Below, in pieces: positions 1-38,133 of a DNA stretch of 38,133 bases (its first letter is position 1; each line of letters opens with the position of its first letter). A model generated the notes under the pieces. The model saw nothing but the letters and a program-made list of their open reading frames with translations. It searched no databases and was not told the DNA's origin. The translations under genes were made by a program, and so were the position numbers. The stretch comes from Microcaldota archaeon (GTDB taxonomy: Archaea > Micrarchaeota > Micrarchaeia > Micrarchaeales > Micrarchaeaceae), in contig DAHXLY010000012.1 of assembly GCA_027365735.1 (NCBI GenBank), positions 1-38,133 of the forward strand, in the 5' to 3' direction.

Positions 1-185
1 ATGTCTGTCCTTCCACGCTCAAATCTGTATTCCCCGCCACTATATTCTAGAACTCCTTTAACAAAATAATCAACAAATCTTGGGCTAAAGTCATGTTCAA
101 GGTTGTCTTTGGTTATCTCGCCGTTTATCTTCTTGAAGGCGAGTAAGACTTTGTCTACAAAACTAACATCCGATTTGATAGCCAC
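1..185 (-). CDS. Truncated CDS at window edge; GTG start, unknown function, third gene downstream of the OLD-like gene
   Basis: Manual translation from GTG at 185..183: (M)AIKSDVSFVDKVLLAFKKINGEITKDNLEHDFSPRFVDYFVKGVLEYSGGEYRFERGRTD... with no stop to the window edge; starts 12 nt after the stop of the OLD-like ORF, same strand. Confidence 0.6.
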   Translation of the reverse strand, partial: MAIKSDVSFVDKVLLAFKKINGEITKDNLEHDFSPRFVDYFVKGVLEYSGGEYRFERGRTD

Positions 186-197
186 ATTGATTACCGA

Positions 198-1805
198 TTA
201 TTTTACTATTTTAGATAGTATATCTTTTATCTTATCTGGAACCTGTTCCGCTTTGATTCTATCTACAACATAATCTGCTAGCAGTACTTTCCACATTTTT
301 GGTAGTTTATCTCCTTTAGATTTTATGTCGTTTATAGTAAAACCATCCTTAATTTTTGTAGTCTCGCCTATTGATCCCAAAAATTCATTGATTAGTTCTG
401 ATGGGTAATATTCTTCTATAGCTTCTTTTTCAAGCTTATAGAAGCTGTCTTTAGATATGGTTCCCTTGTCGAGCAACGCCTTAATCTCAGCGTCCGTTTG
501 TTTTCCAGAATCGGCTATAACATAAACAGGTATATCTGCACCCTTAGATAGTTCAATCCAGAAATCTAGATTGTGCCTTGCTTTGTTTACCCCCTGCATT
601 GGTATTATTGATATGCGCTCGTCAAAGTCCAGATTCAGTAGCTCGGCGCAGCGACTAACGAAGGTCTTATCCGATGTCCCTTCAACGAATACCACTTTAT
701 CTGCCAGCAACAAATCGCTCGGTCTAGCACCTAGTTCAACTATGACTTTTTTGAGTTCATCCTTATCTTTAATCTGTGAAATTTTTGACTCTGCATCCTC
801 TTTTTGAATCAGATAGGTGCCTCCCTGCTTATTTATGAATGTTGTTGAATGTGTGGAAATGAAGAATTGAAAGTTATAGGCTTTCTTTTTTAGATATTCT
901 ATCAACTGTCTTTGGGCATGCGGATGAAGATGCATCTCTGGTTCTTCTATTGCGAAGATTGTTACACCCTTGCTTGATAATTCCTCAATGTATCTTACAA
1001 TTGCAACTACCTCCTGTTGACCACCGCCATGTAAATATATGGGTAATTTTGCGTTGCCCTCGGCCAGAAAAATCTGGTTACTTGAAACTTCTAAATCTTT
1101 ACCATCCAAGACTTGTTGCAAATTGGTTTTTATCTCTCGCCAAGTTCTTTTTTCTACCGGTGCCGTGCTTTGGCTCAGGTTCCTTATAGAATTCTGTGTT
1201 TCGTTATCTAAAAAGGCATTTCTTTCACCTATGGCAGTAACTGACTGATTAGATTGATCCCTTGTAGGTGCTATCAACCTAAAATTATTCTTGGTTTTTG
1301 TAGTTAAAGCCCCTAAAAATTGCGATATTTCATTTTCAGGCTTCAGATTTGCATCCATTGCTTTTATTTTTGTATCGAAGTCGGCAGCAACTTTATTACC
1401 GTCAATTATCTTGACGTTATTTACTGCCAGATCGTTTGTTCTCCAAACTCTTTTTCCTTGATTCGATATAGTCCTTTTTATAGAGACTTCACATTCCGTA
1501 GATTCTGGGATAATCTTGCGTAGATTTTCTGTACTTGTAGACGCAAATTCATCCTTAGTTAGTGCAAGTGTAAGTTCAATTCCTATCTCTAAGTTGGTAT
1601 TCTCATTGAACCATAAATGGTCTGGTACTGCTGCGGGTTTTTCCAATGTCGGATCAAATTCCCTAAAGAAGGTATCCAACGCCTCCAATAGATTAGATTT
1701 TCCAGAGCCGTTTCGACCAGCTAAGATGTTTATAGCGTTGAAGTCTCCTATCGCTACGTCTCTCAAGCTCCTATAGTTTGAAATATTAACGCGTTTTATC
1801 TTCAT
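198..1805 (-). CDS. OLD-family ATP-dependent nuclease-like protein (ABC-type ATPase + TOPRIM-like C-terminus)
   Basis: Walker A ILAGRNGSGKSNLLEAL, Walker B TIFAIEEPEMHLHP, H-loop FISTHS, TOPRIM-like KVVFVEGTSDKTFV and IPVYVIADSG...LEKEAIEEYYP. Confidence 0.85.
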   Translation of the reverse strand: MKIKRVNISNYRSLRDVAIGDFNAINILAGRNGSGKSNLLEALDTFFREFDPTLEKPAAVPDHLWFNENTNLEIGIELTLALTKDEFASTSTENLRKIIPESTECEVSIKRTISNQGKRVWRTNDLAVNNVKIIDGNKVAADFDTKIKAMDANLKPENEISQFLGALTTKTKNNFRLIAPTRDQSNQSVTAIGERNAFLDNETQNSIRNLSQSTAPVEKRTWREIKTNLQQVLDGKDLEVSSNQIFLAEGNAKLPIYLHGGGQQEVVAIVRYIEELSSKGVTIFAIEEPEMHLHPHAQRQLIEYLKKKAYNFQFFISTHSTTFINKQGGTYLIQKEDAESKISQIKDKDELKKVIVELGARPSDLLLADKVVFVEGTSDKTFVSRCAELLNLDFDERISIIPMQGVNKARHNLDFWIELSKGADIPVYVIADSGKQTDAEIKALLDKGTISKDSFYKLEKEAIEEYYPSELINEFLGSIGETTKIKDGFTINDIKSKGDKLPKMWKVLLADYVVDRIKAEQVPDKIKDILSKIVK

Positions 1806-1846
1806 AATTAAAACCGCTTTATCTATACCATCTAAAAATATAGATA

Positions 1847-2329
1847 TTATATGTTATCTGTAATAAATTGGGTTATCGTTTTGAACTCTTCTACAGCATC
1901 TGGCGGGATTATAATGTTGCTAGTAGTCTTCCAGCTTCCATTCCATCTTGATTCAGATATTGAAAAATACTTTTTGCCGTTTTCTTTATACACCGACGCC
2001 CATATTCGTTGGAGCGGTTCGCCGCTATCCTGATCCACAATGGTAAAATTTCTGAAAGCTATAGGTGAAGTTTTGGAATTAACTGTAACGTGATTGGGCC
2101 TTATCATTCGCTCTCGTCCTTGTACGTCTATAAGAATTTCGCCCTTACTCCACAACGCCTCTATAATCAATCTTGTCTTTTCTGGAGATTGCTCCATGCC
2201 CTTTTTTGTTAGCTCCTTATTTAATTCGGCTATACTAAATTTTTGTTTATTCGCAATCCATTGTTCTTTTATCAAGTCCAAAGTAAGCTCTTCTATAGGG
2301 TCCAATAATGATTCCATTGCAAACACCAA
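1847..2329 (-). CDS. Small protein with probable N-terminal winged-helix-like region; unknown function
   Basis: 160-aa ORF, same strand and 41 nt upstream of the OLD-like gene; helical N-terminus IEELTLDLIKEQWIANKQKFSIAELNKELTKKG. Confidence 0.6.
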   Translation of the reverse strand: MVFAMESLLDPIEELTLDLIKEQWIANKQKFSIAELNKELTKKGMEQSPEKTRLIIEALWSKGEILIDVQGRERMIRPNHVTVNSKTSPIAFRNFTIVDQDSGEPLQRIWASVYKENGKKYFSISESRWNGSWKTTSNIIIPPDAVEEFKTITQFITDNI

Positions 2330-2406
2330 TTTACTTTATGAAGATAAAGCTTAAATATGTATTCCTTCAAAGATGTAAAATATAAAGGATTGCATAAAGT
2401 GATAAA

Positions 2407-2667
2407 ATGTCCAGAAAAAGGTTCGTTGACAAAAATAGAAAGCGTGTTCGCAAAGGCCCTGGAGTATACTCTCTCTTTGCAAAAGGCGCAAAGAAGCCGA
2501 CTTACATAGGTTCGGCTAAAAACCTCAATAGGCGACTATCTGAGCATCAAGGGCAAAAGTATCACACCTTCGAAGTAAAGCACACTAATAGCACTAAAGA
2601 GGCTAGGGGTCTTGAGAGGAAGCTGATAAAGAGAAAAAGACCTAGGCGGAATAAAGTTTATGCCTGA
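2407..2667 (+). CDS. Stand-alone GIY-YIG domain nuclease-like protein
   Basis: GVYSLF...PTYIGSAKNLNRRLSEHQ...RGLERKLIKRKRPRRN matches GIY, YIG, Arg, Glu and Asn motif order. Confidence 0.75.
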   Translation: MSRKRFVDKNRKRVRKGPGVYSLFAKGAKKPTYIGSAKNLNRRLSEHQGQKYHTFEVKHTNSTKEARGLERKLIKRKRPRRNKVYA

Positions 2668-2672
2668 GATGA

Positions 2673-2924
2673 TTGAATATGGACATAGAAGAGTTGATTG
2701 GTGAGTTTGTTGGCGGTGCAGTCCTTGTCTTAATCGCAGGAGTATCCATATACGCTTTAGTTGCGTTTGGAAATGCTGCATCATCCATGCCGGGCGGCAC
2801 CCAAGCAGTTAGCACAACCAACTACGGCATCCTAGCGATAATGACAATTGTCGGCCTGGCCGGGGTAGGAGGATTCATAAAACTCGCGCAGTGGATAACG
2901 GAAGCTTTTGAAGGCCAATGGTGA
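2673..2924 (+). CDS. Small two-TM membrane protein; same frame stays open past its TGA
   Basis: Hydrophobic segments VGGAVLVLIAGVSIYALVAF and YGILAIMTIVGLAGVGGFI; 6 nt after the GIY-YIG stop. Confidence 0.5.
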   Translation: MNMDIEELIGEFVGGAVLVLIAGVSIYALVAFGNAASSMPGGTQAVSTTNYGILAIMTIVGLAGVGGFIKLAQWITEAFEGQW

Positions 2925-3269
2925 ATTTTATTGCTAGGACAAGCAGTTTCAAGTTTAACGAGCCTTCCCACGAACTTAGACTCGGTTAATTGGGCAACAG
3001 GTAGACCATATTCTACGGTAACGCTGAATTCACCTGCTGGCGAAGTTATTTTCGCACCATGGAAGAACTACCAAAGTCACTATAGCTATGCAGAATAATC
3101 CAATCCATGTAAAAGGTGCCAATACTAGTTTTGATTATCGCTCTCCTTCAAAACCCCCCTCGTTCACTGGCTCAAGATGGTCGGTCATTGCATTCCCTCC
3201 CTCTTTCGCAGTTCACGAGGGGGTCGCCACAACTGGCTTTAAGCTTGCAACCAAGCAGCGGCCATTCTA

Positions 3270-3562
3270 GCCTTCAAGGAACCTCTGCGGCTGCTTCTGG
3301 GCGGGGCAGAAGCAGCCTTGCCCGTTGGGTCGTAGTAGCCGGAGCCGCCGTCCGAACGAAGTTCGGCACGCCCGAACCTGCCCAGAGCAGGTGAAGGGCG
3401 TAAGGCGGCGGAGGCTTACTAAAGACCTCAACTTAAGAGGTATGCTGTATTATTGATGGTTAGAAGTCCCTCGTGAAAACTGAGTGGTCTTTAGCTTGTC
3501 GTCGAGAGCCTACTAAAGGCCTTTTGGGCTATGGGGTCTTTAGTCGTCCTGAGGTCTTTAGT
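3270..3562. repeat. Hairpin- and repeat-rich noncoding zone downstream of the integrase
   Basis: Perfect 11-bp stem GGCTGCTTCTG/CAGAAGCAGCC (3289-3299/3307-3317); CCGAAC/GTTCGG (3352-3357/3361-3366); CCTGC/GCAGG (3377-3381/3387-3391); GGTCTTTAG at 3486-3494, 3535-3543, 3553-3561 and inverted at 3419-3427. Confidence 0.7.
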
Positions 3563-4325
3563 TGCGGCCGGAAAGTCTAGCTTTCAGACCAGAAGCCCGC
3601 TCTACAGAAAAAGCTTCGTCCACCGCTTTGTAAAGCTCGTCCTTCCGGGTGTTTATGTAGGTCATGGTGGTGCTCGGGTCGCTATGCCTAGCGAACCTGC
3701 TTGACAGCACCACATTCCCGTTGCTTTGGCGTGCGAAGCTGGTTATTGCATAGTGCCTCAGGCTGTGTGTGGTAAGCCTATGCAGCCGCCTAGGCGTACG
3801 CCCGTATGAGTCCTCACTCTGGTCGTAGACTTCGTCCAGCTTTGCCGCTCGGACATACTCCCTGAACACCTTCCGCACGTAGTTCTTCTCAAGGAACGGC
3901 TCGCCCCTAAGGCTATGTCCTGGGTCTGCGAAGAACACGAACCCTCCAGCTTGCGTGATCACTTTGTCGTTCCTGTTTATGAACTCGACAGTCTGCCGAA
4001 AAAGTGGCACTGGAATTAGCATCGTATCAATTACGTGGGCCTTTTCCGTTTTCACGATTAACTCACGCGTCTCGAACTTGATGTCCTTTACATTGACTTT
4101 GACAGCTTCGCCTATCCTCAAACCAAGTTGGGCTTGGTATGAAAACAGTAGGCGAAACTTGTCATTTTCTATTACCTTGAAGAAGGCTTGCACCTCCTGT
4201 TCTGTGAAGCCCTTATTCAGGCTTCCGTACTTAGGAGGTACATTGCCTCTGAAACGTTTTTGTTTGATTTTGTAGATTACGGAGAGAACGTCCTTAATCT
4301 CGTGGAAACTAAGCTGCGGAAGCAC
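3558..4325 (-). CDS. Tyrosine recombinase/integrase (catalytic domain; probably the C-terminal fragment of a partitioned integrase)
   Basis: LGLRIGEA (Arg I), THSLRHYAIT (HxxR), RHSDPSTTMTYINTRKDELY (H...Y). GTG start; frame open upstream to 4508 inside tRNA-Glu. Confidence 0.85.
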   Translation of the reverse strand: MLPQLSFHEIKDVLSVIYKIKQKRFRGNVPPKYGSLNKGFTEQEVQAFFKVIENDKFRLLFSYQAQLGLRIGEAVKVNVKDIKFETRELIVKTEKAHVIDTMLIPVPLFRQTVEFINRNDKVITQAGGFVFFADPGHSLRGEPFLEKNYVRKVFREYVRAAKLDEVYDQSEDSYGRTPRRLHRLTTHSLRHYAITSFARQSNGNVVLSSRFARHSDPSTTMTYINTRKDELYKAVDEAFSVERASGLKARLSGRN

Positions 4326-4449
4326 CTCTTGTATGTGCTTCTTGAGTTTTTCGGGTTCGGTCTCCGTGATGGAACCGAACCGTTTGCTGCTAAATTTCTT
4401 TCCTTTAGCTTGGGAACTGAACCCGAGTTTGTCGTCGAAAATCTGATTT

Positions 4450-4523
4450 GCTCCCCTCGGGATTTGAACCCGAGTTACAGGGTTGAAAGCCCTGTGTCCT
4501 TGGCCGGACTAGACGAGGGGAGC
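4450..4523 (-). tRNA. tRNA-Glu(TTC)
   Basis: GCTCCCC/GGGGAGC acceptor stem, CAGGG-CTTTCAA-CCCTG anticodon arm (TTC), TCGGG-TTCAAAT-CCCGA T-arm; 74 nt cloverleaf. Confidence 0.95.
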
Positions 4524-4553
4524 CCGAGTAGAATTACAATAAGAAGTATTAAA

Positions 4554-5351
4554 TCATTGTGCAGGGTGGACACCCGCCTCCGGTGGGGGGAAGAGGGCGC
4601 TGCCGTGCAACCTCTGGTTCTCTTCGAATCGCTGAAGCCAGTCGCGGAAATTATCCTTCCACTGCTGTAGGCTTACCCTGCTCGTATCTTTTTGCTTTGG
4701 AAGAAGATCTCTCTCCTCCAAAACGTCGATTATCTTGAAGTGCACGTCCTCTATCGACCCGTTTGCGTCAACATCGACCCAGTTATAGACACCCATGCTG
4801 CCAAGCTTTTCGTAAGCGGCGGCGATCTTCACCTGTTTATCTAGATCATCAAACCTCTCCTTGCCGTCGACCCTGAGCTTCCTCCTTTTTGCCGCGACAT
4901 CAGCATCGGTCCTCAGGAAGAGCACGATGTCCGGTTTCTGCAGGTTCGCCCTCCTGTGAAGGTCGATTACCTCCTCAAGTGTGAGCTGGCCTCCTGATGT
5001 TTCTGCGTAAGCGGCTGTCGACGGCTCCCCCCTGTCCTGGATTATGAACGGCGTGCCATCCCTCTCAATCATGTGCTGATAATCGGCATTCATCCTCTCG
5101 AAATGCTCCACACGGTTCGCCAGGAAAAGCAGTTGTATGTCTCTCACAGACATCTTCTCCCCCTTAAGTTCCTTCCTTATCCACTTGCCGATATTGGAAC
5201 CAGTAGGTTCTCGCTCTTGCAGCGCGAATCCCTGTGTCGTGTAGAAATGGTAGAGCAGCGTAGCCTGCAGTGTCTTTCCGGAGCCGTCGCATCCCTCCAG
5301 CACAATCAACTTGCTCTTATTCACATCAATGGTTTTCTGAACGGTCGCCAT
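4554..5351 (-). CDS. tmk: Thymidylate kinase (dTMP kinase)
   Basis: KLIVLEGCDGSGKTLQATLLYHFY, REPTGSNIGKWIR, FLRTDADVAAKRRK. Confidence 0.85.
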   Translation of the reverse strand: MATVQKTIDVNKSKLIVLEGCDGSGKTLQATLLYHFYTTQGFALQEREPTGSNIGKWIRKELKGEKMSVRDIQLLFLANRVEHFERMNADYQHMIERDGTPFIIQDRGEPSTAAYAETSGGQLTLEEVIDLHRRANLQKPDIVLFLRTDADVAAKRRKLRVDGKERFDDLDKQVKIAAAYEKLGSMGVYNWVDVDANGSIEDVHFKIIDVLEERDLLPKQKDTSRVSLQQWKDNFRDWLQRFEENQRLHGSALFPPPEAGVHPAQ

Positions 5352-5450
5352 ATCCGCACCAAAGACCTCTCAGCCCATTCGCTTATTTAAAGCTTTCAGA
5401 AACGCAAGGCAAGGAGAGTAAAAGAAAAATGGAAGAAATAGAAAAGGACC

Positions 5451-5750
5451 TCAGCGCCTCGAGGCGAGATCGGAAACCTCAGCGGTCGCCGCACCGCTTT
5501 CGGGGGCCTTTATCATCTGGCCTGTTATTGATACCAGAACTACATCGCCGATGTTCTTGATGTTCTTGAACAAGATGCTCTTGTGCTGCAGCATCCTCTT
5601 GACTTCGTCCCTGTCCATGCTGGACCACTCGTCCATAAGTACCCTGCTCACCTCGCCCTTCTCCAGGTCGACGATGGCATCCCTCACCTCACCGATGTGA
5701 GCCCCTCCGTCGCTGTAGATATCCATGCCGTATATTTCGGAAATCCTCAT
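5451..5750 (-). CDS. PRC-barrel domain protein
   Basis: MRISEIYGMDIYSDGGAHIGEVRDAIVDLEKGEVSRVLM pattern; likely start at internal Met rather than ORF start 5786. Confidence 0.75.
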   Translation of the reverse strand: MRISEIYGMDIYSDGGAHIGEVRDAIVDLEKGEVSRVLMDEWSSMDRDEVKRMLQHKSILFKNIKNIGDVVLVSITGQMIKAPESGAATAEVSDLASRR

Positions 5751-5928
5751 TGAATCGCCTGTTCTGGTTCTATTAGCATAATTCAAGTTTAAAAAGCTTG
5801 CCCATGCCGGTGTTTATCATCGTATTGCGGAACTGCGGCAATTTGACCCGAAAAGCGCCGAGGAAAAGCTTAATATACTGTTATGCACAGAAATATACAC
5901 GTCACGGAGAGGGCAGTTAGTGATATAC

Positions 5929-6261
5929 ATGATAGGAAAGAAAACGGAGTCAGAGGAGATGGTTTCGCTCCAAGATGCGAAGGAGGTACTGGAGGCCCGC
6001 AAGAAGGAGGGCGAATTGAGATACGAACAGCAGCTCGCTTACGACCATGCGGCGAAGTTCGCGAAGGCGGAAAAGGGCGCGCCGGAGAAGCTGAAGAAGG
6101 CGCTCAAGGAGTTCGAGCTCAGCGAGAAGGCCCTGGTGAAGGTTGTGGAGATCGGACCGAAGAACATGATGACGCTCAAGCAGATGCTGATGCACGAAAA
6201 CAGGACGTTCAGCGACGAGGAGTTCAGCAAGATAATGGCGGCGATAAAGGCAAGCGCTTGA
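5929..6261 (+). CDS. rpoF: DNA-directed RNA polymerase subunit F (Rpb4-like)
   Basis: Sequence pattern plus archaeal neighbourhood with DUF655 and eL21. Confidence 0.8.
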   Translation: MIGKKTESEEMVSLQDAKEVLEARKKEGELRYEQQLAYDHAAKFAKAEKGAPEKLKKALKEFELSEKALVKVVEIGPKNMMTLKQMLMHENRTFSDEEFSKIMAAIKASA

Positions 6262-6283
6262 TGAATTTGGGGAGGTGGATTGG

Positions 6284-6892
6284 ATGGCAATGCCGGGAGA
6301 GGAGAAACGGGAGGAATACGCAATAGTCCTAGACTTCCTCCTGAGCGGCAAGTCCCACTCCGGCAGGTCTGAGCCGATATCCCAACTCGTGGGTGAGGAG
6401 TGGTTCACCCTTCTCGAGGCGGTGCCGAAGGAGGGGGTCACGCTCAAGTCCGGGGAAAGGGTTTATATCGGAAAAGACGAGAGAGACAAGATTTCGCTTA
6501 TCAAGACAAGGGTCACTTTCGGAGAGCTGACGCAGACCGCCAAGAATGAACTGCCTGCGGCGGTGATGAAGATAGTCAAGGAGCACGAGGCGAAGTTTGT
6601 AAACGTCTTTAACGTGGCTGGGCCGCTCAACATCAGGGAGCACTCGCTCGAGCTGCTGCCGGGCATCGGGAAGAAGCACCTTGAGGCGATACTGAAGGCT
6701 CGACAGGAGAAGAAGTTCGAGAGCTTCAAGGAGATAAACGAGCGCGTCACACTTCTGCAGGATCCGGCAAAGCTGATAACCGACAGGATAATCGAAGAAC
6801 TACAAGGAACCGGAAGGTTCTACATGTTCACGAAGCCATATGTAAAGAGAGAGGACAGCGGCTTCAGGGGCGGAGGAAGGGGAAGATACTGA
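6284..6892 (+). CDS. DUF655 family protein (HhH-type RNA/DNA-binding)
   Basis: HhH-like LELLPGIGKKHLEAILKAR; follows rpoF; strong SD GGGAGGTGG upstream of ATG 6284. Confidence 0.8.
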   Translation: MAMPGEEKREEYAIVLDFLLSGKSHSGRSEPISQLVGEEWFTLLEAVPKEGVTLKSGERVYIGKDERDKISLIKTRVTFGELTQTAKNELPAAVMKIVKEHEAKFVNVFNVAGPLNIREHSLELLPGIGKKHLEAILKARQEKKFESFKEINERVTLLQDPAKLITDRIIEELQGTGRFYMFTKPYVKREDSGFRGGGRGRY

Positions 6893-6896
6893 TTAA

Positions 6897-7211
6897 TTAC
6901 TCCTTTGCTTTTTCTGCGGTGTTTTCTGCAGCTTTTTCTAGATGGATGACCGGTACGATCAGCGTCCGGTATGCGTCCATCGTCCTGACCTTCACGGCGT
7001 AGGACTTCCCCCTCTGTTCCGTGACGATGCCGACCTTGCCCCTGTATCTCGGGTGCGGGATGTCGCGGGTGTTTCCCTTCGGGACGATCACCACCTTGTC
7101 CCCTACCTTTATGTCCTTTATGTAGTCGTTCACACTCAGCTCGCTCGGCTTATGGTGCCTTGCCAGGTGGCGGGACCTTCCCATGAAGAGCCCGTGGGAT
7201 CTCTTTGTCAT
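6897..7211 (-). CDS. rpl21e: Ribosomal protein eL21
   Basis: MTKRSHGLFMGRSRHLARHHK...IKVGDKVVIVPKGN...PHPRYRGKVGIV; upstream part of ORF 6897..7478 overlaps the next gene and is spurious. Confidence 0.9.
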   Translation of the reverse strand: MTKRSHGLFMGRSRHLARHHKPSELSVNDYIKDIKVGDKVVIVPKGNTRDIPHPRYRGKVGIVTEQRGKSYAVKVRTMDAYRTLIVPVIHLEKAAENTAEKAKE

Positions 7212-7267
7212 GAACATCAACTGAAAAATCAGCAATACCATTCTGTCGTGGATATTTATAAATCTTG

Positions 7268-7705
7268 CTATGTGAGCCTCTGAGGTATTGCATTTGGTCC
7301 AATTATGGGCAGCCCCTTGAGCTCCCTCTGCTCTACAAGATCCGCCGCGCGGAGGACTGCCGGCACTTCTGCGTCCCTGTCCTGGAAGAGGAGCTGGACA
7401 ATCTTCTTTATCGCCGCCTCCATTATCTCCTTCCTTATCTCCTCTGCCCTCAGGTCGTCGTATCTCTTGAATGCCCACTTCTGGATGCTCTTTATGAGCT
7501 GTTCGTTGTAAAGAAACATTGTTAAGACCTGCTCATATTTGCTGGCTAAATGATAGCGTATAGAATAAGATATTATCGCATCGTGTATCGCATCCGAAGC
7601 CCTACCGTACTGCAAAACGAACTTCTCGCAGTTCTTCAAATCGTCGAACACGCCAGGGGTTTTTGCGTTGACAGCCTTTGTCACCATGGTCATGCTTCCC
7701 ATCAT
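7268..7705 (-). CDS. Conserved-looking protein of unknown function
   Basis: 145-aa ORF with coding-like composition, ends upstream of eL21. Confidence 0.55.
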   Translation of the reverse strand: MMGSMTMVTKAVNAKTPGVFDDLKNCEKFVLQYGRASDAIHDAIISYSIRYHLASKYEQVLTMFLYNEQLIKSIQKWAFKRYDDLRAEEIRKEIMEAAIKKIVQLLFQDRDAEVPAVLRAADLVEQRELKGLPIIGPNAIPQRLT

Positions 7706-7968
7706 CAGATATTTATAACTTTAATTTCCAGGACACAGGCAGAGAGCTTTAGGGTTGGGCGAGCGTGAAACAGCCTAAAACGTTTTCTGACGATAACATA
7801 AACGTTATCTGTCATAATCGGCATAGATTTATATAGATATGAGTCTAATTACTTAGCGCGCGCTTAGGCGTGTGTTATAGACGCTTATTCTGTAACAACC
7901 CTATTCTCATCCACCCGGGGCGTATGGATAACATACGCCTCACCCATTTTGACCTTTGAGCGTGAGCC

Positions 7969-9108
7969 CTACCTGCCGGGCGGCCCAGACATTGAGTTGT
8001 TGTTCCCGCGCGCAATCCTGTTCAGCAGAAATATCGCCATCAGGATTAAAACCACACCGATCACCGTGGCAGACAGCCCTGAGGGAGGAGGGGAGCCGCC
8101 CGCGCCGCCGTTTGGAGCGCTGTTTGGCTGGGTCCTGACCGAACTGTTGGATATCCGTGAGACGGTGCCCTGCAGCTGCTGGAGCACTGTCGGAACACCA
8201 GACAGCCTTATCGTCTCATTGTAATTGGGCTCGCCTATCGCGACAGTCGCGTTGCCGTTCTTTCCATAGGAGGCGAGATCTTCAGCCTGCTCTGCCGTGT
8301 CGCTGCCGAAAATCCCGACAGCAGGGAACGGATGCAGTGTTCCGTTGGCCAGGTAGCCCATCCAGAGCGTTGCGTTCGTGTTGGAGAATGTGGCCAGCTC
8401 CCCGTCGTTGCCGCCGCCGAAAACTAGCTCTGAATCGTAAAAATTGACCGAGTTGGCGCTCTGGTTATTTATCACGGGCGTATTGTAATATGGGGTGACA
8501 AGCATGTAGGCGCTTGATGCGGAGATATTGAAAGTCAGGTTGTCGTAGAATTGGTATGCACCATACGCCGCATAACCCATCCGCACGATTGGCAGGCCGC
8601 GGAAGAGCTCCACCTTGATGATTGGGATAAAGTAAACCGGAAGAGTATAATTTACGGTTTCGTTTGGACCGTACGCATAATACGTGGAGTTGGTCACGTT
8701 GCCGCGGCCGAAGACGGTTTGGTTTGAGAGGTTTGCGGTGACGTTGCTCATGTTCCATACGTTGTCGACGAGGTTGTAGGTGTGGTTGCTTGTATTGAAT
8801 GTTATCACGTTCTGCAGCCAGTAGGTATAGTTGCGGCCGCTCAGCGCGTTCACCTTCATCACCGTATTGAGCTGCAGCGAGGCCCCATATTCGGAGTAGT
8901 TCTGCGACGGGGTCCCGTTGTATGCAGATATCTTGTTTATTTTTGCAAACCCGACGATCTCGTTTGTCGCAATCTGGTACGGACCGCTGTCGCCCGACAT
9001 ATTTGAAAGGCCATAGCTGGCTATACCGACAGGCAGCGCGGCGCTGAAGTTCAAACCAGACAACGGATTTACCAGCCCAGCGGCGGCTGGCGCGCCGACC
9101 GCAAGCAT
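7969..9108 (-). CDS. Thermopsin-like (peptidase A5) secreted protein with C-terminal TM anchor
   Basis: GPYQIATNEIVGFAKINKISAYN, NYTYWLQNVITFNTSNHTYNLVDNVWNMS; many N-x-S/T sequons; C-terminal Pro/Gly linker and TM segment. Confidence 0.75.
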   Translation of the reverse strand: MLAVGAPAAAGLVNPLSGLNFSAALPVGIASYGLSNMSGDSGPYQIATNEIVGFAKINKISAYNGTPSQNYSEYGASLQLNTVMKVNALSGRNYTYWLQNVITFNTSNHTYNLVDNVWNMSNVTANLSNQTVFGRGNVTNSTYYAYGPNETVNYTLPVYFIPIIKVELFRGLPIVRMGYAAYGAYQFYDNLTFNISASSAYMLVTPYYNTPVINNQSANSVNFYDSELVFGGGNDGELATFSNTNATLWMGYLANGTLHPFPAVGIFGSDTAEQAEDLASYGKNGNATVAIGEPNYNETIRLSGVPTVLQQLQGTVSRISNSSVRTQPNSAPNGGAGGSPPPSGLSATVIGVVLILMAIFLLNRIARGNNNSMSGPPGR

Positions 9109-9150
9109 GAAAATGAAAACAGCAGCAAGCGGAATGTAGCTTTTATTTAT

Positions 9151-9720
9151 TCAAGCACCCTTTTGGGCGAACACAAGGTACCCCGTGTGCCATACGCCTT
9201 TCGTAGATGGCCGGACACCCTGTTCCCTGACGAGAATGTCGCGCTCTATGTTCTCTAGCGTTATTATGTTCTTGAACTCCAGCTTCTCAAGCGCCTTTAC
9301 GAACTCCTTCACTTGTTCGGTGTGCGGCATGTACCCCGCCACGAACCCGCCCTCCTTCAGCGCCTTGTGGACGTTCTTCAGCGCCTTGTCCGCATCGGGG
9401 ATGTCAATTGTGATTATGTCAACCTCCTTCTCCGGAAGGCTCTTTATCACGTCTCCGCTCTTTATTGTCAGGTTGTCCAGCTTTTCGTTATCGCGGTTTC
9501 GCTCCGCGATCTTTATGAACTCCTCGCGAACGTCGTAGCTGACGACCTTCTTCGCAATCCTCGCCAGGGTCACGGCAAGCCAACCGCTTCCTGTACCGCA
9601 GTCGACGCAAAAACTCTCCTTGTTGACCCCGGTGTACGCGATGATCGGGCCTATGTCCTTCGGCAGAATCACCTGCGGACCTCGCTTCAGCCTTCGGTAG
9701 TGCGGTGGTATGAACATCAA
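9151..9720 (-). CDS. tRNA (adenine-N1)-methyltransferase, TrmI-like
   Basis: RGPQVILPKDIGPIIAYTG and SAM motif FCVDCGTGSGWLAVTLAR; overlaps topoisomerase stop (ATGA). Confidence 0.85.
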   Translation of the reverse strand: MMFIPPHYRRLKRGPQVILPKDIGPIIAYTGVNKESFCVDCGTGSGWLAVTLARIAKKVVSYDVREEFIKIAERNRDNEKLDNLTIKSGDVIKSLPEKEVDIITIDIPDADKALKNVHKALKEGGFVAGYMPHTEQVKEFVKALEKLEFKNIITLENIERDILVREQGVRPSTKGVWHTGYLVFAQKGA

Positions 9721-11945
9721 ATCATCGGCGGCTCTTCCGTTTTCTTTGCCCTCTTGGCCGCGGGCTTCTTTGCGGGCGCTTTTGGCTTGACCGCCGCCCT
9801 CTTCTTTGCCTTTGGCTTTTCGGCGGCAACAGTCTCCTCTGCGGGCTTCTCGGCGGACTTCTCCAGCGCCTCCTTGTCGGCGGCCCTCTGCTTGTTTTCG
9901 CCGTAGCTCTTCCAGTTCTTCTTCGTTATGCAGGTGGAATCGAGGTCCATTTCGAACGGACGCATTCCCCTCCTGATGACCTTGATGAACGGAGTGTGGC
10001 AGTGCTCACACACAACCCCGGTCGGTATTATAAGCGCACCCTGCGGCAGGGAATATGTCTGCGTGCACTTCGGGTAGTTGTTGCATGCGACGAACTGCTT
10101 GCCCATCTTCGACCTCCTAATCACCAGGTCCCCTCCATCCTTCGGGCACTTTCCGATTATGCTGCTCTCCTTCAGACCCTTCCTCATGGAGACGGCGAGC
10201 TGCTCCTTGTTCTTGTCGAACTGGGCTATCGCCTCGAGCAGCATCTTCTTTCCCTCATCAATCACCTCTTCTTCCTTCATCTTGCCCGCCGAGATCTTTT
10301 CCATGTCCTCTTCTAGCTTCCTGGTGGTGTTCTCGTCCACAATCATGCTGACGTTCTTCGAGAGAGCATCGAAGACGCTCATTCCGAACTTGGTGACCAT
10401 TATGTTGCTCTGCCCCTCGAGGTACCTCCTCCTGAAGAGCGTGTCGATTATCTGCGCCCTCGTCGCCTTCGTCCCTATATCACGTTTCTCGAGCTCGGAT
10501 ATCAGGCCCGCTTTTGTGTAGCGCTTCGGCGGCTGGGTCTCGAGGTCTTTCATCTCCACCTTCGAGACATTGACTTTGGCTCCCTTCTTGAAGTCGGGCA
10601 GCATCCTTTCATCGATCTTCGCATAAGTGTAATACTCCAGCCACCCCGGCGTGACGATCCTTGAGCCGTTCGCGGAATACTTCTCGCTGCCGACCACGAC
10701 CACGACCCTTGCACGAGCAACCGTCGCATGCTCAGCGAAGCATGCAAGGAACCTCCTGACTATCATGTCGTACAGCTTTGCCTCGTATTGTGACATCGCC
10801 CCAGGCAAGACGCCGGTCGGGAATATTGCAGGGTGGGCTGCGTCCTCTTTTGCGCCCTCGAGCGGTTTGAACCTTTTCTTTGAGACGAGCTTGCCGGCAA
10901 TATCAGAGTATTGCGGGTTCTTTGCGAGCGCAGATATTATTTTTGGCAGCCCGAGCGACGCGGGGAGTTTCTGCGATGAGGTGCGGGGGTATGAGGTGTA
11001 TCCCTTTTCGTAAAGCGACTGTGCGACCGAAAGCGTTACTGACGGATCGTACCTGAGCGTCCTGCTTGCCTCCAGCTGGAGCGCGGTAAGATCGAACGGC
11101 GGGTATGGGTGCACCTGCTGCTCCCTCAGTTCGACCTCTTCGACCACGGCGTCCTGTTTGTGGGCCTCGGTTTCCTTGAACGCCTTTGTGGCGACGGACT
11201 TGTCGAATATGTCGCCTTTGGTGTTGGCAAACTCAACCTCATGGGCGTTCATGAATATCCTCCAGAAGGGCTTCGAGACGAACTTTGTGATTTCATTCTC
11301 CCGCTCCGCAAGGATCGCCAGTGACGGACCCTGGACCCTCCCTATGCTCAGCATCTCCCTGGTGCTGCCGCCGTGGACCGCGTATGTGAGCGCGCGACTC
11401 AGGTTGATTCCCCAGAGCCAGTCCAGCATGTGCCTAGCCTCGCCGGCGGAGAAGTTGTTGATGTCGAGCGGCATCTGGTGCTCGTACGACTCCTTTATGT
11501 CCTCTTCCGTAGTGGTGGAGAACTTCATTCGCGTTACGTTGTCCTTCAGCTTGCCGCTGTTGAGCTCCTTGATTATGTTGGTCCCTATCACCGTTCCCTC
11601 TATGTCGAAGTCGCAGGCGTTCACGAACTTCTGGCACTTGTTCGCTATGTTCTTCAGCGTGTCAAGGTACGCCTTGGTGTGGTCGGACTTCTTCCCCACC
11701 TCATGAGATGGTGCCCACTCCACATTCAGGACAGGATATCCGCGCTCCTTGCCCGACTGCCTTATCGTAAACAGGTGGCCCACGGCGGCGGCGATATAGG
11801 TGGCCCCTTCCTTTGTCGTTATCTCATAATAGCCGATCCCATCCGGGCTTTCCTTCCTCTTTGCCGCGGATCCGCCCAACGCGGCGGCTATCCTGTTCGC
11901 GACGCTAGGTTTTTCTGCGATGATTAGTGTGTTCATCCAAACCAC
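9717..11945 (-). CDS. topA: DNA topoisomerase type IA with Lys/Ala/Pro-rich C-terminal tail
   Basis: NTLIIAEKPSVANRIAAAL, YTSYPRTSSQKLP active-site region, Zn-finger KCTQTYSLPQG...CEHCHTPF. Confidence 0.95.
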   Translation of the reverse strand: MVWMNTLIIAEKPSVANRIAAALGGSAAKRKESPDGIGYYEITTKEGATYIAAAVGHLFTIRQSGKERGYPVLNVEWAPSHEVGKKSDHTKAYLDTLKNIANKCQKFVNACDFDIEGTVIGTNIIKELNSGKLKDNVTRMKFSTTTEEDIKESYEHQMPLDINNFSAGEARHMLDWLWGINLSRALTYAVHGGSTREMLSIGRVQGPSLAILAERENEITKFVSKPFWRIFMNAHEVEFANTKGDIFDKSVATKAFKETEAHKQDAVVEEVELREQQVHPYPPFDLTALQLEASRTLRYDPSVTLSVAQSLYEKGYTSYPRTSSQKLPASLGLPKIISALAKNPQYSDIAGKLVSKKRFKPLEGAKEDAAHPAIFPTGVLPGAMSQYEAKLYDMIVRRFLACFAEHATVARARVVVVVGSEKYSANGSRIVTPGWLEYYTYAKIDERMLPDFKKGAKVNVSKVEMKDLETQPPKRYTKAGLISELEKRDIGTKATRAQIIDTLFRRRYLEGQSNIMVTKFGMSVFDALSKNVSMIVDENTTRKLEEDMEKISAGKMKEEEVIDEGKKMLLEAIAQFDKNKEQLAVSMRKGLKESSIIGKCPKDGGDLVIRRSKMGKQFVACNNYPKCTQTYSLPQGALIIPTGVVCEHCHTPFIKVIRRGMRPFEMDLDSTCITKKNWKSYGENKQRAADKEALEKSAEKPAEETVAAEKPKAKKRAAVKPKAPAKKPAAKRAKKTEEPPMI

Positions 11946-11954
11946 GGAAGTGGC

Positions 11955-12188
11955 CTATCTGGACCTCCTTCCACGCTTTCTCGATCGGGGCGATGACGCC
12001 GGTGCTGCCGAGGAGCCTGGCTCGAGTTTCCTTATCCTGTCCCACGTGTAGAACGAGACTACAGCCGCAACAACGAAAATCCCGTAGAATATGATTCCCG
12101 CTCCATTAACTATAAAAACTATTATTGCCAATACCGTCAGTACCACTATGAGGGCAGACAGCCATACCTCGGTTGTTATTTTTGCCAT
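11955..12188 (-). CDS. Small membrane protein
   Basis: Two hydrophobic segments and basic C-terminus RSRKRGRRSR. Confidence 0.55.
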   Translation of the reverse strand: MAKITTEVWLSALIVVLTVLAIIVFIVNGAGIIFYGIFVVAAVVSFYTWDRIRKLEPGSSAAPASSPRSRKRGRRSR

Positions 12189-12206
12189 GAGAGCACCGGT
12201 GAATTC

Positions 12207-12566
12207 GTGAATATATATTTAGTCATATTTATAACCCTTGTTGCGGCACTGGTCGCCTCGTTTTCCCAGCTCGCGTACAAAAAGGGCCTCACTTCCAAGC
12301 TCGGCAGCATGCGCGAGGCGCTGATGATGTTCAGGAAAAGGCAGATCCTCATGGGTCTGGGCGGCTATATCGTGAGCCTGCTGGTGTACCTTTACGCCCT
12401 CGCAAACGCACCACTTTCGGTGGTATACCCGACCTTCGCAAGCACATTCATTTTCATAACATTGCTCTCAAGGCACCACCTCAAGGAGCGGCATGGAATC
12501 AGGCGGACCGCGGGGGTGCTGTTGATATTTGTGGGCATAGCGATAATCGCGCTTTCGATTGGATGA
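12207..12566 (+). CDS. SMR/EamA-type four-TM transporter subunit
   Basis: SFSQLAYKKGL...PLSVVYPTFASTFIFITLLS...GVLLIFVGIAII. Confidence 0.75.
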   Translation: MNIYLVIFITLVAALVASFSQLAYKKGLTSKLGSMREALMMFRKRQILMGLGGYIVSLLVYLYALANAPLSVVYPTFASTFIFITLLSRHHLKERHGIRRTAGVLLIFVGIAIIALSIG

Positions 12567-12570
12567 GACG

Positions 12571-12897
12571 ATGGGAAAGATGGAAAACCTTGGACTGCTG
12601 CTCGTTTCGACACTGCTAGGAGCGATTGGGCAACTATTGTTCAAGTACGCGTTCAACAACCCCGCCATGCTGTTGGTTTGGCTGGTGGCCGGGCTTGTCG
12701 CATACGGGATTTCCACACTTCTCTACATAATGGTCCTGAGCAGGGTCAACCTGAGCTGGGCATACGGAATAGGAGGATTGAGCTACATCTTTGCGACGAT
12801 CCTCGCCTATACCGTGCTGATGGAAAACATCCCGCCATTGAGATGGGCAGGGGTGGGGGTAATATTTCTAGGTGTTCTGCTGATAGGCTGGAGCTGA
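12571..12897 (+). CDS. Second SMR/EamA-type four-TM subunit
   Basis: GAIGQLLFKYAF...VNLSWAYGIGGLSYIFATILAYTVLMENIP...GVIFLGVLLIG. Confidence 0.75.
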   Translation: MGKMENLGLLLVSTLLGAIGQLLFKYAFNNPAMLLVWLVAGLVAYGISTLLYIMVLSRVNLSWAYGIGGLSYIFATILAYTVLMENIPPLRWAGVGVIFLGVLLIGWS

Positions 12898-12904
12898 GAA
12901 AGAG

Positions 12905-13471
12905 CTACTTTATCTCGAGCTTCTTTACCTCGACCTTGTTGAGGTTTGCTATGTGACCCAGCTTAGCCTGCAGTTCGCCCTGGAACTTGCCCTCTATCAC
13001 GGCGGTGACAGCGGCATCGAGATCGGTTTCCTTGAAGTAGTTGTTGGTGAACAGTTCCATTTCCTTCCTGACGCCGACAATCTTGGTGTGCGCAGCCCTT
13101 TGGCGCGTTATTACAATGAGCTTTACTACGACGTTTGTTCCATCGCGCGTGACGACGGGTATGACCGCGTCTGATACGCTCCTGTACCTCCTTACGAACG
13201 AGCGGATGTAGTTGGGAAGCAGCTCGAGCTTCACCAGCTTTGTGGTGACCGCCTCGCCGCTGACGTCGATTACCTTCAGGAGCGCGTTGGTATAAGCATG
13301 TGAAGGGTTCTTCGTGAGCTGGTCGAGGCTGACGGTTATGGTCCTGCCCATCACCGCCTTTTCATCGTTGCCCGGCATCTCTCCCACGACCGCGTCGTTG
13401 AAGACCTTTGGTGCCCTGACCGCGAACCACTTCTTGAGCTTCCACTTGTCCAAACCACGTGCTGTTGCCAT
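12905..13471 (-). CDS. rps3ae: Ribosomal protein eS1 (S3Ae)
   Basis: KWKLKKWFAVRAPKVFNDAVVGEMP...RRYRSVSDAVIPVVTRDG. Confidence 0.95.
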   Translation of the reverse strand: MATARGLDKWKLKKWFAVRAPKVFNDAVVGEMPGNDEKAVMGRTITVSLDQLTKNPSHAYTNALLKVIDVSGEAVTTKLVKLELLPNYIRSFVRRYRSVSDAVIPVVTRDGTNVVVKLIVITRQRAAHTKIVGVRKEMELFTNNYFKETDLDAAVTAVIEGKFQGELQAKLGHIANLNKVEVKKLEIK

Positions 13472-13941
13472 TACGCCTTACCCTTTATAAGTAGCTCCGC
13501 CTGCTGCGGGTCGTACTTCCAATCCGCTGGCAGGACGCTCTCTCTTACGTAATATTTGGTCAGCCTCCAGATCTTGGATTCGACCCTCTTAAGCCTGAGT
13601 CCGTTGTACTTGTCCTGCTTGTTCTTCGTCAGATGGTTCCTCATCATGACGGCCGTTCTCATCAGATCCATCAGGTCAGAGGGAATCTGGCCTAACATCT
13701 TCTTTGATGCAAGCACGTCCGTAAGCCTGACTCCGAGGAATTGCCTTATGTATGGAACGCCATGTTCCCTCTTCAGCCTTTCACCGATCAGCGCTGGGCT
13801 CATGCCCTGCTTTGCATACTTTACAATCAGCTCCTCAATCTGGTCCTTTGTTATAGTCGCACCTTCCGGTATCCTGCCTATCTCGACGACAGGCTTTCTC
13901 GACTTCGCATTTCCGTGGCCGTTGCCATGCATTCTTGCCAT
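13471..13941 (-). CDS. rps15: Ribosomal protein uS15
   Basis: ARMHGNGHGNAKSRKP...DLMDLMRTAVMMRNHLTKNKQDKYNGLRLKRVESKIWRLTKYY. Confidence 0.95.
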   Translation of the reverse strand: MARMHGNGHGNAKSRKPVVEIGRIPEGATITKDQIEELIVKYAKQGMSPALIGERLKREHGVPYIRQFLGVRLTDVLASKKMLGQIPSDLMDLMRTAVMMRNHLTKNKQDKYNGLRLKRVESKIWRLTKYYVRESVLPADWKYDPQQAELLIKGKA

Positions 13942-14140
13942 TAATTCACGCTACTGCAAGACAGAAAAAAAGACGGTTGTCTTTCGCTTGCTGATGCCAA
14001 GAGGCCAGAACGCCGCTCGGCAATAGATATCTTGCAACAACCTTTATATTCATTTCCTTTTTAGCCCTTTCGCTACCGGTGGAGAAGCGGTGGAGAGCGG
14101 GTAGAAAAGGGATATTAAAGTAGCGGTGCAAACCTATCTC

Positions 14141-16492
14141 ATGGCTGATTCCTACAACTTCAGCGAGATAGAGGAGCGAATAGCGAAGCTCTGGAGGGAT
14201 GAGGACATCTACAGGTACGACCCGAAGTCGAAAAAGGAGGTGTATTCCATCGACACCCCTCCCCCGACGGTATCCGGGTTGATACACGTCGGCCATGTCA
14301 TGTCGTACTCGCAGATGGACTTCATAGCGAGATACAAGCGAATGAAGGGGTACAACGTCTTCTACCCGTTCGGATTCGACAACAACGGCCTTCCCACCGA
14401 GATATTGGTTGAGAAGACCCACAACATAACAGCTGAGAAGCTCGGACGCGAGAGGTTCATCGCGCTGGTGGAGAGCGAGACGAAGAAGTTCATGGACATG
14501 TACAAGGAGGTCTGGCAGAAGGTCGGCATAGCTGTGGACTGGTCGTTGGCTTACTCAACAATCGGGAAGGACGCGCAGAGAATATCACAACTGTCGTTCA
14601 TAAAACTGTGCAAGATGGACCGCACCTACAGGAAGGAAACCCCGACCATCTGGTGCCCGAAGGAAAAAACCGCAGTGTCGCAGATGGAACTGAAGGACAA
14701 GGTGCTGAAATCAAGGTTCATCAACATAAAATTCTCGAAGGAGATAACCATAGCCACGACGAGACCTGAGCTGTTACCGGCGTGCGTCGCGATATTCGTA
14801 AATCCCGACGACAAAAAGAACGCTAAGCTCGTAGGCAAGAAGGTCAGGGTGCCACTCTTCGGTCAGGAGGTGACAGTCATGGCTGACAGGAGGGTCGACC
14901 CGGAAAAGGGGACGGGCGTGGTCATGTGTTGCACTTTCGGCGACCTTACCGACATAGACTGGTACAGGGCATACAACCTTCCGCTGAAGATAATAATAGA
15001 CGAGAGCGGCGCGATCATCCATGGGGATTACAAGGGGATGAAGATAAAGGATGCCCGCTCGAAGGTGATCGAGGCTCTGAAAGCGGAGGGCCTCGTAACG
15101 GGTGAGAAGGAGATAGAGCACAACGTCAACGTGCACGAAAGGTGCAACACGGAAATCGAATTCCTCGTGAAGAAGCAGTGGTACGTAAGGTACCTCGACC
15201 TGAAGGAAAAGTTCCTCGATGCAGGAAAAAAGATAAAGTGGCACCCGGAGTTCATGAAGGTCAGGTACGACAACTGGGTCAACGGCCTGCAGTGGGACTG
15301 GGCGATATCGAGGCAGAGGTTCTATGGCATACCGTTCCCGGTGTGGTACTGCGAGAAATGCGGCGAGACGATGCTGGCGGAAGAAGGCTCGTTGCCCGTC
15401 AACCCGCTGAACCAGAAACCGGGGAAGAAATGCAAGTGCGGCTCCGACCGATTCGTGCCGGAGGGGGATGTGATGGATACGTGGGCAACATCATCCACGA
15501 CACCATTGCTGAATGCGAAGTGGGACGGCGAAAGGTATGACAAGAGGATTTACCCGATGTCTCTCCGCCCGCAGGCGCACGACATAATTACGTTCTGGCT
15601 GTTCACCAGCGTCGTGAAGGGATACTTCCACACGGGCCTCGTGCCGTGGAAGGATGCATTCATCGCAGGACATGCACTCGATCCGAAGGGGCAGCCGATG
15701 CACAAGTCAGCGGGCAACATCATCGAGGCGAGGGGAGCGATCGAGAAGAACGGCGCAGACCAGGTAAGGTACTGGGCGAGCGTATCAAAATTGGGAGAGG
15801 ACGCAAGCTTCCAGGACAAGGACATAAAGACAGGCCATAAGCTGGCGGTGAAGATGTGGAATGTGGCCAATTTCGTCCAGATGAACATGGGCGACCCAAC
15901 GCGCGCGGCGAAGGCGACCAACATTATCGACAAATGGATACTTTCCAAGGCGATGATGGCGGTCGAGAACGCCACTGCAAGGTTCGACGAGTACGATTTC
16001 ACCGGCGCTGCCCGCGCTGCGAGCGAATTCTTCTGGTATTTCTGCGACAATTATCTGGAGTTTATAAAGCACAGGACGTACAAGGGAGACAAGACCGCCG
16101 CTGACACGCTTTCGGCCGTGTTTTTGATGACATTGAAGATGTTTGCACCGTTCGTGCCATACGTGACTGATGAGATTTACCAGCGCCTGTACAGGAAGAC
16201 CGAAAAGTCAGTATCAATCCACGTTTCAGAATGGCCCGAGTACAATGGGAAGATGTTCGACAAGAAGAGCTTTGAACTTGGAGAGAGGATTGCCAATACG
16301 ATAATTTTCATCAGGCAGTGGAAGCACAACAACCAGATGGCGCTGAACGGCGAGCTAGCCCAGGTCGAGGTTGAGGGCCTTACTGAGGGGCTCGATGAGA
16401 TCGCTGGAGCGATGAACATCAAGAAGGTGACAAAGGGAAAAGGCGACCTGACTGTGCCGGGGACAGAGATAAAGCTAGCCATCAAGAAATAA
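14141..16492 (+). CDS. valS: Valyl-tRNA synthetase
   Basis: IDTPPPTVSGLIHVGHVMSYSQ (HIGH-like), DPKGQPMHKSAGN (KMSKS-equivalent), overall archaeal ValRS pattern. Confidence 0.93.
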   Translation: MADSYNFSEIEERIAKLWRDEDIYRYDPKSKKEVYSIDTPPPTVSGLIHVGHVMSYSQMDFIARYKRMKGYNVFYPFGFDNNGLPTEILVEKTHNITAEKLGRERFIALVESETKKFMDMYKEVWQKVGIAVDWSLAYSTIGKDAQRISQLSFIKLCKMDRTYRKETPTIWCPKEKTAVSQMELKDKVLKSRFINIKFSKEITIATTRPELLPACVAIFVNPDDKKNAKLVGKKVRVPLFGQEVTVMADRRVDPEKGTGVVMCCTFGDLTDIDWYRAYNLPLKIIIDESGAIIHGDYKGMKIKDARSKVIEALKAEGLVTGEKEIEHNVNVHERCNTEIEFLVKKQWYVRYLDLKEKFLDAGKKIKWHPEFMKVRYDNWVNGLQWDWAISRQRFYGIPFPVWYCEKCGETMLAEEGSLPVNPLNQKPGKKCKCGSDRFVPEGDVMDTWATSSTTPLLNAKWDGERYDKRIYPMSLRPQAHDIITFWLFTSVVKGYFHTGLVPWKDAFIAGHALDPKGQPMHKSAGNIIEARGAIEKNGADQVRYWASVSKLGEDASFQDKDIKTGHKLAVKMWNVANFVQMNMGDPTRAAKATNIIDKWILSKAMMAVENATARFDEYDFTGAARAASEFFWYFCDNYLEFIKHRTYKGDKTAADTLSAVFLMTLKMFAPFVPYVTDEIYQRLYRKTEKSVSIHVSEWPEYNGKMFDKKSFELGERIANTIIFIRQWKHNNQMALNGELAQVEVEGLTEGLDEIAGAMNIKKVTKGKGDLTVPGTEIKLAIKK

Positions 16493-16530
16493 ACAGAAAA
16501 AACAGAATGAAAATAAATGCGAACGTGCCT

Positions 16531-16893
16531 TCAGGCGACTACTTCTCCAACGGCAAATCGTGCCTTGACCTCGGTGACTCTAACCTTGACCGTGTCACCC
16601 TCCTTTGTGCCTTTTACGAAGATAACAAACCCGTCCTTCCTTGCGATTCCGTCCCCTTTCGAGGCTAGGGCTTCGATCTTAACGTCCACCTCGTCGCCAA
16701 CCTTGACCGGCTTCGGCAGGAAATAGTTTGGCTTTATATCTATTCCTCCTTTCCTTCCGCCGCGTCCGCCCCCTCGTCCGCCCGCTCTGCCTCCACGGAA
16801 GCCTTCCCTTCGTTCACCGCCCTGTCCTCCGCCGCCAATGCCGCCTTCCGTTATCTGGTCGTTCATTCCCTCTTCGTCATCCATGCAGTTCAC
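16531..16893 (-). CDS. TRAM domain protein with N-terminal Gly/Arg-rich (RGG) extension
   Basis: GFRGGRAGGRGGGRGGRKGG followed by VKVGDEVDVKIEALASKGDGIARKDGFVIFVKGTKEGDTVKVRVTEVKARFAVGEVV. Confidence 0.85.
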   Translation of the reverse strand: MNCMDDEEGMNDQITEGGIGGGGQGGERREGFRGGRAGGRGGGRGGRKGGIDIKPNYFLPKPVKVGDEVDVKIEALASKGDGIARKDGFVIFVKGTKEGDTVKVRVTEVKARFAVGEVVA

Positions 16894-16940
16894 CGTATGT
16901 AGCAGAATATTTTTCTTTTGGATTTATAATGCTTTGCTGT

Positions 16941-18071
16941 TCACAGCAATTTTTTCAGGGCGGAGTTGATTTTTTCTGTGTTCTTCCTGTCGCACGCAAC
17001 CAAAAGCTTCGGTGCGCTGGAGAGAATTAGCTGGAGTGTCTTCATCAGCGGCGAGACCTCGGTTATCTGGCCGACGAGCTGCCCGTCCCTGTTCACGACC
17101 GGCAGGTTATCCTTGCTGCCCTTGTATTCGACGAACACTGCAACATAACTGTTTCGATCCATGCCGCTCTTTTCTATCGCAGATGCCACTTCCGAGAGCT
17201 TCAGCCCCACAGGGACGGCGTTGTTGTACGCCCTCTTAAACAGCCGCCTTTCCAGCAGCCTCTGCATCAGGTCCTTCGAATCTTTTGTGGCAAGAAGTTT
17301 CGCGGTCATGCTCCAATCCACTATGTTCCTGAGCTCCTTTGCGTCCATCTTCCCAGAATCGATCGCGTTGGCGACCGCCTTTTCGTACATGCCGTCCGCG
17401 ATCTGGGCGGCGTGGTGCAAGTAGACGGATGAAAACATTGAGTATCTTGCGATGAGCATGTATTCCACGCTCCGAACTGCCGATTCGAATATCGCTGGAG
17501 AGCCCTTGTAGAGCGTGAACTTGTTCCTGATGTTGGAATAGTCGATCAGACCATACGCCACACCGGTGTAGTGGGCGTCGCGTATCAGGTAATCCAACCT
17601 GTCCGAACCGATCGAGCCGGTAACCACCTCTCCCTTGCTCTTTCCGTTGAAATAATCGAGCACCTTCTTCATGGTGAAGGTCGAATTGCCTATCACGTCG
17701 GCGATGGAGGACTTTCTTATTATTTCCTCACCGAGATCTTCGTGTGTTGTCTTTAGATATCTGCCAAGAAGGTTATCCGAGGCATGGGAGAACGCGGTGT
17801 GACCTATGTCGTGCATCAGCCCCGCCGCCTCAAGCGCCTCATCCGGTTCTCCGCCGTTCAATCGGGATGAAAGTTCGCGGGTGCGCTTCATTGTACCAAG
17901 AGAGTGCTCAAAACGCGTGTGGTTTGCGCTTGGATAAATTAGGTTAGCGAATCCGACCTGCCTTATCCACCTGAGCCTCTGCATCGCAGGATCTTCGATG
18001 AGTGATAGCTCCGTCTCTGTCGGTTCTATGTCGCCCACAACCGCATCCTGGATGCGAATACCCCCTTTCAA
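16941..18071 (-). CDS. HD-domain phosphohydrolase (dNTPase/SAMHD1-like family)
   Basis: DPAMQRLRWIRQVGFANLIYPSANHTRFEHSLGTM...AAGLMHDIGHTAFSH...GSDRLDYLIRDAHYTGV. Confidence 0.9.
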   Translation of the reverse strand: MKGGIRIQDAVVGDIEPTETELSLIEDPAMQRLRWIRQVGFANLIYPSANHTRFEHSLGTMKRTRELSSRLNGGEPDEALEAAGLMHDIGHTAFSHASDNLLGRYLKTTHEDLGEEIIRKSSIADVIGNSTFTMKKVLDYFNGKSKGEVVTGSIGSDRLDYLIRDAHYTGVAYGLIDYSNIRNKFTLYKGSPAIFESAVRSVEYMLIARYSMFSSVYLHHAAQIADGMYEKAVANAIDSGKMDAKELRNIVDWSMTAKLLATKDSKDLMQRLLERRLFKRAYNNAVPVGLKLSEVASAIEKSGMDRNSYVAVFVEYKGSKDNLPVVNRDGQLVGQITEVSPLMKTLQLILSSAPKLLVACDRKNTEKINSALKKLL

Positions 18072-18075
18072 GATC

Positions 18076-18453
18076 TCACCTCTTTCCGTTCGCTATTACT
18101 ATCAGCGCTATGATAATTAAATCCAACGTCAGGCAGTATATACACACCTCGCCGAGCAGAAACTGTGCCCCGAAAGAATACAATACCGCTCCGGCGCCGG
18201 CGATCTGCCATAGGAACTTCATGGTTTCGTCCTTGAATAGCATGTAAAACCCAAGCGCAAATAGGATTATTGCCAAAATTGATGTTGGGATGCCAAAGAA
18301 TTCGGAGTACTGGCTCGTTATCACTGACTCGCAGTTAACTATTCCGGTGCTCGGGCATGCAAGGACCGCCAGATCGTAGCGTGATATCGTCAGATATATC
18401 GAAACCAGGATCCCGATTGCCAGTAGGATCTGAATTATCTTATTCCGTTCCAT
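18076..18453 (-). CDS. Vitamin K epoxide reductase (VKOR) family protein
   Basis: LACPSTGIVNCESVITSQYSEFFGIPTSILAI and CIYC motif in a multi-TM protein. Confidence 0.88.
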   Translation of the reverse strand: MERNKIIQILLAIGILVSIYLTISRYDLAVLACPSTGIVNCESVITSQYSEFFGIPTSILAIILFALGFYMLFKDETMKFLWQIAGAGAVLYSFGAQFLLGEVCIYCLTLDLIIIALIVIANGKR

Positions 18454-18457
18454 GAAA

Positions 18458-19789
18458 TCATTTCTTTTTCCTTATCTTCTTCGCGAAATCGCTTATCAGG
18501 CTCTCAAACCCGTTCCCATCCGGCTTCAGGTCGTAATGAACCTGCACAATCGGCTTGTTGGAATTTATGATATTGCGAATGTCCGTTGGCGTGGCAGATA
18601 TGACCGAATCGCAGTCCGCCTTGTTTATCGTAGCCTCGAGGTCCTTTATCTGCTTCACGCTGTAACCCATTGCGGGGAGCTCGTTGTTCAGGTACGGGTA
18701 CTTGGCAAACGTGTCCTTCAGCGTGCCGGTCGCGTACATCTTCGCATTCACTATCTCTGCCGCGTTGTACTGCCTTGCCGCTATTGTTCCCGCACCGAAC
18801 AGCATCTGGCCGTGTGTTATGGAAGGCCCGTCCTCAACGATCAAAACGCGCTTTCCGGTTATTAACTTCGGGCTGTCAGCCTTCACGGAGGAGGCGGCTT
18901 TGAATATTTTTGCCTTGGGATTGACGCGAGCGAGGTTTTGTTCCACCTCCTTCACCTGGTTCGTCGTGGCGGAGTTGATCTTGTTGATAAGCAGTACATC
19001 TGCCATGCGCGCGACTATGTTGCCCGGATAATAGTTGAGCTCGTTCCCCGCCCTGAGGGGATCGGCGACGGTGATCAATAAGTCCGGTTTTATGAAAGGG
19101 GCGTCGTTGTTGCCGCCGTCCCAGATGATCACATCCGCTTCTTTCTCCGCCTCCCTTAGTATCCTCTCATAATCAACGCCAGCGAATAGGACAAACCCAT
19201 TCCTGATGTGGTGTTCGTAGTCCTCACGTTCTTCTATTGTTGCTTTGTACCTGTCGAGGTCCTTCATGGAGGCGTACCTCTGGACGATCTGGTCCTTTAG
19301 TACTCCGTATGGCATTGGATGCCTTATTATCGCAACCCTCAGGCCGAGAGACCTGAGCATCAGAGCGATATATCTTGAGGTCTGGCTCTTCCCGCTCCCC
19401 GTCCTGACCGCGCACACCGCGATTACGGGCTTGATGGATTTCAGGTATTGCGTCTCGGGGGCCGCAAGGCCGAAATTAGCCCCGTTGGCATTCACTATGC
19501 TTGCCTTTTCCATAACCTCGTTGAAACTGAGGTCGCTGTATGCAAGTATGCAGGTCTGGGTTTTCGTTTTCTTTATCAGACCAGGGAGTTCAGATTCGTC
19601 GTAGATCTTGATTCCCTTAGGATAGAACTTTCCTGAAAGTTCCTTAGGGTAGATTCTGTTGGATATGTATGGAATCTGCGCCGCAGTGAATGCGACAACC
19701 TCAAAATTCGGGTTGTTCCTGAAGCTGGTGTTGAACATATGAAAGTCGCGGCCCGCTGCGCCGATTATGATTACCTTAGACCTCTCCAT
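18458..19789 (-). CDS. Cyclic 2,3-diphosphoglycerate synthetase-like P-loop protein
   Basis: VIIIGAAGRDFHMFNTSFRNNPNFEVVAFTAAQIP, VRTGSGKSQTSR, VIIWDGGNNDAPFIKPDLLI. Confidence 0.85.
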   Translation of the reverse strand: MERSKVIIIGAAGRDFHMFNTSFRNNPNFEVVAFTAAQIPYISNRIYPKELSGKFYPKGIKIYDESELPGLIKKTKTQTCILAYSDLSFNEVMEKASIVNANGANFGLAAPETQYLKSIKPVIAVCAVRTGSGKSQTSRYIALMLRSLGLRVAIIRHPMPYGVLKDQIVQRYASMKDLDRYKATIEEREDYEHHIRNGFVLFAGVDYERILREAEKEADVIIWDGGNNDAPFIKPDLLITVADPLRAGNELNYYPGNIVARMADVLLINKINSATTNQVKEVEQNLARVNPKAKIFKAASSVKADSPKLITGKRVLIVEDGPSITHGQMLFGAGTIAARQYNAAEIVNAKMYATGTLKDTFAKYPYLNNELPAMGYSVKQIKDLEATINKADCDSVISATPTDIRNIINSNKPIVQVHYDLKPDGNGFESLISDFAKKIRKKK

Positions 19790-19839
19790 GCTTGTTCTTC
19801 TCAACATAGGCTTTAATTCCTTCACTCTTAATCTCACTT

Positions 19840-20211
19840 ATGGAGTATGTGATAGTAGACACCAGCTCGATTGTCTTCGGGTTCGAGTTCAAGAAGGACG
19901 TCTTCGAGGCGGCGACAGGGAGGTTCCATACGCACAAGCAACTCATTTCCGCGGGCGTTCTGGCCGAACTTTCCACGCTTGCCGAAAACAGGGGTAAAAA
20001 GGGCCTGGCGGCAAGGCTTGCCCTCGCGGCAATAAAGTATAAAAAGGTGTTAGTAGATAATAGTACACAGCACGTCGACAGCTGGGTGTTCGGTAAATCC
20101 CTAGAGCACCCGGGCACAGTAGTAATTACCAACGACACAGCGTTGTTCAAGCGGCTCAAGGCAAAAGGCGTCTTGGCCTACAAGTTCACGAAAGCCGGGG
20201 TCATAAAGTAA
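19840..20211 (+). CDS. PIN-domain protein (Fcf1/Utp24-like)
   Basis: YVIVDTSSIVFGF, TNDTALFKRLKAKGV; immediately upstream of RpoE' as in many archaea. Confidence 0.75.
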   Translation: MEYVIVDTSSIVFGFEFKKDVFEAATGRFHTHKQLISAGVLAELSTLAENRGKKGLAARLALAAIKYKKVLVDNSTQHVDSWVFGKSLEHPGTVVITNDTALFKRLKAKGVLAYKFTKAGVIK

Positions 20212-20247
20212 GGTCTGATTGTTTTACGCTTAACAAATGGTGAGATA

Positions 20248-20838
20248 TTGTACAAAGTATACACGGTAACCGACACATTCAAGCTGCCGCCAGAGCACTT
20301 CGGGGACGACCTCGAGAAGGTGGCCGCAGACGTACTCAGGAGGAGGTATGAAGGCACGATTGACAGGGACATGGGTGTGGTGGTTGCGATTTATGATGTG
20401 AGTAGTGTAAGCGACGGACAGATATATCCTGGAGATCCATCTACACACCACAACGCGACATTCAAACTCCTTGCATTCATGCCAACGGTCGAAGAGGTTG
20501 TGGCGGGAGAAGTGTCAGAACTGGTGGAATTCGGTGCGTTCGTCAGGATCGGGCCGATGGAAGGGCTCGTTCACGTTTCACAGATAGCGAACGACTTCCT
20601 TTCGTTCGACAAGAAGGTCCCGGCCTTCATATCCAAGAAGACGGGCAAGAACCTGAAGAAGGGAGACGCAGTCCTGGCGAAGATCTCGACGGTCAGCATG
20701 AAGAAAACGGTGAAAGACTCGAAGATAGCGCTTACAATGAAGCCGGAAGGGCTTGGAAAGCTGGAATGGATTACCGCCGGAAAGGCCAGGAGGGAAAAGG
20801 AGACCAGGGGCGGAAGCAGCAGGAAGGGCAAGAAATAA
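20248..20838 (+). CDS. rpoE1: DNA-directed RNA polymerase subunit E' (Rpb7-like)
   Basis: YTVTDTFKLPPEHFG..., S1 domain VVAGEVSELVEFGAFVRIGPMEGLVHVSQI. Confidence 0.93.
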   Translation: MYKVYTVTDTFKLPPEHFGDDLEKVAADVLRRRYEGTIDRDMGVVVAIYDVSSVSDGQIYPGDPSTHHNATFKLLAFMPTVEEVVAGEVSELVEFGAFVRIGPMEGLVHVSQIANDFLSFDKKVPAFISKKTGKNLKKGDAVLAKISTVSMKKTVKDSKIALTMKPEGLGKLEWITAGKARREKETRGGSSRKGKK

Positions 20839-20868
20839 ATAGGGCAAAAATAGAGAACAAGTGATACC

Positions 20869-21060
20869 ATGGAAGGAAGGGCATGCAAGAACTGCAGGAT
20901 GATAATAACGCACGGGGACCACTGCCCGCTGTGCAACGGCACCGACCTGACCAATAAGTGGAGTAGCTACGCGATTATAATCAACGCGGAGAAGTCGGAG
21001 CTTGCCAAGAAGCTGAACGCGAAGGTCAACAGCACGTTCGCGCTTAATATCAAGGCATGA
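20869..21060 (+). CDS. spt4: Spt4 / RNA polymerase subunit E''
   Basis: ACKNCRMI...CPLCNGTDLTNKWSSYAIIINAEKSELAKKLN; SD-like GTGAT upstream of ATG. Confidence 0.93.
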   Translation: MEGRACKNCRMIITHGDHCPLCNGTDLTNKWSSYAIIINAEKSELAKKLNAKVNSTFALNIKA

Positions 21061-21091
21061 TGCCATGCCAAATCCATATTTTTGACCCGAT

Positions 21092-21298
21092 ATGTACGAG
21101 GCCTATGGCAAAAAGGTAATGGTGCTTCCGGTGCTCGCGTTTGGCGGGCTGGGTATGCTTATCTATGCTGTCGGCACAAAACAACCGACATCGCCATTGA
21201 TGACAATTGGTTTTGTATCTGTTCTTTTGGGAATGGGACTACTCGCTTACATGTCAATAACGATAAACGCCGCTTCTCCTCCACCCCAGGCTAACTAG
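21092..21298 (+). CDS. Small membrane protein
   Basis: 68-aa ORF with two hydrophobic segments. Confidence 0.5.
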   Translation: MYEAYGKKVMVLPVLAFGGLGMLIYAVGTKQPTSPLMTIGFVSVLLGMGLLAYMSITINAASPPPQAN

Positions 21299-21343
21299 AC
21301 GTTTTCTACCCAGGCAAATAAATATCAGCGGGCGATGTGACCC

Positions 21344-21601
21344 TTACTCATAGGCAGTTTGTCTGTGTTCAAATCTAAGTAGGAGCAGCCTTTCCCCTTC
21401 CACCTTAAAAATAAGTCGGTATGGCTTGACGTATATTGTGAGCTCCCCTCTCAAACCGTGTCTTAACGGTTTCCCAAAACCAGGATTTTTCGTTATCTTT
21501 TCTATTTGCTTTTGTAGTTTATCCTTGAGTCCCTTATCCTTAACACTTCTGACATCATTTTCGAACCTCTCGGTGGGTATGACGTATTTTATGTCTACCA
21601 T
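21344..21601 (-). CDS. RelE/ParE-superfamily toxin-like protein
   Basis: FENDVRSVKDKGLKDKLQKQIEKITKNPGFGKPLRHGLRGELTIYVKPYRLIFKVEGERLLLLRFEHRQTAYE; overlaps antitoxin-like ORF. Confidence 0.85.
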   Translation of the reverse strand: MVDIKYVIPTERFENDVRSVKDKGLKDKLQKQIEKITKNPGFGKPLRHGLRGELTIYVKPYRLIFKVEGERLLLLRFEHRQTAYE

Positions 21602-21876
21602 TTAGAAAACTCTTTGAAGAACTCATCCTTTTGATAAATCTTGTATCTACCAGTTTCCAAATCCTTCCAGGCCTCCTCCACTAACTTTAGTGTTTTCATA
21701 TCTTCCTTTGTAATGCTTTGGCTGAGCTGCTTCAATACTATCATCCCTTTCCTACGTATGATAATGAACAGGCTACCAGATTTCATACCAATGCTCTTCC
21801 TTATCCTCTCGGGGATGACTATCTGACCCTTTGAACTGGCTCTAGTTATTTCAACGGCGCTGCTTGTATTTTTCAT
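21595..21876 (-). CDS. AbrB/SpoVT-type antitoxin
   Basis: ITRASSKGQIVIPERIRKSIGMKSGSLFIIIRRKGMIVLK. Confidence 0.88.
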   Translation of the reverse strand: MKNTSSAVEITRASSKGQIVIPERIRKSIGMKSGSLFIIIRRKGMIVLKQLSQSITKEDMKTLKLVEEAWKDLETGRYKIYQKDEFFKEFSKW

Positions 21877-21878
21877 AG

Positions 21879-21897
21879 TAGTAAGATATTCTTACTA
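21879..21897. promoter_or_regulatory. Candidate TA operator palindrome
   Basis: TAGTAAGA-TAT-TCTTACTA, perfect 8-bp inverted repeat 2 nt upstream of the antitoxin ATG. Confidence 0.7.
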
Positions 21898-21946
21898 ATA
21901 TATGAATGTTTGTATCAGCATCGTGCCATATCGTACGTAAGAGCAG

Positions 21947-22327
21947 TTAGATTTTGACTTTAACATCGAAGAAGTTGAGCTGCCCCTTCATGGGAATCGG
22001 TTTGTCGAATTTTACCGCATCCTTTATTAAAAATCCGTGCTGCGGATAGAACTTCTTTGTCGCAAGATGCTTTTTGCTGTCCTGCATGAATTCCTCAACG
22101 CTTTCGTAGTCCTTGATTCCGTAGATGGTTGCCGATCCTATTACAGCGCCATACACGAGCTCCTTAGGGTCGATTCCCAACTCTTTGCACGCACCAAGAT
22201 CAGGCTTTAGAGAGGCATGAATCAGGAACTTCCCTCTAAAATGAGTATTCCACTTCCTCAACTCAATTGTCTTCCTCCCGCTCGCCAGCAAAAACGCGAA
22301 CGGCTGCTTCAGCGAAAGGCACTTCAT
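21947..22327 (-). CDS. ASCH domain protein
   Basis: MKCLSLKQPFAFLLASGRKTIELRKWNTHFRGKFLIHAS; ATGA overlap with FKBP gene. Confidence 0.85.
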   Translation of the reverse strand: MKCLSLKQPFAFLLASGRKTIELRKWNTHFRGKFLIHASLKPDLGACKELGIDPKELVYGAVIGSATIYGIKDYESVEEFMQDSKKHLATKKFYPQHGFLIKDAVKFDKPIPMKGQLNFFDVKVKI

Positions 22328-23019
22328 TCCTTCTCCTTCTTCTCGGCAGGCCTGAGGTACTCCTCCTTGACTTCGACGGCCTTGATGTTCTTCAGGTTCA
22401 TGAAGATCGAGGCGATTGTCGTGGCCCTGCCAACGAAATAGTCGGCGTTCTTTGCGACCGCGTTGTTGAAGAACATCTCGACCTTGTCGCTGTTGACGCT
22501 TGCGGTTGTTGGCTTGACGTTGTAGCTGTCGGATATTGCCTCAACCTTGTCCTTGTCGGCGGTCAGTTGTTTGACCACCTTAACTTCGTAGGTGACATCC
22601 TTCCCTGCGTATGGATGGTTTGCATCAACCACGACTCTGCCTGAACTTACGCTCTTGACCACCGCGGTCATGTCGTCAAGGTTTATCTGCATCCCAGGAT
22701 ATGGGTCTATCTCCCTTTCCCTGAAGTCCGATAGTGGCATAACCCTGACCATCTCCTCGTTCCTTTCGCCGAACGCCTCTTGTGGTTTGAGGGTGAACTT
22801 CTTGGACTCGTTTGCGCTCATGCCCCTGAGCTCGCGGTCGAGGCCCTTTATGGTCGTTCCTGCCCCCACAATCACGAGAGCGGGCCCGTACTTCATCTTG
22901 TCGTTGAATATCTTGTTCTCCTTAGCGACCTTCTCCTGCGTCGTGGCTATTATAGCGCTGCCGTTCGCATCCCATACCGTGTAGTCCACCTGCAGGAAGT
23001 CTCCCTCTTTGAAAGCCAT
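22324..23019 (-). CDS. FKBP-type peptidyl-prolyl cis-trans isomerase (long archaeal type)
   Basis: GDFLQVDYTVWDANG...GPALVIVGAGTTIKGLDRELRGMSANESKKFTLKPQEAFGERNEEMV. Confidence 0.92.
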   Translation of the reverse strand: MAFKEGDFLQVDYTVWDANGSAIIATTQEKVAKENKIFNDKMKYGPALVIVGAGTTIKGLDRELRGMSANESKKFTLKPQEAFGERNEEMVRVMPLSDFREREIDPYPGMQINLDDMTAVVKSVSSGRVVVDANHPYAGKDVTYEVKVVKQLTADKDKVEAISDSYNVKPTTASVNSDKVEMFFNNAVAKNADYFVGRATTIASIFMNLKNIKAVEVKEEYLRPAEKKEKE

Positions 23020-23147
23020 AAGATTACCTTTGTCGTTTATATTGATATATTACAGTCCTTTGAGGATCAGTAACGTCAGAGTTATTAGTTTACATAGCTA
23101 TAAAAATCTTTCAAAAGAAATTCTATCGCTTATCCTGAGTGATGCAA

Positions 23148-23744
23148 ATGGCGGGCGGGCAGATAAATTGGAAGGGACTCATTGCGGGGCTCATACTAGC
23201 CTCCGCCATACTGCTGTCCTACGCCTCGTTTGGCAACAACAATATAACGTCAACCAATTCGACGACCACCCTGAAGAATGTGGCCACCTATTTCGTAGGA
23301 GGGACAGCCAACGGGATGGTGGCAGGCTACTCGCCGTCGCTTTCGGTCGTGGCAAAGAACCTCAACCAGAGCGCGATAGTATCCAACGTCCTCAGCATGC
23401 TCGAGGCCAACGGCTCGGTGAGCAACTTCGTCGGCTCGAACAGAAGCTACCAGGTGCTGATGGGCAACATGAACGCCTTCTCGCTGCAGCAGATACTGTA
23501 CAGGAAAGCCAATCCAAACTACACAACGGTAAACGCGTCCGCCTACCTGCTGCTCCCGCCAAGCATATCGCTGGTGTTCTACAAGAACAACCAGACGGTA
23601 ATCGTCTATCTTGTACAAAGAAACTTCACGGTGCAGCTCACGCCGGTGAGGGCGGTCGGGGCGAATGTTCCGGTGGTGGTACACGCGCTGGTGACCGACA
23701 ACGGCACGGTCTACAACAACCAGTTAACGGTCAAATCGGCGTGA
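23148..23744 (+). CDS. N-terminally anchored secreted protein, unknown function
   Basis: TM segment LIAGLILASAILLSYASF followed by sequon-rich ectodomain; GTGAT SD-like 4 nt before ATG 23148. Confidence 0.65.
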   Translation: MAGGQINWKGLIAGLILASAILLSYASFGNNNITSTNSTTTLKNVATYFVGGTANGMVAGYSPSLSVVAKNLNQSAIVSNVLSMLEANGSVSNFVGSNRSYQVLMGNMNAFSLQQILYRKANPNYTTVNASAYLLLPPSISLVFYKNNQTVIVYLVQRNFTVQLTPVRAVGANVPVVVHALVTDNGTVYNNQLTVKSA

Positions 23745-23750
23745 TGAACA

Positions 23751-25469
23751 ATGCCAACCGATGATAAGCTAAGGCAGCTGATAATGAAATTCGCCGTCAA
23801 GAACGCGGTCGATTTCGGGAAGGCGGACATAGGAAGCGTCATAGGAAAGGTCATTCCCTCCGCGAAGGGGATACCGATAGACGAGATAAAATCGCAGGTA
23901 AAGGAGGTGGTCGGCGAAGTAAACAGGATGGGAAGGGCCGACCTTGAGGCAGAGTACGAAAAGCACAGGGACGAGTTCGAAAAGAAAGCCGCGGAAACGG
24001 TCAAGAGGACCGAGAAGCCCAATATGGTCCTTGATGGCGCGTTTGAGGGAGACTTCGCAACCAGATGGCCTCCCGAACCGAGCGGTTATCAGCACATCGG
24101 CCACGCAAAGCCGATATTCCTTGAGGATGAGTTCAGGAAGATATACAAGGGAAAGTTCTTCCTCTATTTCGACGACACAAACCCCGAAAAGGAAAAGCAG
24201 GAGTACGTCGATGCAGACAAAGCCGACCTACAATGGCTCGGCATAAAGTTCGACAAGGAGTACTACGCGAGCGATAACATGGAAAAGATATATGAGTGCG
24301 CCAAGAGGCTGATCGAAAAAGGGAATGCATACGTCTGCATGTGTGACCAAGAAACTATGAAAAGGAACCGCAATTCGATGGAGGAGTGCGACCACAGAAA
24401 GAGGGCGCCGAAGGAAAACCTCGAGGAATTCAACAAGATGCTTGCGGGGGATTATCAGGAGGGCGGAGCGATACTCAGGTTCAAGGGGGATATGAAGTCC
24501 CAGAATACGGTGATGCGCGACCCGACAATCGCAAGGATCAAAACGGATCGGCACTACAGGCAGGGCACGAAGTACAAGGTCTGGCCCACTTACGACCTGG
24601 CCGCTCCGATAAACGATTCGATGCAGGGAGTTACCGATGTGCTTAGGAGCAAGGAGTACGAACTGCGTGACGAGCTCAACAAGAAGATACTCCACCTCCT
24701 CGGGCTGAGGACACCGAGGATCCACCAGTTCGCGAGGCTCAACATCATAGGAAACACGACCCACAAGCGCGAGATAAGGGAGCTCGTCGCGAGCGGGGCG
24801 ATAAGCGGATGGGACGACCCGCGGCTGATGACGTTCAAGGGGCTGAAGAGGCGCGGGATAATGCCAGCTGCAATCAGGGAGTTTGCGCTCCGCGCAGGAA
24901 TGACAAAGACGGACAGCGAGCTTCCGCTCGAATCCCTTCTGGCCGAGAACAAGAAGATCATCGACCCTACTGCAAAGCACCTCTTTTTCGTAAGCAATCC
25001 CGTGGCAGTTAAGGTAGATGTGGATGAGGCGAAGGAGGTGAGGCTGAAACTGCATCCCTCAGGCGATCACGGGCACAGGGAGTATGTAATCGGCGGTGCA
25101 TTCTACATAAGCGGCGAGGATGCGAAGGGTCTGAAGAAGGGCACTGTGTTGAGGCTAAAGGACACGCTCGACATAAAAGTTCTGAGCAAGGGCAAGACCA
25201 TAACGGCCGAGAAGGGTGATGGAGAAAAGGCCTCGAAGATAGTGCAGTGGGTCGCGGAAGGCAACTACGTGAAGTGTTCGGTGCTCATTCCCGGCCAGCT
25301 CATGGATGACAGGGACAACTTCAACCCGAACAGCCTTGAGACTGTAGAGGGTTATGTAGAAAAATACGCCGAACAGCTGAAGGAGCACGAGGTCGTGCAG
25401 TTCGAAAGATTCGGGTATTGCATACTCGATGACAAGAGGAAGATGCAGTTCATCTTTATATCGAAATGA
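23751..25469 (+). CDS. gltX: Glutamyl-tRNA synthetase (archaeal type)
   Basis: TRWPPEPSGYQHIGHAKPIFL (HIGH region), DPRLMTFKGLKRRGI. Confidence 0.95.
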   Translation: MPTDDKLRQLIMKFAVKNAVDFGKADIGSVIGKVIPSAKGIPIDEIKSQVKEVVGEVNRMGRADLEAEYEKHRDEFEKKAAETVKRTEKPNMVLDGAFEGDFATRWPPEPSGYQHIGHAKPIFLEDEFRKIYKGKFFLYFDDTNPEKEKQEYVDADKADLQWLGIKFDKEYYASDNMEKIYECAKRLIEKGNAYVCMCDQETMKRNRNSMEECDHRKRAPKENLEEFNKMLAGDYQEGGAILRFKGDMKSQNTVMRDPTIARIKTDRHYRQGTKYKVWPTYDLAAPINDSMQGVTDVLRSKEYELRDELNKKILHLLGLRTPRIHQFARLNIIGNTTHKREIRELVASGAISGWDDPRLMTFKGLKRRGIMPAAIREFALRAGMTKTDSELPLESLLAENKKIIDPTAKHLFFVSNPVAVKVDVDEAKEVRLKLHPSGDHGHREYVIGGAFYISGEDAKGLKKGTVLRLKDTLDIKVLSKGKTITAEKGDGEKASKIVQWVAEGNYVKCSVLIPGQLMDDRDNFNPNSLETVEGYVEKYAEQLKEHEVVQFERFGYCILDDKRKMQFIFISK

Positions 25470-25587
25470 TGGGGATTTTACCTACCATTTTTCAGCGACA
25501 GGATTTTTCCCAAAAAACTTTCGAAGATAAATTCTTTCAGACGTGATGACTGTGAATTAATAGTGTTACTAAATGCCTGGCGGGGCT

Positions 25588-26631
25588 CTAGGCCTGAGCT
25601 ATCTGCTTATAGATCTCTATGCATTTCTTCGCAGTATTATCTAAGGTGAACTGGCGCGCGTATGACGACATATTCGCTCGTCTCTTTTCATTGAATCCTT
25701 TTTTTGCAAGAGACTCGATAACACATGCCATTTCTCTTTCGTCTTTCACTTCGATACAATACTTTCTGGTTTCATATGGCATCTTAGTGTTACTGAATAT
25801 TATAACGGGCACGCCACGAGTTTGCGCTTCCAAAACTGAAAGACCGAAGCCTTCATCGGGGCGCGGGGAAACATAGATGTCAAAACCATCAAATGTCTCA
25901 ACCAATTTAGCATCGGGTATGTATCCTTTGAATGTTATACGACTGTCTCCCTCTGCAAGCCTTTTCATAGAATCAGCTTCAACGCCAGGACGCCCGCATA
26001 TCTGGAATGAAACGCTCTTCTGCTTAACTAGCTTAGCTGCGCGAATGAAGCGATCAACACACGAAACCTCATTCAATGCACCGAGCGTTCCGACTACAAA
26101 CTGTTTATTTTTTACCCGTCTGGGAACCTTTGAGGAGAACTTATTTTCTATGCCGTGGTTCACCACTATCACTTTGTCGGCATCCATCCCCAACTCTATA
26201 AGCTCCCTTTTCCTGCTTTCAGAAGAGGGTAGCAGATAATCAGAGGAGAACATTTGATATCGCCTCAGCTTCCTCATTACGTACAGCATCGAAAGGTTTG
26301 AAGGCGCCTGTGGTATATCATGGACCGTAGTTACGACCTTTGCTGCGCCCCGCCTTATCGGTAGAAACTCTATTGGCTCGACAGTGTGAATTATATCGTA
26401 TTTTGAAAAGTCAGTAGTGGCCAGTTGGAACATCCCCTGCAGCACGCTCTGCGCCCCTGGAACGCGGGAGCCAAGCTCTACCTTGTCAATTGTGATCCCC
26501 GAGGATGCGGGCACCGTGCTGAAGTAGCTCCAAAGTCCCTGCGCATACCGCGCGACACCCTCGCCTTGTTCTTTCACAAGTTTAAATCCAGAAACCAGAA
26601 AGGCGACCCTAACCATGTCCGAATCCTTCAT
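25588..26631 (-). CDS. Glycosyltransferase family 4 (GT-B)
   Basis: FKGYIPDAKLVETFDGFDIYVSPRPDEGFGLSVLEAQTRGVPVIIFSN. Confidence 0.85.
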   Translation of the reverse strand: MKDSDMVRVAFLVSGFKLVKEQGEGVARYAQGLWSYFSTVPASSGITIDKVELGSRVPGAQSVLQGMFQLATTDFSKYDIIHTVEPIEFLPIRRGAAKVVTTVHDIPQAPSNLSMLYVMRKLRRYQMFSSDYLLPSSESRKRELIELGMDADKVIVVNHGIENKFSSKVPRRVKNKQFVVGTLGALNEVSCVDRFIRAAKLVKQKSVSFQICGRPGVEADSMKRLAEGDSRITFKGYIPDAKLVETFDGFDIYVSPRPDEGFGLSVLEAQTRGVPVIIFSNTKMPYETRKYCIEVKDEREMACVIESLAKKGFNEKRRANMSSYARQFTLDNTAKKCIEIYKQIAQA

Positions 26632-26683
26632 AATAAATCATTTAAAACCTCACTTTTAAATAATAAGCGTCCTCGGCGATATA

Positions 26684-27364
26684 GTGGGAATCAGAAGAAG
26701 CGTATGGATATGGTTCTGTGAGCACGTGCTCTACTACCCTGTCATGATAAATCACGCGGTTCTTCACAGGAACTATACGTTGGGACAGAAGGAACTGCGC
26801 TACCTAGTCATGCCGCAAAGTTTTTACCCAAATCTCGGAGAAAGGGCGGTTGAAATACCCTACGCGCTTGAATTCCTGCGCGCGAACCAGAAGAAAAAGG
26901 TACTTGAAGTTGGGAACGTGATGCAGGGCTACACGCAGATAGATGTGAAAAACCACAAAGTCATAGACAAGTACGAGAAGGGAAAAAATGTAACCAACAC
27001 AGATATTATAGGCCTCAAGGATGTTAAAAAGTACGATGTCGTTCTTTCGATATCAACAATGGAGCACGTTGGATACGACGAACCGAAAAAGGAGCGCGGC
27101 AAAACGACCTCGGCGATGATAAAGATGGCCAAGGCGCTGAAACCAGGGGGGATTATGCTGATAACAGTCCCACTCGGATACAATCCGGAGATAGATGATG
27201 TAGTAAAGAAAAATAAGATCAAATTTTATGAGATGCACTTCATGAAACGGGTTTCTGCCCTAAACAGCTGGGCTGAGACGACATTGGAGGACGCACTGGG
27301 AAGACAGTATGGCGTGCGCTGGCCTGCGGCGTGTGCTGTTGCATTCCTTATATACAGGGCATGA
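26684..27364 (+). CDS. Class I SAM-dependent methyltransferase-like protein
   Basis: KKKVLEVGNVMQGY, YDVVLSISTMEHVGYDEP, KALKPGGIMLITVPLGY. Confidence 0.7.
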   Translation: MGIRRSVWIWFCEHVLYYPVMINHAVLHRNYTLGQKELRYLVMPQSFYPNLGERAVEIPYALEFLRANQKKKVLEVGNVMQGYTQIDVKNHKVIDKYEKGKNVTNTDIIGLKDVKKYDVVLSISTMEHVGYDEPKKERGKTTSAMIKMAKALKPGGIMLITVPLGYNPEIDDVVKKNKIKFYEMHFMKRVSALNSWAETTLEDALGRQYGVRWPAACAVAFLIYRA

Positions 27365-27452
27365 ACAGGAATAAAGGGATAGCTATTTATCATCGTAAAA
27401 GATAACATAGGTAGAGTTTGAGCGCGCGTACCCTGAAGGGCCATGCAAGTAG

Positions 27453-28292
27453 TCAGACTTTTTCTTCTGCGGCGATCGCGCCGGCCAATGCATTGACGCT
27501 GTTATTCTGGACGTACTTGCCGTACGCGCCGAGCAACGTTTGTGCCATGTCGATCCTCCCGACCTTCAGCAGCGCGAGGGAGATGTAATAGAACGCGTTT
27601 ATTGACATGAATCCCTTCTTCGTCATCTCTAGCGCCCTTGAAGCGGCGATATCGTACTTGCCCAGCTCCATGTTGTAGAGCATGTCGGCGTACTTCAGCA
27701 GCAAAGGGCTCTCCAGCTGTGAGAGTTGCTCCACCGCCCTCTTCGCGGTTCTAAGGTTCCCGAGCTTGACGCTCGCCATGAACAGCACGAACGGCAGCAA
27801 CGGATTCTTCTGGTCTTCGGCCATATTTTTCTGGCAGACCACTGCTGTCTTGAAAAGCAGCCGCCTTGCCTTCGATGCGAAATCGCTTGCGGCAGACCTG
27901 TGCGTGGCGTTTTCCTCCATGAATCCCTTGCGGTCGTACCTTATCTGCGACACCTCGTAGTTCGAGGCCTGGATGTGAAGGAGCGCATAATAATAGATGA
28001 ATCCGGGGTCTGCGTAATTCTTCGTCACCTTTTCATATTCGGCAAGCGCCCCCCTTACGTAATTTTGTTGCAGTAGCTTGTTGGTGCTGGCTATTGCTCC
28101 CATAAGCACTGGATCGTTGAGGCTGATGGTGATGAGGCTGGCTTGGTTGGGATTTTCGCAGTGGGAGCAGACCCACAAGTCAGAATCAGAGTAGTTCTCG
28201 TTGCCGCAGTACCCGCACATGATCGCCTTTGCTGAACCGGCGATCTTCATCTGCTCCTGGAGGTGCTTCGGGTATATGACTGGAAAGGCCAT
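27453..28292 (-). CDS. Zinc-ribbon protein with TPR-like helical repeats
   Basis: CGYCGNENYSDSDLWVCSHCENPN followed by all-helical repeats. Confidence 0.65.
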   Translation of the reverse strand: MAFPVIYPKHLQEQMKIAGSAKAIMCGYCGNENYSDSDLWVCSHCENPNQASLITISLNDPVLMGAIASTNKLLQQNYVRGALAEYEKVTKNYADPGFIYYYALLHIQASNYEVSQIRYDRKGFMEENATHRSAASDFASKARRLLFKTAVVCQKNMAEDQKNPLLPFVLFMASVKLGNLRTAKRAVEQLSQLESPLLLKYADMLYNMELGKYDIAASRALEMTKKGFMSINAFYYISLALLKVGRIDMAQTLLGAYGKYVQNNSVNALAGAIAAEEKV

Positions 28293-28342
28293 CCTATCGG
28301 GTTGTTATCTTAGTGCAAATTTATAAATATGAGTTTAGGGTA

Positions 28343-28981
28343 AGGCAACTCATGGTCACAGTACCAAAACCCTCATCTACCTATGCGTCTGACACAAGGG
28401 CATGGTACGATCAGAGGTCAGAACAGTGGGCAAGAAAACACAATCCGGACATCTACTGGAAGGAGCTCCGCAACGAGTTCGAGCAACTCATCGGTCCAAA
28501 CAAGAGGATACTGGATGTCGGCTGCGGCACTGGAAGAGACTCCTTCCATTTCGTGAACGACGGATACAGAGTGGTGGGGATAGATTTCTCCAAAGGAATG
28601 CTGGAGGAAGCAAGGAAATATGTTCCGAAGGCAGATTTATTTGAGATGGACATGCTTTGCATCACCCTTCCGATCGCCAGCTTTGATGGAGTTTGGTGCT
28701 GTGCCAGCCTTCTCCATGTGAAAAAGTCCGAGGCAAGGGACGTTGTCCTGGAAATGAAAAGGGCGCTGAAAAGGGATGGAATAATATGTGTCGTCGTAAA
28801 GGAAGGCGAGGGAGAGAAGTTCGGGCCCGAAAAGGATGGGTCTGAAAGATTTTTCTCGTACTACACGCAAGACACATTGCGCTCGCTTTTGGAAGGCAAC
28901 GGATTCAAGACCATACGAGCCAGAATAATCGCCCCAAACCCAAACTATCGCTGGGTTTGCCTGATAGCCCAGAAACTTTAG
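28343..28981 (+). CDS. SAM-dependent methyltransferase
   Basis: RILDVGCGTGRDSFHFVNDGYRVVGIDFSKGMLEEARK. Confidence 0.88.
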   Translation, partial: RQLMVTVPKPSSTYASDTRAWYDQRSEQWARKHNPDIYWKELRNEFEQLIGPNKRILDVGCGTGRDSFHFVNDGYRVVGIDFSKGMLEEARKYVPKADLFEMDMLCITLPIASFDGVWCCASLLHVKKSEARDVVLEMKRALKRDGIICVVVKEGEGEKFGPEKDGSERFFSYYTQDTLRSLLEGNGFKTIRARIIAPNPNYRWVCLIAQKL

Positions 28982-28984
28982 GCA

Positions 28985-29650
28985 TTATTTCTTACGAAGG
29001 ACGGCAAAAAGGTGTGCGCTGTCGTACGGCTCGAGGCTCATCGTCTCCATGACCTCGAATGTGTCTTCGAGCTTCTTCAGCTCGTCCTTGAATACCTCCC
29101 TGGGGTCCCTGGATATGTCGACGCTCTGCGACTTGATCACGAAATATGCGTATCCCCCCTTCTTGAGGAACTGCGAGTTCTTCTTGAGAATCTCGGCCTG
29201 CTCCCTGGCCGATACATCCTGGTAGATCACATCGCACTTCTCGACTATGTCCTTGTACTTGCCGGTGTCGTGCGCGTCCGCGAGTATGGGGAGCATGTTC
29301 TCCCGCCTCTTGCACAATTCGATCAGGTCGCGCATGCTTCGCTCTGACAGCTCCACGCAATACACACGGCCTTCTTTCCCGACTATGTCGCTCACATGGC
29401 TCGGGGTGGTGCCGTTCGCCGCACCGAGGTACAGCACGGCACATCCTTCCTTTATCGCCATGTTCTTGAGGCCGTTCTTGATCGCAGCGCTCAGCTTGCT
29501 TCTGTATGGGGTCCACGACCTCAGCTCCATCGACCCCTCCTTGACGAGGTCTTCTGCATATACCCTCCTTCCCTTGTCGAGGTTGACGGTCATCAGTCGC
29601 CCACCTATGGCGTAGACTCCATCGAAAACTTTCTCCGCTCTGGTCTTCAT
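28985..29650 (-). CDS. flpA: Fibrillarin-like rRNA/tRNA 2'-O-methyltransferase
   Basis: ELRSWTPYRSKLSAAI, VLYLGAANGTTPSHVSDIVGKEGRVYCVE, CDVIYQDVSAREQAEIL. Confidence 0.93.
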   Translation of the reverse strand: MKTRAEKVFDGVYAIGGRLMTVNLDKGRRVYAEDLVKEGSMELRSWTPYRSKLSAAIKNGLKNMAIKEGCAVLYLGAANGTTPSHVSDIVGKEGRVYCVELSERSMRDLIELCKRRENMLPILADAHDTGKYKDIVEKCDVIYQDVSAREQAEILKKNSQFLKKGGYAYFVIKSQSVDISRDPREVFKDELKKLEDTFEVMETMSLEPYDSAHLFAVLRKK

Positions 29651-29718
29651 TCGCGCACCATGCATAGAACTAGCTACCCTTACGGGCGCTCCTGCGTTTC
29701 TATTTCGTGTCCCTTATT

Positions 29719-30138
29719 TTATATGTTTGCCTTCGCGTAGTCAAGCAATCTCCTCACTACCTCGTGCTTCGATAAGGTGCTCTCATACTCCGTCGCCCCG
29801 ACCCTGTCGGTCTGTTCGGCGTCGTCATACTCCTGAAGGCTTTCTTCCATGTCCATCTCCGCGCTCTCGGTCGGCATGTCTACGAGCTCGTACTGCATCT
29901 CGTCCGGTAGCCGCGCGTGGGTCGCCAAGAACTCTATGGACGCGCCCTTCGGCGCTTCCTGCTTCCTGTGCTTCATGAAGAGGGCCTTCAAGACCTTCTC
30001 TGTTGCCTTTCGGTAGAGGATTGACGCTGTGATGTACTCGCGTGCATCCTTGTACTTCCGCGCCAGCTCGAAATCTCTAGCTGCGCGCTTAAGGAACTCC
30101 GCACCTTTTTTCATCCTCATGCCATTCCACCCACTCAT
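29719..30138 (-). CDS. HEPN-like domain protein
   Basis: FLKRAARDFELARKYKDAREYITASILYRKATEKVLKALFMKH. Confidence 0.65.
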   Translation of the reverse strand: MSGWNGMRMKKGAEFLKRAARDFELARKYKDAREYITASILYRKATEKVLKALFMKHRKQEAPKGASIEFLATHARLPDEMQYELVDMPTESAEMDMEESLQEYDDAEQTDRVGATEYESTLSKHEVVRRLLDYAKANI

Positions 30139-30173
30139 ACCTGCGAGCCGGGCTTTAAATACTTTTAGTGCTA

Positions 30174-30203
30174 TTTCATAATTGACTAACTACGATTATG
30201 AAA
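30174..30203. promoter_or_regulatory. Inverted repeat between divergent HEPN-like and histidine kinase genes
   Basis: TTTCATAAT-N12-ATTATGAAA (10 bp if flanking A30173/T30204 is included). Confidence 0.6.
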
Positions 30204-30234
30204 TTGTCTAATCTTGTGTTGGTCACGTGGTTGC

Positions 30235-32544
30235 GTGGCGCAAGAAGTGGTGGCGAGTAGGTTCTTGCTCGACATAATACCGATAGCAACCAGCGCGGTC
30301 GGAGAGGAAGAGGTGACCGGACATTTCATCAAGAGCGTTGCTGCTAATTTTGGGATCGACCTTGTAAATCTGACCGACCTGAAGAAGAAAAATGACGCGG
30401 ATGTAAGTGCGATAGAGGGCTACATCAAGAACACCAAGAAGACGCTCGTGGACAACCAGCTCAGCGACTACTCCTCGTTCCCCGAACTGATAAACTACCG
30501 CAACAGGGGGTTCAAAAGCTACGCCGCTGTGCCGCTCATCGCTGACGGGAAGGTCGTGTCGCTTCTGGAAATGCTCTCGCGTGCCGAGAACAAGTTCGAC
30601 CAGAGGACCGTAGATGATGTTTCTTTTGGGGCGCTGCTCGTTAGCTTCGCGCTGATGTACAAGTCCGAGCTCGGGAGGAACCTCAGGCTCGCTACATATT
30701 TCGACGCCTCGTTCGACAACGCATACCCTCAGCTGATTATCGTCGACGACGGGTCGATCGTGAAGCTAAACAAGTCGGCGGTGAAGGAGTTCGACCTCAC
30801 CGCGCAGGAAAGGAGGAGGATAAACGAGATACTTGGAGTGGATTTCAAGTCGCTCACCTCCCTTCCGAGGGGCCAGTCCACCAACGTGGTGATGCAGAAC
30901 GGCAAGAACAGGAACAAGGTTTACATGTTGACCGCCAGCAGGATCAACGACAAGCTCGCCCACATAGCGGCCGTGGACATAACTGATGAATTTTCATACT
31001 CTGCGCTCAACGACCTGCTCGCGAAGAGCAAGGATGTGATGGTGGTGTTCACCGATGCGGACTTCATAGTGAAGAACGTCTCGCCCAACGCGGAAAAGGT
31101 CCTTGGATACTCCAAGACCCTTCTTTCAAGCAGCAGCCTCGTCGATATGATCACACAAGCTGAGAGGGAGCAGTTCAGGAAGTCGGTCGAACAGCAGTTC
31201 TCTGAGGGAAAGGACTTCGCAACTGGAAGGTTCATGGTAGAACTGGACAAGGCGCAGAGGAACTTCGACTACAAGTGCAAAAAATACATATCGGGATACA
31301 TGTTCCTGCTCGTCAACAACGACATGGAGCGCGCGATGCAGAACATGCGCAAGGATATGCAGGAGCTAATCGACAACACGAGCGACATAGTGCTCGGGGT
31401 GGACGCGTTGGGTTACGTAAGGTATTGCAACATGGCGGCGAGCGACCTCCTCGGATACAGACGGGAAGACCTGGTAGGACGGGAGTTCAAGGCGCTGTTC
31501 ACCGACCAGCAGAGGCTTGACGCCGACATAAGCTTTGTGCGCGGCGGGGGGATCATGAAACAGACCCCGAGCGTGGACATGCTCGGCAATAACTCGAGGT
31601 TGGTCCCGGTCATGTATATGATTAGCATGTTCAACTCCGACCCCGGCGACAGGGAGATTGAATACCTTGCTGTTGGTAGGGAACTACTCACCAAGAGGAC
31701 GATGAACGACATGGAAAAGACCATCGCATCGCAGAACGCCCAGCTCAGCAGATTGAAGGGCGAGAGCGAGTTGAAGTCGCAGTTCATCCACAATATCTCC
31801 CACGAACTAAAGACGCCGCTCACAAACATCAAGGGATACTCAAAGCTGCTTTACGAAGGAGAGTGGGGTGCTCTGAACGACGAGCAGAAGGAGAACGTCC
31901 AGATAGCGCTGAACGAGGCGGATAGGCTGATGACGGTCATACAGCAGGTGCTTGATGCCGCGAAGCTCGAGTCGGAAAAGATGAAGCTCGAATACAAAGA
32001 CGTCGACATAAAGAACCTAAACCACAACCCGAGCATCCTCGCGCTGCAGGAGACCGCGCGGAGCAAGGGGCTTTCCTTCGACTGGGAGGTGTTCGGCGAC
32101 GTACCGGACAAAATCAGCGCAGACCCGAACAGGCTGATTCAGATATTCGCCAACCTGATAAACAATGCCACCAAGTTCACCAACAAAGGAGGGATAATGG
32201 TCAGGATAATCAAAAAGTCAAGGGACTACATAGAGTGCAGCATAACCGACACCGGGATAGGGATAAGCAAGGAGGACCAGTCCAAGCTTTTCAGGAGGAA
32301 GTTCTATCAGGTGACAAAGAAGGAGGGGCTGGTCCAGCAGCCCGGCGCCGGAACCGGGCTCGGACTGTCGATAACAAAAGACCTGGTCCGCCTGCACGGA
32401 GGGAGGATAAAGGTAGATTCGGAGCCCGGAAAGGGCAGCAGGTTCTACTTCACGCTGTCGATAGCGAAAAAGCAGAAGAGGAAGAGGAATGCAGACCCCG
32501 TGGCTCAGCAGCAACAGCCGCCCGCGGCAGCAGAGCAGAAATAG
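30235..32544 (+). CDS. Sensor histidine kinase (GAF-like, several PAS, HisKA, HATPase_c)
   Basis: HNISHELKTPLTNIKGYSKLL, NRLIQIFANLINNATKF, DTGIGISKEDQSKLF, GAGTGLGLSITKDLVRLHGG; exact start uncertain (GTG 30235 or nearby). Confidence 0.9.
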   Translation: MAQEVVASRFLLDIIPIATSAVGEEEVTGHFIKSVAANFGIDLVNLTDLKKKNDADVSAIEGYIKNTKKTLVDNQLSDYSSFPELINYRNRGFKSYAAVPLIADGKVVSLLEMLSRAENKFDQRTVDDVSFGALLVSFALMYKSELGRNLRLATYFDASFDNAYPQLIIVDDGSIVKLNKSAVKEFDLTAQERRRINEILGVDFKSLTSLPRGQSTNVVMQNGKNRNKVYMLTASRINDKLAHIAAVDITDEFSYSALNDLLAKSKDVMVVFTDADFIVKNVSPNAEKVLGYSKTLLSSSSLVDMITQAEREQFRKSVEQQFSEGKDFATGRFMVELDKAQRNFDYKCKKYISGYMFLLVNNDMERAMQNMRKDMQELIDNTSDIVLGVDALGYVRYCNMAASDLLGYRREDLVGREFKALFTDQQRLDADISFVRGGGIMKQTPSVDMLGNNSRLVPVMYMISMFNSDPGDREIEYLAVGRELLTKRTMNDMEKTIASQNAQLSRLKGESELKSQFIHNISHELKTPLTNIKGYSKLLYEGEWGALNDEQKENVQIALNEADRLMTVIQQVLDAAKLESEKMKLEYKDVDIKNLNHNPSILALQETARSKGLSFDWEVFGDVPDKISADPNRLIQIFANLINNATKFTNKGGIMVRIIKKSRDYIECSITDTGIGISKEDQSKLFRRKFYQVTKKEGLVQQPGAGTGLGLSITKDLVRLHGGRIKVDSEPGKGSRFYFTLSIAKKQKRKRNADPVAQQQQPPAAAEQK

Positions 32545-32562
32545 CTATTTTTGATTCGACGG

Positions 32563-33705
32563 TCAGCATGGAGAGGCGCAATACGCCACGATTATTCCGC
32601 ACGCGCCGCCGATCAGCTTCGCGGTGTTGACGGTGCTCTTCATAGAGGATACAGGAAGGGAGAAGAACCAGTTCTGGAGCTTGGTGCTGGTGATCAGGTT
32701 CTGAGTTATATTAGTCGTTATTATCAGTCCAGGGCCCTGCTCCGGGAAGCTCGCGTTTCTGGACGCGGTGGTGTATGTGCCCACATAAACCGATGACGAT
32801 GTGTTGGTGAGCGAGAAGGTCATCTGGTACGGCACGATTCCGCTCTGGTTCTGGTAGCTGTTCACGCCCGTAGGAGAGTGACCCCACTTGGACTGGTACG
32901 CCGCGCTGTAGGCGGATGCGGTGCAGTTCGTGGAGTTGTCATACAGCGGGGTTAGATTAAGCATTACAGGATAGTAAATGCTGTTGTGCACAAGGTCCGT
33001 GGCGATCTGCAGGTTGGTGCTGATCGTAGTTGTCGATCCCGAAGTGGTGGAGGAGCTTGTGGTCGACGCGGAGGTCGTTGTGGACCCGACCGTCGTAGTG
33101 GCGGGCAGCGGATTTACCTGACCGCTTCCGGTCCTTATGTCATACAGTGACGTCTGGACAACGGATATCCTTCCCGTAGATGGAGGGAGCTGGAACGTCT
33201 GGGAGACCGGAATTATCACAACACCCGCGCTGTTGTTGGTTATCGTTGTTAACCTTATTTCCATGTTCGAATACTGACCGGTAGCATTGACGTTGGTGTT
33301 GTTGCCCAGGTAGAGCGAAATCCTGTACGAAGGATTCATGAATGCGGGAATCCTTGCGAGCGATATCATCGCCGTTGCGGACGAGGCTGAAACACTGATC
33401 AGGTTGGCGGTATACTCTGAACCCGCCATGTAGAATATCGTCGTGGCCTTCGTCAGGGTTACTGGAGTGGGGCCGTTTATATAAACAACGGAGAAGGCGT
33501 TTATCAGCCACGTGGCGATCAGGTAGATGACTATCAGCACTACCACTGCCATCAGGCCCTTCTTCACCACCTCGCCGCTATGCTGGAGAGTATGCGGAAC
33601 CATTGGTCGTGCGGGAGTCGCAGGCTTCTGCTGCGGCTGGGAAGGCATCGGAGCCTGTTGACTCGGCCTGTTCATCCTAACCTTCGCATGTGGCGGCGCC
33701 ATCAA
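32563..33705 (-). CDS. Membrane-anchored secreted protein with Ser/Thr-rich linker
   Basis: TM segment LMAVVVLIVIYLIATWLI; TTTVGSTTTSASTTSSSTTSGSTTTIS; multiple sequons. Confidence 0.65.
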   Translation of the reverse strand: MMAPPHAKVRMNRPSQQAPMPSQPQQKPATPARPMVPHTLQHSGEVVKKGLMAVVVLIVIYLIATWLINAFSVVYINGPTPVTLTKATTIFYMAGSEYTANLISVSASSATAMISLARIPAFMNPSYRISLYLGNNTNVNATGQYSNMEIRLTTITNNSAGVVIIPVSQTFQLPPSTGRISVVQTSLYDIRTGSGQVNPLPATTTVGSTTTSASTTSSSTTSGSTTTISTNLQIATDLVHNSIYYPVMLNLTPLYDNSTNCTASAYSAAYQSKWGHSPTGVNSYQNQSGIVPYQMTFSLTNTSSSVYVGTYTTASRNASFPEQGPGLIITTNITQNLITSTKLQNWFFSLPVSSMKSTVNTAKLIGGACGIIVAYCASPC

Positions 33706-33841
33706 ATCGAGACTATATACCTAACAAGGCTTTTAAAACTAACTGGGTGCTGCGGCGCAGAACCGAACAAAGTACCTGAAGGTACCGGAAAATTCAGTAA
33801 GGCATATTAAACCTTTATGCGATTCTCTATCGGTGACCATT

Positions 33842-35062
33842 ATGGCGGCAGGCGGCAGTGACTCGTTGAGGGAAGACCTCATGATGATAATCAACGACAG
33901 GCAGCAGATTTCTTACGGAGAGCTGAGCGACATAGCCTTCAGCAGGGGCATTCCTGAGCCAGGCCTGAAGGACGCGCTCGCGGAGCTTGAGAAGAACAAG
34001 GCAATAGCCTCGAGGAGCAGCGGAGGCATACTCACATACTATTTGCTGCAGGAGCAGGACCGCGTCAGGAAGGTGCTTATCGTCGAGGACGACAGGAACA
34101 TCAACAAGCTGATGATGCTCTCGATAGGGAAGGGTTTCGACGTCACCCAGGTTTACGACGGGGGGGAGGCGATCGGCAAGATCCGCGAGGCTAGGCCTGA
34201 ACTGGTGATACTTGACCTGATGCTGCCGCACAAGGACGGGCTCGATATCTGCCAGACGATAAAGGCAGACCCGGAGATCAGCAATACCGTTGTCATACTT
34301 ATCAGCGCGATGGATCCGACAAGCAACCGCTTCAAGGGCATAAAGTACGGGGCCGATTATTACATAAAGAAGCCCTTTGACCCGAATGAACTCAGGAGCC
34401 TGGTGACTTTGTTCCTGAGGAAGAAGGGCAAGAAGTTCGACGCCCTCATCGACCTCCCGGACGAGGAGAGGATATCAAACCAGATCGAGCATTCGATAAA
34501 GCCGAAGGAGAACTATATCATCGGCACGCTGAGGATAGAAAATCTCGGGGCGTATGCGAAGCAGTTCGGAGAGAAGAACGCGATAGCCTTCCTGAGGCTG
34601 ATCTCCCAACTGCTCCAAGACGCGATAAAGTCCCAAAACACCTTCGCGGGGTTCCTGAACAGCGACGAGTTCGTGATTGCTGGGACAAAGGAGAACATCG
34701 ACAACGTGGTGAAGGAGGTGACCAGTGAGTTCAATGCGGTGTTGGCATTCGTGCTTCAGGACGCGGACATGAAGTTCAAAAGGATAAACCTGAACATCGA
34801 GGCGCTTTTCGAATCCAAGGAGGCGCCAAAGCTGTCGCTCGTTTTCACCGAATCGAACAAGTCGGCCCTCAAGGAAAGGAGGAACCAGGTTCTCCGCGAT
34901 AAGGGCGTCTCACCGACCGCCCCATCGACCGGGATCGGCGCATATACTTACGACGAGCTGCAGAAGATATTCGGCAAGGACGACCTGGATGTGACCATCA
35001 CCCGGGATGAGAAAGGGGTCAGGTTGCAGGTCGGGAAGACGATCGAGGAGGAAAAGAAATGA
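33842..35062 (+). CDS. Response regulator: winged-helix-like N-terminus + REC + degenerate GGDEF-like domain
   Basis: REC: KVLIVEDDRNINKL...LVILDLMLPHKDGLD...YYIKKPFDPNEL; C-terminal IIGTLRIENLGAYAKQFGEKNAIAFLRLISQLLQDAI...FAGFLNSDEFVIAG. Confidence 0.8.
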   Translation: MAAGGSDSLREDLMMIINDRQQISYGELSDIAFSRGIPEPGLKDALAELEKNKAIASRSSGGILTYYLLQEQDRVRKVLIVEDDRNINKLMMLSIGKGFDVTQVYDGGEAIGKIREARPELVILDLMLPHKDGLDICQTIKADPEISNTVVILISAMDPTSNRFKGIKYGADYYIKKPFDPNELRSLVTLFLRKKGKKFDALIDLPDEERISNQIEHSIKPKENYIIGTLRIENLGAYAKQFGEKNAIAFLRLISQLLQDAIKSQNTFAGFLNSDEFVIAGTKENIDNVVKEVTSEFNAVLAFVLQDADMKFKRINLNIEALFESKEAPKLSLVFTESNKSALKERRNQVLRDKGVSPTAPSTGIGAYTYDELQKIFGKDDLDVTITRDEKGVRLQVGKTIEEEKK

Positions 35063-35096
35063 ATAAATTGGTTCGCACGCCATTCTAACTGGTTCG

Positions 35097-35642
35097 ATGG
35101 GTACAAAGCGCACGGCTCAGGCGGCAACCGACTTCATGGTCTCTTACGGCATAGCCATACTCATAGTCGCGATTTCGCTCTATATCGTCCTGAGGGTAGG
35201 GGTTTTCAGCGGCCAGCTCGCACAGCCGGTCTGCACTCCTGCGCCGAGCTTCGCGTGTGGTGCGGTGGCGATCGCGGCGAACGGGCTTATGACACTCTCG
35301 TTCACGCAGGCGATAGGCGGGCAGATAAATATCACGGCAGTGGGATGTTCGACAGGCATAAACGTGACCGGGAACCTCCCGCAGTATGGGAACACCAAAA
35401 TGCAACAGTACTCGGTCGCGCCACAATACTATCCCGGCACCGCGCTTCAGTATGGGTTGAAGGTGTACAGCGACGCATCGGCGCTGGTGTCTGTTTACTG
35501 TTACAACGGAGGCGGGATGGCAACAGGCAACCTTGGCAATACCTACACCGGATACGTGTGGTTCAACTACACCTACAACAACCTCCCATCCGACTACCAC
35601 AGCGTGGTGAGGGTGATGCAGTTCTCCACCAAGTACTCGTGA
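35097..35642 (+). CDS. Type IV pilin-like/class III signal peptide secreted protein
   Basis: KRTAQAATDFMVSYGIAILIVAISLYIVLRVG N-terminus. Confidence 0.7.
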   Translation: MGTKRTAQAATDFMVSYGIAILIVAISLYIVLRVGVFSGQLAQPVCTPAPSFACGAVAIAANGLMTLSFTQAIGGQINITAVGCSTGINVTGNLPQYGNTKMQQYSVAPQYYPGTALQYGLKVYSDASALVSVYCYNGGGMATGNLGNTYTGYVWFNYTYNNLPSDYHSVVRVMQFSTKYS

Positions 35643-35701
35643 CGAGAGCGTGGTTATTTAATGTTTAGGTTGAATTATAACCAACAGGCTAAAGTGATGG
35701 T

Positions 35702-36526
35702 TTGAACAACAGGTACGTCCAGGTTTCGCTTTTCGCGCTCCTAATGCTGACCGCCACCGCAGGCGCGGCCTACGTGAATGTGTCGCAGCCATATTCAGCG
35801 ACGATATACAACAACGGCAGCATACTTCTCGGCAAGGTCGGGCCCGGGCAGACGTTTTTCGTGACGATATCATCCACAACCGCATCCGGCAGCGGGCAGG
35901 TCTACCAGTACGGCTGGAACCGGATGATCGCCGGCGGCCTACCGCCCGGATGGATCGCCGAGAACTCATCGCTCAACTATGCGAACCTTTCCGTCAAGGT
36001 CACGCCGCCTCCGGCTGCGGTCTATGGGATTTATTCGTTCAACCTAACCGCGATCAACACGGGCAATTACTCGGGGCGCGGCGCGGTCAGGTTCAGGGCG
36101 CTGATAAACGTGCCTCCGAACGTGTTCCAGCTCAACGTCACCCCGACAAACATCAGCGCGGGGCCGGGGCAGCCGTCGACCATAAAGGTGACGATCAACA
36201 ACACCGGCGTGTCTGACAGCCCGTTCCTGATAAAGGTCCAGGGGCTTCCCGGATGGAACGCGAGCCAGAGCGTGATCGCGAGGCACCACACGATATCCAC
36301 GTACGATTATCCGGTGTACCAAAACACTCCCGGCGTATACCATGCGGCGCTGAACGTTACATCCTCGGCAAGTCCGCTCATAACAAAGAGGAGCAACGTG
36401 ACGATAGTGATAAGCGCCTCCCTGCTGAATGACTACAGAGCCATCGGCCAGGGGGCGATAGGCTTCCCGATAATCCTGGAGCCGGTTTACGCGCTGATGC
36501 ATCTGATAAGCAAGCTTTTTGGCTGA
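35702..36526 (+). CDS. Secreted protein with NEW3/CARDB-like beta domain and C-terminal TM; TTG start
   Basis: Signal peptide YVQVSLFALLMLTATAGAAYV; PTNISAGPGQPSTIKVTINNTGVSDSPFLIKVQGLPGW; GTGAT SD-like before TTG. Confidence 0.65.
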   Translation: MNNRYVQVSLFALLMLTATAGAAYVNVSQPYSATIYNNGSILLGKVGPGQTFFVTISSTTASGSGQVYQYGWNRMIAGGLPPGWIAENSSLNYANLSVKVTPPPAAVYGIYSFNLTAINTGNYSGRGAVRFRALINVPPNVFQLNVTPTNISAGPGQPSTIKVTINNTGVSDSPFLIKVQGLPGWNASQSVIARHHTISTYDYPVYQNTPGVYHAALNVTSSASPLITKRSNVTIVISASLLNDYRAIGQGAIGFPIILEPVYALMHLISKLFG

Positions 36527-36540
36527 ACGGTAGTGATTGA

Positions 36541-37278
36541 TTGAAGAGAGAGGATAAGAAGCCGAAGGAAAAGGCCGAGAAGGGGGAGAAGAAAGAGGAG
36601 AAAAAAGGGAAGACGAGCGTGCACTTCGTTAAGGTCAAGGCGCTCGCCGACTTTGCAAGGGCGCTTGCGACTTTCGGTGAGGGGACGCACGCAGCATATG
36701 CGGTGAAAGACGGGCAGTGGTACAGGATATTTGCGCTGGGGCTGAAGATTGGCGACATAAGGCTGGCGTATTACACCGAATCGAAGGCCATCGGCAGCAT
36801 GCTGGTCTACCAGCCAGGCACAACCATGGGTCCCGAAAGCGCGGAGATCAAAAACATCACTTCTCCGGTATCGAACCAGCGCGGCGCACAGAATATGCCG
36901 ATCATAGAGCTGGCGAGGAACCCTTATGTTGACGGAGGGGAGAAAGCCAAGGTGAAGGCGGTAATGGTGAGGATAAAGAACTGCGACGCCGTCATCAGGG
37001 GCCTGATAACAAAGTCGCTCGAGAACAACACAATCGGCAGGGTTTATTGCTTCAAGTATGGAGGAAAGACGTACATCGGAAGCTTCATTCTGCTGGAGGA
37101 CGACGATGACAAGATGTTTTGCTACGCGGAATGCCCCGATGGGAAGGAATTTAGCTTTTTCAGGTATAATTACACGACAGACAAGGTCGAGCCGACCGAG
37201 GTCTTCGGAGAGCACTCTTACCTGTACGTAAGGGTAATAAACCTTGCAGAACCATTCAACTTCTTCAAGCCCGAATAG
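36541..37278 (+). CDS. Unknown protein with Lys/Glu-rich N-terminus; 3' end overlaps tRNA-Asn
   Basis: 245-aa ORF, TTG start preceded by GTGAT; stop codon lies in the tRNA. Confidence 0.65.
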   Translation: MKREDKKPKEKAEKGEKKEEKKGKTSVHFVKVKALADFARALATFGEGTHAAYAVKDGQWYRIFALGLKIGDIRLAYYTESKAIGSMLVYQPGTTMGPESAEIKNITSPVSNQRGAQNMPIIELARNPYVDGGEKAKVKAVMVRIKNCDAVIRGLITKSLENNTIGRVYCFKYGGKTYIGSFILLEDDDDKMFCYAECPDGKEFSFFRYNYTTDKVEPTEVFGEHSYLYVRVINLAEPFNFFKPE

Positions 37279-37340
37279 CTCAGTGGTAGAGCGATTGGCT
37301 GTTAACCAATAGGTCGCAGGTTCAATCCCTGCTTCGGGCG
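37269..37340 (+). tRNA. tRNA-Asn(GTT)
   Basis: GCCCGAA/TTCGGGC acceptor, ATTGG-CTGTTAA-CCAAT anticodon arm, GCAGG-TTCAATC-CCTGC T-arm, discriminator G. Confidence 0.95.
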
Positions 37341-37568
37341 CTCAAGTTTTTCGAGAGCGATACCACGTTCGGAGCTAATCCGGGCCCAAGCTCCAAGCCA
37401 AGCAAAAACAGAGAAATCAGGTTCGAATTCAGAGAGCTTTTAGACGCTTTGGAAGAGGTTGCAAAAACGCTACCTCAGTCGAAGCTTGAAGAGATGAAGG
37501 CTTACTTAAAGGTTTCAATAGGATCAGCTCTTACTCTCGCTTTTCGAGCAATACAATCAGTATTTTAA
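37341..37568 (+). pseudogene. Coding-like orphan frame directly downstream of tRNA-Asn, possible integrated-element remnant
   Basis: Open frame 37290..37568 from inside the tRNA: ...QVQSLLRALKFFESDTTFGANPGPSSKPSKNREIRFEFRELLDALEEVAKTLPQSKLEEMKAYLKVSIGSALTLAFRAIQSVF*; no upstream canonical start. Confidence 0.35.
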
Positions 37569-37604
37569 GCTCTTCTTCCATATCGAACAATAATTGCTGA
37601 GACA

Positions 37605-38133
37605 ATGGAAATCATAATAGCTTTGCTGGTGCTGCTCTCCATCTCCCTGATACTTGGCGAGCTCTTCCGCAGGTTTGGACTTCCTTCCGTGGCGGGGCAG
37701 CTTCTTGCCGGCATATTGCTGGGGCCGGTTGCACTAAACATAGTGGCGCCGACGAGCTCGCTCACTAGCTTCTCCGATATCGCGCTCTTCTTCATAATAT
37801 TCATGATAGGCGCAGAGGTGACCACAGAGGTTCTCACGGAGCATTTACGGCAGGCTTTTGCGTTCACGGCTACGAGCTTCATAATACCTTCAGCGCTCAT
37901 GGCGCTTGTGGCAGTGCTCTTGTTCGGCATGCCGGTAACGCAGGGAGTGATAACAGCAGTTGCAATAGGCGTGCCTTCAATATCAATAATCTCAGTGCTG
38001 CTCTACAAGTACGATCTGCTGAAGCTCGAGCTTGGGCACGTGATTCTCGCGAGCGTGGTCTTTACCGACATAATAGCTTTCGGGGCGCTGGCTGCAATCT
38101 CAGGAGGCGCCTTTGACACAACCCTGATACTCT
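37605..38133 (+). CDS. Cation/proton antiporter (CPA2/Kef-type), truncated by window end
   Basis: Manual translation MEIIIALLVLLSISLILGELFRRFGLPSVAGQLLAGILLGPVALNIV...FFIIFMIGAEV...AIGVPSISIISVLL, open to the window edge. Confidence 0.85.
   Translation, partial: MEIIIALLVLLSISLILGELFRRFGLPSVAGQLLAGILLGPVALNIVAPTSSLTSFSDIALFFIIFMIGAEVTTEVLTEHLRQAFAFTATSFIIPSALMALVAVLLFGMPVTQGVITAVAIGVPSISIISVLLYKYDLLKLELGHVILASVVFTDIIAFGALAAISGGAFDTTLIL

Follow-up and report, generated by a model that had tools for sequence, protein, structure and literature searches.

A Xer-like integrase gene of Micrarchaeota, very probably split by its own integration into a tRNA-Glu gene

Integrase genes that split themselves on integration into a tRNA gene are familiar from SSV-type archaeal viruses and plasmids. 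According to the main review on these "suicidal" integrases, they form the PF16795 families and represent a recent adaptation, which arose in a single event and is linked to hyperthermophiles (Badel 2021, PMC8371274); DPANN and Micrarchaeota are unmentioned in that review, whose own clusters may nonetheless contain, unnoticed, Micrarchaeota fragments of the kind described here. In Thaumarchaeota, the integrated element NitEve-E3 carries an integrase described as SSV1-like, which was split in two by integration (PMC6563490). Our search of the open-access literature, subscription journals being outside its scope, found no paper on split integrases in Micrarchaeota or other DPANN.

The DNA analysed here (the window) is a stretch of 38,133 nt, which makes up the whole of contig C29 in a 562-kb assembly estimated to be 53% complete. 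ARAGORN calls a tRNA-Glu(UUC) on the minus strand at 4449-4523, and the integrase ORF (3558-4325) lies on the same strand. Reading the integrase frame from 4523, a TAG stop is met at 4511-4509, in the 5' half of the tRNA; from 4508, the frame is open down to its stop codon at 3558-3560, giving 316 residues starting with SGQGHRAFNPVTRVQIPRGANQIFDDKLGFSS. An earlier sequence-only reading had described 61 open codons between this TAG and a GTG at 4325, with no ATG, GTG or TTG among them, and the tRNA call, the translation and the codon table reproduce this exactly. It had also placed the first catalytic Arg near residue 72 counted from the GTG; our re-count gives about 70, this Arg being residue 131 of the 316-residue frame. 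For the reasons developed below, the feature is very probably int(C), the C-terminal part of a tyrosine integrase of the suicidal (self-splitting) kind, whose gene was split by integration. The relevant features are as follows:

4449..4523, minus strand: tRNA-Glu(UUC), the attachment target, probably reconstituted by integration (ARAGORN)
4449..4505, minus strand: predicted attL, the 3' part of the tRNA, read in frame as ...GQGHRAFNPVTRVQIPRGA (attL/attR alignments of relatives)
4326..4448, minus strand: startless integrase coding segment from the tRNA to GTG 4325, about 41 codons, stop-free in close relatives (alignment and codon counts)
4409..4429, minus strand: T-arm-like sequence in int(C), 47 nt from the T-arm of the tRNA, speculatively an accessory integrase-binding site (repeat search)
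4323..4325, minus strand: GTG, codon for Val62 within the first predicted helix (50-65), apparently not the original start (codon comparison in relatives and predicted helix)
3558..4325, minus strand: rest of int(C), with minimal core-binding helices and the full catalytic domain (PF00589 at 1.3e-12, residues in 56 homologues, AF2 model)
1..4448, minus strand: visible part of the putative integrated element, its int(C) end, continuing past the contig end (synteny with a complete relative, L046)

The open frame is more than a matter of chance, since it recurs at a second tRNA-Glu of the same genome and is kept in relatives. Indeed, the 3' end of a tRNA-Glu (CUC) is open into the start of a 39%-identical integrase; this locus (L013, G000:C36:1-347) lies at the edge of contig C36, which breaks within the gene, and holds a different int(C). 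In the nearest relatives, which share 85-94% identity, the whole integrase frame is open into the tRNA, and it is usually open as well in the other relatives where a tRNA adjoins the integrase.

We found homologues of the integrase in 77 of 100 related genomes, and all named relatives are Candidatus Micrarchaeota MAGs. In many of them, given flanks of sufficient length, the 3' half of the tRNA is found again 1.8-9 kb downstream, as a direct repeat with the same orientation; read in the integrase frame, this repeat is preceded by an ATG and gives a short N-terminal peptide, int(N). We tallied the ATGs, counting each element once and comparing with the two other frames: an in-frame int(N) ATG is present in 18 of 22 relatives' elements, whereas the other frames yield an ATG 4 times out of 44 (Fisher p = 5.6e-9). 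Such peptides occur at tRNA genes for Glu, Leu, Gln, Ala and Asn, as well as at other tRNAs:

int(N) at tRNA-Glu: MKLEKDDKLGQGR-GAFNPATRVQIP in L043, L049 and L067; MELENDAKSGQGR in L046
int(N) at tRNA-Leu: MARNIGVK...
int(N) at tRNA-Gln: MELETSEARPRT or MKLETRETWSRT
int(N) at tRNA-Ala: MEQMLDEKLGTRV
int(N) at tRNA-Asn: MVAKAKARYEKA...

A TATA-like GCTTATATA is conserved before the int(N) ATG, and the Glu group also shows GGTGCTAGA. The four elements lacking an in-frame ATG are L053, L100, L056 and L058; in the first two, an ATG is found 19-20 codons upstream in a different frame, which in L053 is the start of a Leu-type int(N), and the simplest explanation for this mismatch is that int(C) has decayed and carries a frameshift. 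Among 301 genomes of the phylum, 11 have the Glu-type int(N)-att pattern; they come from two families of one order, and all 11 int(N) frames stop after 32-62 codons, i.e., they are detached from the full integrase body; no intact gene was found among these loci. Viral (IMG/VR), phage and plasmid collections yielded no relatives, and hence no gene with an unsplit attP; the empty-site comparison through the host gene beside the tRNA gave no close match to this gene in relatives (best 52%).

The repeat common to both ends of the related Glu elements spans roughly the equivalent of 4449..4505, of which a single copy is seen in the genome of the window. The closest relative of the element, L046 (G097:C20), is complete and carries the same OLD-ATPase/methylase cargo, with a nucleotide identity to the window of 82% in int(C) and of 85% across the 1805 nt that hold the OLD-ATPase and methylase sequences, up to base 1. 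Base 1 of the window corresponds to L046:9067; from there, L046 goes on through the methylase to attR at 12127-12171, where its int(N), ATG-ELENDAKSGQGR, stands in the integrase frame before the tRNA 3'-half copy. From the position of this repeat, the missing end of the element is expected about 3.06 kb past the contig end, so that the far end of the window copy would lie some 3 kb beyond base 1. The sequence-only reading had predicted an int(N) fragment and a tRNA-Glu 3' copy at the other end: both are seen in relatives, L046 included, whereas in the window's own assembly the contig ends at base 1, and no int(N) or third att (tRNA 3'-half) copy was found in any other contig of this 53%-complete assembly. 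When the rest of the methylase was sought in the same genome, it was present solely at the contig edge by base 1, which makes an assembly gap the simplest explanation for the missing far end. The cargo carried by the visible part is as follows:

3..185, minus strand: first part of an Eco57I/type IIG-like methylase, truncated where the contig ends (75% amino acid identity to L046:8883-9065)
198..1805, minus strand: OLD/Gabija-A-like AAA ATPase with TOPRIM (Pfam AAA_15 at 3.5e-31 and OLD-like_TOPRIM at 2.9e-9; PADLOC AriA/Old/GajA)
1847..2329, minus strand: small protein of the cargo, with no Pfam, PHROG or PADLOC match
2407..2667, plus strand: small GIY-YIG nuclease-like protein (Pfam GIY-YIG, 1.6e-8)

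The ATPase is 92% identical in amino acids to that of L046, and the methylase protein of L046 matches Eco57I at 1.4e-32 and type IIG at 6.5e-61. Related elements have few genes, often for restriction-modification or defence (OLD/GajA-like ATPase, type IIG or Eco57I methylases, HNH and GIY-YIG nucleases); other cargo includes a cation efflux protein and a ParA-like ATPase, and the 9-kb element of L096 (tRNA-Asn) has, by eye, apparent DNA-methylase, Vsr-like and HerA-like genes. One has to consider that int(C) is broken in many relatives, as it would be if the window held nothing more than a degraded, no longer functional element, whose frame is open by coincidence; but the catalytic frame of the window copy is intact and 92-94% identical to its nearest relatives and the cargo synteny is conserved, which makes mere decay very unlikely.

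To which family does this integrase belong? It matches Phage_integrase (PF00589) with 48.3 bits, vs. a cut-off of 27.1 (1.3e-12), and its best NCBIfam model is the archaeal XerA NF040815 (55.6 bits, 5.7e-15), at a score below the curated equivalog cut-off of 220 bits. R131, K156, H248xxR251, H275 and Y284 (316-residue numbering) are invariant or nearly so in 56 homologues. The AF2 model (pLDDT 76, pTM 0.62), of which only the general fold can safely be used, has residues 1-46 disordered, followed by two helices (50-65 and 68-85) before the catalytic domain; the integron integrase and archaeal XerA are its top matches among solved structures. The sequence-only reading had called the gene an "SSV-like partitioned integrase". 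Its mode of splitting, with an in-frame attP, agrees with what we see; its family does not, and the HMM comparison with SSV-type integrases that had been proposed as a check speaks against it, as Phage_integr_3 (PF16795) is found neither in this integrase at E <= 1 nor in any of 100 relatives, vs. 1.5e-61 for SSV1 Int as a control in the same search. True membership in the SSV/pTN3/pT26-2 suicidal families, with which the gene shares its layout (attP within int, the 3' part of a tRNA as target, the two ends split), is thus hardly tenable: besides PF16795 and the XerA match, no meaningful profile alignment of the family with SSV1 Int was obtained, and the active site reads R-K-HxxR-H-Y, vs. KxxR (SSV1) or AxxR (pTN3) (PMC5495485).

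The fold also bears on whether GTG 4325 could be the genuine start of a complete, classical integrase of about 255 aa, the upstream frame being open by chance. The GTG is shared by the window and its eight closest relatives, and truncation to it leaves the PF00589 match unaffected; but the codon is GTA, GTC or GTT in L019, L047 and L023, it falls inside the first predicted helix, and the codons upstream of it are kept in frame, running on in relatives into the far-end int(N) peptides. A start at this GTG is therefore most improbable, and complete homologues beginning there, which the earlier reading had named as the case that would speak against a split, are disfavoured by the same codon replacements. 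Among close relatives, pN/pS is 0.52 in the startless segment vs. 0.09 downstream; this ratio alone says little, since synonymous divergence is also lower in the startless segment (0.23, vs. 0.49 downstream), which may reflect a constraint at the DNA level near att. As estimated from these alignments, selection on the segment is weak, and confounded by the low synonymous divergence.

We propose the following scheme for the split gene. In the free circle, a promoter, a ribosome-binding site, an ATG and about 8-20 element-specific codons would precede an in-frame attP, with the same sequence as the 3' part of the targeted tRNA gene, and then the integrase body. Recombination with tRNA-Glu would leave the tRNA intact and followed by a startless int(C), while the promoter-ATG-int(N) piece would be moved to the other end of the element, beside the displaced tRNA 3' copy. 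What the sequences show directly is the frame, the tRNA repeats, the in-frame int(N) of relatives, the conserved active site and the cargo synteny with a complete relative; an attP lying in frame and a gene split when the element integrates into the tRNA, both suggested by the sequence-only reading, find strong support in the relatives, L046 among them. Recombination activity and the loss of integrase expression after integration are both inferred from these sequences. According to the model, integration would remove the promoter, the ribosome-binding site, the start codon and a tail, and no folded domain; the cut-off part would thus be a short tail with its start codon, contrary to the earlier suggestion that most of a core-binding domain is missing. 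Integration would then switch the integrase off through loss of its start, not of a folded domain, and excision would require an intact integrase in trans.

The att alignments bear on the point of exchange. Among the Glu elements, mismatches between attL and attR extend as far as the first T-stem position in L043 and L067, and are seen again from the acceptor stem onwards in L049. Among the Leu elements, they precede the T-arm in L051 and follow the T-loop in L055. One crossover within the T-arm would fit these data, in which mismatches are few and later mutation could mimic the pattern. T-arm-like GGTTC sequences are also found on both sides of att, at 4409-4429 in the window and, in L047, L080, L060 and L085, ahead of int(N); they are possible accessory integrase-binding sites.

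Could int(C) still be made after integration, from a tRNA-proximal transcript with a non-canonical or tRNA-internal start, so that the element excises itself? Some relatives do have an in-frame start in the acceptor-stem region of the tRNA (ATG in L066, L069, L073, L019 and L047; GTG in L064, L065 and L023), the model suggests that every ordered part is retained in int(C), and Int(C) of SSV1/SSV2 is reported in the review to be active in vitro, with in-frame starts close to int(C) described there for relatives of pTN3 (PMC8371274). Such an acceptor-stem start is, however, missing from the window copy and from L063, L067 and L068, and several integrated copies contain stops; we consider continued synthesis of int(C) unlikely, and favour an integrase silenced by its own integration.

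Several loci show a more complex organization. Att repeats lie directly before older int(C) remnants in L049 (11671-11796), L084, L081, L091 and L056; these are successive integrations at one tRNA, where a new int(N) reads on into an older int(C), the two staying in frame over some codons. We considered whether such tandem integration rebuilds a full int gene at these five junctions, and rejected this: the junctions of L049 and L084, which were read out, are broken downstream. In L087, L088 and L114, the tRNA target seems to contain an intron, and att shows two T-arm/acceptor-like copies separated by about 100 nt. In L044 / L066 (G074:C31), int(C) has a tRNA 3' stretch without the tRNA 5' half, which is a rearranged or decayed target rather than attP.

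In a quick tree of 56 integrases, whose rooting is arbitrary, split genes are found on both deep branches; on the same tree, the members with their own start need one state change, and tRNA targets changed at least 12 times. Six members (L054, L105, L106, L107, L110 and L113) have an apparent ATG of their own after the tRNA-derived stretch, L054, L106, L107 and L110 being the tRNA-Pro group; from its sequences, this subclade seems not to be self-splitting, and splitting seems not to be universal in the integrase family. Taken together, this looks like a separate, Micrarchaeota-wide lineage of suicidal integrases. Such integrases probably arose at least twice: a Xer-like lineage of Micrarchaeota would have independently placed attP within the 5' end of its own coding sequence and come to use many tRNA targets, in a minimal form that loses only the promoter, the ribosome-binding site, the start codon and a disordered tail. 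That a numerous, unrelated Xer-like family does likewise in tiny-genome archaea suggests that the design is selected for and is not a historical accident; the near-minimal split lends itself to testing the idea that integration would turn the integrase off once and for all, as a one-shot switch. In annotation, such integrases will be given wrong starts or called as fragments, and the ends of their elements can be read from tRNA 3' repeats.

How, then, does the family compare with known systems? As in SSV1 Int, pTN3 and pT26-2 (PF16795), attP lies in the int frame, the target is the 3' part of a tRNA, and int is split into int(N) and int(C), the latter with the catalytic domain; unlike them, the family is PF00589/XerA-like with HxxR, and its hosts are Micrarchaeota. 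Att comes after about 8-20 codons here, vs. about 63 codons for the annotated site in the 335-codon gene of SSV1 (from about codon 64), and the exchange is inferred in the T-arm, vs. anticodon-loop cuts for SSV1 according to the review (PMC8371274). NitEve-E3 (PMC6563490) likewise has its integrase split by integration, a likeness drawn here from its description as SSV1-like. With archaeal XerA and the classical pNOB8-type integrases, the family shares NF040815 as best model, the catalytic signature, PF00589 and XerA among the top solved structures; it differs from archaeal XerA in reaching 55.6 of 220 bits and in having two predicted helices before the catalytic domain, and from the classical pNOB8-type, where int stays intact after integration, in that the window frame is startless and int(N) is detached in relatives.
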